A DNA stretch of 64,000 bases from Betaproteobacteria bacterium TMED22 (GTDB taxonomy: Bacteria; Pseudomonadota; Gammaproteobacteria; Burkholderiales; Eutrophovitaceae), in the NCBI GenBank assembly GCA_002167745.1, contig NHCB01000008.1, positions 91,417 to 155,416 on the forward strand, written 5' to 3'. The position numbers and the translations under genes were made by a program. The notes below the pieces were generated by a model that was not told the DNA's origin, ran no database searches, and worked only from the letters and a program-made list of their open reading frames with translations. Of the stretch, positions 1-64,000 are shown piece after piece. Position 1 is the stretch's first letter. Each line of letters begins with the position of its first letter.

Positions 1-13
1 CTTTGGTAGTTAC

Positions 14-2104
14 TTGCTTTATTTGTTGTCGACACAGATTACGACAACGAGTGATGTGTTCAATGAGCTTCCGGTGCTGCTGGGCGTGGGTGTCGCCCTT
101 ATCGTAGTACTCATGATTCTAGTGGGCGCACAACTTTTGGTGACAATTAGACGCTATCGAGCTGGCGTATTCGGCTCTAAATTAACTGTTCGTTTAATAC
201 TTGTATTTGTTTTGGTCTCGCTTGTGCCTGGTGCCGTTATGTATGGAATTTCGGTCCAATTTTTGGCAGGGTCTATTGAATCTTGGTTTGATATTCGGGT
301 CGATAGTGCGCTTGAAGGGGGCTTAAACCTAGGCCGGGCAAATCTCGAAAATGGCCTAGGAGAGCTTCAGAGTAAGGCGGATTCCATGGCAGTAAGTCTG
401 TCATATCAAAGCACGGCGACCCAGGTTGCCTCAATCGACAGCTTAAGAGATCAAGCCGCGATAAGCGAAGCCACGTTATTTACGACCTCAGGAGAGGTGG
501 TGGCATCGTCTAATTCGGGGACCGATTCTTTTATCCCGTTAGCCCCAAGTCAAACAATGTTGCGTCAAGCGCAACTTCAACAAAATTATGCAGGCATCGA
601 AGAAGACGAGGATGCTGGATTGCTTTTAAGAGTAATTGTACCGATTAATCATCTCGACTCAGAGATGCAAATTTTGCAAGTAACGCAATTAGTCCCGCAA
701 AGATTGGCCCGTGATGCGGCGATGGTTCAAGAGGCATATCGTGATTATCAGGAATTATCGTTGTCCAGATACGGGCTTCAACGACTCTATACATTAGCCC
801 TAACCTTGTCTTTAGGGCTGGCCCTGTTCTCCGTGGTTCTATTGGCAGTTATGTTCAGTAATCGACTTTCTGCACCACTAGGGTTTTTGGCTGCAGGGAC
901 TCGAGCGGTTGCGAAAGGGGATTTTAGTCAGAGGGCGCCAATTAATAGGCGCGATGAACTTGGATTCTTGACGGAGTCGTTTAGTGTGATGACGGGACAA
1001 CTTTCAGAGGCAAAGGATGCTGCAGAGAAGCATGAGAAAGCACTCACTCAGGCAAACGCCTATTTGTCGAGCATTCTAGAAACTTTATCTGCGGGTGTTT
1101 TGACCTTTGATGAGCGGCTTAATTTGCGCGCTTACAATCCAAGTGCGGAGGAAATCCTTGGCCATACATTAGAAGACGCATTACCCTCAGGAAGCGCTAG
1201 TCCTAATGGCTTAGATTCAATGAGAAGGCTCATCAAGGATGGATTATCGGAATCCACGGAAATAAAGTCGGAGCGTCAGCTGGAAATAGTCGTTAATGGA
1301 TTGAAAAAGGTGATTTTGATTCGTATATCGACCCTTGGTGGTGGGGAGCTGCCTGGCTTTATCGTAGTGTTTGATGATGTTACTAACTTACTTCAAGCTC
1401 AAAGATCGGCTCTTTGGGGGGAGGTTGCTCAACGGCTTGCACACGAGATAAAAAACCCACTTACGCCAATACAATTGTCGGCCGAACGATTAACACACCG
1501 ATTAGGACCTAAACTAGATCAAGATGATGCTGCGATGCTAGAGCGCTCAATTAAAACGATAGTTGATCAGGTTGCGGCCCTAAAGGGAATGGTAAATGCC
1601 TTCAATCAATATTCTAGGAACCCAGATCGTAAGTCAGAGTTGGTTGATGTCAATGAATTGGTCTTGGATGTCATCGAGTTATATCGAGCTACTACAGTGG
1701 CAATTGAAACGAAACTGGATAGCTCAGAAATATTTCTTTGGGGCGACACAGGAAAATTGCGCCAAGTTCTGCATAATTTAATCCAGAATTCTGAGCAGGC
1801 GTTAGTGGGTCATCACAGTCCTCAAATTGTTATTGAAACGGCCACAACGTTAGATTCCACGCATATAAGGGTCCATGACAATGGCCCGGGACTTTCAGAT
1901 GAGGTGATAGGCCGAGCGTTTGACCCTTATTACACTACAAAAGCTAAAGGAACAGGTCTAGGTCTAGCGATAGTTAGAAAAATTGTTGAAGAGCACGACG
2001 GAAGCGTATCGATACGTAATGGCGAGGTTGGAGCTGCGATTGAAATAACGCTGCCGATTTCGCACACAATTAAAAACTCCAAAATTTTGAAAAAAATGGT
2101 TTAA
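14..2104 (+). CDS. ntrY: NtrY-like membrane sensor histidine kinase
   Basis: Transmembrane sensor kinase of the NtrY family, partner of the response regulator that starts two bases after its stop. Visible layout: two membrane segments (about residues 20-42 and 60-87), an extracytoplasmic region to about 250, a third membrane segment (about 255-285), then HAMP, a PAS domain (about 345-450), and HisKA plus HATPase. The phospho-accepting His is H477 in the box AHEIKNPLTP. The N box (LIQNSEQAL), G1 (DNGPGL) and G2 (GTGLGLAIV) are intact, so the kinase looks active. The first usable start is TTG at 14, but the frame stays open to the window edge, so the true start may lie upstream. NtrY kinases are linked to nitrogen or redox sensing in proteobacteria; the signal here is unknown. 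C-terminal boundaries are certain, the N-terminus is not. Confidence 0.88.
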   Translation: MLYLLSTQITTTSDVFNELPVLLGVGVALIVVLMILVGAQLLVTIRRYRAGVFGSKLTVRLILVFVLVSLVPGAVMYGISVQFLAGSIESWFDIRVDSALEGGLNLGRANLENGLGELQSKADSMAVSLSYQSTATQVASIDSLRDQAAISEATLFTTSGEVVASSNSGTDSFIPLAPSQTMLRQAQLQQNYAGIEEDEDAGLLLRVIVPINHLDSEMQILQVTQLVPQRLARDAAMVQEAYRDYQELSLSRYGLQRLYTLALTLSLGLALFSVVLLAVMFSNRLSAPLGFLAAGTRAVAKGDFSQRAPINRRDELGFLTESFSVMTGQLSEAKDAAEKHEKALTQANAYLSSILETLSAGVLTFDERLNLRAYNPSAEEILGHTLEDALPSGSASPNGLDSMRRLIKDGLSESTEIKSERQLEIVVNGLKKVILIRISTLGGGELPGFIVVFDDVTNLLQAQRSALWGEVAQRLAHEIKNPLTPIQLSAERLTHRLGPKLDQDDAAMLERSIKTIVDQVAALKGMVNAFNQYSRNPDRKSELVDVNELVLDVIELYRATTVAIETKLDSSEIFLWGDTGKLRQVLHNLIQNSEQALVGHHSPQIVIETATTLDSTHIRVHDNGPGLSDEVIGRAFDPYYTTKAKGTGLGLAIVRKIVEEHDGSVSIRNGEVGAAIEITLPISHTIKNSKILKKMV

Positions 2105-2106
2105 AT

Positions 2107-3357
2107 ATGAGCAAAATCCTCGTGGTAGACGATGAAATAGGGATACGTGAGTTACTGTCAGAGATCCTCAAAGAGGAAGGCCATCAGGTCTCTGTGGCGG
2201 AAAATGCGACACAGGCTAGAGGGATGTTTATGAATGACAGGCCAGAACTTGTTTTATTAGATATTTGGATGCCTGACATTGACGGCGTCAGTTTATTGAA
2301 GGAATGGGCCTCCTCTGGTCTTATGACGATGCCGGTCGTTATGATGTCGGGACATGGCACAATTGATACAGCCGTAGAGGCGACTAGGATAGGGGCATAC
2401 TCGTTTTTAGAAAAGCCAGTTGCATTGCAAAAGCTTTTGTCAACGGTATCCGCAGCACTTAGAAATCAATCGAGATATGGCACTCGCGATCCCGTTTACG
2501 TAACCTTAGGCAATACAGAGGTAGCGCTAAATCTGAAACGACGGTGCGAGGCACTCTCAAACACTTCGGCGCCGGTGCTGTTTTTAGAGGCGCCTGGGTC
2601 AGGGGCAGACCAGTGCGCTAGTTTATTGAAAGCTGCAAATAAACCTTGGGTTGTTATTTCGGGACCACGGGAATACGAAACAAATAAAGAACAGCTAGTT
2701 GAGATGAGCAAAGATGGCATAGTTTTTTTTCGTGATATCGGAACACTAGAGCCCCCCCATCAATTAGATCTAATCGCAAAGTGGAAAAGTCTTAAGGGGG
2801 CGGGTGTTCGCGTTATAGCCTCGTCAACGACTCGTTTAAGTGGATTGGTGTCGCAAGATCAATTCGATATCAGGCTTTATGAATTAATTTGCCAAACGAT
2901 AGTTAATGTGCCACCTTTGAAGGATAGGATAGAGGATGTTATCGAGATTTCTAAAGCTGTTCTTTTTCATAAATATCCAGCGAAATCTTTCTCTGTGGCC
3001 GCACTTAATACTCTGCGATCAAATGACTGGCCGGCTAATTTAAGTCAGCTGAGCGCCGTGGTTCTATCAAGCGCCCAATTTTCTGCGGGAGAGGAGATAG
3101 GGGTTAGCGATCTTATGCCTGTCTTAGAAAACGCAGCTAAGGAGATAAGCTTGAAGGCCACATCCTGGGACTTTGATAAAGATTATCGTTCCGCGCGCGA
3201 GATGTTTGATAAACAATATTTAGAATATCATTTAGTAAAAGAGGGGGGAAATATGTCTCGCGTAGCAAACCAGGCCGGGATAGAACGGACCCACCTTTAC
3301 CGCAAGTTGAAGCAGTTAGGCATTAAAACGCCTCGTAAAAATGATGGTTCAAATTAA
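2107..3357 (+). CDS. ntrX: NtrX-like response regulator with degenerate AAA+ domain
   Basis: Response regulator paired with the upstream NtrY-like kinase. The receiver domain (about 1-120) is intact, with phospho-acceptor D52 (LVLLDIWMPD) and K103. The C-terminus (about 360-410) is a Fis-type helix-turn-helix (MSRVANQAGIERTHLYRKLK). The middle has the position and length of a sigma-54 AAA+ domain but has lost its working parts. The Walker A site reads APGSGADQ (about 162-169) with no GK[ST/E]. The Walker B site reads VFFRDIG instead of the usual FLDEIG. The stretch that should carry GAFTGA is missing. It therefore probably binds DNA without acting as a sigma-54 ATPase activator. Name given by pairing with ntrY and domain order. 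Confidence 0.82.
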   Translation: MSKILVVDDEIGIRELLSEILKEEGHQVSVAENATQARGMFMNDRPELVLLDIWMPDIDGVSLLKEWASSGLMTMPVVMMSGHGTIDTAVEATRIGAYSFLEKPVALQKLLSTVSAALRNQSRYGTRDPVYVTLGNTEVALNLKRRCEALSNTSAPVLFLEAPGSGADQCASLLKAANKPWVVISGPREYETNKEQLVEMSKDGIVFFRDIGTLEPPHQLDLIAKWKSLKGAGVRVIASSTTRLSGLVSQDQFDIRLYELICQTIVNVPPLKDRIEDVIEISKAVLFHKYPAKSFSVAALNTLRSNDWPANLSQLSAVVLSSAQFSAGEEIGVSDLMPVLENAAKEISLKATSWDFDKDYRSAREMFDKQYLEYHLVKEGGNMSRVANQAGIERTHLYRKLKQLGIKTPRKNDGSN

Positions 3358-3503
3358 GTGTAAGTTATAGCTATACCCCCTACTCAGCAACACGCTATGC
3401 GGCCGTTAAGATAAAATAACGCTCTCGCGTCACGGTAGTAATTAACCACGGCTAAATGCGGGATGGATCTCCTTTAATCGAAAAGTATAAAGTTGTTAAA
3501 ACG

Positions 3504-5501
3504 ATGTCAAACAATATAAATTATGCAGATGCGATCCGCGCGCTGGCGATGGACGCAGTACAACAGGCGAATTCAGGTCATCCAGGAATGCCTATGGGCA
3601 TGGCGGATATTGCCACGGTTCTTTGGCAAAAACACCTAAGGCATAACCCTGCTAATCCTAAGTGGGCGGATCGAGATCGATTTGTAATCTCCAATGGCCA
3701 TGGCTCAATGCTTTTGTATTCCTTGTTGCACTTGTCCGGGTACGACCTAAGTATTGCAGAGCTCAAAAATTTCAGACAGCTACATTCGAAAACCCCGGGT
3801 CATCCCGAATACGGCGTTACGCCAGGAGTGGAAACCACAACGGGTCCGCTTGGCCAGGGTGTGGCTAATGCGGTCGGCATGGCGATCGCAGAAAAAGTTT
3901 TGGCTAGTGATTTTAATCGTCCAGATCATGAAATTGTCAATCATTTCACTTACGTTTTTCTGGGAGACGGTTGCTTAATGGAAGGAGTTTCCCACGAGGT
4001 ATGTTCTTTAGCGGGAACCTTAGGTTTAAATAAACTCGTACTCTTTTATGATGATAACGGTATTTCAATTGACTCAGAAAAAGGTGAAATGAGTAGCTGG
4101 TTCTCTGACGATACGCCGAAGAGATTTGAGTCTTACGGATGGAACGTAATACGAGATATAGACGGCCATGACCCGGAAAAAATTGATGCTGCAATTATTC
4201 AAGCGAAAGCGAGTATTCACAAGCCCACAATTATTTGTTGTAAGACCGTCATCGGTAAGGGGTCGCCAAAAAAACAAAATACTGGATCGTCACATGGAGC
4301 TCCGTTAGGAGAAGATGAGGTGATGGCGACTAGAGACGCATTGGGGTGGTCTCACCCGCCTTTTGAAATACCAGATGAAGTGTATGCCGCGTGGAACGCT
4401 CAAGTTAAAGGCCAAGCTATGGAGATCGAGTGGGTAGCTCGTGATAGCAATCATAAAAAGAATTATCCCGATTTAAATCAAGAGTTACACCGACGACTAT
4501 CCGGAGAGGCGCCTTATGAATGGGCAGAAAAACTAAATACCGAGGTTCAAGTTTGGAATGCCAAGGCGGAAAAATTGGCGACAAGAAAAGCGTCACAGAA
4601 CGCATTGGAGTATATGGGGCCAAATTTACCAGAACTTATTGGTGGGTCCGCGGATCTCGCAGCGTCTAACTTGACTATGTGGTCGGGATCAAAGCCTATT
4701 AGTGCGTCAAGTTCTGGAAATTACTTGTTTTATGGGGTGCGGGAATTCGGGATGGCTGCAGTCATGAATGGACTAGCGTTGCATGGAGGGTTTATTCCTT
4801 ATGGCGCCACATTTTTAGTTTTTTCGGATTACTGTCGAAATGCATTACGAGTGGCCGCATTAATGAATCTTAGATCGCTCTTTGTGTTCACTCATGACTC
4901 AATCGGTTTAGGAGAAGATGGCCCCACCCATCAGCCGGTCGAGCACGCGGCGAGCTTGAGAATGATACCGAATTTAGATGTATGGCGACCGTGTGATGCG
5001 GTCGAGACTTTAGTTGCTTGGAGTGCAATGATTAGCCGCGTTGATGGCCCAAGTTGTTTGCTGGCTACTCGTCAAGGAGTGCCCCATCAGCAAAAAACAA
5101 GCGATCAAATTAAAGATATTTCCAAGGGAGCCTACGTCTTAAGTGACTCGAAAGACCCTCAAGTAATAATTTTGGCAACAGGGTCGGAAGTGTCGCTTGC
5201 GATAGATGCTCAGAAGGTACTGGATAGCGAAGGAGTTTCCACCCGTGTTGTATCCATGCCTTCCACAGACGTATTTGATCGCCAGGATGTTAGTTATCGT
5301 GAAGCTTTGCTGCCTAAAGGGCTTCCCAAAGTTGCGGTGGAGGCTGGAGTTACCAATTTTTGGCGTCAATATGTCGGAATTGATGGAGTAGTAGTAGGCG
5401 TAGATACTTTTGGTGAATCCGCCCCTGCAGCAGCCTTGTATGAACACTTTGGCGTTACCGTTCAGGCAGTTGTGAGTGCCGTTAAGGCAGTAAAGAATTA
5501 G
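3504..5501 (+). CDS. tkt: Transketolase
   Basis: Thiamine-diphosphate enzyme moving two-carbon ketol units between sugar phosphates, serving the non-oxidative pentose phosphate (and Calvin-type) interconversions. The N-terminal half carries the ThDP/metal site, beginning [12 protein letters not shown] and ending in a DDN triplet. An SGHPGMPMG motif lies near the start, and the middle domain has [10 protein letters not shown] and [15 protein letters not shown], all typical of bacterial transketolase. From the ATG at 3504 the product is 665 aa, the usual size. An in-frame ATG at 3456 would add 16 unalignable residues, and neither start has a strong Shine-Dalgarno, so the start is a judgement. 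It heads the tkt-gap-pgk-fba run, all on the same strand with short gaps. Confidence 0.96.
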
Positions 5502-5562
5502 TCGCTAACTTAAGGGTTGGCGCGTTAAAGTACATGTGATTATTGATAGAAGGAGTTAACGT

Positions 5563-6576
5563 ATGACGATTCGTGTCGCAATTAATGGTTATGGTCGCAT
5601 TGGAAGAAATATTCTCAGGGCTCACTATGAGGGAGGCAAAGATCACGATATAGAGATTGTCGCTATTAATGATCTTGGTGATGCAGCGACTAATGCGCAT
5701 TTAACCCAATACGATACTGCCCACGGCCGCTTTCCTGGTGATATATCGATTGAGGGTGATAGCCTTATTGTAAATGGAGATAAAATTAAGGTTGTTGCTG
5801 AGCGAAATCCTGGCGCATTACCTTGGGCCGAATTAAAGGTGGATGTGGTCTTGGAGTGCACAGGTTTTTTTGCCTCGAAAGAAAAGGCTAGCGCCCACAT
5901 TCAAGCTGGAGCAAAAAAAGTGGTCATATCGGCTCCTGGCGGGAAAGATGTCGATGCAACCATCGTATATGGAGTCAATCACCAGTCGCTCACGGCAAAA
6001 GCTGAGGTGATATCGAATGCATCATGTACAACTAACTGTTTGGCACCGGTTGTTAAGGCGCTGAACGACGAAGTAGGGGTTGTTAATGGCCTGATGACTA
6101 CGATTCATGCCTACACAAACGATCAGGTATTAACAGATGTTTACCACGAGGATTTGCGTCGGGCGCGATCTGCAACCATGTCTATGATCCCGACAAAAAC
6201 CGGAGCTGCTGCGGCTGTCGGTTTGGTGCTGCCAGAACTCAATGGCAAGCTGGATGGGTTTGCGATGCGTGTACCAACAATCAACGTATCGGTTGTCGAT
6301 TTATCATTTGTGTCTAAACGCGCCACCTCGGTCGAAGAGGTTAATAAAATAATAAAAACCGCTTCGGAACAACAGTTAAAGGGAATTCTTGAGTACAGTG
6401 ATGGGCCTTTGGTGTCCGTAGATTTTAACCATAATCCAGCCTCATCGATTTTTGATGCCACGTTAACAAAAGTATCCGAAGGCACATTGGTCAAAGTATG
6501 TTCTTGGTACGATAACGAGTGGGGGTTTTCTAATCGTATGTTGGATACGACTGTAGCTTTGATGTCTGCAGCTTAG
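5563..6576 (+). CDS. gap: Glyceraldehyde-3-phosphate dehydrogenase, type I
   Basis: Phosphorylating GAPDH of glycolysis and gluconeogenesis, converting glyceraldehyde 3-phosphate to 1,3-bisphosphoglycerate. The Rossmann start [10 protein letters not shown], catalytic C155 in SNASCTTNC and H182 in [10 protein letters not shown] are all present. An Asp follows the second strand (AINDLGD, D37), which in this family favours NAD over NADP. Length 337 aa is standard. A good Shine-Dalgarno (AAGGAGTT) precedes the ATG by a few bases. It lies 61 bases after tkt and 75 bases before pgk. I found no convincing terminator in either gap, so co-transcription is likely. Confidence 0.97.
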
Positions 6577-6651
6577 TTCTAGTAGAGTCCTAAAAAAAGA
6601 GCTCCACTAAAGTAGGGTTTGCTGTTTGCTCGATAGCCGAAAAATGAAGAT

Positions 6652-7839
6652 ATGAAATTTAAAACATTGGATGAGCTTAATCTTACTGGTAAGCGTGTTC
6701 TTGTCCGCTCAGATCTCAATGTTCCATTCGGCGACAATCATGAGATATCGGATGACACGCGAATAAAGGCTTCTTTGCCTGCGATTCGGCACGCGATATC
6801 TTCCGGTGCCGCCGTCATGATCATGTCGCATCTAGGTCGACCTAAGGCGGGCACATACCAAGAGGAGTTTTCCTTGGCGCCTGTCGCGAAACATTTGTCG
6901 GAGCTATTGGGAACAAAGGTACCGATTGCTCGGGATTGGGTATCCGGTGTTGATGTAGACCTAGGCCACGCTGTACTGCTTGAAAATTGTAGAATGAATT
7001 TGGGAGAAACCGAAAACGATGACGTGCTTGCAAAAAAAATGGCTCACTTGTGCGATGTTTTTGTGAACGATGCGTTTGGCGCGGCCCATAGAGCTCATGC
7101 ATCCACACACGGTGTCGCGAAATATGCAGAGGAGTGTTGTGCTGGCCCTTTAGTAGCTAAAGAGGTAAGCGCGCTTACAAAGGCGCTCGCATCCCCCGCG
7201 AAACCGCTTGTGGCGATTGTTGGAGGCGCCAAAGTTTCCACAAAGCTTACTATCTTATTGGAATTGGCAAAAAAAGTGGACCATCTAATCGTCGGTGGGG
7301 GCATAGCGAACACCTTTCTATTAGCTAAAGGAAAAAATATAGGCGGCTCCTTAGCGGAGAAGGATTTAGTTCAGGAGGCGAGGGCTGTTATTGATCAGAT
7401 TGAGTCCCGAGGGGGCAAGATACCTTTGCCGAATGATGTTGTGTGTGCGACCGTATTCGATCAAGATGCAGAAGGGACAAAAAAATATATAGATGAGATC
7501 AATAACGACGATATGATCCTAGATTTTGGGCCCGAGACCATGAGTGAAATAGCGAAACTGATTAAACAGGCTGGGACGATAGTGTGGAACGGTCCGTTGG
7601 GTGTTTTCGAGTTTGATCAGTTTGCAGGTGGGACTCGCGAACTTTCAAAATCGATCGCTCAGTCGACGGGCTTTTCCTTAGCGGGCGGTGGGGATACGAT
7701 AGCCGCAGTTACTAAATTTGGAGTGACTGATAAAATTAATTATATTTCTACTGCTGGCGGTGCTTTTTTAGAATTTTTAGAGGGAAAAAAATTGCCGGCT
7801 TTAGACATGCTTGAAAAGCGAGCGATTGAAACCAAATAA
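6652..7839 (+). CDS. pgk: Phosphoglycerate kinase
   Basis: Transfers phosphate between 1,3-bisphosphoglycerate and ADP in glycolysis, reversible for gluconeogenesis. The N-terminal substrate-binding motif [42 protein letters not shown] and the C-terminal nucleotide-site stretch [10 protein letters not shown] with [14 protein letters not shown] are all visible, giving a full-length 395 aa enzyme. It sits between gap and fba on the same strand. In many Burkholderiales a pyruvate kinase gene lies between pgk and fba; here the gap is only 56 bases and no pyk is present. Confidence 0.97.
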
Positions 7840-7895
7840 AGTTTAGTGGCCCAAACGGTGCTTGATTCTAATTTCGACATAAAGGATTTTAATAT

Positions 7896-8939
7896 ATGGC
7901 TTTAGTTTCCATGAGACAGTTGCTCGATCACGCGGCTGAGAATAATTACGGAGTACCAGCGTTTAACGTAAACAATCTTGAACAGGTGCAAGCAATCATG
8001 GAGGCTGCCTCGGAGACGTCCAGTCCAGTTATTATGCAAGCCTCGGCTGGCGCCAGGAAATATGCTGGCGAACCATTTCTTAGACATCTTATATTGGCTG
8101 CTATCGAGCAGTACCCTGATATTCCTGTCGTAATGCATCAAGATCATGGTGCGTCGCCGGCCGTTTGCCAGCGATCTATTCGATCGGGTTTTTCAAGCGT
8201 GATGATGGATGGCTCATTAGGGGAGGACGCGAAAACACCGGCTTCCTATGAATATAATGTAAATGTCACAAAACACGTAGTGGATATGGCCCATTCTGTA
8301 GGCGTTTCAGTAGAGGGGGAGCTGGGTTGCTTGGGATCCTTAGAAACAATGGAGGCGGGCAAAGAAGACGGGTCCGGCGCAGAGGGAACATTGACGATGG
8401 AGATGTTGTTAACCGACCCAGAACAGGCTGCTGATTTTGTGGCTAAGACGGGGGTAGATGCTCTAGCTATTGCTATCGGAACGTCTCATGGTGCGTACAA
8501 ATTTACGCGAAAACCGACGGGAGATATCTTAGCAATAGATCGTATTCGAGCGATTCACAATAAAATTCCTAATACGCATCTTGTGATGCATGGTTCTTCC
8601 AGTGTTCCTCAAGAATGGTTAAAAATAATCCGTGAGCATGGCGGAGATATGAAGGAGACTTATGGGGTTCCTGTAGAGGAGATTCAGGAAGGCATAAAAC
8701 ATGGAGTCCGAAAAATCAACATTGACACCGACATTCGCTTAGCTATGACGGGTGCTATTCGTAGAGCGTTTGATGCCGATAAGGGTGAATTTGACCCAAG
8801 AAAATACCTAAAGCCGGCAAAAGAAGCGGCAAAGTCTATCTGTAAAGATCGATTTGAGTCTTTCGGCACGGCAGGGAACTCCGGAAAAATAAAACCTATC
8901 CCGCTCGATGATATAGCGAGTATCTATGAAAAAGCGTAA
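7896..8939 (+). CDS. fba: Class II fructose-1,6-bisphosphate aldolase
   Basis: Zinc-dependent aldolase cleaving or forming fructose 1,6-bisphosphate, and in the Calvin-type subgroup also sedoheptulose bisphosphate. Metal and active-site motifs are present: MHQDHGAS (about 84-91), [28 protein letters not shown] and the C-terminal [11 protein letters not shown]. The length (347 aa) and the long insert with EDGSGAEG match the Calvin-cycle subtype rather than the E. coli type; no RuBisCO or phosphoribulokinase gene is in this window. It follows pgk by 56 bases and precedes purE by 44, so the sugar-phosphate and purine genes may share transcripts. Confidence 0.95.
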
Positions 8940-8983
8940 CGATAAAGATTTTCATTTAACAAGAAAAATCCTTGAGTGAATTG

Positions 8984-9502
8984 ATGAGTAATATCAGTAA
9001 AAATAACAAACCAATCGTAGCAATCATTATGGGCAGCGAAAGCGATTGGAACACTATGAAACACTCATCCGAATGCTTGGAGTCCTTTGGTATTGCACAT
9101 GAAACGCGCGTTGTGTCCGCGCATCGGACGCCTGACGAAATGTTTCAATATGCGGAGGAAGCACAAGGTCGTGGAATTAAGATTATTATTGCGGGCGCTG
9201 GGGGCTCCGCACATCTACCAGGAATGATTGCTTCTAAAACGACGATACCGGTCTTGGGGGTGCCAGTTACAACCAAGTCCATGAATGGCCTTGACTCACT
9301 TCTTTCTATAGCGCAAATGCCCAAAGGAATACCGGTAGCAACGTTCGCCGTTGGTGAGGCTGGTGCAGCCAATGCAGCGCTCTTTGCGGCAGCGTCTTTG
9401 GCGCTAGATGATGAAAGATTGAGCCAAAAGCTCAGCACGTTTCGTAAGCGGCAGCGTACGAAAGTTAGGGCAATGAAATTGCCTGTAAAACGTTTGAAGT
9501 GA
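8984..9502 (+). CDS. purE: N5-carboxyaminoimidazole ribonucleotide mutase PurE
   Basis: Converts N5-CAIR to CAIR in purine synthesis, the step after PurK. The N-terminal phosphate-binding motif MGSESDW, the SAHRTPDEM motif and [15 protein letters not shown] are all present, as in class I PurE. I chose the ATG at 8984, giving 172 aa; an upstream in-frame TTG at 8972 would add four residues. The purE stop shares a base with the purK ATG, which implies translational coupling, as expected for the PurE/PurK pair. The C-terminus is rich in Lys/Arg. Confidence 0.95.
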
Positions 9503-10632
9503 TGATTCAGCCGGGATCTTGGCTAGGAATCCTCGGAGGAGGACAGCTTGGAAGAATGTTTACGCAGGCAGCTCAAAGTATGGGCTACAGAGTTGCCGTA
9601 CTCGATCCCGATCCATCGAGCCCAGGCGGACGAATTTCAGATAAACATTTGGTAACTGAGTACGATAATCTGAGGGGTCTGAAAGAGCTGGCGCGGGTCT
9701 CGTCTGCGGTGACTACGGAATTTGAAAATGTTCCCGCTGACAGTCTTCGGACTCTTAGCGATTTATTGCCAGTAAGTCCTCAGGCCGACGCCGTAGAGGT
9801 GGCGCAGGATCGCATTCGTGAAAAAACATTTTTAAGTAAGAACGGATTTAGGGTAGCACCTTACGCGGTTTTTAATGATTTAAATGATGTTGCTAATCTT
9901 TCAAAAAGCCTAGTCTTTCCAGGGCTTTTAAAGGTCAGTCGATTTGGTTATGATGGAAAAGGACAGCTACTTATAAAAGACTTAACTGAGCTCATAAGCG
10001 GATTTAAGAATCTCGGTAGAGTCCCTTGTGTATTCGAGGAGTTTTTGTCCCTTACAGCGGAGGTGTCGGTTATTGTTGCCCGAGATGAAAGGGGAGACAC
10101 TGCAGTTTTTCCTGTCTCTGAGAATCGGCACCGTAATGGAATACTGGATATAACGATTGCTCCGGCACGCATTCCTCTTTCTATTTTGTCCGAAGCAAAA
10201 CAGGAGGCTTTAGCGCTTGGTGACGCACTTCGATACAAGGGCATACTGTGCGTGGAATTTTTTGTTTTAGATGGTGGCGCATTAGTGATTAATGAAATTG
10301 CACCTAGGCCCCACAACAGTGGACATTACACAATTGATGCGTGTAGCGTGTCCCAGTTTGAGCAACAAGTCCGCGTGACCAGCGGATTACCATTGATTAA
10401 CCCAAGACAGCACTCTTCCGCTGTGATGGTTAACCTTTTGGGAGACTCCTGGGACAACGGTGAGCCTGATTGGAATAGCATCTTAAAAGATGACCGCATT
10501 CGACTACATCTTTATGGGAAGGATGAGGCGCGTCCAGGCCGCAAGATGGGTCATTTGACTATTGTTGATCCTGATTTAGATCAAGCTTTAAACTTATCCC
10601 GGCAAATCAAAACACTATTGGGAAAGCAGTGA
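9502..10632 (+). CDS. purK: N5-carboxyaminoimidazole ribonucleotide synthase PurK
   Basis: ATP-grasp enzyme that carboxylates AIR with bicarbonate to give N5-CAIR, passed on to PurE. The start GILGGGQLGRMFTQAA is the classic PurK N-terminus. The ATP-grasp core shows KVSRFGYDGKGQ, an FEEFLSLTAEVSVIVAR strand, and the metal and substrate region EIAPRPHNSGHYTIDAC. Length 376 aa is standard. A GTG three bases upstream (9499) is an alternative start. It overlaps purE at its start and purC at its end, so purE-K-C form one operon. Confidence 0.96.
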   Translation: MIQPGSWLGILGGGQLGRMFTQAAQSMGYRVAVLDPDPSSPGGRISDKHLVTEYDNLRGLKELARVSSAVTTEFENVPADSLRTLSDLLPVSPQADAVEVAQDRIREKTFLSKNGFRVAPYAVFNDLNDVANLSKSLVFPGLLKVSRFGYDGKGQLLIKDLTELISGFKNLGRVPCVFEEFLSLTAEVSVIVARDERGDTAVFPVSENRHRNGILDITIAPARIPLSILSEAKQEALALGDALRYKGILCVEFFVLDGGALVINEIAPRPHNSGHYTIDACSVSQFEQQVRVTSGLPLINPRQHSSAVMVNLLGDSWDNGEPDWNSILKDDRIRLHLYGKDEARPGRKMGHLTIVDPDLDQALNLSRQIKTLLGKQ

Positions 10633-11522
10633 ACACAAGTAACCCACACTCTATTTTCGAGACCGATATCGGTTCTTTAGAATTTTTATATCGAGGTAAA
10701 GTTCGAGATATATATAAAATTGATGCTGATCGCCTGCTTGTGGTTCAAACGGATCGGTTGTCGGCGTTTGATGTTGTTTTGCCAAACCCAATTCCTGGTA
10801 AGGGTTGTTTGCTCACAGAGCTCTCAGTATTTTGGTTTAAAAAACTATCTCATATTATCCCCAATCATTGGCTAGACTACTCTCCACAAGAGTTTGTAAC
10901 TGATAAAGAATCAGATCAAGTCAAAGGCCGCGCTATGGTTGTGCGTAAGCTTAAACCCCTTCCAGTCGAAGCGATTGTTCGAGGTTACCTAGCGGGATCG
11001 GGATGGAAGGAGTATCAGAAGACGGCAAAAATATGCGGCATTTCGTTGCCACCGAATTTGAGAGAGGCACAAAAATTACCCGAGACTATTTTCACTCCGT
11101 CAACGAAGGCTGAAGTCGGAGATCATGATGAAAACATATCTTTTAAGCTGGTAGAAGACAAAATAGGGGTCGATCATGCGGGTAAGATTCGAGAAGTCTC
11201 CTGTAAGCTGTATGAAGAGGCGTCTGCTTATGCGCTGGAGCGCAACATTATTATTGCCGACACTAAATTTGAGTTTGGCATCGATTCCAATGGCGAGCTT
11301 TATCTTATTGATGAAGCATTAACTTCAGATTCTTCTCGATTTTGGCCGCAAGATCAATATGTCCTGGGGTCGAGTCCGCCGTCCTTTGACAAGCAATTCG
11401 TTCGAGATTGGCTTGAGACAATTTCTTGGAATAAAAAACCGCCGGCGCCTGATGTCCCGGGAGATATTATTCAAAAAACCTCAGATAAGTATCGGGAAGC
11501 GCTGTCTTTGCTCACGCGATGA
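10629..11522 (+). CDS. purC: SAICAR synthase PurC
   Basis: Phosphoribosylaminoimidazole-succinocarboxamide synthase: joins aspartate to CAIR with ATP. The family motifs YRGKVRDIY near the N-terminus, VRGYLAGSGWKEY, and the C-terminal IIIADTKFEFG and DEALTSDSSRFW are all seen. Length 297 aa fits the long (yeast-like) form found in Betaproteobacteria rather than the shorter E. coli form. The GTG start overlaps the last codons of purK by four bases. It follows directly the two enzymes that make its substrate. Confidence 0.96.
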   Translation: MNTSNPHSIFETDIGSLEFLYRGKVRDIYKIDADRLLVVQTDRLSAFDVVLPNPIPGKGCLLTELSVFWFKKLSHIIPNHWLDYSPQEFVTDKESDQVKGRAMVVRKLKPLPVEAIVRGYLAGSGWKEYQKTAKICGISLPPNLREAQKLPETIFTPSTKAEVGDHDENISFKLVEDKIGVDHAGKIREVSCKLYEEASAYALERNIIIADTKFEFGIDSNGELYLIDEALTSDSSRFWPQDQYVLGSSPPSFDKQFVRDWLETISWNKKPPAPDVPGDIIQKTSDKYREALSLLTR

Positions 11523-11538
11523 AGGTTAAGAGCTAACT

Positions 11539-12498
11539 TTGAGTATACGAATTACTAAGGATATATCGATAGCTGCGCGTTTATTAACCGAGGGAAAATT
11601 GGTCGCTTTTCCAACGGAAACGGTATATGGATTGGGAGCTGACGCACTGAACCCAATCGCAGTTAGGCGCGTGTATGAAGCTAAGTCCCGACCGCTGGAT
11701 CATCCTTTAATCATTCATGTTGGTTATAACGATTTAATTGACGAATTTGCTGTTGACATACCTAACAGCGCCATGGCCTTGGTTAGTCGTTTTTGGCCCG
11801 GCCCTTTAACCTTGGTTTTAAAAGCCTCAGAAAAAGTCTTGCCAATTGTCACGGGCGGTCAAGATACGGTGGCAATTAGATGTCCTGCGCACCCTATGGC
11901 GATGGCTTTATTAAAAGAATTTGCAGGCGGGATCGTTGGTCCATCAGCAAATAAGTTCGGGCATCTATCTCCAACGAAGGCGATAGACGTAGATAACGAC
12001 TTCGGTTCAGAAGTTGATCTTATCCTTGATGGAGACGCATGTGCCGTTGGAATAGAGTCGACGATCGTAGGGTTCGATGGCGAATTACCGGTTATGTTGC
12101 GGCCTGGAATGATAACTAGGGAAACTATTTCGACTGTGATCTCGAAAGAAGTCTTGGACGTAGGGCCAAAGCCTCCAAGGGTCCCCGGGTCTTTGCCGTC
12201 TCATTATGCACCGGTTACGAAGTTAGTACTTTTGGAGGCGGACGATATTCGGCAATATTTAAAAGAAAATGCGGGATCACATGATTTCGCCTTACTAACT
12301 TTTGAGTCGTTTTCAGAATTACACCCAAGAATTAGAATGATAATTGCGTCGAGAGCGCCTAAGGATTACGCTAAAAATTTGTATCAATGGTTAAGAGAGC
12401 TTGATGGCGTTGGCGCTAAAGTAATAATTGTCGAGGCGGTTCCTGCGACGGATGCTTGGGATGGCATTCGCGATCGGTTGGGTAGGGCCGCTTGTTAG
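11539..12498 (+). CDS. sua5: L-threonylcarbamoyladenylate synthase, Sua5 type
   Basis: Makes threonylcarbamoyl-AMP from threonine, bicarbonate and ATP, the first step in forming t6A37 on ANN-decoding tRNAs. The YrdC domain (about 1-200) shows VAFPTETVYGLGADA, KSRPLDHPLIIH, a FWPGPLTLVL strand and GPSANKFGHLSPT. The extra C-terminal domain (about 210-319) after the PGSLPSHYAP linker marks it as the two-domain Sua5 form rather than single-domain TsaC. The start is a TTG preceded by GAAGG. It is last in the purE-K-C run, a common Burkholderiales order, and converges on the dehydratase gene. Confidence 0.93.
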   Translation: MSIRITKDISIAARLLTEGKLVAFPTETVYGLGADALNPIAVRRVYEAKSRPLDHPLIIHVGYNDLIDEFAVDIPNSAMALVSRFWPGPLTLVLKASEKVLPIVTGGQDTVAIRCPAHPMAMALLKEFAGGIVGPSANKFGHLSPTKAIDVDNDFGSEVDLILDGDACAVGIESTIVGFDGELPVMLRPGMITRETISTVISKEVLDVGPKPPRVPGSLPSHYAPVTKLVLLEADDIRQYLKENAGSHDFALLTFESFSELHPRIRMIIASRAPKDYAKNLYQWLRELDGVGAKVIIVEAVPATDAWDGIRDRLGRAAC

Positions 12499-12562
12499 TT
12501 TTAGCTAGCACTGAGCCCAGAGGGCGATATTACATTTACTGACAATTTCAGTTGTGCGGTGA

Positions 12563-14296
12563 TTAATGTATCTCTGGTTCGTCTACAGCGGCATTGCCGC
12601 TTAAAAAATCGAAGTCGCACCCTTCGTGCGCTTGCTGAACGTGTTGAGAAAACAATTGTCCATAACCTCTAGGAAATTTTTTAATTTGGGGGCGCCAAAC
12701 TGTCCGCCGTTTATCTAGCTCCGCGTGGCTTATTAAAACATTGATTTCGCGTTTTTTGGCATCTAACTCGATTATGTCTCCACTTTTGACCAGCGCAAGC
12801 GGTCCTCCTATCCAAGACTCTGGCGACACGTGTAGGACGCATGTCCCGTAACTTGTGCCGCTCATTCGTGCGTCCGAGATCCGAACCATATCGCGAACAC
12901 CTTGTTTCAAAAGTTTTTTGGGTATCGGTAACATGCCCCATTCTGGCATTCCAGGACCACCTTGTGGCCCAGAGTTTCTTAGAACAAGTATTGAGCTCGG
13001 CTCTACATCTAACTCAGGATCATCTAATCGTCGCTCCATATCACTGTAGTTCTCAAAAACTATAGCCTTACCCTTGTGTTTTAAAAGACTAGCGCTCGCC
13101 GCTGAGGTTTTAATAACTGCGCCATTTGGAGCTAAGTTTCCTTTTAAAATAATTAAGCCACCTTCTGCAAGAATTGGCTCGTCTAGGGGCTTAATGACGT
13201 CATTATTAAAGACTTTGAAACGTTTAATATTTTCACCCAATGATTTTCCGGTACAGGTCATTGCCTCTATATTGAGTAATGGCCGCATGACTTGAAGCAG
13301 CGCTGCTAGGCCTCCGGCATAGTGGAAGTCTTCCATGAGATATTTACCAGCAGGGCGCATATTGACTAAGTATGGAGTGGTTTTTCCAATTTTTTCAAAT
13401 AGCTCCAGTGGTAACTCAAACCCCGCTCTTTTCGCAATCGCAATTAAGTGAATTAGGGCATTGGTTGACCCGCCAAGTGCCATCAATACGCGAATAGCAT
13501 TCTCAATAGATGTCCAAGTCAAAATGTTCTTAGGAGTTAAGTCTTCCCAAACCATTTCGACTATGCGTCTACCTGAATCTGAAGCCATACGGGGGTGATT
13601 TGAGTCGGGCGCGGGAATTGTAGATGCATTAGGTAATGTAAAGCCCAACGTTTCTAGGATGCCAGTCATGGTTGACGCGGTACCCATCGTCATGCATGTC
13701 CCAGCAGATCTCGCTATACCTTCCTCAATATCATGCCAATCTTCCTTAGTGATATTCCCAGCTCTGAGTTCATCCCAGTATTTCCAAACATCAGATCCAG
13801 ACCCTAATGTTTTCCCATGCCAGTTCCCTCGAAGCATGGGGCCCGCAGGGACAAATATAGTTGGCAGCCCCATACTTAGCGCGCCCATGAGTAATCCCGG
13901 TGGAGTTTTGTCGCAGCCACCCATCAAAACGCAACCGTCAATTGGATAAGATCTTAAGATCTCTTCAGTCTCCATCGACAACAAGTTACGGTACATCATT
14001 GTCGATGGCTTTTGATAGACTTCGGCTAATGACATCACGGGTATCTCAACTGGAAATCCTCCCGCTTGCCAGATGCCTCGCTTTACGTCTTGCGCTCTTT
14101 CTCGGAAGTGTGAATGACAGTGACTAAGTTCGCTCCACGTATTTAAAATTGCGATGACGGGCTTTCCCTCATAGTCCCGGCGACTAAATCCCATTTGTAA
14201 GGCTCTAGATCGGTGTCCGAAGGCACGAAGGCTCTCGGGTCCGAACCATCGATGCGAGCGTAACTGAGTGGCTTCTTTTATTTTATTAATGGGCAT
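12563..14296 (-). CDS. IlvD/Edd-family sugar-acid dehydratase (L-arabinonate dehydratase-like)
   Basis: Iron-sulfur dehydratase that would remove water from a 2,3-dihydroxy acid to give a 2-keto-3-deoxy acid. Three cysteines stand where the [2Fe-2S] ligands of the sugar-acid branch lie: C60 (LSHCHSH), C128 (GGCDKT, followed by a metal-binding Asp) and C201 (AGTCMTMGTAS). The spacing and the 577 aa length resemble Rhizobium L-arabinonate dehydratase far more than biosynthetic IlvD. The C-terminal RISDARMSGTSYG contains the catalytic Ser region. The residues setting substrate choice cannot be read here, so arabinonate is only the nearest model. It is divergent from the larA-like gene across about 200 bases, which suggests a shared regulator or pathway. 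Confidence 0.85.
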   Translation of the reverse strand: MPINKIKEATQLRSHRWFGPESLRAFGHRSRALQMGFSRRDYEGKPVIAILNTWSELSHCHSHFRERAQDVKRGIWQAGGFPVEIPVMSLAEVYQKPSTMMYRNLLSMETEEILRSYPIDGCVLMGGCDKTPPGLLMGALSMGLPTIFVPAGPMLRGNWHGKTLGSGSDVWKYWDELRAGNITKEDWHDIEEGIARSAGTCMTMGTASTMTGILETLGFTLPNASTIPAPDSNHPRMASDSGRRIVEMVWEDLTPKNILTWTSIENAIRVLMALGGSTNALIHLIAIAKRAGFELPLELFEKIGKTTPYLVNMRPAGKYLMEDFHYAGGLAALLQVMRPLLNIEAMTCTGKSLGENIKRFKVFNNDVIKPLDEPILAEGGLIILKGNLAPNGAVIKTSAASASLLKHKGKAIVFENYSDMERRLDDPELDVEPSSILVLRNSGPQGGPGMPEWGMLPIPKKLLKQGVRDMVRISDARMSGTSYGTCVLHVSPESWIGGPLALVKSGDIIELDAKKREINVLISHAELDKRRTVWRPQIKKFPRGYGQLFSQHVQQAHEGCDFDFLSGNAAVDEPEIH

Positions 14297-14498
14297 TTTT
14301 CTATGTTCTAAATATAATTAATTTCAAATTCACCGTGGCATACTATAAACGCGCAGTCAAAATAAGCTATTTCAGGATATAGGAAAATGTGTAATTCATG
14401 GAGTCTTGGTTTATTGGACCTAATGGACTGAGATAAAATAAGAATTGTTTATGTGCTCGAAGTTTCCTGAGCGCGGTGATCAAGAGAGGAGCGGCGAA
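14297..14498. promoter_or_regulatory. Divergent intergenic region between dehydratase and larA-like genes
   Basis: About 200 AT-rich bases separating two divergent genes, so it must hold both promoters. I see -10-like sequences in both directions (for example TATAGT read leftwards near 14345) but no pairing with a good -35 at proper spacing, and no clear long palindrome for an operator. On the right side a strong Shine-Dalgarno (GAGAGGAG) sits just before the larA-like ATG at 14499. Confidence 0.4.
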
Positions 14499-15821
14499 AT
14501 GATTAATGACCGAATAGATGTAAATATTGCGGGGGGTTTGGACTTACCTCTTCCGCGAATGGTGCACGTGAGACAAAAGTTTGAGTTATCTAAAATTAGC
14601 AGCATTACCGAAACTATTACTCAGGAGTTTACGAAGCCCAATATTCAGTCGAAGATCAAGCCTGGAATGTCGATCGCGATAGGGGTTGGATCTAGAGGCG
14701 TAAATAATATTGCCGAATGTGTTAAGGCTGTAGTGGATAAGATTAAAGAGTTGGGCGGGAATCCGTTTGTTTTCCCTGCGATGGGCAGTCACGGTGGAGC
14801 CACGGCGGAGGGACAGAAAGAAGTATTAGATGGGTACGGTGTTACTGAATCATTTATTGGTTGTCCTGTTCAATCCAGTATGGAAGTGGTTGAGATCGGT
14901 AAGGCTGATGATGGAATGCCGGTTTACATGGATAAACTGGCTTCCGAAGCTGATGCTATTGCGCTCGTGTGTAGGATTAAGCCACACACAAACTTTAGAG
15001 CGCCCATTGAGTCAGGCATCATAAAAATGCTAACTATTGGCATGGGAAAGATTATCGGCGCATCGACTTTACATACTTATGGTATGGATATGTTTGGTGT
15101 TTTGCTGCCTAAGGCGGCTAAAATTATCATGGAAAAAAAGAATTTTTTATTTGGTGTCGCTATGCTAGAAAATGCCGCGGATGAGACTGCAGTCATAGAG
15201 ATCGTACCGAGTGAAGAGGTATTAGAAAGAGAGCCTTTACTTTTGGCTCGAGCAAAAAAGTTGATGCCAAAATTACAATTTGAAGAAATTGATGTCTTAG
15301 TTGTCGAGAAAATCGGCAAAAACATATCTGGCGCTGGAATGGACCCGAACATAACGGGTCGTAATTGCCGAGATGTCGAGTGGGAGATGAGTCCCCACGT
15401 TAAGAAAATTGCTGTTTTAGGTCTTACTCCTGAAACGCACGGCAATGCAACGGGGTTGGGCGCCGCTGATGTCATCACAATGGATGTTTACCGAGACCTG
15501 GATATTTCTAAGACATATGCAAATGTAATTACTTCCATGTACCTGGATGGCGCTGCTATCCCGATCATTATGAATGATGATCAAGCTGCGATACGACTAG
15601 CTGTGAAAACGGTGGTTAGAGTAAAACCAGAGGATGTGAAGATCGTAAGGATTTCTACAACCCTAGAAGTTGTGGATTTGTATGTTTCGGAAAATTTATT
15701 ACCTTACATAGAGAGCAACCCAGACAAGTTTGAGATTGTAAGCGACCCAGAGCCAATGAAGTTTGATGCCAAAGGAAAAATTTATCCCATGATGGCTGTA
15801 CGTTCACATGCTAGTGCTTGA
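14499..15821 (+). CDS. LarA-like nickel-pincer-dependent racemase/epimerase
   Basis: Member of the lactate racemase (LarA, DUF2088) superfamily, which interconverts 2-hydroxy-acid stereoisomers by hydride transfer to a nickel-pincer nucleotide. Expected active-site residues can be placed: R66 (GSRGV), H98 (MGSHGG), H163 (KPHT), K176 (GIIKM, the likely covalent cofactor Lys) and H192 (LHTYG). Relative to Lactobacillus LarA the H-to-K spacing is three residues longer, and the motif SHGGAT replaces the classic form, so this is a divergent branch and lactate should not be assumed. I chose the ATG at 14499 (440 aa) because GAGAGGAG precedes it; an upstream ATG at 14445 has no such site. It leads a larC-larE-larB operon that supplies its cofactor. 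Confidence 0.85.
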   Translation: MINDRIDVNIAGGLDLPLPRMVHVRQKFELSKISSITETITQEFTKPNIQSKIKPGMSIAIGVGSRGVNNIAECVKAVVDKIKELGGNPFVFPAMGSHGGATAEGQKEVLDGYGVTESFIGCPVQSSMEVVEIGKADDGMPVYMDKLASEADAIALVCRIKPHTNFRAPIESGIIKMLTIGMGKIIGASTLHTYGMDMFGVLLPKAAKIIMEKKNFLFGVAMLENAADETAVIEIVPSEEVLEREPLLLARAKKLMPKLQFEEIDVLVVEKIGKNISGAGMDPNITGRNCRDVEWEMSPHVKKIAVLGLTPETHGNATGLGAADVITMDVYRDLDISKTYANVITSMYLDGAAIPIIMNDDQAAIRLAVKTVVRVKPEDVKIVRISTTLEVVDLYVSENLLPYIESNPDKFEIVSDPEPMKFDAKGKIYPMMAVRSHASA

Positions 15822-15856
15822 GGGTTCTTTGTTAAGTCCTTCTTAAAGCTTTAATT

Positions 15857-17038
15857 ATGCGTATCCATTTAGATCCTATCGGAGGTGTTGCGGGAGACAT
15901 GTTTATTGCAGCCATTCTGGACGCTAAACCAGAATGGTACGACGAGATGTGCTTAACCATTCGGGCTGCAGGCCTACCCAAAGAAGTTGGATTATCATTA
16001 CAGCCACACACAGATTTTGCGCTTACAGGGACGCGCTTCAGTGTTGACGAATTGGGGGTTCATGAACATCATCACACGCCATTCATAAAGATTAGAGATA
16101 TGTTGTCGGAGTCAACTCTCAAGTCGGGTGTTCGCCAAGCCGCAATAGATATTTTTTCTCTTTTAGCTGAAGCTGAGGCGACAGTGCACGACAAGTCTAT
16201 CGAAACGATCAGTTTTCATGAGGTCGGGGAATGGGATTCTATTGCAGACATTGTTGGGGCTGCATTCTTGATTGATAAAGCATCTGCGACTTGGACCATT
16301 GGGGCTTTGCCATTAGGTCGAGGGGCAGTTGATACCAGTCACGGCAAGTTGCCAGTCCCAACACCGGCTGCGGTTAGTTTGCTCCAAGGCTTTTATTTTG
16401 AAGACGATGGTCTTGATGGAGAGCGTATTACGCCAACCGGAGCGGCGATTTTGTCGTATCTCAAACCACAACAAATAGGCGCGGCTCAAGGCGGAAAATT
16501 AGTTGCATCAGGGACGGGTTTTGGAACTAAAGTTTTTCCAAAGAAGAGTAATGTTTTGCGTGCCTTGATGTTGTCTGTAGATGGGCATGAAGGTCAGTCA
16601 GACGACTTGATTTATCAGATTGATTTTGATCTCGACGACCAAAGTGCGGAGGACTTGGCAATAGGATTAGACCATATTCGCTCACTTCCAACGGTACTTG
16701 ATGTCTCTCAAACGGCACTGTTCGGCAAGAAAGGCAGAATGGCAACAGGAATTCGCGTTCTTGCAACGACTGAAGATGTTGATAAAGTTTTTGAGGTATG
16801 TTTTTTTGAAACATCAACGATAGGGTTGCGTTATCAAGAGCTAAAACGTATGACCCTAGATCGATGGGAAGAGAGTTATGTTAGCGAGCGCTCAGAGGGA
16901 AGCTGCAAATTCGTGAGTCGCTCAGGAATAACAACGCTTAAAGTTGAATCTGACGACCTTGTTAGTACTAAAGGGTATGCTAATAGGGAGCGTTTGCGAC
17001 GAGAAATTTCAACAAAATACGAGACCCCAAGTGATTGA
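15857..17038 (+). CDS. larC: LarC, nickel insertion enzyme for the pincer cofactor
   Basis: CTP-dependent cyclometallase that places nickel into the pyridinium bis-thiocarboxylate precursor, the last step of pincer cofactor synthesis. The N-terminal signature IGGVAGDMFIAAIL, a His cluster (H69, H71-H73 in VHEHHHTPF) suited to metal binding, SFHEVGEWDSIADIVGA and the PTPTGAAIL-type motif (ERITPTGAAIL) are typical of the family. It is a single uninterrupted 393 aa frame, unlike Lactobacillus where larC1 and larC2 are joined by programmed frameshifting. It follows the larA-like gene by 35 bases and overlaps larE. Confidence 0.9.
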   Translation: MRIHLDPIGGVAGDMFIAAILDAKPEWYDEMCLTIRAAGLPKEVGLSLQPHTDFALTGTRFSVDELGVHEHHHTPFIKIRDMLSESTLKSGVRQAAIDIFSLLAEAEATVHDKSIETISFHEVGEWDSIADIVGAAFLIDKASATWTIGALPLGRGAVDTSHGKLPVPTPAAVSLLQGFYFEDDGLDGERITPTGAAILSYLKPQQIGAAQGGKLVASGTGFGTKVFPKKSNVLRALMLSVDGHEGQSDDLIYQIDFDLDDQSAEDLAIGLDHIRSLPTVLDVSQTALFGKKGRMATGIRVLATTEDVDKVFEVCFFETSTIGLRYQELKRMTLDRWEESYVSERSEGSCKFVSRSGITTLKVESDDLVSTKGYANRERLRREISTKYETPSD

Positions 17039-17870
17039 AGACGTTTCTGAGCATATAACTAAAATACGTGCGCTATTCGCTGAGATGAAAGAGGTCTCAG
17101 TAGCGGTTAGTGGAGGCATAGATAGCGTGACGCTTGCTGTTTTGGCTAGCCAGACACCGAACATTTCTATTCAAATGTATCATGCTGTTTCGCCGGCGGT
17201 ACCATCACAGGCCACAGATCGAGTGAAGCAGTTGTCTCGTGATTACGGTTGGAGCCTACAAATTTTGGATGCTCATGAATTTGCTGATGAAGACTATTTG
17301 TCGAACCCTGTTAACCGTTGTTTTTACTGTAAAACGAATTTATATAAAGCGATATCGGCTGTGAGTGGAGGCGTCATAGTGTCGGGTGCGAATACGGATG
17401 ATCTATCTGATTATCGGCCGGGATTAGACGCCGCGAAAAACGCCAGTGTGCGTCATCCCTATGTAGAAACGTTAACGAATAAAAGTCTGGTTAGATCTAT
17501 AGCGAAACAAATAGGTTTAGGTGAGCTATCAGAGCTGGCAGCGTCACCGTGCTTGTCGAGTAGAGTAGAGACGGGCATCCGCATAGACCCAGAACTTTTA
17601 CCGCTTATTAACGAGACCGAGCGCTTGATTGCGCAATCCGTCTTTCCAGAGCCTGAAACAGTGAGGTGCCGGGTTCGGTCTGCCGGTGTCGTGATCGAAT
17701 TAGATGATAGGTCAATGTCCCGATTAACAACGCAAAAACGACAGACATTAAAAGAGAAAATAAATACCATTTTCAAATATCGGGGCTATAAATATCCTGT
17801 TAACTTTGAAGTGTATAAATTGGGCAGTGCATTTATTCATATAAAATCTACGCGTGCTGTTGAATCGTAA
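17031..17870 (+). CDS. larE: LarE, PP-loop sulfur transferase for the pincer cofactor
   Basis: ATP-dependent enzyme that adenylates and thiolates the carboxylates of the cofactor precursor made by LarB. The PP-loop is SGGIDS (residues 27-32). C174 in ASPCLSSR matches the sulfur-donating Cys176 of Lactobacillus LarE. A CxxC pair (C97, C100 in NRCFYCK) is also present, as in the cluster-bearing three-cysteine LarE type. I chose the GTG at 17031, which overlaps the larC stop by eight bases and gives 279 aa, the family size; an upstream ATG at 16944 would add 29 residues encoded inside larC. It couples to larB by a one-base stop/start overlap. Confidence 0.9.
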   Translation: MIEDVSEHITKIRALFAEMKEVSVAVSGGIDSVTLAVLASQTPNISIQMYHAVSPAVPSQATDRVKQLSRDYGWSLQILDAHEFADEDYLSNPVNRCFYCKTNLYKAISAVSGGVIVSGANTDDLSDYRPGLDAAKNASVRHPYVETLTNKSLVRSIAKQIGLGELSELAASPCLSSRVETGIRIDPELLPLINETERLIAQSVFPEPETVRCRVRSAGVVIELDDRSMSRLTTQKRQTLKEKINTIFKYRGYKYPVNFEVYKLGSAFIHIKSTRAVES

Positions 17871-18535
17871 TGAGCTTCGCAGAAGATATTAAGTTAGATT
17901 TTAATAGGGAAGACCGCATCGGTCTCGACGAGGCGATTTTTTGCGAAGGAAAAACTTCGGAGCAGATCGCAGAAATTCTTCGGCAGGCTCAGTCGAATCA
18001 ACGCCGATTTCTTCTCACGCGTCTGTCTAGCGATAAGCAACAAGATGTACTTAGCTTGGGCGAGTTCGACATGGATTACGATCCAATATCAAGAACTGCT
18101 TATTTTCCTGATTCCAACGAGCTTATCAGCGAAAATCAGGTCTCAGTCATTTGTGCAGGTACCTCAGATGTTCCAGTGGCCAAAGAGGTCGTTAGGACTT
18201 TGCGGTATTACGGACATCTTGCTGTAGAGATTTCGGACGTGGGCGTTGCCGGACTATGGCGATTACTTGATCGGCTAGATGATATTAAGGTAGCCAAGGT
18301 TGTCGTCGTCATCGCGGGAATGGATGCCGCACTGCCAACGGTCTTGGGCGGCTTGGTAGCGCAGCCACTTATTGGGGTGCCAACGTCAGTCGGTTATGGT
18401 GTGGCTCAAGGTGGGACTGCTGCGCTTCAAGCTATGTTAGCTAGTTGCTCTCCAGGAATAACCGTCACGAATATTGATAACGGTTACGGGGGCGCATGTG
18501 CTGCTCTGAGAATACTCAGAACAGCACTAACTTAA
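17870..18535 (+). CDS. larB: LarB, nicotinate adenine dinucleotide carboxylase/hydrolase
   Basis: First enzyme of nickel-pincer cofactor synthesis: carboxylates the pyridinium ring of nicotinate adenine dinucleotide and hydrolyses off AMP. The C-terminal half resembles PurE (ICAGTSDVPVAKEVV, VVIAGMDAALPTVLGGLV, GVPTSVGYG). The N-terminus carries the LarB-type DEAIFCEGKT stretch (about 20-29). Length 221 aa is slightly short but complete. Its ATG overlaps the larE stop by one base. No Ni transporter or LarD-type channel gene follows; the next gene converges from the other strand nine bases away. Confidence 0.9.
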   Translation: MSFAEDIKLDFNREDRIGLDEAIFCEGKTSEQIAEILRQAQSNQRRFLLTRLSSDKQQDVLSLGEFDMDYDPISRTAYFPDSNELISENQVSVICAGTSDVPVAKEVVRTLRYYGHLAVEISDVGVAGLWRLLDRLDDIKVAKVVVVIAGMDAALPTVLGGLVAQPLIGVPTSVGYGVAQGGTAALQAMLASCSPGITVTNIDNGYGGACAALRILRTALT

Positions 18536-18543
18536 TCGCCGAT

Positions 18544-19026
18544 TTACTGCAACTCCGAAGCTACCGCATCAATTCCGGCTTGTGCGCAAATTCCATCATC
18601 GCTAGCTGGCGCGCCGGAGACACCAATGGAGCCAATGTGTTCGCCGCTAGCAGTCATTACAGGAAGACCGCCCTCAAATGCTGCAACGCCAGGAACATGG
18701 GCAATTCCAGGCACGCGAGTTGCAGCGATTTCTTCAACTACTTTAGTAGAGAAAGGAAATCCTGCTGAGGTTTCCGCTTTTAGTATTGCGATCTCAATAC
18801 TTTTTAGAAAGGCCCTGTCCATGCGCTGGAAATAGATTAAATTACCGCCGGCATCCATGATGGCAATATTCATACGCCAACCTTCTTGACTCGCTCTATC
18901 TTCACAGGCTTGCGCCATTTTCTTTGCCATCTCTAATGTCAACACGGGTCGCATTTCTACCGCGTTCGCATTGCTGAAAATAAAGCTAGAAAAGGATAGA
19001 ACGATTAGACTAATAATTTTCTTCAT
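18544..19026 (-). CDS. Exported GlcG/HbpS-family protein
   Basis: Small 160 aa protein of the GlcG/HbpS (heme-degrading-domain, DUF336) family. The N-terminus is a clear signal peptide: MKK, a hydrophobic stretch to about residue 18, and a cleavage-like SNANA before about 23. The mature part carries the family motifs MNIAIMDAGGNLIYFQRMD, KAETSA and the glycine-rich end GSIGVSGAPASDDGICAQAG. Relatives bind heme or corrinoids, or lie beside glycolate oxidase genes; no enzymatic role is certain. Translation is well marked by AAGGAGTAAT. A -10-like TATAAT (19079-19084, minus strand) lies upstream but has a poor -35. It converges on larB with only eight bases between, so it is transcribed separately from the Lar genes. 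Confidence 0.82.
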   Translation of the reverse strand: MKKIISLIVLSFSSFIFSNANAVEMRPVLTLEMAKKMAQACEDRASQEGWRMNIAIMDAGGNLIYFQRMDRAFLKSIEIAILKAETSAGFPFSTKVVEEIAATRVPGIAHVPGVAAFEGGLPVMTASGEHIGSIGVSGAPASDDGICAQAGIDAVASELQ

Positions 19027-19101
19027 GCTATTACTCCTTAACTTGTAGATTGTAAAAACCCCGCCCTTGTAGAATCATATTATAAAAGCGTGTCTGAAAC
19101 A

Positions 19102-20433
19102 TTACAGAACATATCGAGCTAAATCCTCGCTCTCTGACAGGTCTCTCAGTCGCTCATTGACATAGTCTGTGTCAATAGAAACTGACTGACCTTGTTTTTT
19201 AGAAGCGTCGAATGATAGATCTTCTAATAGCTTCTCCATTACTGTGTAGAGCCTACGTGCTCCGATGTTTTCTGTTGTTTCGTTGACGTGCCAAGCGATT
19301 TCAGCAATGCGACGAATACCTTCTGTTGTGAACTTTAGGTAGACCTCTTCAGTTTCCATCAGTGCTTCATACTGCTTACAAAGGCAGGCATCTGTTGACG
19401 TTAGAATACATTCAAAATCTTCAACAGTTAAGCTGGATAGCTCGACTCTAATCGGAAATCTACCTTGAAGCTCTGGGATCAGATCGGAAGGTTTGGTGAG
19501 ATGGAAAGCGCCACTGCCAACAAATAAGATGTGGTCAGTTTTTACCATGCCATATTTGGTGGATACCGTGGTACCCTCGACTAGGGGCAGCAGGTCGCGT
19601 TGCACGCCCTGTCGTGACACTTCACCGCCGCTAGTTTCTTGTCGACCCGAAATTTTATCGATCTCGTCTAGAAAGACAATTCCGTTTTCTTCGGCATTGG
19701 CTACTGCCGTGGTTTTTATCTCGTCATCATTAATAAGTTTCCCCGCTTCCTCATCAATGAGAGCTTTCAGAGCGTCCTCAATTTTAAGTTTGCGTTTTTT
19801 TGTTTTGTTTGTACCCATATTTTGGAACATTCCTTGAATCTGGGATGTAAGATCTTCCATTCCCGGAGGTGCAAGAATTTCCATTTGAGCGTTTGCCTGC
19901 GTGATATCTATTTCGATCTCCCTGTCGTTCAATTCTCCTTCTCGGAGTCTTTTCCTGAATTTTTGTCGGGTAGCTGATTCCGTTGAATTATCTGATTCTT
20001 TCGCATCAATTGTGCGGGCAGGGGGCAACAAAGCGTCTAAAATACGCTCCTCAGCAAGATCTTCCGCGAGGTGCCTGACTCGAAGAGTTTCTTTTTCGCG
20101 CATTTGTTTGATCCCTATTTCGATTAGATCACGAACGATCGATTCTACGTCCTTACCAACATACCCAACTTCGGTAAATTTGGTGGCTTCTACTTTGATG
20201 AAAGGAGCATCGGACAGTCGAGCCAAACGTCTGGCAATTTCTGTTTTACCAACACCTGTGGGTCCTATCATGAGTATATTTTTAGGTGTAATTTCTTGTT
20301 TTAGTGGTTCAGCAACTTGTTTACGTCGCCATCTATTTCTGAGCGCTACAGCGACAGCCCGCTTGGCGGGATGTTGCCCAACAATGTGTTTATCAAGTTC
20401 ATGAACAATTTCTTGAGGATTCATTTGTGACAT
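19102..20433 (-). CDS. hslU: HslU, ATPase subunit of HslUV protease
   Basis: AAA+ unfoldase that feeds proteins into the HslV peptidase in the cytoplasm. The N-terminus [15 protein letters not shown], Walker [10 protein letters not shown], the pore motif GYVGKDVE, Walker [10 protein letters not shown] and the sensor-2 region [18 protein letters not shown] are all intact. The C-terminal tail ends LARYVL, the hydrophobic peptide that docks into HslV. Length 443 aa is standard. It lies 23 bases after hslV on the same strand, as expected for co-expression of the two subunits. Confidence 0.97.
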
Positions 20434-20456
20434 AAGTGTAGGGGCGTCTCTATTCT

Positions 20457-20999
20457 TTATTGGTTTAAGGTTTCAATCGTATGATTTTGATTGGTATAGA
20501 TACAAATATCTCCAGCAATTGTGAGCGAAGCTTTGACAATTTGTTCTGCGTTTAGATCTGAGTTAATGATTAATGCTTTCGCTGCTGCTTGAGCGTAACC
20601 ACCGCCACTACCGATAGCTATTAGTCCATCTTCGGGTTCGATTACATCTCCATTTCCCGTGATAATGAGGGATGTGGTTAAGTCAGAAACGGCAAGCATT
20701 GCTTCGAGTCTTCTCAACATCCGATCAGTTCTCCAATCTTTTGCGAGCTCTACTGCTGATCTAAGTAGTTGCCCTTGATGTTTTTCGAGTTTAGCTTCGA
20801 AGCGTTCAAATAGCGTGAATGCATCAGCGGTGCCGCCAGCAAAACCAGCTAGGATTTTGCCTTGATAGAGCTTCCGTACTTTTTTTGCTGAGCCTTTCAT
20901 AACGCAATTGCCTAGTGTTACTTGGCCATCCCCGCCAATTGCGACTTGATTATCTCTCCTGACCGAGATTATGGTCGTTCCGTGCATATCGTATTTCAT
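20457..20999 (-). CDS. hslV: HslV, peptidase subunit of HslUV protease
   Basis: Proteasome-like threonine peptidase partnered with HslU. The mature enzyme should begin at the Thr pair in [11 protein letters not shown], so a seven-residue propeptide is removed; the family's K-rich KKVRKLY and [17 protein letters not shown] are seen, and [11 protein letters not shown] (about 131-141) forms part of the core. At 180 aa the length is normal. It is the first gene of the hslVU pair; I could not identify a convincing heat-shock promoter in the 75 bases upstream. Confidence 0.97.
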
Positions 21000-21075
21000 T
21001 AGGCTGTAATGTCCTTTATTTAATTAAATCGCTACGAATTGATAGAAACAAGCTTGTGAATATTAGTAAGCTGTT

Positions 21076-21720
21076 CTATAGGTCACTCAGAGTAGTTAAC
21101 TGCCTAAGATGGTCTGTTTGATTAAAGCTTTCAATATTAACGTTTCCAGTTTCGAAATTATAAATGAACTGATGTATAGAGCCATTTTCAATTGTTGGCC
21201 TCTCTTTATTTCCAGCTTCAATATTATTCGCTAGTCGCCACAGCACATCAATGACGCCGCCATGGGTTACTACGAGAACGTTACCTTTTTTAAAGCTTTG
21301 ATGAATTTTTACCAGTGATCTTTGAACGCGCCCGATGAATTCGCTCATTGATTCGGCTCCAGAAGGGGTAAAAGCAAACGATCTATCCTGAAATGCCTTT
21401 AGATCTTCAGCGTTTTGCTTCTTAGCCTCGGACACAAATAGACCCTCAAGTACCCCCAAGTGACGTTCTCTTAGTAACGGTTCTAACGCAAATCCCTGAT
21501 CCGTCCTTATACTGGGCTCGGCCGTTTGTCTAGCGCGCGACAAATCGCTACTTACGATTCCATTGAAGGTTTTGGGTTTTAGCTTATCCGCAACAGCTGA
21601 GGCTTGCGCTATACCTTTGGCGTTTAAGGGCACATCGATTTGTCCTTGAATTCGCCGCTCTTTATTCCAATGCGTTTCGCCGTGACGAACAATAGTCAGC
21701 TTAATTTTTTGCTCAGTCAC
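21076..21720 (-). CDS. Histidine phosphatase (phosphoglycerate mutase-like) family protein
   Basis: Histidine phosphatase of the cofactor-dependent phosphoglycerate mutase/CobC superfamily. The catalytic motif VRHGETHWN (His about 13), SSDLSRARQTAEP, the acid-base Glu in the RERHLGVLEG stretch and the second catalytic His in VVTHGGVIDVLWR are all present. With 214 aa it is closer to small broad-specificity phosphatases (GpmB/PhoE-like) than to glycolytic GpmA. Substrate cannot be assigned. Its ATG overlaps the xerC stop by four bases, placing it last in the dapF-DUF484-xerC transcript. Confidence 0.85.
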   Translation of the reverse strand: MTEQKIKLTIVRHGETHWNKERRIQGQIDVPLNAKGIAQASAVADKLKPKTFNGIVSSDLSRARQTAEPSIRTDQGFALEPLLRERHLGVLEGLFVSEAKKQNAEDLKAFQDRSFAFTPSGAESMSEFIGRVQRSLVKIHQSFKKGNVLVVTHGGVIDVLWRLANNIEAGNKERPTIENGSIHQFIYNFETGNVNIESFNQTDHLRQLTTLSDL

Positions 21721-22613
21721 AATTTGTTTTTTCTTTTAGCCCTCGGATGAGTTTTGTCATAAATTTTCGCTAAGTGCTGCCAATCTAAGTGTGTGTATAC
21801 CTGTGTAGTTGAGATACTTGTGTGCCCCAGCATTTCTTGAACCGCGCGCAGGTCTCCACTCGATTGAAGAAGGTGGGAGGCGAATGAGTGTCGAAGCATG
21901 TGCGGATGAACGTTCTGTCGCAATCCTTGTCGTCTTGTCAATTGAGATAGGCGGTGCTGAATTGTTCTAGAACTTATCGGTTGATTATTTTTATTTGGAA
22001 ATAATAAGTTATTAATTGGTTTATTTAAACTTTCCCGAAGCTTAATCCAGTGGCGAATAGCTGTGTTTGCTTTTTGTCCAACGGGCACTATTCTCGTTTT
22101 ATTTCCTTTTCCTGTTACGCGAACAGTGCCATCATTCAAATCAAGTTCTTTTATCGTTACAGATGCCAGTTCGGATAATCGAAGTCCAGATGAGTAACAC
22201 AGCTCGAACATTGCTTGATCTCTTACTCCTTTTTCATCTGTTGCTGGAGTCTCAAGCAATTGAATGACTTCGTCTGGACTCAGGGCTTTTGGAAGCCGTT
22301 TATCTTTTTTAGGTGCCCTTATGCCGAGACAAGGATTGTGTTTATGGCCGCTGCGTTCGCTTAAGAAATTGAAATAGCCTCGCCATGCCGATAACGCTCT
22401 AGATAGCGTTTTGCCGCCACGTCCGTTAGCATGAAGTTTGGCAACAAGCCTCCGAATATCGTGTGTGGTTAAGTTGGCAAGGCAGTCGGAGAATTCCAGA
22501 TTGAGTAATGTGAGATCTCGGCTATAACTTTTCAGCGTGTGTACTGAAAGCCGTCGTTCTTTTTCTAAGTAATCTAAGTACTCTGAAATTTGTTTTAACT
22601 CTGAGCTTTTCAT
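21717..22613 (-). CDS. xerC: Tyrosine recombinase XerC
   Basis: Site-specific recombinase resolving chromosome dimers at dif together with XerD. The N-terminal SAM-like DNA-binding domain spans about 1-90. The catalytic set is complete: R145 (SGLRLSE), K169 (GKGNK), H238 and R241 (HPHMLRHSFASHLL), H264 (LGHTSISTTQ) and nucleophile Y273 (VYTHLD). Length 298 aa is standard. The position just after dapF and DUF484 is the conserved proteobacterial context that separates XerC from XerD or integron integrases. Confidence 0.95.
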   Translation of the reverse strand: MKSSELKQISEYLDYLEKERRLSVHTLKSYSRDLTLLNLEFSDCLANLTTHDIRRLVAKLHANGRGGKTLSRALSAWRGYFNFLSERSGHKHNPCLGIRAPKKDKRLPKALSPDEVIQLLETPATDEKGVRDQAMFELCYSSGLRLSELASVTIKELDLNDGTVRVTGKGNKTRIVPVGQKANTAIRHWIKLRESLNKPINNLLFPNKNNQPISSRTIQHRLSQLTRRQGLRQNVHPHMLRHSFASHLLQSSGDLRAVQEMLGHTSISTTQVYTHLDWQHLAKIYDKTHPRAKRKNKL

Positions 22614-22621
22614 GCTCTTGA

Positions 22622-23269
22622 CTAGACCGTTATGTCACGATGAGATTCGTATTCAAGTGTTGCTGAAACAACGTTCCCTATCTTTTCAAGAAATCGCGTA
22701 TCTATACTTGGATCATATTTGTTTTCATCGGATGAGCTAAAAATTAAGACTCCTAAAAGTGCGTTACTTGAAATTGGTATATACGCAGAAGATGCCAGGA
22801 CCCACGAATTCACCAATTGCTCGATTTCTTGAGGAGGTTCGAGTAAGCATCTGGGCCCGTCCACTGAGCCTAAGAAATTTAATATAGCGCTTTTTTCATG
22901 GTTGGGTTGCTGTACGTGTCGTGAAACTGTAAAAATGCGACACACTTCGATACTAAACTGCTCACGTAGCTTTGACTCAATTAGTTTTATTGATACATCC
23001 TCCCGTTTAATTTTAAATAATGTCAAGCTTGCTTTTAACAGCGAATCCCAGCTTTTTTCGTTCCGCCGAGCGTTGATTAAAAACTCGTTAATTTGTTCTT
23101 CTAATGATCGTATTTTTTGTTGGAGTTGAGGCACTTGTCTATGGGATAAGGAGATGATTTTTTCATCCCGATTAGTTTGCTTATCAATGTCATTTTCAAA
23201 TATTTTTAAGTATTTTGCTAAGAGATCCGGATGGCTTTGTAAGTATCCAACAACATCATCTTCGGTCAC
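22622..23269 (-). CDS. DUF484 (GAF-like) protein
   Basis: Conserved protein of unknown function, typically encoded between dapF and xerC in Beta- and Gammaproteobacteria, as here. The N-terminus has YLQSHPDLLAKY, typical of the family, followed by a helical coiled-coil-like region (about 45-85) and a GAF-like fold (about 85-205) ending in FLEKIGNVVSATLEY. No catalytic motif is visible. The start is GTG and shares one base with the dapF stop (TAGTG), so it is translationally coupled to dapF. Xer-related or sensory roles have been suggested only from this context. Confidence 0.85.
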   Translation of the reverse strand: MTEDDVVGYLQSHPDLLAKYLKIFENDIDKQTNRDEKIISLSHRQVPQLQQKIRSLEEQINEFLINARRNEKSWDSLLKASLTLFKIKREDVSIKLIESKLREQFSIEVCRIFTVSRHVQQPNHEKSAILNFLGSVDGPRCLLEPPQEIEQLVNSWVLASSAYIPISSNALLGVLIFSSSDENKYDPSIDTRFLEKIGNVVSATLEYESHRDITV

Positions 23270-24111
23270 TAAGTGTCTCCTCCGATCTCTATTTCTCCTT
23301 CAAACACAGATTGCACTGGACCGCTTAGATATACGTCTGCTCCATCACCATTCCAAGCTATTGTCAGTTCGCCACCCTTCGTAAGGACTTTACATGGACT
23401 GTCTAATAATCCAATTTTTATGCCGTAGACTACAGACGCACAGGCCCCAGTTCCACAAGAGAGCGTCTCCCCAGCGCCTCTCTCCCAGACTCTAAGGTCT
23501 ACCTTCTGTCTTGAGCGAACCCCCATGAAATTCACATTGACGCGTTCTGGAAACATCTCGTTGTTCTCTAAAAGCTTACCCATTGTTTTTACAGGTGCAA
23601 CATCTATTTTTTCAGCTAGGATCACCGCATGTGGGTTGCCCATAGACACTGCTCCGAATTCAAATTGCCGGCCATCAATCAACAGCGCGTATTTATCATT
23701 TTTGCTTATTCCTAGGATGGGGATTTCAACGGGATCAAAAATTGGAGGGCCCATGTTAACAGACACAGACCCGTCGTCCTGTAATTTGGGCCTGATAATT
23801 CCAGAGCGAGTTTCCACAACAATTTCGTGTTTACTTGTTAACTTTTTGTCATGTACAAACGTTACAAAACATCGCGCGCCATTCCCGCATTGATTTACCT
23901 CTCCACCGTCTGCATTAAAAATTCGGTAAGAGAAATCGGCATGTTTTATGGTGCTGGAGCCAACCACAAGGAGTTGATCGAATCCAATGCCAAGTTGGCG
24001 GTTGCTCAATTTTGAGATTTTTTGTTTGGAGAGGTTAAATGCATCTTTTGTTGCATCAATAACGACAAAGTCATTGCCTGCTCCGTGCATCTTAGTGAAT
24101 TTAAGTTTCAT
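23269..24111 (-). CDS. dapF: Diaminopimelate epimerase
   Basis: PLP-independent epimerase converting LL- to meso-diaminopimelate for lysine and peptidoglycan. The two catalytic cysteines are C75 (NQCGNGARCF) and C219 (ETLSCGTGACA). The N-terminal FTKMHGAGNDFVVID and the GNPHAV motif are also typical. Length 280 aa is normal. It is followed directly by DUF484 and xerC, and preceded by an acetyltransferase gene only eight bases away that is not usually part of this cluster. Confidence 0.97.
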   Translation of the reverse strand: MKLKFTKMHGAGNDFVVIDATKDAFNLSKQKISKLSNRQLGIGFDQLLVVGSSTIKHADFSYRIFNADGGEVNQCGNGARCFVTFVHDKKLTSKHEIVVETRSGIIRPKLQDDGSVSVNMGPPIFDPVEIPILGISKNDKYALLIDGRQFEFGAVSMGNPHAVILAEKIDVAPVKTMGKLLENNEMFPERVNVNFMGVRSRQKVDLRVWERGAGETLSCGTGACASVVYGIKIGLLDSPCKVLTKGGELTIAWNGDGADVYLSGPVQSVFEGEIEIGGDT

Positions 24112-24119
24112 CGATCTCG

Positions 24120-24638
24120 CTAACTGATTATTTTAGACATTATAAAGTCATCCATTACAAATCCTTGACCAATATCAATAATCACCTCGTTTTCTTTTTC
24201 ATAACCCGCTTTTTGATAAAACTCAATGGAGTTTTCATTACCCCTGTTAACTTGGAGCCAAATTTTAGCGAAGCCTAATTTGCCGTAATGTGTTTCTGCA
24301 AATCTCATCAGCGTGGTTCCAAATCCGCGTCCTTGAGTTTTTGGGTGTACGTAAAGCTTATCGACCTTTACTGAACGAATTGAAGCATCTTCTTCAAAAT
24401 GACCAAATCCCCACATTGTTTCCTCAATCATAACCTTAAACCAAGTGCATGAAGGTGAGCCTATAAGTTGGTTGATTTTTTTTAGGGAGTACCTCTGATT
24501 AAGCATGTAATCAATTTGCTGAACCGTGATTATTCCGGGGTAGTGCAAATACCAAATTTCTTTGGCAAGTCGACGAATTGCATTGTCGTCTTCTAGTTTA
24601 GCCGGAGAAATATTGGGTAACGCTATAGGATCATTCAT
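24120..24638 (-). CDS. GNAT-family N-acetyltransferase
   Basis: 172 aa protein with one GNAT fold. The acetyl-CoA binding motif A is VDKLYVHPKTQGRGFGTTLMRFAE (QGRGFG is the pyrophosphate loop), followed by LQVNRGNENSIEFYQKAGYEKENE, the usual motif B. Acceptor is unknown: small molecule, peptide or rRNA protein N-terminus are all possible. It sits between the acyltransferase genes and dapF with tiny gaps (32 and 8 bases), so it is probably in the same operon. Its location inside an otherwise conserved cluster looks like a lineage-specific insertion. Confidence 0.8.
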   Translation of the reverse strand: MNDPIALPNISPAKLEDDNAIRRLAKEIWYLHYPGIITVQQIDYMLNQRYSLKKINQLIGSPSCTWFKVMIEETMWGFGHFEEDASIRSVKVDKLYVHPKTQGRGFGTTLMRFAETHYGKLGFAKIWLQVNRGNENSIEFYQKAGYEKENEVIIDIGQGFVMDDFIMSKIIS

Positions 24639-24670
24639 TTTTTATATCGATCAATTTACAATTTTTGGGA

Positions 24671-25543
24671 TTAGTCGTATATTTTTTCGTCACCCGGGGG
24701 TCGGGTCTTGAACCGTTTATGTACCCAGTAATATTGTTCGGGCATCATGCGGGCTTGAGTCTCTATAAATTCATTCATGGTTTTTGTGTCATTCAATAAG
24801 TCACCTGACGGATAATTATTCCATGATGGAAAAAATTTGATTATGTATGGCTCATTAAATCCGTATTGACGGATCGTTACTGGGATCACTTTAGCCTTTG
24901 TTAATGCGGCTAACCGGGGAACCGCGTCTATAGTGGCCGCGCTTATGCCAAAAAAAGGAACATAAACTGCATCTTTAGGGCCAAAGTCCATATCGGGAAG
25001 AAAAAAGAGGGGCAGTCTTGCTTTGAGGGCTCGGATCACGCTTTTAATTCCATCTTGTCTTGAGATAAGCTTGGTTTCTCTAAAGCGAGTGCGTCGAGAT
25101 TGTAAAAATTTGTCTAGGATGGGATCTTTCTGCTTGCTGTACATTGTTTGCGCATGTTCCTCAATCGAAAGTCTAATCCCTAGTATCTCAAGGCCAACGA
25201 AGTGAGGCGCGAGCACAATAACTGGTCCCTCACTGAGCGCTTGATCAAGAATTTCCTTACCTTCGATTTTCGCTAATTTTTTTATGGAGGATGCTTTTGA
25301 CCACCAAGCAATCGAGCAATCAGCTAATGCCCTACCAAGAGATATAAAATGTTTTAACCGCAGGTTGGCCCTTTCGCGTGTAGATAAATTCGGAAAGCAT
25401 AGATCGAGGTTTTTAGTGACCACACGTCTTCTATCCCGAGATAATAAAAAGAATAAAAATCCCAGTAATTGACCGGATACTCCCAAAGCACGGCGGGGAA
25501 AGAAGTGAAGGATCCAAAGTATCGCTAAACCGATTCGAGTCAT
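24671..25543 (-). CDS. Lipid A biosynthesis acyltransferase, LpxL/HtrB family (copy 2)
   Basis: Inner-membrane acyltransferase that adds a secondary acyl chain to a Kdo-lipid A precursor. One hydrophobic N-terminal helix (GLAILWILHFFPRRALG onward) anchors it. The family's HX4(D/E) catalytic motif is HFVGLE in VLAPHFVGLEILG, and the LPDMDFGPKDAVYVPFFG and YYWVHKRFKTRPPG motifs near the end match LpxL/LpxM. Length 290 aa is standard. It lies 37 bases downstream of a paralogue, so the two probably transfer different chains or to different positions; which is L or M cannot be told from sequence. Confidence 0.88.
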   Translation of the reverse strand: MTRIGLAILWILHFFPRRALGVSGQLLGFLFFLLSRDRRRVVTKNLDLCFPNLSTRERANLRLKHFISLGRALADCSIAWWSKASSIKKLAKIEGKEILDQALSEGPVIVLAPHFVGLEILGIRLSIEEHAQTMYSKQKDPILDKFLQSRRTRFRETKLISRQDGIKSVIRALKARLPLFFLPDMDFGPKDAVYVPFFGISAATIDAVPRLAALTKAKVIPVTIRQYGFNEPYIIKFFPSWNNYPSGDLLNDTKTMNEFIETQARMMPEQYYWVHKRFKTRPPGDEKIYD

Positions 25544-25580
25544 TTATGGCTATTACCTAAATAATTCTTTCTAATTGACG

Positions 25581-26450
25581 TTATTTGGCCGACATCGACT
25601 TTTGCTTACTTAAACCTACTGGGATCTTATAGCGGTTATAAGACCAAAGAAACTGGTTGGGATTCTTTCGAATCAGAAATTCTAATCCTCGGTTTAAACA
25701 TCTCGACTGAGTTTCTGTGCTAAGTCGGTCTGGCATCTCGTAGAAGAACAGTTCAAACCCGGCCCCTTTGGCTAGTCTTTTGGTTGCCATTAGTAAAACT
25801 GTAGCATCGCTCTTCTCAGCTAACCGAGACCACATAGTCATAGTGTACGCCGGTCGTTGGAAGAAATCAGCCCACTCGCCGTCTCCCTTGCCGGGCACCT
25901 GATCGGGAAGGACGCCAATAGCCTCGCCTTTTTTTAGAGCCTTCAGTAATGTCCTGACCCCAGAAATATCGGTTGTAGCAAGCCTAATGCGCTTTCCTTG
26001 TCGTCCGCGCTTCATGAGGGGCTCCAAAAAACGGAGTTTAGGTGGCCGATACAGGACGGTAAAGGGAAATTGGGTGGATAAATAGTGTGGGATTATCTCA
26101 AAACATCCAATGTGTGGCGTTAAAAGGATTAACCCGCGGCCTCGCGCTAATCCTTCTTCAACGAGGTTCCAGCCGTGAACTTTCTTCATTAGCTTCGAGG
26201 GATCGTTATCGGGTGAAAACCAAATGCGCGGTAATTCAGCCAATGCTTTACCGCTCTCTACAACATTGTTTCTTATATGTATTTTTGATTGCTTGCTGTC
26301 TACGATCACACCACTTTGAGTGTAGTTATTACTCAATCGCCTTGCATACGTAGAAGATGATAAAAACATTAGGTGTCCCAGAATCCAGCCCAATTGATGT
26401 AAAAATCTGAGGGGAAAAATTCCTAATAACTTGAATATCATGATAAGCAT
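25581..26450 (-). CDS. Lipid A biosynthesis acyltransferase, LpxL/HtrB family (copy 1)
   Basis: First of two tandem LpxL-type acyltransferases on the minus strand. It has a hydrophobic N-terminus (LLGIFPLRFLHQLGWILGHLMF), the catalytic HX4E as HIGCFE in LLTPHIGCFEII, the LPDQVPGKGDGEWADFF motif and the C-terminal FLWSYNRYKIP. Length 289 aa fits. It begins divergently from metK with about 76 bases between the starts, the arrangement common in Betaproteobacteria. Together with dapF this transcript serves envelope assembly. Confidence 0.88.
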   Translation of the reverse strand: MLIMIFKLLGIFPLRFLHQLGWILGHLMFLSSSTYARRLSNNYTQSGVIVDSKQSKIHIRNNVVESGKALAELPRIWFSPDNDPSKLMKKVHGWNLVEEGLARGRGLILLTPHIGCFEIIPHYLSTQFPFTVLYRPPKLRFLEPLMKRGRQGKRIRLATTDISGVRTLLKALKKGEAIGVLPDQVPGKGDGEWADFFQRPAYTMTMWSRLAEKSDATVLLMATKRLAKGAGFELFFYEMPDRLSTETQSRCLNRGLEFLIRKNPNQFLWSYNRYKIPVGLSKQKSMSAK

Positions 26451-26526
26451 GACGATAACATTTGGATTTCTGGGTTGATTTTGGTACTCTTTGCCCCCAT
26501 TTCAAAAGAGTTTTGAGGCAAACACA

Positions 26527-27684
26527 ATGCGAGAGTACTTATTTACATCTGAGTCCGTTTCGGAAGGCCACCCAGATAAGGTCGCGGACCAAATTTCGGA
26601 TGCAGTCCTTGATGCTATTCTAGCTCAAGATCCTGTCGCTAGGGTTGCCGCAGAGACTTTAGTAAACACTGGACTTGTTGTTATGGCTGGGGAAATTACC
26701 ACTACTGCAAACGTTGATTTCCAGCAAGTCGCAAGAGATACATTACAACGTATTGGATATAACAACACAGACTTTGGTATTGACTATAGAGGATGCTCTG
26801 TGCTGGTGGCATATGACAAACAAAGTCCTGATATTAAGCAGGGAGTTGATGCAGCTCACGATGACCCGCTGAATCAAGGAGCGGGCGACCAGGGTTTGAT
26901 GTTCGGGTACGCATGCGACGAAACTGATGTCTACATGCCACTTGCGATTCATTTGTCTCATCGGCTGGTTGAGCGTCAGTCTGAATTGCGGCGTGACGGT
27001 CGATTGCCGTGGTTAAGGCCAGATGCTAAATCACAGGTTACTTTGCGGTATGAAGATGGTAAGGCTAAGGCAATAGATACGGTGGTTGTGTCGACACAAC
27101 ATGCGCCGGAAATGGAGTTGGACCAAATTAGAGAGGCGGTAATTGAGGAGATCATTAAGCCCGTCATTCCAAATCATCTGATTCAAGGGGAAATTAATTA
27201 TTTGGTAAATCCAACGGGACGTTTTGTCGTAGGCGGACCACAGGGAGATTGTGGCTTAACTGGGCGTAAGATCATCGTTGATACTTACGGTGGTGCTGCA
27301 CATCATGGTGGCGGAGCGTTTTCTGGAAAGGATCCATCTAAAGTTGATCGATCGGCTGCTTATGCCGCTCGGTATGTGGCTAAGAATGTGGTTGCCGCCG
27401 GGCTAGCCTCTAAATGTGAAGTACAACTTTCTTACGCGATTGGTGTGGCGGAGCCGACGAGCGTTTCGGTTACGACATTTGGTACGGGGCTAATTGATGA
27501 CGAGCAAATAGCTAAGCTTGTCGCGACGAATTTTGATTTACGTCCCAAGGGGATCGTGCAAATGTTGAGCTTGTTGCGTCCAATATATGAAAAGACAGCT
27601 GCTTACGGACATTTTGGTCGAGATGAGCCGGAATTTTCTTGGGAAGGTCTCGATAAAGTTGAAACTTTGAAGGGGGCCCTGTAG
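26527..27684 (+). CDS. metK: S-adenosylmethionine synthase
   Basis: Makes SAM from methionine and ATP, the methyl donor of the cell. The start [28 protein letters not shown] is the classic N-terminus, and [33 protein letters not shown] and the P-loop [16 protein letters not shown] are intact. I chose the ATG at 26527 (385 aa), preceded by TTGAGG; an in-frame ATG at 26491 adds twelve residues with no family match. I see no SAM riboswitch upstream. Its 3' end contains the likely promoter for the riboswitch-controlled ahcY that follows, so the two methyl-cycle genes can be controlled separately. Confidence 0.97.
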
Positions 27685-27696
27685 TCATAGTATACT
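27667..27696 (+). promoter_or_regulatory. Likely sigma-70 promoter for the SAH riboswitch and ahcY
   Basis: A -35 like TTGAAG (27667-27672) and a -10 TATACT (27691-27696) are separated by 18 bases. Transcription would start near 27703, just before the riboswitch P1 strand at 27707. The -35 lies inside the last codons of metK. The fit to the RNA start is the main support. Confidence 0.6.
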
Positions 27697-27706
27697 TGTA
27701 AAGATT

Positions 27707-27771
27707 GCTGAGGAGCGTTGCGACCCTTCCGACTTGACGAAGGGCTAGGCTCAGCACGAGAAACGACGCTC
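27707..27771 (+). ncRNA. S-adenosylhomocysteine (SAH) riboswitch aptamer
   Basis: All helices of the SAH riboswitch can be drawn. P1 pairs GCTGAG (27707-27712) with CTCAGC (27750-27755). P2 pairs CCCTTC (27724-27729) with GAAGGG (27739-27744). The pseudoknot pairs GAGCGTTG (27713-27720) with CGACGCTC (27764-27771), with one G-U. The conserved core GAGGAGCG..TGC.AC and GGCTAGGCTC-like right strand match the class consensus. It lies just upstream of ahcY, the enzyme that destroys SAH, which is the class's usual target. In this class ligand binding stabilises the pseudoknot and turns expression on. Confidence 0.93.
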
Positions 27772-27807
27772 ACAAACTAGTAAGTTGTTGGTTTGTGGGC
27801 GTTTTTT
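27767..27807 (+). terminator. Riboswitch expression platform: intrinsic terminator
   Basis: CGCTCACAAAC (27767-27777) pairs with GTTTGTGGGCG (27791-27801), eleven pairs with one G-U, followed by six T (27802-27807). The left strand begins with the CGCTC that is also the right strand of the riboswitch pseudoknot. The two structures exclude each other: SAH bound gives the pseudoknot and read-through; no SAH gives the terminator. Confidence 0.92.
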
Positions 27808-27847
27808 ATTGCCCCAAGCGTTATTTTTTGATTAAGGAGGGCAGTAA

Positions 27848-29266
27848 ATGTCAGCAGTATTGCAACAAAATTCATCCGCTGGAGATTACTTGGTGGCGGA
27901 TCTATCTCTATCGTCTTGGGGTAGAAAAGAGATGCTAATTGCCGAAATTGAAATGCCAGGATTAATGGCTATTCGAGAAGAATTTAGTGGCAGTAAGCCC
28001 TTGAAGGGTGCCCGCATTGCCGGTTCGCTTCATATGACTATCCAAACAGCGGTTTTGATTGAAACTCTGACCGCTCTCGGCGCCGAAGTTCGTTGGGCAT
28101 CTTGTAACATATACTCGACTCAGGATCATGCTGCTGCTGCGATTGCGGAATCAGGTGTCCCAGTTTTTGCGTTCAAGGGAGAGACTCTTGAACAATATTG
28201 GGACTACTGCCACAAAATCTTTGAGTGGCCGTCAGATCAAGCAAACATGATTCTCGACGACGGTGGAGATGCTACGCTATTGCTTCATTTGGGTACAAAG
28301 GCTGAGAGTGACCTCTCGGTCCTGAATAAGCCTTCTAGCGAAGAGGAGCGTGTTCTCTATGCCGCAATCAAGAAGAAATTGGCCGCGGATCCAAAATGGT
28401 ATTCGGTCCGATTGGCGGCAGTTAAAGGTGTAACAGAAGAGACAACTACTGGGGTGAAGCGTCTTATCGAGATGGCCGCAGATAAGACACTAGCGTTTCC
28501 AGCGATTAATGTGAACGACTCTGTAACCAAGTCTAAATTTGATAATCTGTACGGTTGTCGTGAATCACTTGTTGATGCCATCAAGCGCGCCACCGATGTG
28601 ATGATTGCGGGAAAAGTAGCGGTTGTTGCTGGTTTTGGTGACGTTGGTAAGGGTTCTGCGCAAGCACTGCGTGCGTTATCGGCTCAAGTCTGGGTTACGG
28701 AAGTCGATCCTATTTGTGCGTTGCAAGCCGCCATGGAAGGTTTTCGCGTTGTAACCATGGAATATGCAGCAGATAAAGCTGATATTTTTGTCACAGCCAC
28801 AGGGAACTACAATGTGATCAATCATGATCACATGGCGGCGATGAAGAATGAGGCCATTGTGTGTAACATCGGACACTTTGATAATGAAATCGACGTTGCA
28901 TCTATCGAGAAATATACTTGGGAGAATATCAAGCCCCAAGTGGATCACATTGTTTTCCCCGATGGCAAGAAAATTATTCTTTTGGCTCAGGGCCGGCTGG
29001 TTAATTTAGGGTGTGCAACTGGACATCCTAGTTATGTGATGAGTTCCTCTTTTGCGAATCAAGTAATCGCTCAAATTGAGCTCTTTAATGATCCAGAAAA
29101 ATATCCGCTTGGCGTTCATGTGCTGCCTAAGCATCTTGATGAGAAGGTAGCTAGACTTCAGTTGGCTACTTTGAATGTGCAATTAACCGAATTAACTGAT
29201 GATCAAGCAAAGTATATCGGTGTCGCAAAGACAGGACCTTACAAGCCTGAGATGTATCGTTATTAA
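27848..29266 (+). CDS. ahcY: Adenosylhomocysteinase (SAH hydrolase)
   Basis: NAD-dependent enzyme splitting S-adenosylhomocysteine to homocysteine and adenosine, which relieves inhibition of methyltransferases. Motifs: [35 protein letters not shown], the NAD-binding [40 protein letters not shown] and the C-terminal [12 protein letters not shown] with the Lys/Tyr that close over NAD in the neighbouring subunit. Length 472 aa is standard. A Shine-Dalgarno (AAGGAGGG) lies seven bases before the ATG. It is preceded by the SAH riboswitch and terminator, so it should rise when SAH builds up. No metF gene follows, unlike in many relatives. Confidence 0.97.
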
Positions 29267-29323
29267 GTAATTGAGGGTTGCAGACTGGGGCGACTTTTTT
29301 AAGATTGTAAAGATGCTTTAGAT

Positions 29324-29368
29324 GGCTCCACCCCGAAGATTAAAAAGTTTTTGGGGCGGAGTCGTTTT
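29324..29368 (+). terminator. Likely terminator after ahcY
   Basis: GGCTCCACCCCGAA (29324-29337) pairs with TTTGGGGCGGAGTC (29350-29363), with two G-U pairs and one mismatch, and the 3' arm is followed by GTTTT. It lies between the convergent ahcY and aminotransferase genes. The T run is short, so strength is uncertain. Confidence 0.65.
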
Positions 29369-29440
29369 GCCGTCTGAATTACTTATTTAATGTAAGTACA
29401 CACTTATTACGGGAAACCTATAAAAGATTGTATTATAGGA

Positions 29441-30673
29441 TTACGCAGCAGTTTTAAGGGGTTTGTTATTTAACGGACGCGCCGCGTAGGCATGATAGGC
29501 TGCAGCCTCTGCAGCGCCAATTTCAATCTTCGCACCCATATTATCAAACACACTTTCTAGCGCACAAAGGCACAGCATAACGTTTTCCATTTTACAGCTG
29601 TAGCCCATGATACCGAATCGCCAAATTTTACCTGCGAGTGGACCGAGGCCCGCGCCGATCTCTATATTCATTTCTTCTAGAAGCCGATGACGAACTTCTT
29701 TTTCATCAATTCCGGGCATGACGTAAACCGCATTCATTTGCGGTAGGCGATATTCTTCGTCAACCAAATAAGAAAGTCCTAACGTTTCCAATCCAGCTTT
29801 AAGCGCTAGGTGATTTCTTCTATGTCGGGCCCAAGAGGCTTCCAGGCCCTCGTCCCTGAGCATTACAAGTGCTTCATGAAGAGAATAGAGTGAATTGGTT
29901 GGCGCTGTGTGGTGATAGGTTCGATTACTCTCGCCCCAATAGCCAATCAGCAAATTTAAGTCCATAAACCAACTTTGAACCTTATGTTTTCTGTTTCTTA
30001 CAAGCTCTACCACGCGATCACTGAATGTAATGGGCGAAAGACCTGGCGTGCATGATAAGCATTTTTGGCTACCAGAATAAACGGCGTCCAAGCCCCATTC
30101 ATCAACAAGGACCGGAACGCCAATCAGTGAAGTAACCGTATCCACGATCGTGAGCGCATCGTACTCATGAGCGATTGCTGCGAGCGTCTTTGCATCGGAT
30201 CGAACGCCAGTAGACGTTTCTGCATGAACAAAGGCCAGAATTTTAGTGTCTGGATGTTTTTTGAACGCTTCACGAACTTTTTCGGGATCTACAGGCTTTC
30301 CCATAGGATCTTCGACGACGATAGCTGTACCACCGCATCGTTCCACGTTCTCAATCATGCGACCACCAAATACTCCGTTACGGCAAACAATAACTTTGTC
30401 GCCAGGGCTCACCATATTCACGAAGCACATCTCCATACCTACAGAGCCTGGTCCGGAGACCGGAAAGGTCATCGCATTTTTTGTTTGAAATGCATAACGC
30501 AATAGCTCTTTAAGCTCCTCCATCATGCCTACGAAAACTGGATCCAAGTAGCCAATCGTAGGTCGCCCCATTGCAGAGAAGACTCTAGGGTGTATTTCGG
30601 AAGGCCCTGGTCCCATTAATGTTCTTTGGGGCGGATAAAAGGAATTAATATTGGAGTATGACTGGTCACTCAT
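29441..30673 (-). CDS. Class V aminotransferase (alanine/serine-glyoxylate type)
   Basis: PLP enzyme of the alanine-glyoxylate/serine-pyruvate aminotransferase group. The PLP Lys is K204 in SGSQKCLSCTPG. Upstream are MGPGPSEIHPRVFSAMG, a typical entry motif, FPVSGPGSVGMEM for phosphate binding, HAETSTGV and the D of IVDTVTS that pairs with the pyridine N. YHHTAPTNSLYSLHEAL is the substrate-side motif shared with serine-glyoxylate and ureidoglycine-glyoxylate enzymes, so donor choice is open. 410 aa, with a C-terminal Ala-rich tail (about 385-410). It is a single gene, convergent with ahcY; ttcA follows it upstream on the same strand with about 90 bases between. Confidence 0.85.
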   Translation of the reverse strand: MSDQSYSNINSFYPPQRTLMGPGPSEIHPRVFSAMGRPTIGYLDPVFVGMMEELKELLRYAFQTKNAMTFPVSGPGSVGMEMCFVNMVSPGDKVIVCRNGVFGGRMIENVERCGGTAIVVEDPMGKPVDPEKVREAFKKHPDTKILAFVHAETSTGVRSDAKTLAAIAHEYDALTIVDTVTSLIGVPVLVDEWGLDAVYSGSQKCLSCTPGLSPITFSDRVVELVRNRKHKVQSWFMDLNLLIGYWGESNRTYHHTAPTNSLYSLHEALVMLRDEGLEASWARHRRNHLALKAGLETLGLSYLVDEEYRLPQMNAVYVMPGIDEKEVRHRLLEEMNIEIGAGLGPLAGKIWRFGIMGYSCKMENVMLCLCALESVFDNMGAKIEIGAAEAAAYHAYAARPLNNKPLKTAA

Positions 30674-30766
30674 TTAGGGGGTTTCCTTCGATGAAAAACT
30701 AACTTCCTGTTAGATGGAATGGCGGATGTCGTTATTATATCTAAAATCAGCAATCTCAATGACTAC

Positions 30767-31669
30767 TTACACGTTTTGATGGTCTATTTTTATGACATTA
30801 GATGATGGAGATTGGTTCAGGGTCGGATCTGGATCAAAAGCAATATCGCCTTCCCCGCTATCAGTAACGTCGATAGAAAGTCCCTTAAAATCATAGAGTT
30901 CTGAGTCGAGGAGATGCGATGCAGAGACTTTTTTAAGCGCGCTAAACATCGTATCCAAGCGCCCCGGGTGTTTCTTATCCCACTCAAGGAGCATTTGTTT
31001 TGTAACCTGTCTCTGAAGATTCTCTTGAGACCCACATAGATCACAGGGAATAATTGGGAATTGTTTTATCTCGGCGTACGCAACGATATCTTTCTCCTTA
31101 CAGTATGCAAGTGGTCGGATTACGATGTGTTCCCCATTATCTGATTTAAGCTTAGGCGGCATAGCTTTTAATCTGCCGCCATGAAACATATTTAGAAAAA
31201 ACGTTTCTAAAATATCTTCACGATGATGTCCTAAAGCGATTTTTGTAACACCTAACTGATTGGCGGTTTTGTATAAGATTCCTCGGCGCATCCGTGAGCA
31301 TAAACCACACATCGTCTTACCTTCAGGGATCACTCGCTTAACGATGCTGTATGTATCTTGCTCAATGATATGAAAAGGCACGTCCAACGATTTAAGATAG
31401 TTAGGCAGAATTTCTTCCGGGAAACCCGGATGTTTCTGATCTAAGTTGATCGCGATGATATCAAAGTGGATTGGTGCGTGACTTCGTAAAGAGAGCAGCA
31501 TATCTAGCATCGTATAGCTATCTTTGCCGCCAGATAGACACACCATAACTTTATCGCCGTCAACAATCATGTCGTAGTCAGCGATTGCCTCCCCTACTTG
31601 TCTGCGCAGTCGTTTGACTAACTTATTTGTTTCGTAAATTGATTTTTGAGCAATTGAAGGCATAGTCAT
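30767..31669 (-). CDS. ttcA: tRNA 2-thiocytidine synthetase TtcA
   Basis: Iron-sulfur, ATP-dependent enzyme that thiolates C32 of some tRNAs. The PP-loop is [13 protein letters not shown]; the cluster ligands are the CxxC in [14 protein letters not shown] and a later Cys in PCDLCGSQ; the [16 protein letters not shown] motif is typical of TtcA. Length 300 aa is normal. Its ATG overlaps folB by four bases, and folB is followed closely by a short-chain dehydrogenase, a familiar Burkholderiales order. Confidence 0.95.
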
Positions 31670-32040
31670 TCTTTCGATTGGTAAATTTCAAATCCTACGG
31701 ATGCACAGTCGGGATATACGTCGGTTTTTTCGCTTGCCACTTTTGCTGCCAGTACGCCATCCCGGCCAAGGCAGAGTTCAAGGATTTGTTCGCAGAAAGT
31801 TTCTTGTAGATGAAAATGTGCGCTCTTTGAAAGGTTCATAATAGAGGTTCTTAAGAAATCGTAGTCGACTGTTTCTGCAATAGTATCCTTAAGGATGCGT
31901 ATATTAGGATCAATGTCTAGCTCGACGTTAATAAGAACATTTTGTTTTTTAACTTTTTCAAAATCATGTATTCCGATAGAGAGCGATACGGCCATGTCTT
32001 TTAGAAAAATTTTTCGGTAGTGCTTTGATTCAAGTTTCAT
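31666..32040 (-). CDS. folB: Dihydroneopterin aldolase FolB
   Basis: Cleaves 7,8-dihydroneopterin to hydroxymethyldihydropterin in folate synthesis. The 124 aa protein shows the family fold: [45 protein letters not shown] and [15 protein letters not shown]. In the usual short FolB the N-terminal Glu and the C-terminal Lys matter; a Lys pair lies in the [10 protein letters not shown] stretch. It overlaps ttcA and lies 25 bases from the pteridine-reductase-like gene, which fits a small pterin module. Confidence 0.9.
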
Positions 32041-32065
32041 ATTTTTTGGTCAGGGTTAATTGTCA

Positions 32066-32839
32066 TTATTTTTTAATTTCAAACTGCACATCCCGTTTTG
32101 TAGGCCAAAGGTGTTGACCGCCGTCAACAATGAGTGTTGTGCCCGTTATTGCATTTGCATTTAGAAGATATTTGACGGCGCTGACTATATCCTCTGGTAC
32201 AGAGCTTTTCCCGAGCGGAGCCAGCTTGTGTGCTGTTTCAAATCCTGAATCTGTTTGTTCCCCGCTGGGCAAAGTGATGCCAGGAGCCAAACCGCACACC
32301 CGTAACTTAGGCCCTAGAGCTGATGCAAAAAGTTTTGTAGCAGTTTCTAGTGCAACTTTACTCAGCGTGTAGGAGAAAAAATCTGAATTCAAGTTATGTG
32401 TTTTTTGGTCTAGGAGGTTGATAACGCACCCCAGTTCGTTTTGAGGAATTTGCTTCGCGAATTCAGATGTCAATCGTAGTGGTGCATATAGGTTCACGGC
32501 CATATGTTTTTCCAGATTCGAGCGATCAAATTGTTCGGGTCTGTCGAAGCTAAACATGGACGCATTATTTACTAGGCCGTGAATGTTACCTAGTTCTTTT
32601 CTGATCGTTGCGATTAGGTTTATGGTGCTATCTTCGTGAGCTAAGTTTGCTTTAACAGCAACGCTCTTGACGCCCATATTCTTGAGACTTTGCAGCAAAT
32701 CGACGGCTTCAGACTCTGACTCATTATAGTGAACAGCCACGTTCCAGCCATCTTTTGCTAGACCGAGGGCAATATGCTTCCCGATGCGCGTAGCGCCACC
32801 AGTGATTAAAACGGTCCTATCTTCTGTATGTGTCATCAT
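32066..32839 (-). CDS. SDR oxidoreductase, pteridine reductase-like
   Basis: Short-chain dehydrogenase, 257 aa. The NADP-binding start LITGGATRIGKHIAL has Arg at the position where FolM/pteridine reductases (TGxxxRxG) differ from ordinary SDRs (TGxxxGxG). The catalytic Tyr/Lys are in YTLSKVALE; NNAS replaces the usual NNAG. The Arg-type glycine motif and its place next to folB suggest reduction of dihydromonapterin or dihydrofolate (FolM-like). This is an inference from motif and context; another ketone substrate is possible. Confidence 0.8.
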   Translation of the reverse strand: MMTHTEDRTVLITGGATRIGKHIALGLAKDGWNVAVHYNESESEAVDLLQSLKNMGVKSVAVKANLAHEDSTINLIATIRKELGNIHGLVNNASMFSFDRPEQFDRSNLEKHMAVNLYAPLRLTSEFAKQIPQNELGCVINLLDQKTHNLNSDFFSYTLSKVALETATKLFASALGPKLRVCGLAPGITLPSGEQTDSGFETAHKLAPLGKSSVPEDIVSAVKYLLNANAITGTTLIVDGGQHLWPTKRDVQFEIKK

Positions 32840-32964
32840 TTATTACAGTTACGGGCTAAAATATCACTTATGTCGTTACGCGGAGATGTCCTCGTTAAAT
32901 GCAACAATCTTTCGTTGGCTTGTCTTTAGCATACATCCGTCGAGATCTAAGGAATAATGGATAA

Positions 32965-34095
32965 ATGACAGAAGAGTTATCAAATCAAGCCGCAACCCTC
33001 GTTATGTTAAAAACGCATCTAGCCCAAAAGAATAATTGGCTGGACTTTGCCTCGTTCATGCACCACGCACTGTTCGACCCTAAATACGGTTATTACATGC
33101 GGGACACTTACAAATTTGGATCACGGGGTGATTTTATCACTGCGCCGGAGATAAGTGATCTTTTTGGACGAACGATTGCCAGACAATGCGCACAAATTTT
33201 ACAAATGACTGGGGGTGGTATTTTAGAGCTTGGTGGCGGTAGCGCTGTTCTCGGATCCGATATTCTGCTTGAGTTAGACAAGATGGATTGTTCTTTAGAT
33301 GAGTATCTATTGTTTGAACCCAGCCCGGCGTTAACTGGGCGACAAAAAGAGCGGATTGCTCGTTTACCGCCTAACATCAGGAGTAAGGTTCGCTGGATTA
33401 GCGAGCTTCCAAAAAATTTTAACGGAATAATTGTGGCAAATGAGGTATTTGATGCGCTCCCTGTCCACCTCCTGTCCTTAAACGCTAATGGTTGGCAAGA
33501 ACGAGGGATAGTTTTAGATAATGAATCTTTGACTTGGCAAGACCGTCCGATTGAAGACGAGCGGCTATATCACGCTATTGATCGCCTAGATGTCGATTCT
33601 CCTTATGTTACGGAAGTTTGCTTGGCGGCGAATAGTCTTGTTAATGAGCTATCACAAAGCCTAGATGTTGGGGTGATTCTTGCGCTTGATTATGGCTATG
33701 AACATCCTAATTATTATCATCCGGACCGGAGAGATGGAACGCTGAGTTGTCATTATCAACATAAAGTAGATTCTGATCCGCTCGAGCGCCCAGGGCATAA
33801 AGATATCACCGCTCACGTTGACTTCTCCCGGCTTGCCCATGCGGCGCATGATGCTGGTCTAGAGGTCGCTGGATATTTGAGCCAAGCAGATTTTTTGGTA
33901 AATTGTGGCATCACGGATTTATTGGCATCCTTCGACCCTGAACAGATGGATACCTATTTGCCTGCTGCTTCAGCCGCACAAAAATTGTTATCTCCAACTC
34001 TCATGGGGGAGATGTTCAAGGTAATATCTCTTACCCGCGGGATTAATGAACCCCTATTTGGTTTTAGCCATGGGGACAGGCGGCACATGCTATGA
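32965..34095 (+). CDS. MidA/NDUFAF7-family SAM-dependent methyltransferase
   Basis: Protein of the MidA (NDUFAF7, DUF185) family. The N-terminal FASFMHHALFDPKYGYYM and GSRGDFITAPEISDLFGRTIARQ are its hallmark; LELGGGSAVLGSDIL is the SAM-binding glycine loop; IVANEVFDALP follows, and LALDYGYEH and RRDGTLSCHYQHK complete the family pattern. In mitochondria the relative methylates an Arg on a complex I subunit. The bacterial target is not established. 376 aa, divergent from the SDR gene by about 125 bases; it overlaps mpl by four bases. Confidence 0.88.
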   Translation: MTEELSNQAATLVMLKTHLAQKNNWLDFASFMHHALFDPKYGYYMRDTYKFGSRGDFITAPEISDLFGRTIARQCAQILQMTGGGILELGGGSAVLGSDILLELDKMDCSLDEYLLFEPSPALTGRQKERIARLPPNIRSKVRWISELPKNFNGIIVANEVFDALPVHLLSLNANGWQERGIVLDNESLTWQDRPIEDERLYHAIDRLDVDSPYVTEVCLAANSLVNELSQSLDVGVILALDYGYEHPNYYHPDRRDGTLSCHYQHKVDSDPLERPGHKDITAHVDFSRLAHAAHDAGLEVAGYLSQADFLVNCGITDLLASFDPEQMDTYLPAASAAQKLLSPTLMGEMFKVISLTRGINEPLFGFSHGDRRHML

Positions 34096-35465
34096 CAACA
34101 AAAAGCGGAAGGCATATCCATATTCTAGGTATCTGTGGCAGCTTTATGGGTGGGTTGGCAGCTATAGCAAAACAAGCTGGATTTAGAGTGACTGGGTGTG
34201 ATGAGGCGGTTTATCCTCCTATGAGTCTGCAGCTTGAATCAATGGATATTGATCTTATTGAGGGTTGGGATGTTGACCAACTCGCTTTGAAGCCCGACCT
34301 TTATGTAATTGGTAACGTAGTTTCTCGAGGCAATCCTTTAATGGAGGAAATACTCAATCTTAATTTGCCTTATACGTCAGGACCTCAGTGGTTGCATGAG
34401 TCGGTTCTGAGGTCCAAATGGGTATTGGCTGTGGGGGGAACGCACGGTAAGACTACCACCACCGCCATGGTGGCGACAATTCTTGATTATGCGGGATTGA
34501 ACCCAGGTTTTTTAGTTGGAGGTGTCCCAGCTGATTTTGATTTGTCGTCTAGACTTACTGAGTCCGATTTCTTTGTAATTGAAGCCGACGAGTACGATAC
34601 AGCGTTTTTCGATAAGCGATCTAAATTTTTGCACTACCATCCGCGAACATTAGTTTTGAATAATCTTGAGTATGATCATGCAGACATTTTTCCGAACTTA
34701 GAGGCGATCGAGACACAGTTTCATCACTTGATACGAACAGTTCCGAGGACAGGGGCTGTAATTACCAATAAAAACAGTGTGGCTTTGAATCGAGTGATCG
34801 AGCGCGGATGCTGGTCCGAAGTTATTCCGTTCGGCACGTCCCAATATTGGACACACCAAAGTTTAGACTATGGTGCTCGCATAGAGTTATTGAATAAGAA
34901 CCAGCCCCAGGGGGCTTACAAACCAGACTTCTTTGGCGCACATAATTTGGATAACGCTATGGCCGCATTATTAGCTGCTCAGCATTGCGGCGTTCCTATT
35001 GAGGTTGGATTGAGGGCGCTAGAAAAATTCCAAGGCGTGAGACGTCGGTTAGAGCTTCGCGGTGAGGTGAACAAAATCAAGGTTTATGACGATTTTGCCC
35101 ATCATCCGACAGCGATAAGGTCAACCATCACAGCGGTCAAGCAGCGATACCCTGGTGCAAGGATTTTGGCTGTCTTTGAGCCGCGCTCAAACAGCATGAA
35201 AATGGGACATCACAATGATTCTTTACCCTCCAGTCTGGATATTGCAGACCTTGTTTATTGCTATACGAAGGGGCTCGATTGGAATGCGCCTGAATTGTTC
35301 AGAACAATGGACAATAAGGTGAGTCTTTTTAATGACATACCAATGATGACTCGAGCCATTGTAAGCAGTGCCCTACCGGGAGATTTCATACTGATCATGA
35401 GTAACGGTGGGTTTCAGAATATTCATCAGAAGGTCTTAGATCTTTTAGGATCGAAAGTAACTTAA
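34092..35465 (+). CDS. mpl: UDP-MurNAc:tripeptide ligase Mpl
   Basis: Recycles peptidoglycan by attaching the freed tripeptide L-Ala-gamma-D-Glu-meso-DAP to UDP-MurNAc. The N-terminal HILGICGSFMGGLAAIAKQAGF, the ATP P-loop VGGTHGKTTTTAM, EADEYDTAFFDKRSKFLHY and VYDDFAHHPTAIRSTI are those of Mpl and separate it from MurC. Length 457 aa is standard. It overlaps the MidA-like gene by four bases and touches yqiA at its stop. Confidence 0.94.
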   Translation: MTTKSGRHIHILGICGSFMGGLAAIAKQAGFRVTGCDEAVYPPMSLQLESMDIDLIEGWDVDQLALKPDLYVIGNVVSRGNPLMEEILNLNLPYTSGPQWLHESVLRSKWVLAVGGTHGKTTTTAMVATILDYAGLNPGFLVGGVPADFDLSSRLTESDFFVIEADEYDTAFFDKRSKFLHYHPRTLVLNNLEYDHADIFPNLEAIETQFHHLIRTVPRTGAVITNKNSVALNRVIERGCWSEVIPFGTSQYWTHQSLDYGARIELLNKNQPQGAYKPDFFGAHNLDNAMAALLAAQHCGVPIEVGLRALEKFQGVRRRLELRGEVNKIKVYDDFAHHPTAIRSTITAVKQRYPGARILAVFEPRSNSMKMGHHNDSLPSSLDIADLVYCYTKGLDWNAPELFRTMDNKVSLFNDIPMMTRAIVSSALPGDFILIMSNGGFQNIHQKVLDLLGSKVT

Positions 35466-36052
35466 TGAAGTTAATTATTTATGCGCACGGCTTCAATAGC
35501 TCTTCTTCTTCCTACAAAGCTCGTCTTTTGGCGAAGTTGATTCGTGAGCAGGACTCTAAGGTTAATTTTTGGTGCCCAAACCTGTCTCATTGGCCTAAGG
35601 AGGCGGTGGCGGTCTTGAGTCACAAAATCAAGACATGCTGTATCAATGACGTAGTTATAGTTGGTAGCTCTTTGGGTGGATTTTATGCAACGCACTTATC
35701 CGAAAAGTTAGGGTGCAGATCCATCCTAATAAATCCTGCAATTACCCCTCATATCGGGTTACTAAATTATGTTGGCCTTCAAAAAAACCTCTATACGCAG
35801 GAGGAATATGAATTTACGAATCAGCACTTGAACCAACTTGAGGCAATGTATATTCCTGAACTTAAAAATCCTGAAAAATTATTTCTTATGCATACGACCG
35901 GCGATGAGCTGTTGGATTGGAGAGTAGCCGTGAAGTACTATAGGGCTTCAAAACGATTATTAGTATCGGGCTCTGACCATGGGTTTAGTAACTTTGAAGA
36001 TTACGTTGATATTATCCTTTCACACGTCGGTGGTGCTCCATCGTCTGTTTGA
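35465..36052 (+). CDS. yqiA: YqiA-family esterase
   Basis: Small alpha/beta-hydrolase (195 aa) of the YqiA family, known in E. coli to act on acyl-CoA or short ester substrates. The start LIIYAHGFNSSSSSYKARLL is the family signature. The nucleophile elbow is GSSLGGFYA (Ser), with Asp in HTTGDELLDWR and His in GSDHGFSNFEDY completing the triad. It begins one base into the mpl stop. Physiological substrate unknown. Confidence 0.88.
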   Translation: MKLIIYAHGFNSSSSSYKARLLAKLIREQDSKVNFWCPNLSHWPKEAVAVLSHKIKTCCINDVVIVGSSLGGFYATHLSEKLGCRSILINPAITPHIGLLNYVGLQKNLYTQEEYEFTNQHLNQLEAMYIPELKNPEKLFLMHTTGDELLDWRVAVKYYRASKRLLVSGSDHGFSNFEDYVDIILSHVGGAPSSV

Positions 36053-36106
36053 TGCTGCATGAATAGTTTCTAAATAAGTTCAATAATATTTGAAGGTAAA
36101 GTTTCC

Positions 36107-37942
36107 GTGAATGTACTGTATCTGGGGTCTGGTTCTTTGAAGGTTGGCCGAGTTTTGAAGGAAACTGGCGCTTCTCTTCAGGTTCAAAGCCAATTTGGAA
36201 AAAAAATTAAAGTTAAAGCGAGCCATGTGTTCTTCTTTTTTGATCACGCGCACCCTGATGAGTTTTTTGATTCGTCACAAGAGCTCGCAAAAACCATAGA
36301 TCCTGATTTACTTTGGGAGGCCTTTGACGGTAATGAACACCTTTATTCAGCAGCTACAAAAGCCTTTTACGGTGACTTTATTACGAAAGAGCAGCAGGCC
36401 GGCATATTAAAAGTCTTATTTGATCATCCAACGCATTTCTACAAAAAGGGGCACGGAAACTTCAAGCCTGCCCCCCCGGATTCATTGAGATCCGCTAAGG
36501 CATCTTTGGAACTCAAGAAACAACGCCAAATATTGCTAGGACGCTATGTAAAGCAGTTATGTGAGTTCGTAGTGCCAGAGGAGTTTCGTGATAAGTTGCC
36601 TCGATTATTGTATGGCCCAGATAAAAATCAATTAGAGGAAAAGGCAATTGAGCAGGCCTGTATAAATTTAAAAATAGGAAAGCGAGCACTTTTTTCTAAA
36701 CTATCTATTTTGCCCAAGCCTGAAGACCTCCATATGGGGCAATTCATATTCGATCAATTCAATAATGCCCCGGAGCATAGAAATGATACGCGGGTTATGG
36801 ACGTGGAGGGTTTGCCTGCGGGTCCAGTGACCGCATTCAGTATTGATGATGCGTCCACTACGGAAATTGACGATGCGTTTTCTTTAACTGAGGATAAAAA
36901 CGGTGGCTGGAGGCTTGGTATACATATTGCCGCACCAGGTCTTTGTATCCAAACGAACTCTGCACTGGATAAGGAGCTGCGGTCTAGAATGTCGACGGTT
37001 TATCATCCAGCCGGAAAACTTACAATGTCACCGCCTGAGGTTGTGAAGCAATTTAGTCTATCAGAGGGAAACCAGACACCCGTTATCTCATTCTATGCGG
37101 ATGTAGATTCTGAGTTTGTCATTTCGGAAACCGAGTCAAAGATTGAAACTATTAACGTCAAAAATAATTTGGATTTGGCAATCATCGACCAATATTTTGA
37201 TCCTGATTTGGGCTTTAACCAGAAAGTAGATTGTCCAAAAAGTCGTGAATTAAATTTACTGTATCAACTTGCGATACGGTTACGCGAACTTAGAGGGGAA
37301 GCCCATACCCATATTCATAGGAAAGAATATAGCTTTAATGTGCAGGATGGTATGGTCACGATTATTCCTCGCAAACGCGGCTCGCCAGTTGATGTGATCG
37401 TTTCAGAATTGATGATATTTGCGAACAGCTCTTGGGGGGCCGAGCTTAAGAGGGCGGATGTGGCTGCGTTGTATCGTGTAAAAACAAAGTCGAAAACTGG
37501 ATTGTCTATCAACTCTTTACCGCATGAGACGATGGGATTGGATGCGTATACTTGGGTTAGTAGTCCTTTGAGGCGTTACGTTGATTTAGTTAATCAGCGA
37601 CAGTTAATATCTCATCTTTTATGTCACGAGCCGATATACAGTGTCTCCAGCGAAGATTTAATCAGTATTGTTTATGATTTTGAAAGTAAGTACGCACAAT
37701 ATGCCGATTTTCAGAGATCGATGGAACGTTTTTGGTGTTTAAAGTGGTTACAACAGACGGATCAGAGGGAATTTGAAGCAGAAGTGCTACGTGAAAACTT
37801 AGTACGCTTAGACCCTATCCCCTTGGTGTGTAGGGTCAATAATGCGACTCAAACCAATGTTGGAGAGAAAATCTCAATTAAAATATTGGATATTAATTTG
37901 TATGATAATTTTGCCACCGCAGAGTGGATTAAGAGTCTCTGA
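36107..37942 (+). CDS. RNase II/RNB-family exoribonuclease
   Basis: 611 aa protein with an RNB catalytic domain in the middle (about 245-540). The active-site Asp cluster is visible in FSIDDASTTEIDDAFSL, then GIHIAAPGLCI, and the RNA-binding RYVDLVNQRQL near the end of the domain. The N-terminal part (about 1-230) replaces the usual cold-shock domains with a region peculiar to the betaproteobacterial form, and only a weak S1-like C-terminus remains. It should degrade RNA 3' to 5', but is neither a standard RNase II nor RNase R in layout. Start is GTG with AAGGTAAAG upstream. Neighbours yqiA and tonB-aroE-mtgA follow the Burkholderiales order. Confidence 0.88.
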   Translation: MNVLYLGSGSLKVGRVLKETGASLQVQSQFGKKIKVKASHVFFFFDHAHPDEFFDSSQELAKTIDPDLLWEAFDGNEHLYSAATKAFYGDFITKEQQAGILKVLFDHPTHFYKKGHGNFKPAPPDSLRSAKASLELKKQRQILLGRYVKQLCEFVVPEEFRDKLPRLLYGPDKNQLEEKAIEQACINLKIGKRALFSKLSILPKPEDLHMGQFIFDQFNNAPEHRNDTRVMDVEGLPAGPVTAFSIDDASTTEIDDAFSLTEDKNGGWRLGIHIAAPGLCIQTNSALDKELRSRMSTVYHPAGKLTMSPPEVVKQFSLSEGNQTPVISFYADVDSEFVISETESKIETINVKNNLDLAIIDQYFDPDLGFNQKVDCPKSRELNLLYQLAIRLRELRGEAHTHIHRKEYSFNVQDGMVTIIPRKRGSPVDVIVSELMIFANSSWGAELKRADVAALYRVKTKSKTGLSINSLPHETMGLDAYTWVSSPLRRYVDLVNQRQLISHLLCHEPIYSVSSEDLISIVYDFESKYAQYADFQRSMERFWCLKWLQQTDQREFEAEVLRENLVRLDPIPLVCRVNNATQTNVGEKISIKILDINLYDNFATAEWIKSL

Positions 37943-38017
37943 CTTGTAACTGGCAAACCAACCACGTAATCTTTTGCTGTACCGACCGAATTCCGATAAA
38001 TAGCGACTAACTCAAGT

Positions 38018-38902
38018 ATGCGATTTAATCGACGAACTAGTAAACGAATAATTTTTAGACCGTCCAAAAAGATGGCTCTCGCACTTGTAGGTTCTGTGTT
38101 TGTTCATACAATGTTGTTAACTATTCAGCCCGTTCAATCGACGCTTGGTCTTCGTTTTGCTTCGGCTGATTTGGATGTTATTCTCGTCAATAGCCAGTCA
38201 CCGAGAAAGGTGAGCGCGGCGGATGCGTTAGCTCAGGTTAGTTTGCAAGGCGGTGGCAATACCGAGGTTCATGTTATGGCTGCGAGTAGCGCTCCGGTTG
38301 AGGCCTTGACTGCAATGGAGCGAAGTGTGAAATTGGCCGGCCGTCGCGTTGACCAACTAGAGCGCTCCGTCCAAGAACTTTTAGTAATTAATCAGGAACG
38401 TACGATGTTACAGTCAAATCCTCGGGCTAGTAAAAGAAAGTCACCTAACAGCGTTGACTCTGAGAGCCCTATTAACGTGGCTAATAACACTGCTATTAAT
38501 CACTTACAAGCCAAAATTGACAAAGAGTGGATGAACTATCAAAAGAGGCCAAGACGTCAATTTATCGGTGCGAATGTCCGGGAGGCGGTATTCGCGACCT
38601 ACGTCGAGCGCTGGCGACAACGGATAGAGGATTTCGGTAGTCGGCACTACTCAAAAATTTTAGGCAATCAAAGGCTCGAAGGAGTAATGATTGTCACGGT
38701 ATCGATTCGTTCTGATGGTACATTGGAAGATGTTTTTATTGACCGCTCTTCTGGGTCAGACGTATTGGACCAAGCGGCCACAGATATCGTGCAAAGGTCT
38801 TCTCCCTTTGATTCGTTTGACTCTAAATTAAGTGCAAAATTCGATGTTCTCTCTATTACTCGACAATGGTCGTTCAAGAAGAATGATCTCGACTTAAAGT
38901 AA
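38018..38902 (+). CDS. TonB-like energy transducer protein
   Basis: 294 aa, with a basic N-terminus, one membrane segment (about 20-36, ALALVGSVFVHTMLLTI) and a C-terminal TonB domain (about 205-294) containing LEGVMIVTVSIRSDGTLEDVFIDRSSGSDVLDQAATDIVQ. Unlike classic TonB there is no long Pro-rich spacer. Instead the periplasmic part has a likely coiled coil (about 95-132, VKLAGRRVDQLERSVQELL) and a low-complexity Ser/Asn stretch. No exbB/exbD lie nearby. It may span the periplasm for envelope integrity or outer-membrane transport; placement between rnb and aroE is a Burkholderiales pattern. Confidence 0.8.
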   Translation: MRFNRRTSKRIIFRPSKKMALALVGSVFVHTMLLTIQPVQSTLGLRFASADLDVILVNSQSPRKVSAADALAQVSLQGGGNTEVHVMAASSAPVEALTAMERSVKLAGRRVDQLERSVQELLVINQERTMLQSNPRASKRKSPNSVDSESPINVANNTAINHLQAKIDKEWMNYQKRPRRQFIGANVREAVFATYVERWRQRIEDFGSRHYSKILGNQRLEGVMIVTVSIRSDGTLEDVFIDRSSGSDVLDQAATDIVQRSSPFDSFDSKLSAKFDVLSITRQWSFKKNDLDLK

Positions 38903-38911
38903 GGAAACTAA

Positions 38912-39748
38912 ATGGCAGCGCCTGATCAATATGTCGTTATTGGTAATCCGATTGAACACAGCAAATCACCGGAAATTCATTCAATGTTCGCTGATCAAAT
39001 TGGAATTTCGATTGAGTATAAAAAACTCCTCTGTCCTATCGGGGACTTTTCAAAAGTAGTCAGTGAGTTTTTTGCCTCGGGTGGTCGGGGAGCTAATGTG
39101 ACCGTCCCATTTAAGCTAGAAGCTTACGAGTACTCGATGCTCCGATCGAGTCGAGTCGAGCACGCTAAAGCGGCGAATACCCTTCTTAGCAAAAACGGAG
39201 TAATTGCGGCTGAAAATACTGATGGAATAGGTTTGGTACGAGATATTGTTGGTAATATAGAATTTCCGATCGCGGATCAGTCAGTCTTAATCGTGGGCTC
39301 TGGTGGAGCGACGCGAGGTGTTTTGCTGCCGATTCTCGAGGAACGTCCTAAAGCAATCATGGTGGTTAATCGAACGCCAGAAAAAGCTTACCAATTAATT
39401 AAAACGATTGAAGTTGAGGCTAATAGAACGGGTGTCGATGTTGCTTCAGGAGGATTGCTTGATCTCGATGATGGCGAATTTGATTTGGTCGTGAACGCTA
39501 CATCAAGCAGTTTGAGTGATGAATTATTTCCGCTCGGCACTAATCTTTTGGGTAGGAAGGCTCTGGCTTATGACATGATGTATGGTAAAGAGGAAACGTC
39601 GTTCACAAAATGGGCGCAACATGCTAAGGCGCACAAAGTTGCAGATGGTCTTGGTATGTTGGTTGAACAGGCAGCCGAATCATTTTTTCTTTGGTGTGGT
39701 GAGCGCCCCAACACTCAGGCAGTGATGGAGATATTACGCTCGGGATGA
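38912..39748 (+). CDS. aroE: Shikimate dehydrogenase
   Basis: NADPH-dependent reduction of 3-dehydroshikimate in aromatic amino-acid synthesis. The N-terminal substrate motif VIGNPIEHSKSPEIHSMFA, the catalytic Lys in NVTVPFKLEAY, the ENTDGIGLVRDI motif, the NADP loop VLIVGSGGATRGVLLPIL with NRT after it, and DGLGMLVEQAAESF are all present. Length 278 aa is standard. Shine-Dalgarno AAGGAAA lies just before the ATG; the stop overlaps mtgA by four bases. Confidence 0.96.
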   Translation: MAAPDQYVVIGNPIEHSKSPEIHSMFADQIGISIEYKKLLCPIGDFSKVVSEFFASGGRGANVTVPFKLEAYEYSMLRSSRVEHAKAANTLLSKNGVIAAENTDGIGLVRDIVGNIEFPIADQSVLIVGSGGATRGVLLPILEERPKAIMVVNRTPEKAYQLIKTIEVEANRTGVDVASGGLLDLDDGEFDLVVNATSSSLSDELFPLGTNLLGRKALAYDMMYGKEETSFTKWAQHAKAHKVADGLGMLVEQAAESFFLWCGERPNTQAVMEILRSG

Positions 39749-40431
39749 AGTGGCGAGCACGTTGGGCCTGGAGATTCATTGGCTTTGTAATTTCAACATT
39801 CTTGATTTACGAGATATGGTTTGCTGGACGTATTTTGATTTTAAGATGGGTAGATCCAAAGAATACCTCCTTTATGATTGCTTATGCTGAGGAATCCAAT
39901 AACGTGCCAAAGCATATCTGGGTTGATTATGAGAATATTTCACCACAAGTTAAAAAGGCGGTTCTGGCGTCGGAAGATGCAAGGTTTATACACCATGGTG
40001 GGTTCGACTGGACCGCTTTACGCCACGCTGCTTCACGGAATGTGAGGCAGGGAAAAATTATTTCTGGAGGCTCTACTATTACTCAACAGTTAGCGAAGAA
40101 TTTGTTTTTATCTCCAAGTCGGTCTATTTGGAGAAAGGGGCAAGAAGCAATTTTAGCCTTGATGTTGGAGGTTTCCTTATCAAAACAAAGGATATTTGAA
40201 GTCTATCTAAATATCATTGAATGGGGCCAAGGTGTCTATGGCATTGAGGCGGCTGCAAATCATTATTTCAACCGGACCGCTAGTGATTTGAGTGGGCATC
40301 AAGCAGCAAAATTAGCCTCCTATATTCCAGCACCGAGAAAACATTTTATTGTTGGCGATACTGATCGATCTCTTAGAAAAGCAAAGATCATTCGTGGCAG
40401 AATGACGCAAATTAAGGTTCCTACCGAGTAG
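39745..40431 (+). CDS. mtgA: Monofunctional biosynthetic peptidoglycan transglycosylase
   Basis: Polymerises lipid II into glycan strands, anchored in the inner membrane by a helix at about residues 8-27. The glycosyltransferase family 51 motifs are visible: the catalytic Glu in ASEDARFIHHGGFDW, GGSTITQQLAKNLFLSPSRS, and LNIIEWGQGVYGIEAAANHYF. No transpeptidase domain follows, so it is MtgA rather than a class A penicillin-binding protein. 228 aa. Translational coupling to aroE is likely through the four-base overlap. Confidence 0.95.
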   Translation: MKWRARWAWRFIGFVISTFLIYEIWFAGRILILRWVDPKNTSFMIAYAEESNNVPKHIWVDYENISPQVKKAVLASEDARFIHHGGFDWTALRHAASRNVRQGKIISGGSTITQQLAKNLFLSPSRSIWRKGQEAILALMLEVSLSKQRIFEVYLNIIEWGQGVYGIEAAANHYFNRTASDLSGHQAAKLASYIPAPRKHFIVGDTDRSLRKAKIIRGRMTQIKVPTE

Positions 40432-40441
40432 GTCATGATTA

Positions 40442-41233
40442 ATGTTTTATCACCCTGAGTTTGATCCAGTAGCGATTCAGATAGGCGCTGTAGCGGTGCG
40501 CTGGTACGGACTGATGTATCTGATCGGATTCGCCCTGGGGTTAACTCTTGGTCGGTTGAGAATACGTACAAGCCAAGATACTTTGATTTCAACGCGTGAG
40601 TTTGATGATTTGCTGTTCTATGTTGTTTTGGGCGTCCTCATTGGGGGGCGTTTGGGATATTCGATTTTATATGACCTTAGCAGTATTCTTCGAAGCCCAT
40701 TGTCGGTGTTTTACGTTTGGGAAGGTGGAATGTCATTTCATGGAGGCTTAATTGGGGTAAGCGTTGCAGTAGTAATTTATGCCCGACTGAAACAAAAAAA
40801 TTGGTTGGCTTTGGGGGACTTTATTGCGCCGTTAGTCCCCTTGGGTTTAGCTGCCGGTCGAATTGGAAATTTTATAAATGGAGAACTTTGGGGTCGTCCA
40901 ACCGATGTCCCTTGGGCAATAGTGTTTCCTCAATCTGGCTCACTTGTCGGTAGACATCCATCACAATTGTATGAGTTCTTTCTGGAGGGAGTAGTACTGT
41001 TCCTGATCCTCTGGACTCTTTCAAAAAAAACACGTCCAGCTGGCGTGATAACGGGACTGTTTTTGCTGTGCTATGGCTTCTTTCGGTTCATCATTGAGTT
41101 TGTGAGAGAGCCTGACCAGCACTTGGGGACTTTATCGCTCGGACTTTCCATGGGGCAATGGTTATGCATCCCCATGATAGCCGCTGGATTAATCTTTGTA
41201 GTTCGGACGAAATCGATAAAAGTAAAGGGTTAA
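40442..41233 (+). CDS. lgt: Prolipoprotein diacylglyceryl transferase
   Basis: Integral membrane enzyme that transfers diacylglycerol from phosphatidylglycerol to the lipobox Cys of prolipoproteins, including probably LivK encoded in this window. The Lgt signature [16 protein letters not shown] is intact, as are the N-terminal [12 protein letters not shown] and the active-site His in [11 protein letters not shown]. About seven hydrophobic segments are seen over 263 aa. It lies ten bases after mtgA. Confidence 0.96.
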
Positions 41234-41313
41234 CCTATATGCGATTAAAGTCTCGAGCTTGACCATAGTATTCAAATAATTGACTTTTATAATCATGAAA
41301 AGAAGGTGTAATA

Positions 41314-42192
41314 ATGAAGACTGATACAGTCATCGGTATCATTGGCGGCAGCGGTGTTTACGATATTAAAGGATTGAAAAATATCAATTGGACTAAAGTA
41401 GACAGTCCTTTTGGAGGGCCTTCAGATGAATATCTAGTAGGCGAATTTGAAGGGCTAAAAATTGTCTTTCTTCCTCGCCACGGACGAGGTCATGTTGTTT
41501 CGCCCAGTCAAGTCAACTATCGGGCCAATATTGATGGCATGAAGCGGTTAGGTGTTACAGACTTAATTTCGGTTAGTGCCGTAGGTTCGTTACGCGAGGA
41601 CCTTGTCCCTGGCATGTTTGTCATCGTGGATCAGTTTATTGACAGAACATTCGCTCGAGAAAAATCATTCTTTGGAAAGGGTTTGGTAGCTCATGTTTCG
41701 GTCGCACACCCTGTTTGTTCTCGTCTTGGCGACCATATTGAATCTGCCTTAAAACTGACGGATATCGGGTATGTTAGAGGTGGTACTTATCTCGTGATGG
41801 AGGGCCCACAATTCTCTACGTTGGCAGAATCAAAGCTTTATCGACAGTGGGGTTGCGATGTCATCGGGATGACCAATATGCCAGAGGCCAAGTTGGCGCG
41901 TGAGGCTGAAATTTGTTATGCGAGTGTGGCGATGGTCACAGATTTTGATTGTTGGCATCCTGATCATGAGGATGTCTCTGTTGAGCAGGTAATAAAAGTT
42001 TTAGTGGGTAATGCAGAAAAAGCCAAGACATTGATTGGTGAGGTTGTTCCAATGATTCATTCGGATGAGACGGCCCCGAGCTGCAGCTGCAAGCAGGCTC
42101 TTGAGTTCGCCTTAATAACGGCTCCTGATTCACGAGATCCGAAGTTAGTTAAAAAGCTCGACGCGATTGCTGGTCGTGTACTGAAACCGTAA
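41314..42192 (+). CDS. mtnP: S-methyl-5'-thioadenosine phosphorylase
   Basis: Phosphorolyses methylthioadenosine, the by-product of polyamine and related SAM use, to adenine and methylthioribose 1-phosphate. Motifs: IGIIGGSGVYDI, PRHGRGHVVSPSQVNYRANI, SVSAVGSLREDL, and MEGPQFSTLAES with GMTNMPEAKLAREAEICYA. The TDFDCW sequence is typical of enzymes that accept adenosine-type bases rather than inosine or guanosine. 292 aa. SD AGAAGGTG is good; a TATAAT near 41290 may be a -10 but lacks a clear -35. First of the mtnP-apt-mtnA group. Confidence 0.92.
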   Translation: MKTDTVIGIIGGSGVYDIKGLKNINWTKVDSPFGGPSDEYLVGEFEGLKIVFLPRHGRGHVVSPSQVNYRANIDGMKRLGVTDLISVSAVGSLREDLVPGMFVIVDQFIDRTFAREKSFFGKGLVAHVSVAHPVCSRLGDHIESALKLTDIGYVRGGTYLVMEGPQFSTLAESKLYRQWGCDVIGMTNMPEAKLAREAEICYASVAMVTDFDCWHPDHEDVSVEQVIKVLVGNAEKAKTLIGEVVPMIHSDETAPSCSCKQALEFALITAPDSRDPKLVKKLDAIAGRVLKP

Positions 42193-42258
42193 TTAATTTT
42201 CCGAGGTTTTGGTTAAGATAAACTTTTGTAATTGTAATTTGCTTGGGGAGAATTAGCC

Positions 42259-42786
42259 GTGAACATAACCGATATTATAAGGACAATTCCAGACTATCCT
42301 AAGTCTGGAATTATGTTCCGCGATATCACTACTTTGCTGAACCACCCAGAGGGATTTAAATACACCATCCAAGCCTTAGCTGACAGGTACTCAAAATATG
42401 ATTTTGATTTTGTGGCAGGCATTGAGGCGCGTGGGTTTATTCTGGGGGCTCCTCTTGCGATAACTTTAAGTAAAGGTTTTATTCCCATAAGAAAGATCGG
42501 GAAGTTACCTGGACAGACAATTTCTCAAAGTTATGATTTGGAATATGGAACTGATGAAATTGAAATACATGCCGATGCGTTTGCCGAACGGTCCAAAATA
42601 TTGGTTGTGGATGATTTAATTGCTACAGGTGGAACCGCAGCTGCAGCTATTCAACTAATAGAAAAATCGGGTGGCGAAGTTGTTGAGTCTTGCTTTGTCA
42701 TTGATTTGCCTGATTTGGGTGGTACAAAGAAACTAGAAGAATCGGGGCAGCGTGTATTTTCGCTTGTTGCATTCGAAGGTGATTAA
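42259..42786 (+). CDS. apt: Adenine phosphoribosyltransferase
   Basis: Recaptures adenine as AMP using PRPP. The family's start [21 protein letters not shown], the [14 protein letters not shown] motif, and the PRPP site [18 protein letters not shown] are all present in 175 aa. The start is GTG with GGGGAG upstream. Adenine released by MtnP next door is the obvious substrate; the linkage of the two genes is a sensible salvage unit. mtnA follows 15 bases later. Confidence 0.95.
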
Positions 42787-42801
42787 GGCCATGGATATTA
42801 T

Positions 42802-43836
42802 ATGACCATTGAGACGTTGCGTTGGCGAAATAACCAGCTGGAAATGATTGATCAACGGTGTTTGCCTGTCGTTATTCAGTATTTATCCTATTCGGATGCA
42901 CAAGCTGTTGCAGAAGGAATTCAAAAGATGGTAGTTAGAGGTGCTCCCGCGATTGGTGTGGCAGCAGCGTACGGCTATGCTCTAGAGGCGCAAAAATCCG
43001 TTTCGCTAACCAAGCGAGAGTTTGATGAACGAATGGCTCGAGCTTTTGATGTTTTAGCGGCGAGCCGACCAACGGCCATAAATTTATTTTGGGCTTTGAA
43101 TCGTATGCGCAGTCGACTCGACCATGCTTCAAAAAAAGAAAATATCTTGGTGGCGCGTTTCTTACTTGATGAGGCGCACGCGATTTATCATGAAGATATC
43201 GAGATCAATAAAAGAATGGGTGCGTTTGGCGCATCGGTTCTTGATGACGGCATGTGTATTTTGACACACTGTAATGCTGGAGCCCTTGCTACTGCGGGCC
43301 ACGGGACTGCGCTCGGTGTTATTCGGTCTGCGGTGACGGAAGGAAAAAAAATAACGGTTTTTGCTGGTGAGACGCGACCATTTTTACAAGGAGCTCGTTT
43401 GACGGCGTGGGAGCTCTCGGAAGACGGGATAGATACGACATTAATTACAGATAATATGGCAGGCCACTTTATGAAAAGTGGTGTGATTCATGCGGTTATT
43501 GTGGGTACGGATCGAGTTGCCGGTAACGGAGATGTGGCAAATAAAATTGGTACATATATGGTAGCTGTTTTAGCGAAAGAACACGACATTCCTTTCTACG
43601 TTGCTTGTCCGTTATCGACGATTGATTTATCAATACCTAGCGGCGATGACATTCCTATTGAAGAGCGATCGCCAAAAGAGGTTACTGGGTACCAAGAGGT
43701 TAGATGGGCGCCTGAAAATATCAAAGTTAAAAACCCGTCTTTCGATGTAACTCCCGCGCGGTTGATTACCGCCCTGATAACCGAACAAGGCATTGTTTAC
43801 GAGCCAAATCAAAAGAAGCTAAAAGCTTTGTTCTAG
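42802..43836 (+). CDS. mtnA: S-methyl-5-thioribose-1-phosphate isomerase
   Basis: Converts methylthioribose 1-phosphate to methylthioribulose 1-phosphate in methionine salvage. Motifs: MVVRGAPAIGVAAAYGYAL, ILTHCNAGALATAGHGTALGVI with the catalytic Cys, FAGETRPFLQGARLTAWEL and GTDRVAGNGDVANKIGTY with the catalytic Asp. It is related to eIF2B subunits, but length (344 aa) and motifs are those of MtnA. The later enzymes (MtnB, MtnC, MtnD) are not in this window; the next gene is an SDR. Confidence 0.94.
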   Translation: MTIETLRWRNNQLEMIDQRCLPVVIQYLSYSDAQAVAEGIQKMVVRGAPAIGVAAAYGYALEAQKSVSLTKREFDERMARAFDVLAASRPTAINLFWALNRMRSRLDHASKKENILVARFLLDEAHAIYHEDIEINKRMGAFGASVLDDGMCILTHCNAGALATAGHGTALGVIRSAVTEGKKITVFAGETRPFLQGARLTAWELSEDGIDTTLITDNMAGHFMKSGVIHAVIVGTDRVAGNGDVANKIGTYMVAVLAKEHDIPFYVACPLSTIDLSIPSGDDIPIEERSPKEVTGYQEVRWAPENIKVKNPSFDVTPARLITALITEQGIVYEPNQKKLKALF

Positions 43837-43878
43837 AGCGTTTTAGTTTGAAATTTTAAATAAAAAGGAATGGGAATA

Positions 43879-44622
43879 ATGACCGATCGGTTTAAAAATA
43901 AAGTGGTATTAATTACTGGTGCAGGACAAGGTATAGGACTAGCTACTGCAAGAAGAATGGCGAGCGAGGGCGCAATAATTATTGCGGGCATATTAGATGA
44001 CACTCAGGCTGAAGCAGTGAATGAATATGAGGCGATAAAGTTAGACGTGCGCCATGAGGAGTCGTGGATATCGGCAATGGATCTGTTGATGAAGTCTCAT
44101 GGCGGGTTAGATGTCTTGATAAATAATGCTGGTATTTCCCCGCAAGCTACGGCGGAGGAAACAACGCCCGAGTTTTGGGATGAGGTCATGGCAATAAATC
44201 TTCGAGGAAGTTTTCTCGGCTGTCAAAAGGCGATTCCCCTAATGAGAAAGAGGGGCGGCGGAGCGATTGTTAACTTGGCATCCATAAACGGTATTCGCGG
44301 GAATCGGCGACTAGTTGCTTATGCGGCGACTAAGGGTGCGATAGTCTCGATGACCATGTCACTAGCGTTGGATCATAGTCAAGACAATATTCGTGTTAAT
44401 TGTGTTTGTCCGGCTACTATCGATACTGCGATGGCGAGGGGTATGATGGCGGAGGCTCCTGATCCCACGTTACTTGAAAGGCAAATGCTCGAAAAGCACC
44501 CGATTGGCCGGATTGGCCAGCCAGAGGAGGTGGCTTCTACAATAGCCTTTTTGGCGAGCGAAGACGCATCGTTTATGACAGGTTTAGCAATTCCGGTAGA
44601 TGGTGGTCGTAGTATTCGATGA
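43879..44622 (+). CDS. SDR-family oxidoreductase
   Basis: Classic short-chain dehydrogenase, about 247 aa. Motifs: VLITGAGQGIGLATA for NAD(P), NNAGIS, the catalytic Ser in NLASINGIRG, YAATKGA with Tyr and Lys, and the end GQPEEVASTIAFLASEDASFMTGLAIPVDGG. Substrate is unknown. I chose the ATG at 43879 because AAGGA lies eight bases upstream of it, whereas an ATG at 43870 is too close to that site. It follows mtnA by about 40 bases on the same strand and converges on the molybdenum-hydroxylase operon. Confidence 0.85.
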   Translation: MTDRFKNKVVLITGAGQGIGLATARRMASEGAIIIAGILDDTQAEAVNEYEAIKLDVRHEESWISAMDLLMKSHGGLDVLINNAGISPQATAEETTPEFWDEVMAINLRGSFLGCQKAIPLMRKRGGGAIVNLASINGIRGNRRLVAYAATKGAIVSMTMSLALDHSQDNIRVNCVCPATIDTAMARGMMAEAPDPTLLERQMLEKHPIGRIGQPEEVASTIAFLASEDASFMTGLAIPVDGGRSIR

Positions 44623-44647
44623 TGGCTTTACTTAAAAGGAATCGTTA

Positions 44648-44896
44648 TTAGCCTGCTCCGATTGGTGGAATAAGGTGGATTTCACTGTCTTCGCCTATTG
44701 GAGCAAACAAAATATCCTGATAGATTTCACCATCAATTGCGACAGCGAAACCTTCCGATTCAACTAATGGTGCCAGGCTGGGACAAATTTGCTTTAGCTC
44801 GCCTACCAGTTGGTGGACATTCTTCGCCTGGATATTGAATTCAACTACGCCATTTGTCAGGCTTTTTAAAGAACCAGTGATAATAAGTTGTGCCAA
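44648..44896 (-). CDS. ThiS/MoaD-like ubiquitin-fold protein
   Basis: 82 aa beta-grasp protein. The pattern of strands, the FAVAIDGEIY and the end EIHLIPPIGAG are those of the ThiS/MoaD family, small sulfur carriers used for molybdopterin or thiamin. The classic C-terminal Gly-Gly is replaced by Ala-Gly after PPIG. Start is TTG at 44896, 14 bases after the large-subunit stop, so it is in the same transcript as the hydroxylase. A role as an accessory sulfur carrier for that enzyme is an inference, and the missing Gly-Gly argues for caution. Confidence 0.7.
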   Translation of the reverse strand: MAQLIITGSLKSLTNGVVEFNIQAKNVHQLVGELKQICPSLAPLVESEGFAVAIDGEIYQDILFAPIGEDSEIHLIPPIGAG

Positions 44897-44910
44897 CGAT
44901 TTACCAACGT

Positions 44911-47184
44911 TTATCCGTGCATTAGCTTCGCTAAAACCTTAGGTGGGGAGAGCGGTAACTCATCGAACCGTTTGTTTGTCGCTCTCGACACGGCGTTTGA
45001 GATGGCTGCGAGTGGTGGAATGATCGGCGTTTCTCCCACTCCTCTAACTCCGTAAGGATGATTTGGATTTGGCACCTCAACAATGACAGTGTCTATCATT
45101 GGAACATCGGAGCATACAGGTATACGATAATCTAAAAACCCAGTATTTTCCAATTCGCCTTTATCGTTGTAGATGTATTCTTCATTGAGCGCCCAGCCTA
45201 TTCCTTGAACTGCGCCTCCCTGCATTTGTCCTTCAACATAGGCAGGATGAATAGCCTTCCCTGCATCTTGGATCGCAGTGTAGCGAACAATGGAAACCTG
45301 TCCGGTTTCTTCATCTACTTCCACGTCAACGATGTGTGTTCCTAGGCTTGGCCCAGCTCCAGTAACGTTCATGGAACAATTAGCCATAATTGGCCCACCG
45401 GTTTTCCCTGCTTGCTTTGCGATTTGTGCAAGGCTCATAGTTTTGGGTTCATTTCCTGAAATTAAACGAGCATGACCATCAACCCATTCGACTTGATCAA
45501 GAGAAACTTCCCAAAGTAATGCTGCTCGCTTCTTAAGCTCTTCGATTGCCTCCCTCGTAGACTCAACCACGGTTGTTCCGGTAGAGAACGTAGCTCGGCT
45601 TCCACCCGTTAGAAAATTGAAGCCAAGAGAATTAGTGTCGCCAATAATAGGCTTGATTAGCTCCATCGGAACGCCGAGTTCTTCAGATGCCATCATCGCC
45701 ATAGAAGCTCGTGAGCCTCCGATGTCTGGCGTACCTAGAGTAAGTCCTACCGTGCCGTCTTCATTGATAGTGATTGATGAGCTGGTTTCGCCGCCAATAT
45801 TGAACCAGAACCCAGATGCAACCCCTCTAGCTTGGTTCGCACCAAGTGGAGCCGAGTAATGTGGATGGCTTTTAGCAGCCTCAAGTGTTTCGATCATTCC
45901 GATTGGCCCAAGCTTGGGACCATAAGGAGCAACAGTACCTTCCTTAGCGGCATTTTTGAGGCGTAAATCAATAGGGTCCATACCAATTTTCATTGCGATT
46001 TCATCAATTACGCTCTCGACCCCATATTCAGAGATAGGACCTCCTGGAGCACGATATGCCGCGACCTTAGGACGATTTACTACAATGTCGAACCCGACTG
46101 CTCGAACATTCTTTAGGTCATATGGCGCGAATGCACACATCGCCCCGGGACCAACGGGAGCACCTTGAAATGCTCCTGCTTGATATTTTAATACGCAGTC
46201 TCCAGCGGTTATTTTTCCGTTGTTTTTAACACCAATCTTGACCCATATTTTTGCTCCAGATGTTGGTCCGCTCGACGTAAATACTTCCGCTCTGTTCATT
46301 TCCATTTTTACTGGACGACAGGATTTTCTTGACAAGGCCAATGCTAAAGGTTCGAGGTAGACAACCGTTTTCCCGCCAAAGCCCCCGCCAATTTCAGACG
46401 CTGTTACTCGAATTTGTGCCGCATTAAAGCCTAAAAGTTTGGAGCAGAAATTCCGGACAACAAAAGGACCTTGAGTTGTGCACCATAATTCAGCCTGACC
46501 ATCTTCTGAAACGCTGGCCAGACAAGCGTGGGGTTCTATATATCCCTGGTGTACTTGTTGGGTCGTAAATTCTCTTTCGACTATTAGATCTGCTTCGGAG
46601 AATCCTTTTTCGACATCTCCAAGGCCGAATTCGACGCGTTTTGCTACGTTTGACGCTGACGTCGGCATTGGCTCGACGCCAATGGTTATCATATCGTCGT
46701 GAAGTAACGGAGCATCAGATTTTTCTGCGTCCTCAACTTCTAATACGTGTGGCAATACATCATATTTCACATCTATTAATGCGAGCGCTTTCTCTGCTAC
46801 ATCTTCGTCCGTAGCTGCTACAGCTGCAAGAGTGTGTCCAACATATAGCACCTTTTCTCGAGCCATCACGTTTCGAGTGATGTCCTTCATATTTACAACC
46901 ATTTCCCCGTTAGGCACAAATTCAGATGGAAAATCTTCGAAGTCAGCTGACGTGATAATTGCCTTTACCCCTTCGAGCTTTTCGGCCTTACTGGTATCAA
47001 TAGAGATAATTTTTGCATGAGCATAAGGACTTCTTAGGACGCGCCCTACTAGCATATTTGGAAGTGACTTATCTGCACCAAATAACGCTCTACCGGTAAC
47101 TTTGTCTACTCCGTCAGGCCTAGCGGGTCGAGACCCAACGATCTTTAAGGCTCGTTCAAGGTTCGTTTGAGTCATGTCATTCAT
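44911..47184 (-). CDS. Molybdopterin-binding large subunit, xanthine dehydrogenase family
   Basis: Large subunit of a molybdenum hydroxylase, 757 aa. The cofactor motif GGGFGGK lies at 266-272, AYRAPGGP at about 376-383, QGIGWALNEE near 660, and the catalytic Glu is E718 in GVRGVGETPIIPP. The loop where form-I CO dehydrogenase has AYRCSFR reads AYRAPGG, so it is not CoxL. Xanthine, nicotinate, isoquinoline or aldehyde-type oxidation are all possible. The Fe-S and FAD subunits are encoded just upstream in the same transcript; SD AAAGGAA precedes this ATG. Confidence 0.88.
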   Translation of the reverse strand: MNDMTQTNLERALKIVGSRPARPDGVDKVTGRALFGADKSLPNMLVGRVLRSPYAHAKIISIDTSKAEKLEGVKAIITSADFEDFPSEFVPNGEMVVNMKDITRNVMAREKVLYVGHTLAAVAATDEDVAEKALALIDVKYDVLPHVLEVEDAEKSDAPLLHDDMITIGVEPMPTSASNVAKRVEFGLGDVEKGFSEADLIVEREFTTQQVHQGYIEPHACLASVSEDGQAELWCTTQGPFVVRNFCSKLLGFNAAQIRVTASEIGGGFGGKTVVYLEPLALALSRKSCRPVKMEMNRAEVFTSSGPTSGAKIWVKIGVKNNGKITAGDCVLKYQAGAFQGAPVGPGAMCAFAPYDLKNVRAVGFDIVVNRPKVAAYRAPGGPISEYGVESVIDEIAMKIGMDPIDLRLKNAAKEGTVAPYGPKLGPIGMIETLEAAKSHPHYSAPLGANQARGVASGFWFNIGGETSSSITINEDGTVGLTLGTPDIGGSRASMAMMASEELGVPMELIKPIIGDTNSLGFNFLTGGSRATFSTGTTVVESTREAIEELKKRAALLWEVSLDQVEWVDGHARLISGNEPKTMSLAQIAKQAGKTGGPIMANCSMNVTGAGPSLGTHIVDVEVDEETGQVSIVRYTAIQDAGKAIHPAYVEGQMQGGAVQGIGWALNEEYIYNDKGELENTGFLDYRIPVCSDVPMIDTVIVEVPNPNHPYGVRGVGETPIIPPLAAISNAVSRATNKRFDELPLSPPKVLAKLMHG

Positions 47185-47216
47185 GTTGTATTCCTTTTTT
47201 TCTAAATTCTAAATTC

Positions 47217-47693
47217 TCAAGCATTTCGGGCTTCAGCGGCAACTTCCAAAACGGCCCGAACAATCTTATCGTAACCAGTACATCGACATAAGTTACCGGC
47301 CAACCAAAATCGTACTTCCTCTTCGCTGGGACTTTTGTTTTTTTCTAAGAGAGCTCTTGCGGCAACTAATACTCCGGGTGTGCAGATGCCGCATTGAAGC
47401 GCCGCAAGGTCGATAAATTTTTGCTGTAGGGGATCCAGTGATGATCCTGAGGATAGGCCTTCAACCGTTTCGATTTTTTTGCCGTCAGCTTCCGCCCCAA
47501 GGACAAGACAAGCACACACCAACCTGTCATCCATCATTACGCTGCAGGCACCGCAATCTCCTGTAGCGCACCCCTCTTTGCTTCCCTTCAAGTCTAATTC
47601 CTGCCTCAAAACATCGAGAAGCGTTTGTTGTGTATTACAGAGAAATTCGTAACTATCCCCGTTAATTTGCGTTGAAATATGTGTCTTTGGCAT
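47217..47693 (-). CDS. [2Fe-2S] subunit of molybdenum hydroxylase
   Basis: 158 aa with two [2Fe-2S] clusters. The plant-ferredoxin-type cluster uses C42, C47, C50 and C62 (GCATGDCGACSVMMDDRLVCAC). The second, in the alpha-helical domain, uses C101 and C104 (QCGICTPG) and C136 and C138 (NLCRCTGY). It passes electrons from the molybdenum site to the FAD subunit. It lies 32 bases before the large subunit and 23 after the FAD subunit, in the order FAD, FeS, Mo (M-S-L). Confidence 0.95.
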   Translation of the reverse strand: MPKTHISTQINGDSYEFLCNTQQTLLDVLRQELDLKGSKEGCATGDCGACSVMMDDRLVCACLVLGAEADGKKIETVEGLSSGSSLDPLQQKFIDLAALQCGICTPGVLVAARALLEKNKSPSEEEVRFWLAGNLCRCTGYDKIVRAVLEVAAEARNA

Positions 47694-47716
47694 GTATTTT
47701 CTTTCGAGTTCGTATT

Positions 47717-48571
47717 TTAGTGATTGATCGCTCGTTTATAAGCGATCGTAAGCGTCCGCTTCGCAAGTACGCCCGCAATTTTCGTTCTATATTCTACAGT
47801 GCCTCTTTTATCTTTGATTGGCCTGCACGCAGATTCGGCTATCGAAATTAATTTATTTATTGAGTTTTCATTTGGCTCTTTACCAATGAAGAGGTCTTCC
47901 AGGCCGTCAAGGATAATCTGAGTGGGAGCTATTGCCCCTAAAGCCACCCGAATGGATGTTATTTTTTTATCTTTATCCACGCTAACCGAGGTGCCTGCTC
48001 CAACTATTGCTATATCCATTTCGCTGCGCGGGATTAATCGGAGGTAGGCATCACCTGTACCACTTTCAGGTTTTGGAAGTTTAAATCCTAGAATGAATTC
48101 TCCTTTTTCAAGAACAGTGACTCCCGGGGAGGTCACAATATTTTCTATTGGTTCTTCTCGGTCTCCAGATTGTCCTGAGATGATACAAGTGCCGTAAGCT
48201 GCGATAAGCGCGGGTACACTATCGGCCGCAGGGGAGGCGTTACATAAATTACCTCCTAGAGTCGCCCGTCCCTGAATCTGGGTAGAGCCGATTAGCGATA
48301 ACGACTCCACTAATCCTGGCCAGTCTTGGCGTAAGGATTCGTGTTCAGAGATTTCTGCACATGGCACCGCCGCACCAATCCACCACCCGTCAGTCGAGTT
48401 CTCAATACTCATTATTTTAGGGACTTGTTTGATATCAACGATCACACTAGGTGAGACGAATTTAGTTTTTAGCTTTACAAGTAAGTCAGTTCCTCCTGCG
48501 AGCGCGAATGCGCCATCTTGAGCCAGAGCTTTGCTCGCTTCCATAGCGGTTGTTGGTGTAACGTAATCCAT
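47717..48571 (-). CDS. FAD-binding subunit of molybdenum hydroxylase
   Basis: 284 aa medium subunit. The FAD motifs are ALAGGTDLLVKLK near the start and GRATLGGNLCNASPAADSVPAL in the middle, as in CoxM/CutM-type proteins, followed by a CO-dehydrogenase flavoprotein C-terminal domain. It is the first gene of the operon; SD AAGGAAAA precedes the ATG. A -10-like TATATA with a TTAAAG at 17 bases lies upstream in the 120-base gap to kup, but the match is weak. No MocA/XdhC-type maturation gene is seen here. Confidence 0.9.
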   Translation of the reverse strand: MDYVTPTTAMEASKALAQDGAFALAGGTDLLVKLKTKFVSPSVIVDIKQVPKIMSIENSTDGWWIGAAVPCAEISEHESLRQDWPGLVESLSLIGSTQIQGRATLGGNLCNASPAADSVPALIAAYGTCIISGQSGDREEPIENIVTSPGVTVLEKGEFILGFKLPKPESGTGDAYLRLIPRSEMDIAIVGAGTSVSVDKDKKITSIRVALGAIAPTQIILDGLEDLFIGKEPNENSINKLISIAESACRPIKDKRGTVEYRTKIAGVLAKRTLTIAYKRAINH

Positions 48572-48694
48572 GATATTTTTCCTTGTAAATGACCTTACTC
48601 AGTATTTTTAGCACAAATATACTATATAGCTGTAATTTTAAGACACTTTAAGCGGACGTGCTCCCAATATGGCTAATGTTTGGCTTGTCGAGGG

Positions 48695-50581
48695 TCAAAG
48701 CTCGATCCGCGTGCCGAGCTCAACCACTCGATTTGCAGGCAGCTTAAAAAAACTAATAGCGCTTGCAGAATTTCTTGACATTAGTGCAAATAATTTTTCT
48801 CGCCAAAGAGCCATATCTTTCCCCAGCTTAGGGACCAAAGTTTGTCTGGAGAGAAAATATGATGTGTCCATTGTGTTGAACCGAAGTCCAGAGGACGCAC
48901 ACAATTCAAGTGCTGCGGGAATATCTGGTTGGTCTTTAAATCCATAGCGAACAAGAATTTTATGAAATTCGTTATTAATTGCTTCAACTATGACACGCTC
49001 CCCCTCTGGGACGTGCGGTATTTCCTCCGTACTCACCGTTAGAAGAACAACACGCTCATGCAAAACTTTGTTGTGATTTAGATTGTGCAGCAGTGCGTGG
49101 GGTACCGTATTTGCGGAGGTGGTCATGAAAACTGCCGTGCCCGACACTCTTTGAGGAGGATATGATGCTAAGCTGGTTAAGAAGGGTTTTAGTTCGAGCG
49201 CATCAGGCGCTAGTTCACGAGCAAGCCCCTGACGACCCTTATACCAAGTCGTAAATAATGTAAACAATATCAATCCGACAGTGAATGGAAACCAGCCACC
49301 GTGAAGAATTTTGACAGAATTTGCTGAAAATAAAACTAAATCAAATATTAGAAATATTACGGCTATCGGTAATGCGTACCATCGACGCCAGCCCCACAGG
49401 TGAGTCACTACGAAGTAGGCCATTACAGTGTCGATTGCCATCATCCCTGTAACAGCTACACCATATGCTCCTGCCAGATTGCTTGATGATCCGAATGAGA
49501 GAATCAATAACAAAACAGCGGCTAACAGCATCCAGTTGATCCATGGCATATAAACTTGCCCGATTTCGCTCTCAGATGTATGAAACACGTCAAGTCTTGG
49601 ACAATAACCCAATTGAATTGCTTGTCGTGTCAATGAATAGGTGCCTGATATTACTGCTTGTGACGCAACTACTGTCGCAATGGTTGTCATGCCTATTAAC
49701 GGATACAGCCCCCACGCGGGAACCATGTTGTAAAAGGGATGCGCTATTGTCTCTGGCTGGGCAAGAATGAGTGCTCCCTGACCAAAATAATTCAGTAATA
49801 AGTTAGGCCAAACCCACAAAGTCCATGCAATTCTTATTGGTTTTCGACCAAAATGTCCCATATCGGTGTATATACCTTCGGTCCCAGTGACCGCTAGAGC
49901 GATAGCTCCGATGGCTAAAAATCCAAAGATTTTATTTGTAATAAAGAACTGGACTGCATAGGTCGGGTTCAGTGCCTTAAAGATTGAAGCTTCGAGCCCA
50001 ATATTAATTAGACCTAAAAAGCCAAGGACACCAAACCAGATGACCGTTACTGGACCGAAAAGAGCTCCAACTCCACCGCTTCCGCGTTGTTGCAACATAA
50101 AAAGAAGAATTACGATCGCAATCGTAATGGGCATAACGTAGGGCTGAAGTACAGGAGAAGCGACCCCTAGACCTTCTACCGCAGACAATACTGAGATAGC
50201 GGGTGTTATAATCCCATCACCATAAAACAGCGCTGCGCCAAATAGTCCAAGCGCGATTAAGAAAAAGCGTTTTTTTGGTTTTTTCTCTGTTGCTTTTAAT
50301 ACAAGCGCCAGGAGCGCCATCATACCGCCTTCCCCACGATTGTCAGCTCGAAGCATAAAAAATACGTACTTGAGTGCGACAACTAAGGCGAGCGCCCAAA
50401 ATATAAGCGATAAGCAACCTAGAATATTATCCGCGTCAGGAGTGATCCCGTATCGCGGACTGAATACTTCCCGGATAGTGTATATCGGGCTGGTACCAAT
50501 ATCTCCAAAAACAACGCCAATCGCTGCAATTGTGAGGGCGACAATATTTTGTTTATGAGTCTCTTGAGAGTTAATATGCAT
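48695..50581 (-). CDS. kup: Kup potassium transporter
   Basis: Proton-coupled potassium uptake protein of the KUP/HAK family, 628 aa. About twelve hydrophobic segments occupy the first 430 residues; the start AIGVVFGDIGTSPIYTIREVF and YGDGIITPAISVLSAVEGL are signature motifs. The C-terminal cytosolic part is about 190 residues. The gene stands alone, beginning about 150 bases from ridA on the opposite strand and ending about 120 bases from the hydroxylase operon. Regulation is not readable. Confidence 0.95.
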   Translation of the reverse strand: MHINSQETHKQNIVALTIAAIGVVFGDIGTSPIYTIREVFSPRYGITPDADNILGCLSLIFWALALVVALKYVFFMLRADNRGEGGMMALLALVLKATEKKPKKRFFLIALGLFGAALFYGDGIITPAISVLSAVEGLGVASPVLQPYVMPITIAIVILLFMLQQRGSGGVGALFGPVTVIWFGVLGFLGLINIGLEASIFKALNPTYAVQFFITNKIFGFLAIGAIALAVTGTEGIYTDMGHFGRKPIRIAWTLWVWPNLLLNYFGQGALILAQPETIAHPFYNMVPAWGLYPLIGMTTIATVVASQAVISGTYSLTRQAIQLGYCPRLDVFHTSESEIGQVYMPWINWMLLAAVLLLILSFGSSSNLAGAYGVAVTGMMAIDTVMAYFVVTHLWGWRRWYALPIAVIFLIFDLVLFSANSVKILHGGWFPFTVGLILFTLFTTWYKGRQGLARELAPDALELKPFLTSLASYPPQRVSGTAVFMTTSANTVPHALLHNLNHNKVLHERVVLLTVSTEEIPHVPEGERVIVEAINNEFHKILVRYGFKDQPDIPAALELCASSGLRFNTMDTSYFLSRQTLVPKLGKDMALWREKLFALMSRNSASAISFFKLPANRVVELGTRIEL

Positions 50582-50730
50582 TTAGGATCTTAGGGCTTAT
50601 TCGCTTGTCTTCCGAAATCTGCTATTTTTAAAATGAAAACTATAACTAGCATGCTGCTCATTCCAATTTGAAGGATGTTGATCCTACGCCCATTTGTTGT
50701 GCTGCACGATATTATACCTAGGAGATCTTT

Positions 50731-51111
50731 ATGGCGAATCTAACAATTCAAACGAGTACCGCTCCGACTGCGGTGGGCGCATATTCACAAGGCGTGCAGG
50801 TAGGTGCAACTCTTTATGTTTCCGGCCAGCTGGGCCTAGATCCTGAGTCAGGGCTGTTACGGCCAAACTTTCTAGCGCAAGCTAATCAGGCCTTCGAGAA
50901 TATTGAGTCCATTTTAAGGGCCGCGGAATTTACGCTTGACGATGTTGTTAAGTTCACGATTTTTATGACTGACTTGACTTATTTTGACGAGCTAAATAAA
51001 CATATGGACAGGTTATTTGCTTCGAATAGCTATCCTGCTCGTTCAGCGGTTCAAGTATCGCGTTTACCAAAAGACGGGTTGATTGAAGTAGATGCTATCG
51101 CGGCTCGTTAG
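50731..51111 (+). CDS. ridA: RidA, enamine/imine deaminase
   Basis: Hydrolyses reactive enamines and imines made by PLP enzymes. The 126 aa protein shows TSTAPTAVGAYSQGVQVGATLYVSGQLGLDPESG, the key Arg in YPARSAVQVSRLPKDGLIEVDAIA, and the Tyr/Thr positions usual for the family. SD TAGGAGAT precedes the ATG. It lies about 30 bases before recG and may share its transcript. Confidence 0.95.
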   Translation: MANLTIQTSTAPTAVGAYSQGVQVGATLYVSGQLGLDPESGLLRPNFLAQANQAFENIESILRAAEFTLDDVVKFTIFMTDLTYFDELNKHMDRLFASNSYPARSAVQVSRLPKDGLIEVDAIAAR

Positions 51112-51140
51112 CCTTTTTCCGGAACAATGCATTGAAATAT

Positions 51141-53219
51141 ATGAAAAACGGTGTCGTTAATTCTGTTGGCCAATCTAATGACCTCGAGAAGGTTACTACG
51201 CCTGCTGTTCAAGCGAAGCTGATTAAGTTAGGAATATTCCGAGTACAAGACTTGCTGACTTTTTTCCCTATTCGATATCAAGATGAGACCAAGGTGCTTA
51301 ATATCACTGAAGCGCCGGAACGAGAGCTGGTTCAAATAGAAGTTACTGTTATTAACAGCAAAGTTGAATTCCGTCCGAGACGTCAATTAGTGGTTTCAGT
51401 TCAGGACGCAACTGGTATCGCTTCGCTTCGCTTCTTAAACTTCTATCCCAGCCAACAACGAATGTTAGGAGCTGGGGTCCGCATAAGGGTGGTTGGCGAA
51501 TTTAGAATCAATCGCCAACGTGTAAGAGAAATGGTTCATCCAAGATACAAAAAAATAATTGCCAACGAAGAGTTACCAACTACGTTAACCCCAGTTTATG
51601 CAACGACCAAGGGGCTTGGTCAGGCGTCGATTCGTAAAGCGGTTACACGTGCATTTGCAGTTGCTGATCAGACTGATACGCTTTTGCCTGCCTACTTAGA
51701 CGACCTTGGTTTGCCAAGTTTTTCTGATACCGTAAAGACGCTACATCGGCCACAGGGTGATGTAGATCCAGCTTTACTTAAAAATCGAAGTAGCGAGTTT
51801 TGGGCGCGTCTAAGTTTTGACGAGCTCCTCGCGCAGCAGCTGATCATGCGAAAGAATTATGATAAGCGGGAGCAGTATATGGCCCCAGTAATGTCGCCAG
51901 TTAACTCACGGATAGAGTTATTTTTATCTCGACTGGGTTTCAAGCTTACAAATGCTCAAGAGAGAGTACTATCTGAAATTCAAACAGATATATCGAAGCA
52001 CCTGCCAATGCGACGATTACTACAGGGTGACGTCGGGAGTGGTAAGACGGTCATTGCTGCCTTGGCGGCACTTCAAGCTATTGATGCAGGGTATCAAGTA
52101 GCTTTAATGGTGCCGACTGAGATTCTTTCGGAACAACATTTTAGAAAAATAGAAGGTTGGTTGAGTATTCTAAACATAAGCGTTGAGCGTTTGACAGGAA
52201 GTCTCACTAAAGCCGAACGAAACCAAGTGAACGAAAAAATGAAAGGCGGATTTGTCCATATTGTTGTTGGAACACACGCTCTATTTCAGGAGGATGTTGT
52301 ATTTAAAAATTTGGGGTTGGTTATTATTGATGAGCAGCATCGCTTTGGAGTTAAACAAAGATTAGCGTTAATCGATAAAGGGGCCGATAAACTGAATCAA
52401 ACTCATCAGTTGATGATGAGTGCTACCCCGATACCTCGGTCCTTAGCGATGAGCTTTTTTGGTGATTTGGACGTCTCGGTGATTGATGAATTGCCGCTGG
52501 GCCGTATTCCGATTACGACTAAGCTTGTCAGTAATAGCCGCCGAGAGGAGGTTTTTCAGCGCATTGAAGAAACATGTCAGTCTGGTCAGCAAGTGTATTG
52601 GGTCTGTCCTCTTATTGAAGAGTCTGAGACATTGCAATTAGAAACCGCTATTCACACCCATGATTTAATTCAAGCCCAATTTCCAAATCTCCGTATTGGG
52701 ATTGTGCATGGTCGAATGAAGAGCCAAGAAAAAACGAGCATTATGGATGCGTTTTCTGACGGTGCTATTCACTTATTAGTTGCCACCTCAGTGATCGAGG
52801 TTGGAATTGATGTGCCGAATGCGACGGTAATGGTGATCGAAAATGCCGAAAGAATAGGCCTATCTCAATTACACCAATTGAGAGGGCGTATTGGTCGAGG
52901 GTCTGGCGCTAGCACTTGTATTCTTCTGTATAGCTCAAAATTGACAGATACCGCTCGATTACGATTGAGGGTTATCTATGAAAACATAGATGGCTTCGAG
53001 GTTGCTCGGGCGGATCTTCAGCTCCGAGGACCTGGAGAAATATTAGGTGCTCGACAGTCTGGCGTACCGATGCTCCGTTACGCTGATCCAGAAAGAGACG
53101 TACTGCTTTTAGAAAAGGCCAAGCTTCTTGCGTCGGATTTTTTAGCGAATCACACCGAGCTGGCGGAGAAACATATAGATCGGTGGTATGGTTCGCGGGA
53201 AAAATTTTCCGAGGCGTAG
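51141..53219 (+). CDS. recG: RecG, branch-migrating DNA helicase
   Basis: ATP-dependent motor acting on Holliday junctions and stalled forks. The N-terminal wedge domain spans about 1-240 with an OB fold. Walker A is LLQGDVGSGKTVIAA, the DEAD-like box is IIDEQHRFG, followed by SATPIPRSLAM and, in the second motor domain, VIEVGIDVPNATVM and QLRGRIGRGSGAS. From ATG 51141 it is 692 aa, the usual size; a TTG at 51132 is another start. The end overlaps the longer ubiA frame, which suggests a tight recG-ubiA join. Confidence 0.96.
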   Translation: MKNGVVNSVGQSNDLEKVTTPAVQAKLIKLGIFRVQDLLTFFPIRYQDETKVLNITEAPERELVQIEVTVINSKVEFRPRRQLVVSVQDATGIASLRFLNFYPSQQRMLGAGVRIRVVGEFRINRQRVREMVHPRYKKIIANEELPTTLTPVYATTKGLGQASIRKAVTRAFAVADQTDTLLPAYLDDLGLPSFSDTVKTLHRPQGDVDPALLKNRSSEFWARLSFDELLAQQLIMRKNYDKREQYMAPVMSPVNSRIELFLSRLGFKLTNAQERVLSEIQTDISKHLPMRRLLQGDVGSGKTVIAALAALQAIDAGYQVALMVPTEILSEQHFRKIEGWLSILNISVERLTGSLTKAERNQVNEKMKGGFVHIVVGTHALFQEDVVFKNLGLVIIDEQHRFGVKQRLALIDKGADKLNQTHQLMMSATPIPRSLAMSFFGDLDVSVIDELPLGRIPITTKLVSNSRREEVFQRIEETCQSGQQVYWVCPLIEESETLQLETAIHTHDLIQAQFPNLRIGIVHGRMKSQEKTSIMDAFSDGAIHLLVATSVIEVGIDVPNATVMVIENAERIGLSQLHQLRGRIGRGSGASTCILLYSSKLTDTARLRLRVIYENIDGFEVARADLQLRGPGEILGARQSGVPMLRYADPERDVLLLEKAKLLASDFLANHTELAEKHIDRWYGSREKFSEA

Positions 53220-53224
53220 TGAAA

Positions 53225-54100
53225 ATGCTGCATAAACTATATAAGCGGTTTTCTATCTACGGACGGTTAATTCGTATTGATAAACCCGTGGGTATTTTTT
53301 TGCTCCTTTGGCCAACTCTATGGGCACTTTGGATGGCCTCAGAAGGGTTGCCCGACGTTAAACTTTTTTTTGCTTATGTCTTAGGCACTATTTTGATGCG
53401 ATCTGCGGGATGCGCTATTAACGATTATGCCGATCGAGATTTTGATTGTCATGTAAAACGAACGGCTCGTCGACCATTAGCCAACCGGGAAATCGCCCCG
53501 TGGGAGGCTTTATTTATTGCTTCGTTATTATTAACAATGGCTTTTTGTTTGGTGCTGACGCTTAACCTATTGACAATTAAGCTGTCATTTTTAGCGTTGT
53601 TTCTGGCTATCAGTTATCCATATGCAAAGCGATTAATCTCAATACCGCAGGCTTACTTGGGTATTGCGTTTGGATTTGGGATTCCTATGGCCTGGGCATC
53701 TGTCGCAGACCATGTACCGTTCGTGGCCTTAGTTACTATGTTGGGTAATATCTTTTGGGTACTGGCTTACGATACGCAATATGCCATGGTGGATCGTGAT
53801 GATGATGTGAACATAGGAATAAAAACAACAGCAATACTTTTTGGGAAATATGATGTCTTATGTATTGTGTTATTTCAAATCTGTTTTGTCGCTGTTATGT
53901 CCATAGTCGGAATCATGAGCGGCTTAGGTGTTTTTTATTTCTTAGGTTTGCTCTGCTCGGTAATTGCTATGGCGTGGCAATACCCTATGATTAAGTCCCG
54001 GTCCCGTCAGGGGTGTTTTAGAGCATTTCGGCATAATAATTCCGTAGGCGGTATTCTTTTTGTGGGTTTACTGTTGGATCTTTTATTTCCTGTTGGATAG
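53225..54100 (+). CDS. ubiA: 4-hydroxybenzoate polyprenyltransferase UbiA
   Basis: Membrane prenyltransferase joining the polyprenyl tail to 4-hydroxybenzoate for ubiquinone. The two Asp-rich motifs are visible: NDYADRDFDCHVKRTARRPLAN and YDTQYAMVDRDDDVNIGIKTTAI. Eight or so hydrophobic segments fill 291 aa. I chose the ATG at 53225, just after the recG stop; the longer frame from 53183 would overlap recG by 37 bases. Aerobic ubiquinone production fits HemF and the cytochrome c in the window. Confidence 0.94.
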   Translation: MLHKLYKRFSIYGRLIRIDKPVGIFLLLWPTLWALWMASEGLPDVKLFFAYVLGTILMRSAGCAINDYADRDFDCHVKRTARRPLANREIAPWEALFIASLLLTMAFCLVLTLNLLTIKLSFLALFLAISYPYAKRLISIPQAYLGIAFGFGIPMAWASVADHVPFVALVTMLGNIFWVLAYDTQYAMVDRDDDVNIGIKTTAILFGKYDVLCIVLFQICFVAVMSIVGIMSGLGVFYFLGLLCSVIAMAWQYPMIKSRSRQGCFRAFRHNNSVGGILFVGLLLDLLFPVG

Positions 54101-54193
54101 AAGCCCGTTGTGTTGGTATTTAAGGATAATTGGATGGTACAATTACTTTAAATTAATTTGGTTTTTTTAAGTCCAAGTAAATTTATTGATTGT

Positions 54194-54249
54194 TGGTCAA
54201 TTTAGAATAAGTTGATTTTGCGCTCGTAGCAAAGACTAAAAATTGACCA
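54194..54249 (+). repeat. Inverted repeat upstream of the cytochrome c gene
   Basis: TGGTCAATTT (54194-54203) and AAATTGACCA (54240-54249) are perfect inverted copies ten bases long, with TAG and CTA extending the match after a two-base bulge. The loop is about 36 bases. It ends 31 bases before the ATG of the cytochrome gene, so it could form a hairpin in the leader or be paired protein-binding sites. No T run follows, so it is not a terminator. Confidence 0.6.
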
Positions 54250-54280
54250 GCTTGTAGTGAACGGAAGGGAGAGCATTAAA

Positions 54281-54598
54281 ATGAAGAAAGCTGTTGTAAC
54301 TTGCCTCGTTGCTTTTGGCTTAAGTTTTGTTTCAAACGTGCAAGCGAATGATGTTGAAGCGTTAGCAAAAAGTAAAAACTGCTTGAGTTGTCACGCGGTA
54401 GATAAAAAATTAGTAGGCCCTGCTTACAAGGAAATTGCCAAAGGTACAGACCCAAAAGGTGGGGAGATAACGGTAGAGAGGCTTATAAACTCTATCAAGA
54501 ACGGAAGCATGGGTAAGTGGGGTCCGATTCCTATGCCGCCTAATCCTGTTACTGATGATGAAGCGAAGCAACTCGCTGAATGGATTATGTCTCTTTAA
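54281..54598 (+). CDS. Small periplasmic cytochrome c (c551/c552 type)
   Basis: 105 aa electron carrier. A signal peptide occupies about 1-22 (MKKAVVTCLV..., cleavage after VQA), the haem site is CLSCH (34-38), and the axial Met is M85 in GPIPMPPNP. This pattern is that of class I cytochrome c551/c552. I chose the ATG at 54281 because GGGAGAG precedes it and the signal peptide begins there. It is a single gene closed by a clear terminator. Partner oxidases are outside the window. Confidence 0.94.
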   Translation: MKKAVVTCLVAFGLSFVSNVQANDVEALAKSKNCLSCHAVDKKLVGPAYKEIAKGTDPKGGEITVERLINSIKNGSMGKWGPIPMPPNPVTDDEAKQLAEWIMSL

Positions 54599-54613
54599 TG
54601 TACTAAGACTTTT

Positions 54614-54642
54614 AAAAAACCGGCTTATGGCCGGTTTTTTTT
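54614..54642 (+). terminator. Intrinsic terminator after cytochrome c
   Basis: AAAAAACCGGC (54614-54624) pairs with GCCGGTTTTTT (54630-54640) around a five-base loop, followed by further T. A strong rho-independent terminator sixteen bases after the stop. Confidence 0.93.
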
Positions 54643-54671
54643 GTTGTTTATTTTTCCGCTGAAATCAAAAA

Positions 54672-54699
54672 TTGACACTTTGCTATCCACTGTTACTAT
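54672..54699 (+). promoter_or_regulatory. Likely sigma-70 promoter of the liv operon
   Basis: A perfect -35 TTGACA (54672-54677) and a -10 TACTAT (54694-54699) separated by 16 bases. Start would fall near 54706, leaving a leader of about 55 bases before livK. It lies after the cytochrome terminator, so the liv genes form their own unit. Confidence 0.65.
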
Positions 54700-54760
54700 T
54701 AGCGAGAGGCCGACGAGCCAGTCGAGATTTTGATCGAAGTAAAATTTTGGAGACGAGACA

Positions 54761-55915
54761 ATGATATTTAAACGTTCATTTGCGATATTCGTAGCGGCAT
54801 TGATTATTGCTGGATGTGGAGCGGAGAGCGAGACGAGCGATGGAAAAAAAATTGTTAACATCGGCCACGTGGGTCCACTTACTGGCCCTATTGCGCACCT
54901 TGGAAAGGATAATGAGCGTGGAGCCGAGCTCGCCGTTGATGAGGCTAATGAGTTAGACCTAGTGATTGATGGAGTACCAATTCAATTTAGGTTGTTATCG
55001 GAGGATGATGAGGCTAACCCACAGAAAGCTACTGTTGTTGCCCAAAAGTTGGTTGATTCCGACATAGTAGGTGTCGTTGGACATCTAAACTCGGGGACAA
55101 CCATTCCCGCTTCTACTATATATTTCGATTCTGGCATACCGCAAGTTTCACCGTCAGCTACGGCTATTACATATACCCATCAAGATTATCAGACCGCACA
55201 CCGCGTAATGGCAAACGACGAGCAGCAAGGGAAGGTTTTGGGTGATTATGCTGTTAAAACGCTCGGCGCTAAGGGGATAGCGATTATTGATGATCGAAGC
55301 GCATATGGAAAAGGTTTAGCTGATGAGTTTGAGTCAGCTATTAAGGATGCCGGCGGTAAGATTTTGACGAGAGAGTTTACCGATATTACGAAAACAGATT
55401 TCACGGCAATCTTGACCAAAATAAAGGGTTTAAATCCGGATTTGATTTTTTATGGTGGGATGGATTCTCAAGCCGGGCCCATGATGAAACAAATTAAAAA
55501 TCTAGGGTTAACGGGATTCTTCCTAGCTGGAGACGGCGTGCAGACTAAACAGTTCATGGTTTTATCGGGCGCTGAGGGTGAAGGTGCGTACGCATCTTCT
55601 CCCGGGTTACCGTTAGACCAAATGGCTGGAGGCAAAGAATTCCGGGAAAAATTTAAGCAAATTTATCGAGAGGATATTCAGCTCTATGCTCCTTATGCTT
55701 ATGACGCTACGTTTGTAATGATTAACGCAATGATGCGCGCGAACTCAACAGACCCAGCAACCTATTTGCCGTTTCTTCGCAATACCGATTTCCCGGGTGT
55801 TACGGGACGAATTCGTTTTGATGAACGGGGGGACCTGAAGGGGGGCAACATAAGTCTCTATCGGGTTGTGAATGGGACATGGCAATACGTTGAGACAATC
55901 GGCGGGGCTGATTAA
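54761..55915 (+). CDS. livK: Branched-chain amino-acid ABC transporter, substrate-binding lipoprotein
   Basis: Periplasmic binding protein of the Liv family, 384 aa. The signal ends in a lipobox-like IIAGC (about 15-19), so it is probably a lipoprotein handled by Lgt. The family core starts NIGHVGPLTGPIAHLGKDNERGAELAVDEAN, with VVGHLNSGTTIPAS and a second lobe around DPATYLPFLRNTDFPGVTGRIRFDERGD. Ligand could be Leu/Ile/Val, amides or urea. It is first of livK-H-M-G-F; SD GGAGACGAG is close to the ATG. Confidence 0.93.
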   Translation: MIFKRSFAIFVAALIIAGCGAESETSDGKKIVNIGHVGPLTGPIAHLGKDNERGAELAVDEANELDLVIDGVPIQFRLLSEDDEANPQKATVVAQKLVDSDIVGVVGHLNSGTTIPASTIYFDSGIPQVSPSATAITYTHQDYQTAHRVMANDEQQGKVLGDYAVKTLGAKGIAIIDDRSAYGKGLADEFESAIKDAGGKILTREFTDITKTDFTAILTKIKGLNPDLIFYGGMDSQAGPMMKQIKNLGLTGFFLAGDGVQTKQFMVLSGAEGEGAYASSPGLPLDQMAGGKEFREKFKQIYREDIQLYAPYAYDATFVMINAMMRANSTDPATYLPFLRNTDFPGVTGRIRFDERGDLKGGNISLYRVVNGTWQYVETIGGAD

Positions 55916-55972
55916 TGTGACGTGGATGTCTTTTGCTGGGGTTAATTTCTCCCAGGGGCGCAAAGTAGCACG

Positions 55973-56902
55973 ATGGATATATTTGCTCAGCAAATTTTAA
56001 ATGGATTAGTACTAGGTAGTGTGTATGCCTTGGTAGCGCTAGGCTATACGATGGTGTACGGCATTCTTGGACTAATTAATTTTGCACACGGTGAAGTGGT
56101 GATGATTGGCGCCATGACAGCACTCGCAGTTGTTTCGACGTTGCTGTCAGTGTTTCCCGAGATGCATCCATTTTTGACAATCTTATTGGCAGGGCTTGCT
56201 GCAATTCTTGTATGTATGTCGCTTGCTTTTTTTATTGAACGTTTAGCCTATAGACCACTACGAAATGCACCTCGTTTAGCCCCGCTGATCACAGCGATTG
56301 GGATATCAATTCTGCTTCAAAATATCGCCATGATAATTTGGGGTCGTAAATACAAAACAGTGCCTCAACTATTTCCCACGGAAACATTTGAATTGTTTGG
56401 TGCGAGCATCACTAGCGTTCAGATATTCATCATACTGATCTCAGCTGTGCTTATGAGTGGCTTACTCGTTATTGTGCATTTTACAAAGCTTGGACGTGCT
56501 ATGCGTGCGACCTCTGAGAGTCAGCGCGTGGCAGGGCTGATGGGGATTAATGTTAATAAAATAATTTCTGTAACGTTCATGATAGGCGCTGGATTAGCTG
56601 CAGTAGCTGGAATCTTGATCGCGGGTAACTATAGTGTGGTCCATTACTCGATGGGTTTTATGTTGGGACTTAAAGCCTTTACGGCAGCTGTACTTGGCGG
56701 TATCGGCAACCTCGGAGGCGCAGTTCTTGGAGGACTTTTGTTGGGGCTCATTGAAAGTATTGGTGCCGGATATATCGGCGACCTTACCGGAGGATTCTTA
56801 GGTAGTCATTATCAGGATGTTTTTGCATTTGTTGTTTTGATTGTTGTGTTGGTTTTCAGGCCTACGGGACTTATGGGTGAGCGAGTATCGGAGCGTGCAT
56901 GA
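55973..56902 (+). CDS. livH: Branched-chain amino-acid ABC transporter permease LivH
   Basis: Inner-membrane permease, 309 aa, with about eight hydrophobic helices. The start QQILNGLVLGSVYALVALGYTMVYGILGLINFAHGE is the LivH signature, and TSESQRVAGLMGINVNKII is the cytoplasmic coupling loop that contacts the ATPases. Begins 57 bases after livK; its stop overlaps livM by four bases. Confidence 0.95.
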   Translation: MDIFAQQILNGLVLGSVYALVALGYTMVYGILGLINFAHGEVVMIGAMTALAVVSTLLSVFPEMHPFLTILLAGLAAILVCMSLAFFIERLAYRPLRNAPRLAPLITAIGISILLQNIAMIIWGRKYKTVPQLFPTETFELFGASITSVQIFIILISAVLMSGLLVIVHFTKLGRAMRATSESQRVAGLMGINVNKIISVTFMIGAGLAAVAGILIAGNYSVVHYSMGFMLGLKAFTAAVLGGIGNLGGAVLGGLLLGLIESIGAGYIGDLTGGFLGSHYQDVFAFVVLIVVLVFRPTGLMGERVSERA

Positions 56903-57999
56903 AACATTTTGTGCAAGATTTATGGTGTAAATTCAGAAACAACAGAAAAGCGCTTTTTTGTGGGTATATTCTGCTCTTCTTGGCGTTAGCAGTTTTACCT
57001 TTTCTTCTAAGTAATACCGTGGGCCGAACATGGGTACGCATCCTTGATTTTGCGCTGATTTACGCCATGCTGGCGTTGGGTTTGAATATAGTTGTGGGCT
57101 TCGCAGGTTTGTTGGATTTAGGGTACATCGCGTTTTACGCTGTAGGCGCCTATACTTGGGCGCTCCTGGCGTCTCCGCAGTTTGATTTGCATCTACCTTT
57201 TTGGGCGATATTACCTATTGGCGCTGGCATGGCAGCGCTTTTTGGTGTGTTGCTTGGAGCGCCGACACTGCGGCTAAGAGGAGATTATTTGGCAATCGTT
57301 ACACTAGGGTTTGGGGAGATCATTCGAATTTTTTTGAATAATCTTGACCACCCAGTCAACGTAACTAATGGACCAATCGGTATTAATAAAATTGATCCAA
57401 TAAGCATTGGGGGGGCTGATCTGACTAGAACTCATGAGCTACTGGGCATTTCATTTTCAGGTGTTCATACTTACTACTACGTCCTGTTAGCGCTTTTGTT
57501 TATGACGATTGTTATCTGTGTTCGCCTTGAGAAATCAAGAATTGGTCGTGCATGGTTAGCAATTAGGGAAGATGAATTAGCAGCTCAGGCAATGGGTATT
57601 AATACGCGCAATGTAAAGCTGTTGGCATTCGCTTTAGGTGCGATGTTTGGCGGCATCGCCGGTGGTCTGTTCGCGAGTCTTCAAGGCTTCGTAAGCCCAG
57701 AAAGTTTTGGGTTGCTCGAGTCGATTATGGTTTTATGTATGGTTGTTCTGGGTGGTATGGGGCATGTTTATGGGGTATTACTCGGCGCAATTTTACTTAC
57801 GGTACTTCCAGAAATTTTGAGGTCAACCGCGTCGCCAATTCAACGAACGCTATTTGGCGATGTTTATATTGATCCTGAAGCACTTCGAATGTTGCTTTTT
57901 GGCTTAGCCCTGATTCTGGTAATGCTGATGCGTCCGACAGGTCTTTGGCCGGCACCAAAACGTCGAACAGCTGCAGATCCAGACATCGCTAAAGATTAG
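56899..57999 (+). CDS. livM: Branched-chain amino-acid ABC transporter permease LivM
   Basis: Second permease, 366 aa. The motif ALIYAMLALGLNIVVGFAGLLDLGYIAFYAVGAYTWALL is characteristic, as is the coupling loop IREDELAAQAMGINTRNVKL. It overlaps livH by four bases and its stop codon is followed at once by the livG ATG, so translation is coupled through the operon. Confidence 0.95.
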   Translation: MKHFVQDLWCKFRNNRKALFCGYILLFLALAVLPFLLSNTVGRTWVRILDFALIYAMLALGLNIVVGFAGLLDLGYIAFYAVGAYTWALLASPQFDLHLPFWAILPIGAGMAALFGVLLGAPTLRLRGDYLAIVTLGFGEIIRIFLNNLDHPVNVTNGPIGINKIDPISIGGADLTRTHELLGISFSGVHTYYYVLLALLFMTIVICVRLEKSRIGRAWLAIREDELAAQAMGINTRNVKLLAFALGAMFGGIAGGLFASLQGFVSPESFGLLESIMVLCMVVLGGMGHVYGVLLGAILLTVLPEILRSTASPIQRTLFGDVYIDPEALRMLLFGLALILVMLMRPTGLWPAPKRRTAADPDIAKD

Positions 58000-58776
58000 A
58001 TGATTCTTCATATGCCGTTATTAGAGCTTACAAAAATCAATAAAAATTTCGGTGGAGTGCAAGCGTTAAACGATGTCTCATTAACGATTAATGAAGGTGA
58101 AATATATGGTTTGATTGGGCCTAATGGTGCCGGAAAGACTACGTTATTTAATGTTATCACTGGTGTTTATTTGCCGAATAACGGGCGCATCAAATTTGAC
58201 GCGCGATCTATCGTAGGACGAAAACCTCATCAAGTTGCTACGGCAGGCATAGCAAGAACATTTCAAAATATTCGACTGTTTCAAAATATGACAGTCATGG
58301 AAAATGTCATGGTCGGCATGCACGCCAAGACATCGACAGGATCATTCGGCGCGATCTTCAATACTAAATCCGCTAGACATGAAGAGAAAATGATTCGGAC
58401 CCAATCAATGAGGTGGTTGGACTATGTTGGCATTTTGACTGAGGCGGATAATCTTGCGCGTAACTTATCCTATGGGGATCAGCGTAGATTGGAGATTGCA
58501 CGAGCTCTTGCTACGAGACCAAAATTATTAGCGTTAGATGAGCCGGCGGCTGGGATGAATGCAATTGAGACGGAAGAATTGAAAGGTTTGATTCAAACAA
58601 TTAGAACTGACGGAGTATCGATATTGTTGATTGAGCATGACGTCAAACTCATCATGAATTTGTGTGACCGAGTTGCCGTCTTGGATTATGGTCAAAAAAT
58701 AGCCGAAGATGTCCCGCAGCTTGTTCGGAAAGACCCGAACGTTATACAAGCCTATATTGGTGGAGAGTTGCCATGA
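58000..58776 (+). CDS. livG: Branched-chain amino-acid ABC transporter ATPase LivG
   Basis: ATP-binding subunit, 258 aa. Walker A GPNGAGKTTLFN, the ABC signature LSYGDQRRLEIARAL, Walker B LLALDEPAAGMN and the H-loop LIEHDV are intact. An in-frame ATG at 58012 would shorten it by four residues. The start directly abuts the livM stop. Pairs with LivF. Confidence 0.95.
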   Translation: MILHMPLLELTKINKNFGGVQALNDVSLTINEGEIYGLIGPNGAGKTTLFNVITGVYLPNNGRIKFDARSIVGRKPHQVATAGIARTFQNIRLFQNMTVMENVMVGMHAKTSTGSFGAIFNTKSARHEEKMIRTQSMRWLDYVGILTEADNLARNLSYGDQRRLEIARALATRPKLLALDEPAAGMNAIETEELKGLIQTIRTDGVSILLIEHDVKLIMNLCDRVAVLDYGQKIAEDVPQLVRKDPNVIQAYIGGELP

Positions 58777-59486
58777 GTTTCTTGGAGGCTCAGTCACTAG
58801 ACGTAAGGTATGGCGGTATTCGTGCGGTGAGAGGTGTTGATATAAGAGTTGAAGAAGGTGAAACAGTTGCTTTAATCGGCGCCAATGGTGCTGGTAAGAG
58901 CTCTATGCTTAACGCCATAGCGGGTGTGCTTCCACATACAGGGAGCGTGTATTTTAATAATGTAGATCTCAGTTACAGACCGGTCTTCGATCGCGTTAAG
59001 CGTGGCATTTCAATGGTGCCTGAGGGCCGTGGTGTCTTTGGTCGTTTGACGGTTGAAGAAAACCTTCTCATGGGTGCTTACCTTGGTAATAGCCAGCAGG
59101 AACAAGACACGGATTTGAAAATGATGTATGAGTTCTTTCCAAGATTAAAAGAGCGACGACGTCAAACGGGCGGAACGTTATCTGGTGGCGAGCAGCAAAT
59201 GTTGGCGATTGGTCGTGCGTTGATGGCGAGACCAAAATTACTATTGTTAGATGAACCTTCGATGGGTTTAGCGCCGATTATGGTTGAAAAGATTTTTGAA
59301 GTTATTCGAGGTGTATCTCAAACGGGAGTTACAATTTTACTAGTTGAACAAAATGCTCGACTAGCGTTAGAGTCGAGCCAAAGAGCTTACGTGATGGAAA
59401 GCGGAGAGTTATCGATAACCGGTGAGTCGAGGGAGTTACTACACAGCCCTGAAATACGGCGTTCTTATCTGGGAGGAGGCGACTAA
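58773..59486 (+). CDS. livF: Branched-chain amino-acid ABC transporter ATPase LivF
   Basis: Second ATPase, 237 aa. Walker A GANGAGKSSMLN, signature LSGGEQQMLAIGRALM, Walker B LLLLDEPSMGLAP, and the H-loop position carries Gln in VEQNARLAL, as usual for LivF. It overlaps livG by four bases and ends the operon, converging on hemF with about 47 bases between and no obvious terminator hairpin. Confidence 0.95.
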   Translation: MSFLEAQSLDVRYGGIRAVRGVDIRVEEGETVALIGANGAGKSSMLNAIAGVLPHTGSVYFNNVDLSYRPVFDRVKRGISMVPEGRGVFGRLTVEENLLMGAYLGNSQQEQDTDLKMMYEFFPRLKERRRQTGGTLSGGEQQMLAIGRALMARPKLLLLDEPSMGLAPIMVEKIFEVIRGVSQTGVTILLVEQNARLALESSQRAYVMESGELSITGESRELLHSPEIRRSYLGGGD

Positions 59487-59533
59487 GTTAGGTATTGATT
59501 ATTTATGAATAACGATTTGTCCTTATAGAATAT

Positions 59534-60442
59534 CTAGACCCAATCTTTGCCAATTAAATATCTCTCATACAGCGCTTCTTCTGCGGAGCTGTTATCGGGA
59601 CTCCAGTTATAACGCCATTTCACGTTGGGGGGCATGGACATCAAGATCGATTCTGTTCGTCCGCCTGATTGAAGTCCAAACAAGGTTCCACGATCAAACA
59701 CTAAATTAAATTCTACGTAACGACCTCGCCTATACGCTTGAAAATCTTTTTCTTTATCGCCAAACGGGATACCTTGACGTTTTTCAACAATTGGCATGTA
59801 ACCAGCTAAAAAATGTTTTCCTACACTGCGAGTCATTGCAAAGCACGTATTAAAATCAGGCGTTGAGATGTCGTCAAAAAATATACCACCAACACCTCTG
59901 GGTTCTTTGCGATGTTTTAAATAAAAGTAGCTATCGCACCATTTTTTAAATTTGGGGTACAGCGCTTTATCAAAAGGGTCAAGTGACGCTCTGCAGGTCT
60001 CGTGAAAATGAACACAGTCTTCGTCAAACCCGTAGTAGGGAGTTAAGTCCATGCCACCGCCAAACCACCAAACTGGCTCTTCAGATTTTCTCGCTGCAAA
60101 GAAAAATCGAACGTTCATGTGTACGGTTGGCACATAAGGATTGTTGGGATGTAGCACGACTGAGACACCCATGGCCTCGAAAGATCGACCTGCTAATTCA
60201 GGACGCGCTGTGGTAGCAGATTGTGGTAATTGGTCCCCATAAACATGAGAAAAGTTGACCCCAGCGCGTTCGAACAAGTTACCATTTTCCAAGACTCGGC
60301 TAATACCTCCACCACCGGACTCTCGATCCCATTTGTCGGTAATAAAGTGCTTACCATCAAGTCCTTCTATTTCTTGAACGATATTATCTTGAAGCGATAT
60401 GAAAAATTCTTTTACTGGACCAACTTCTATCATAGCTATCAA
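59534..60442 (-). CDS. hemF: Oxygen-dependent coproporphyrinogen III oxidase
   Basis: Turns coproporphyrinogen III into protoporphyrinogen IX using O2. Motifs: [24 protein letters not shown], the [17 protein letters not shown] stretch with catalytic His, [19 protein letters not shown] and [33 protein letters not shown]. 302 aa. The presence of HemF indicates aerobic life. It overlaps purD by four bases, a gene pair common in Betaproteobacteria. Confidence 0.97.
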
Positions 60443-61707
60443 TTTTTGGTTGCCCGGTAACCAATATCGGTCCGATATTGTTTATCAGCGAAGGAGATTC
60501 GGTCTGAGGTTTCTAGCGCTAAATCACGGGCTTTAATTGCGTTTTCTCCTAGGGCTGTTACGCATAGAACACGACCACCATTAGTGACGAGTTGATTGTC
60601 AATAAGAGCAGTCCCTGCATGAAAGACATGCACGTCTGCATTGTCCTGGGGCGGGATTATGACGACATCGCCTTTTCGCGGTGATTGAGGATAGCCTTTA
60701 GCTGCTAGGACTATACCTAAAGCTGTTCTTAGGTCCCAGCTGGATTCGACCTTGTTTAATGTGCCCATTAGTGCATGTTCTACCAAAGTGACTAAATCGC
60801 TTTTTAAACGCATCATGATTGGTTGGGTTTCTGGATCACCAAGGCGACAATTAAATTCGAGGACTTTGATTGTTTGATCGGAGGCAATCATTAATCCCGC
60901 ATAGAGAAACCCAACAAAGGGTGTTCCCGCGTCCTTCATGCCATTAAGGACGGGCTTAATTACTTCCTTCATGACTTTTGCATGTAGCTCTGGTGTCACT
61001 ACCGGTGCTGGTGAATAAGCACCCATCCCGCCTGTATTAGGACCTTGGTCATTATTGAGTAATCTCTTGTGGTCTTGGCTCGTCGCTAATGGTAGAACGT
61101 GTTCTCCGTCAATCATTACAATGAAGCTAGCCTCTTCACCTACTAAAAAGTCTTCTATAACGACTTTTGCGCCGGCTACGCCCATGCCGTTGTCTACAAG
61201 CATCATATCTATAGCTTCATGTGCCTCTAGTTCGGTCATGGCCACAACGACACCTTTGCCTGCCGCTAAGCCATCGGCCTTAACAACAATTGGGGCCCCT
61301 TTAGCAGAGATGTAGTTGTGGGCTTCATTCGGCTCGGTGAAGGTGGAATATTCAGCAGTTGGAATATTATGATTTGACATAAATTGTTTAGCGAAATCTT
61401 TTGAGCTTTCAAGTTGAGCTGCCGCTGCTACAGGCCCAAAAATCATAAGCTCTCTGGCTTTGAACGCATCAACGATACCCTCGCTTAATGGCGCTTCAGG
61501 ACCAACGATAGTCATATCAATATTCTCCGAGATCGCAAACTTGATTAAATCCTCGATCTCGTGCAGGGGCACGTTTTCTATGCTGTCTTCAAGGAATGTC
61601 CCTGCATTTCCCGGAGATACAAATATTTTAGATGTTCTTGGAGATTGAGCAAGACGCCAGGCAAGTGCATGCTCCCTACCGCCGCTTCCAATAACGAGGA
61701 TTTTCAT
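60439..61707 (-). CDS. purD: Phosphoribosylamine-glycine ligase PurD
   Basis: Second step of purine synthesis: joins glycine to phosphoribosylamine. The ATP-grasp enzyme begins [19 protein letters not shown] and shows SPGNAGT, the ATP-binding [50 protein letters not shown] and [14 protein letters not shown]. 422 aa, standard. It is transcribed with hemF downstream. Confidence 0.97.
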
Positions 61708-61764
61708 AACGACTTATCTCCTGTATGCAATCGGTAAACTATGTGTTTAGCGTGACCATTCATC

Positions 61765-63330
61765 TTAGTGTCTGAAGTGACGGGTTCCAGTTAAAACCAT
61801 AGCGATTCCATGCTCGTTTGCTGCAGTAATAACCTCATCATCTCTTAAGCTGCCGCCAGGCTGGATGACTGCGTTAGCTCCAGCAGTTTTCAGCACATCC
61901 AGCCCATCTCGAAATGGGAAAAATGCATCTGATGCAACGACTGAGTTCGAGAGGCTCAGATTTGCATTCTCTGCCTTAATGCAGGCTATTCTTGCTGAGT
62001 CTATGCGACTCATTTGGCCGGCCCCGACACCTAAGGTCATGCCATCTCCACAAAATACTATGGCATTAGATTTAACGAATTTGGCTACGCGCCAAGCAAA
62101 CATTAGATCTGTCATTTGTTTTGCTGTTGGTTTAACTTCTGTAACAATTTTCAGATCGCCTTCTAATACGTTCTTCGCGTCAGAATGTTGTACCAACATA
62201 CCTCCACCCACCCGTTTATATTCATGCTTATTTACGGCGCGATCAAGACCGATTTGCAGCAATCTAACATTTTTCTTTTCCGAGAAATAGACTTTAGCTT
62301 CATCGGAAAAATTCGGCGCTATCACCACTTCAACGAATTGGTTGCCAATTGCAGAAGCAGCATGTTCGTCAACTTCGGTATTAAAGGCGATGATGCCACC
62401 AAATGCAGAAGTAGGATCCGTAGCAAAGGCTTTTTGGTAAGCCTTTACCCCATTTTCTCCGATTGCTACACCACACGGATTTGCATGCTTGACAATGACA
62501 CAAGCTGGGTCGTTAAAGCTTTTGACGCACTCCCAAGCCGCATCGGAATCGGCAATATTGTTATACGAGAGTTCTTTGCCTTGAATTTGTTTGTAATTTG
62601 CCAAGGCCCCAAGAAGAGGAGATAAGTCTTTATAAAAGGCTGCTTGTTGGTGAGGATTTTCGCCATAGCGAAGATCTTCGCTTTTACGAAAATTGAGATT
62701 TATCTGGTCCGGAAAATTCGTTTGGTTCCCTTGTATATCTGTCCCCGCGAGGTAGTTGCTTACATTGGAGTCGTAGGTTGCCGTGTGTGAAAATGCTTGC
62801 CGGCAAAGTGCGAACCGCGTTTTTCGAGAAAGGGTTCGTGTGGGCGAACTCGTTAGCTCAGCCAGCACCATATGGTAGTCCGTTGGCCTAGTAATTACCC
62901 CTACATGCTCCCAGTTTTTAGCGGCCGCTCTAACCATTGTCGGTCCGCCTATATCAATATTTTCAATAGCTTCTTCAAGACTGCAGTTTGGGTTGGCTAC
63001 TGTTGCGGCAAACGGGTATAAGTTGACCACTACCAGATCGATTGTTGGTATCTCGTGCTGGCTTAATGATGCAGCATGTTGCTCTAGGTCACGTCTTGCC
63101 AAGATGCCTGCATGTACTTTTGGGTGGAGTGTCTTCACTCGGCCATCCAGCATTTCAGGAAATCCGGTGTAGTCGCCAATTTCGGTTACCGGAACACCTT
63201 CTTCGGAGAGTGTTCTAGCTGTCCCGCCGGTGGATAGAATTTTATAACCCATTTTTTCGAGTGATTGGGCGAACGCGATCACTCCGGTCTTATCCGAGAC
63301 GCTTATTAAAGCTTGTTTAGATGATGGCAT
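61765..63330 (-). CDS. purH: Bifunctional AICAR transformylase/IMP cyclohydrolase PurH
   Basis: Last two steps of IMP synthesis. The N-terminal IMP cyclohydrolase (about 1-195) shows [25 protein letters not shown] and [16 protein letters not shown]. The C-terminal AICAR transformylase has [15 protein letters not shown], the catalytic Lys-His in [12 protein letters not shown], and [14 protein letters not shown]. 521 aa. It lies 31 bases after fis and 57 before purD, so purH and purD are probably read in one unit. Confidence 0.97.
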
Positions 63331-63361
63331 TGTACATTTGATAGTTATGATTCTTAATTGA

Positions 63362-63598
63362 TTAAAGGAATTTATATTTTTTCATTTTCGCTCTGAGTGT
63401 ATTACGGTTAATCCCTAGGATTTGTGCGGCTTCGCTTTGATTACCTCTTGCACGGCTCAGAATTTCTTCGATAAGCGCTTTTTCGACAGACTCGATAACC
63501 ATGTCATAGACTCTGTGGACACTTTCACCCTCTAAGTCTTTAAAGTAAGTCTCTATCGAATGCTTCACAGCGTCCGGGAGATCACGCTGCTTACTCAT
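63362..63598 (-). CDS. fis: Fis, nucleoid-associated regulator
   Basis: 78 aa DNA-bending and activating protein. The C-terminal helix-turn-helix is [25 protein letters not shown], and the preceding helix has [13 protein letters not shown]. The N-terminal arm is short compared with the 98 aa E. coli Fis, as usual in Betaproteobacteria. Its ATG overlaps dusB by four bases, the ancestral dusB-fis arrangement. Confidence 0.93.
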
Positions 63599-64000
63599 GC
63601 TGCGAATTTTTGGGCTATTAGGTTTTGTTGATACGCCACAGAAATCAGAAAATTAGTTACTGCATTCAATTGTGTTTTTCCACTTTGAAGCGCATTGAAT
63701 GCCGCACGAAAGTCCTTTGATCCTGGTAGATCAGCGAGATACCAGCTCACATGTTTACGGGCTAGTCGAACTGCTCGTTCTTCACCGTAAAAACTATAAA
63801 GTTCAGTTAGGTGTTCTAGAAGAATATTTTTTCTCTCACTAATTGTTGGAGGTGGTAGCTCCTCTTCAGTTTTTAGGTAATGGCTAATTTCTCGATAAAT
63901 CCAAGGCCTTCCTTGGGCCGCTCGACCGATCATAACTGCGTCAGCTTGCGTCGACTTAAGTACTTCAAATGCTTTTTTTGGTGAATCAATATCACCATTA
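63595..64000 (-). CDS. dusB: tRNA-dihydrouridine synthase DusB (3' part)
   Basis: C-terminal fragment, about 135 residues, of a flavin enzyme that reduces uridine to dihydrouridine in tRNA. The frame stays open to the window edge. The visible part begins with NGDIDSPKKAFEVLK and continues QADAVMIGRAAQGRPWIYREI, the conserved FMN-side motif. An internal ATG at 63933 is not the true start, since conserved sequence lies before it. Overlaps fis by four bases. Confidence 0.92.
   Translation of the reverse strand, partial: NGDIDSPKKAFEVLKSTQADAVMIGRAAQGRPWIYREISHYLKTEEELPPPTISERKNILLEHLTELYSFYGEERAVRLARKHVSWYLADLPGSKDFRAAFNALQSGKTQLNAVTNFLISVAYQQNLIAQKFAA

Follow-up and report, generated by a model that had tools for sequence, protein, structure and literature searches.

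A group-22 LarA homologue with a lengthened active-site loop, encoded with nickel-pincer cofactor genes and beside a sugar-acid dehydratase-like gene

The window, i.e., the whole stretch of 64,000 nucleotides analysed here, encodes a LarA-like protein in which the presumed active-site residues are unusually spaced (Table 1), raising the question of whether it is a nickel pincer cofactor (NPN)-dependent enzyme and, if so, on which substrate it acts. The gene at 14499–15821 on the forward strand is translated into 440 residues with zero internal stops. This protein scores 532.7 bits over residues 18–405 against the NCBIfam model NF052515 (nickel pincer cofactor-dependent isomerase, group 22; cut-off 400), the sole NCBIfam family above its cut-off, with malate racemase and LarAH10 following at 25.8 and 20.2 bits, respectively. 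The match to Pfam Lar_N is weak (31.6 bits, cut-off 23.3). The gene product is a distant relative of lactate racemase, its likeness to LarA being evident from the sequence as well as from the predicted N-terminal fold, and it is, judged from its sequence, an added member of the already named family NF052515, with no difference from group 22 found. Genes of this group are uncommon, being present in 3 of 398 genomes of a phylum sample, the genome of the window counted, and in 10 of 367 genomes of one sampled class. Related genes were found in 114 plasmid records, 47 of them from Pseudosulfitobacter alone, at a query coverage of at least 80% in 110 records and at less than 60% identity in every one; the inspected plasmids with group-22 relatives belong to Bacillota, Actinomycetota, Rhodobacterales and Halobacteria. 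On viral contigs, no relative was found with the patterns tried. In the PDB, sequence searches starting from either the protein or the group profile retrieved no LarA; three matches (MJ1213) at E values of 0.64–0.71 were judged to be due to chance.

Table 1. Coordinates of the group-22 gene, its presumed active-site segments and the neighboring genes in the window.
Feature	Position	Strand	Details
IlvD/EDD dehydratase, L-arabinonate dehydratase-like (araD-like), divergent to the larA gene	12563..14296	-	NF009559, 960.3 bits (cut-off 882)
202-base intergenic region between the divergent genes, presumably a shared control region	14297..14498	.	
LarA homologue, group 22	14499..15821	+	440 aa, ATG start; R66, H98, H163, K176, H192
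MGSHGGAT with H98 (= LarA H108), residues 95-102	14781..14804	+	profile alignment; H98 in 48/48 distinct rows with a letter
KPHTNFRAPIESGIIK, residues 161-176: His163, loop with three residues more than LarA, predicted NPN lysine K176	14979..15026	+	alignments
H192, predicted to ligate nickel; same distance from K176 (16 residues) as in LarA	15072..15074	+	alignment
LarC, nickel insertion protein, LarC1 and LarC2 in one open frame	15857..17038	+	TIGR00299, 166.3 bits (cut-off 90); NF052512, 85.5 bits (cut-off 50)
LarE, sulfur transferase	16944..17870 (open frame; family match from residue 39)	+	TIGR00268, 217.1 bits (cut-off 150)
LarB of NPN synthesis	17870..18535	+	NF033503, 263.2 bits (cut-off 175)
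HbpS-like protein after larB, opposite strand	18544..19026	-	kept there in near relatives

The five residues named as LarA ligand equivalents in the preliminary description of this DNA are exactly so numbered in the translation, and the first histidine does lie within MGSHGGAT. Profile alignment pairs R66, H98, H163, K176 and H192 with R75, H108, H174, K184 and H200 of LarA, respectively. Likewise, the displacement by three residues that had been noticed for the lysine and the later histidine relative to H163 is real, as H163 and K176 are 13 instead of 10 residues apart while the distance of 16 residues between K176 and H192 is kept. The 13 + 16 spacing is common to all 49 distinct group-22 proteins aligned, which stem from Pseudomonadota, Bacillota, Actinomycetota and Halobacteria, whereas all 15 canonical LarA-type sequences (LarA of L. 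plantarum, I. pallida and T. thermosaccharolyticum plus Mar2 from the PDB, and eleven from genomes) show 10 + 16, indicating that a true family hallmark had been seen. Residue numbers given in the main texts of PMC7583248 for GntE2 (a histidine just before E155, K164, H180) and of PMC12611868 for LarASp (N185, K195 and His211, printed once as His221) also result in 10 and 16. The group-22 alignment comprised 59 rows, with L001–L003 and L026–L029 left out as repeats, and the distinct set of 49 rows was obtained by removing L038–L047, representing the same genes as L050–L059; L024 is without its first part. Chance as a cause of the odd spacing is ruled out by the agreement of all 49 proteins, and a frame error was dropped as an explanation due to the absence of stops and the existence of relatives with up to 93% identity. 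However, as the shift marks a whole named family, it says by itself little on the substrate of the enzyme encoded in the window.

Conservation within group 22 is complete at all five positions, with R66 and H98 present in each of the 48 rows covering them and H163, K176 and H192 in 49 of 49. In the profile comparison, the extra residues belong to the loop that follows the second histidine (KPHTNFRAPIESGIIK versus EPH--FMAGY-SGGRK in LarA) and deeper profiles give the same frame, so that the binding loop indeed differs as had been proposed. The accompanying statement of a kept catalytic set holds for the histidine pair, the NPN lysine and the histidine presumed to bind nickel, but not for the equivalent of LarA D72. 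This position is taken by V63 in the protein and by V, C, A or G in group 22, with Asp absent from all 48 rows covering this column, and the D-x-T-R motif of LarA is replaced by GSRG with R66 retained. As an Asp of the D72 type associates with the cofactor ribose according to the main text of PMC12611868, its absence suggests that the cofactor pocket differs beyond the loop. In the profile comparison, only about 200 columns show similarity between canonical LarA and group 22, and the C-terminal domain, including LarA Q295/K298, is not aligned; in group 22, K274 is invariant.

An AlphaFold model built on an alignment of 21 close relatives reached a mean pLDDT of only 51.2, with residues 162–172, 185–198 and nearly all of 255–440 below 50, while blocks within approximately residues 31–160 are mostly confident. 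With this model, all 17 Foldseek matches at E ≤ 0.001 are LarA-family chains, and VIA-align gave 12 LarA-family rows at Z values of 18.5–20.6 (211–258 aligned residues, rmsd 2.6–4.4), followed by the next row at 6.3. On this modeled basis, kinship of the N-terminal domain to the LarA fold can be regarded as secure. Due to the pLDDT below 50 of the loop residues, active-site geometry is not drawn from the model, and the substrate pocket is unseen because the C-terminal domain is unaligned and poorly modeled.

Compared with LarA of L. plantarum and I. pallida, racemases of lactate and short-chain 2-hydroxy acids, the protein has in common the N-terminal fold, the R-H-H-K-H set, the K–H distance of 16 and the cofactor genes, but differs in the His–Lys distance (13 versus 10), in lacking a D72 equivalent, in bearing GG instead of RP after the first histidine, in a C-terminal domain that cannot be aligned and in its sugar-acid gene context. 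The signature of the lactate racemase (LAR) group described in the main text of PMC11770544 consists of F-F after the second histidine as well as W and E/Q in helix 14. In the protein from the window, F-F is absent, as T164 and N165 follow H163, and the helix 14 positions are not alignable. Although the N-terminal LarA fold and the ligand set would also suit a genuine lactate racemase whose loop happens to be unusual, this is exceedingly improbable considering that no NCBIfam family other than group 22 exceeds its cut-off, that T164-N165 stands in place of the usual F-F (signature in the main text of PMC11770544), and that the genome possesses a separate canonical LarA homologue having I. pallida LarA as its best PDB match. 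Hence, the earlier expectation that the substrate is likely not lactate stands to the extent that a lactate racemase is suggested neither by the family nor by the gene context; it is to be read as likely only. Some relatives are found in acyl-CoA clusters.

Other members of the superfamily offer parallels in setting or in divergence. GntE2 of T. maritima, a D-gluconate 2-epimerase (4NAR), has the common N-terminal fold (Z 18.6) and a sugar-acid setting, but shows a 10-residue spacing and E-S after the second histidine (main text of PMC7583248), compared with 13 residues and T-N here; hence, the GntE signature of E-V or E-S at this position is absent. LarABw and LarASp, forming a single-histidine branch (main text of PMC12611868), are also divergent with an altered active site and score similarly in the fold comparison (Z 19.4). 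In these proteins, however, Asn replaces the second histidine while Asp and the normal spacing are kept, whereas group 22 has kept the histidine, lacks the Asp and possesses a longer loop. The existence of such branches with altered active sites (main text of PMC12611868), the missing D72 equivalent in every row with a letter and the loop longer by three residues in 49 of 49 proteins would be compatible with a LarA-fold NPN binder whose pocket has been rebuilt for a different hydride reaction, such as one-way epimerization, oxidation or elimination. We consider this unlikely since, unlike in the Asn-type branch, the acid/base histidines are both retained wherever a row covers their positions. 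A further LarA homologue was encountered in L067 and L068 (genomes G674 and G588), showing Ser 10 residues before the presumed NPN lysine and then Asn (QSNHWGAGGGGK); the L068 protein scores far below every NCBIfam cut-off, the best model being malate racemase at 149.7 of 500 bits.

In the window, the group-22 gene heads a cluster in the order larA-larC-larE-larB on one strand. The linkage is preserved elsewhere, as larC is the next gene in 21 of 21 related loci and both larE and larB are present in 19 of them, the other two stopping at contig ends. In Paenibacillus, the order is uxaC, larA22, SDR, larE, larB and larC, while in Marinovum, larB, larE and larC, identified by similarity, lie nearby on the other strand. 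The group-22 gene is linked to larC in Sulfitobacter and Pseudosulfitobacter, and a linkage to lar genes is also seen in genome G086. LarB was found above cut-off in 22 of 22 genomes searched, which had been chosen for holding group 22 and comprise 19 of the genomes of the 21 loci (those of L005 and L024 left out) plus three. G086 and G299, both with a listed completeness of 100%, contain larB, larC and larE but no Lar_N match apart from the group-22 gene; LarA_C and the hexonate group NF052594 were not matched in either genome. Similarly, the control genome of Haloferax volcanii has NF052515, LarB and LarC above cut-off but no match to Lar_N, LarA_C or NF052594, the Lar_N model being known to miss some LarA homologues. 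The latter is evident from the Corynebacterium glutamicum control, where LarB and LarC match and Lar_N does not, although GntE1 is reported from this species (main text of PMC7583248). Consequently, an absent Lar_N match is no proof of group 22 being the sole NPN client.

At the level of one class, LarB is present in 8 of 10 group-22 genomes versus 26 of 367 overall (Fisher p 8e-9, uncorrected for kinship). However, 7 of these 8 LarB-bearing genomes also encode a protein with a strong Lar_N match (E < 1e-40), and LarB might be kept for that protein; LarB was present in each of the 20 genomes showing a Lar_N match of this strength. Separately, five genomes (G456, G478, G537, G670 and G725) show LarB at 278–294 bits without a Lar_N or group-22 match, as do the controls Synechococcus elongatus and Methanocaldococcus jannaschii with LarB above cut-off; in G456 and G478, LarA_C was not matched either, with the mentioned gaps of the Lar_N model applying here as well.

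Gene linkage can be taken as good evidence for the predicted use of NPN by group 22. The opposite view, that the protein is not an NPN enzyme but a DUF362-like or other protein merely encoded beside lar genes, could refer to the score for Pfam DUF362 (PF04015), which at 21.1 bits is slightly below the cut-off of 24, to the DUF362 annotation of one relative, and to the MAGs G742 and G618, in which group-22 genes are present while no LarB (E ≤ 1e-40) and neither LarC nor LarE above cut-off was found. Both MAGs are drafts, 96 and 97% complete, respectively, with G618 being 10% contaminated and having its gene on a 4.8 kb contig, and both group-22 proteins retain all five ligands; a missing contig would be a fair explanation for the absent lar genes. 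With the lysine and histidine invariant at LarA spacing and lar genes linked in several distant lineages, we regard a protein unrelated to NPN as very unlikely.

Regarding the substrate, an araD-like gene lies divergent to the group-22 gene in the window. This arrangement is found in five of the six nearest loci, the sixth being cut by a contig end. In L010, L012 and L023, an araD-like gene is located 6–8 kb upstream, in G410 and G416 it is on a contig separate from the lar genes, and in the remaining Burkholderiales loci examined it was not seen. More distantly, araD-like genes above cut-off are part of the clusters of G086, Sulfitobacter and Pseudosulfitobacter, while in G299 the neighboring dehydratase is related but under cut-off, with two above-cut-off copies elsewhere. 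In eight genomes searched, one to four araD-like genes each were detected (E ≤ 1e-150), and at such a number nearness to the group-22 gene looks unlikely to be due to chance. In the near relatives L004 (4806-5978) and L006 (4793-5965), the araD-like gene is followed by an aminotransferase gene, which the window does not contain; the aminotransferase of L004 resembles BhcA (424.7 bits, cut-off 650). In addition, the genome of the window has an araD/IlvD-type dehydratase gene with one in-frame TGA (G000:C4:194899-196551), representing either a decayed gene or an assembly error.

Other sugar-acid genes beside group-22 relatives are uxaC in Paenibacillus as well as genes for the altronate dehydratase family, KDPG-aldolase and KDGal-kinase, and another relative adjoins genes for a four-carbon acid sugar kinase and pdxA. 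Furthermore, the same genome encodes a second group-22 protein (L025 1204-5349, G000:C12), its gene lying between that of the canonical LarA homologue and a sugar-acid-dehydratase-like gene. This canonical homologue, best matching I. pallida LarA in the PDB, is under all NCBIfam cut-offs (best NF033504, 339 of 460 bits), as is the enzyme encoded after the second group-22 gene, which most resembles arabinonate and galactonate dehydratases. This enzyme is presumably a member of the enolase superfamily. The LarA/group-22 pair recurs in several Burkholderiales genomes. Hence, both group-22 genes of the genome adjoin sugar-acid-type dehydratase genes belonging to two different families. A glycogen-synthase gene upstream in one scanned relative, which clusters with five others, was dropped as a functional partner.

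This recurrent sugar-acid dehydratase context is read as C2 epimerization of a sugar acid ahead of its dehydration. In this reading, to which we give an even chance of being correct on the basis of the predicted proteins and their neighborhood, the group-22 protein would be an NPN-dependent C2-epimerase whose gene is clustered with those of the cofactor synthesis proteins LarC, LarE and LarB. The NPN cofactor would be held by K176 via a thioamide, with H192 as fourth nickel ligand, while H98 and H163 would alternate as acid and base. A hydride at C2 of a 2-hydroxy acid would be transferred to the cofactor and back, resulting in inversion of C2, and the longer loop between His163 and Lys176 together with the absent D72 equivalent would reshape the pocket. 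The likely substrate would be a polyhydroxy (sugar) acid. Its C2 epimer would be dehydrated by the L-arabinonate dehydratase-like enzyme of the divergent gene, enabling the cell to use the other epimer. The exact substrate is a guess; from general chemistry, pairs such as L-ribonate and L-arabinonate or D-talonate and D-galactonate, in each case converted from the former to the latter, might be considered.

Not all of group 22 appears in such a setting. In a tree of group 22 only, with midpoint root and long branches flagged as unsure, the sister clade of the Burkholderiales genes consists of four rows (joining fork 100/95), and three of these (L050, L052 and L053 from genomes G525, G620 and G583) lie among genes for acyl-CoA dehydrogenase, enoyl-CoA hydratase, thiolase, FadJ-like proteins or CoA ligase. 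In L052, genes for an SDR, LarA22, an acyl-CoA ligase and an LLM-type oxidoreductase follow each other on one strand with gaps of about 50–210 bases. Acyl-CoA gene clusters may be a setting new to NPN chemistry. The fourth row, L051, is found beside HpcH/HpaI-aldolase, FAD-linked oxidase and TIM-barrel genes, and other group-22 members adjoin genes for an EmrAB-type pump or an arginase-family protein. From these divergent contexts, group 22 is probably mixed in substrate. For the protein in the window, an NPN isomerase acting on something other than a sugar acid, either a small or hydrophobic 2-hydroxy acid or an acyl-CoA-linked compound, with the araD-like neighbor being incidental, is accordingly possible but doubtful. 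It would be in line with the acyl-CoA context of three of the four sister-clade genes, with the range of known LarA homologues from lactate to aromatic 2-hydroxy acids (main text of PMC11770544) and with the observation that genomic context did not always predict LarA homologue activity (main text of PMC7583248). Against it stand the dehydratases of two families beside the two group-22 genes of this genome and the recurrence of araD-like genes in distant clades.

In a literature search covering main texts, no assays of group-22 proteins were found. The 2020 activity table of the superfamily lists 13 homologues besides LarA but no LarAH22, with group 22 being absent from the main text (PMC7583248), and neither LarAH22 nor group 22 appears in the main text of PMC11770544. 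Group 22 is a named family in NCBIfam for which no assay was found and of which the odd spacing is a fixed hallmark. The gene cluster in the window is compact, includes the cofactor genes and adjoins the gene of a candidate pathway enzyme, which makes a test of the substrate direct. For Haloferax volcanii, it has been stated that it may contain a nickel-pincer enzyme, with the term LarA absent from the main text (PMC8305020, 2021); with group 22, there is now a concrete candidate for the enzyme that larBCE of this archaeon would serve. More generally, and as a tentative and rather unlikely extension, group 22 would represent a separate NPN architecture, with a longer His–Lys loop, no D72 and a different C-terminal domain, spread over bacteria and haloarchaea. 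It would then account for NPN use in organisms without a named enzyme of this kind, such as Haloferax volcanii, and some of its members would act on substrates new to NPN chemistry, ranging from C4–C6 sugar acids to compounds of acyl-CoA pathways.
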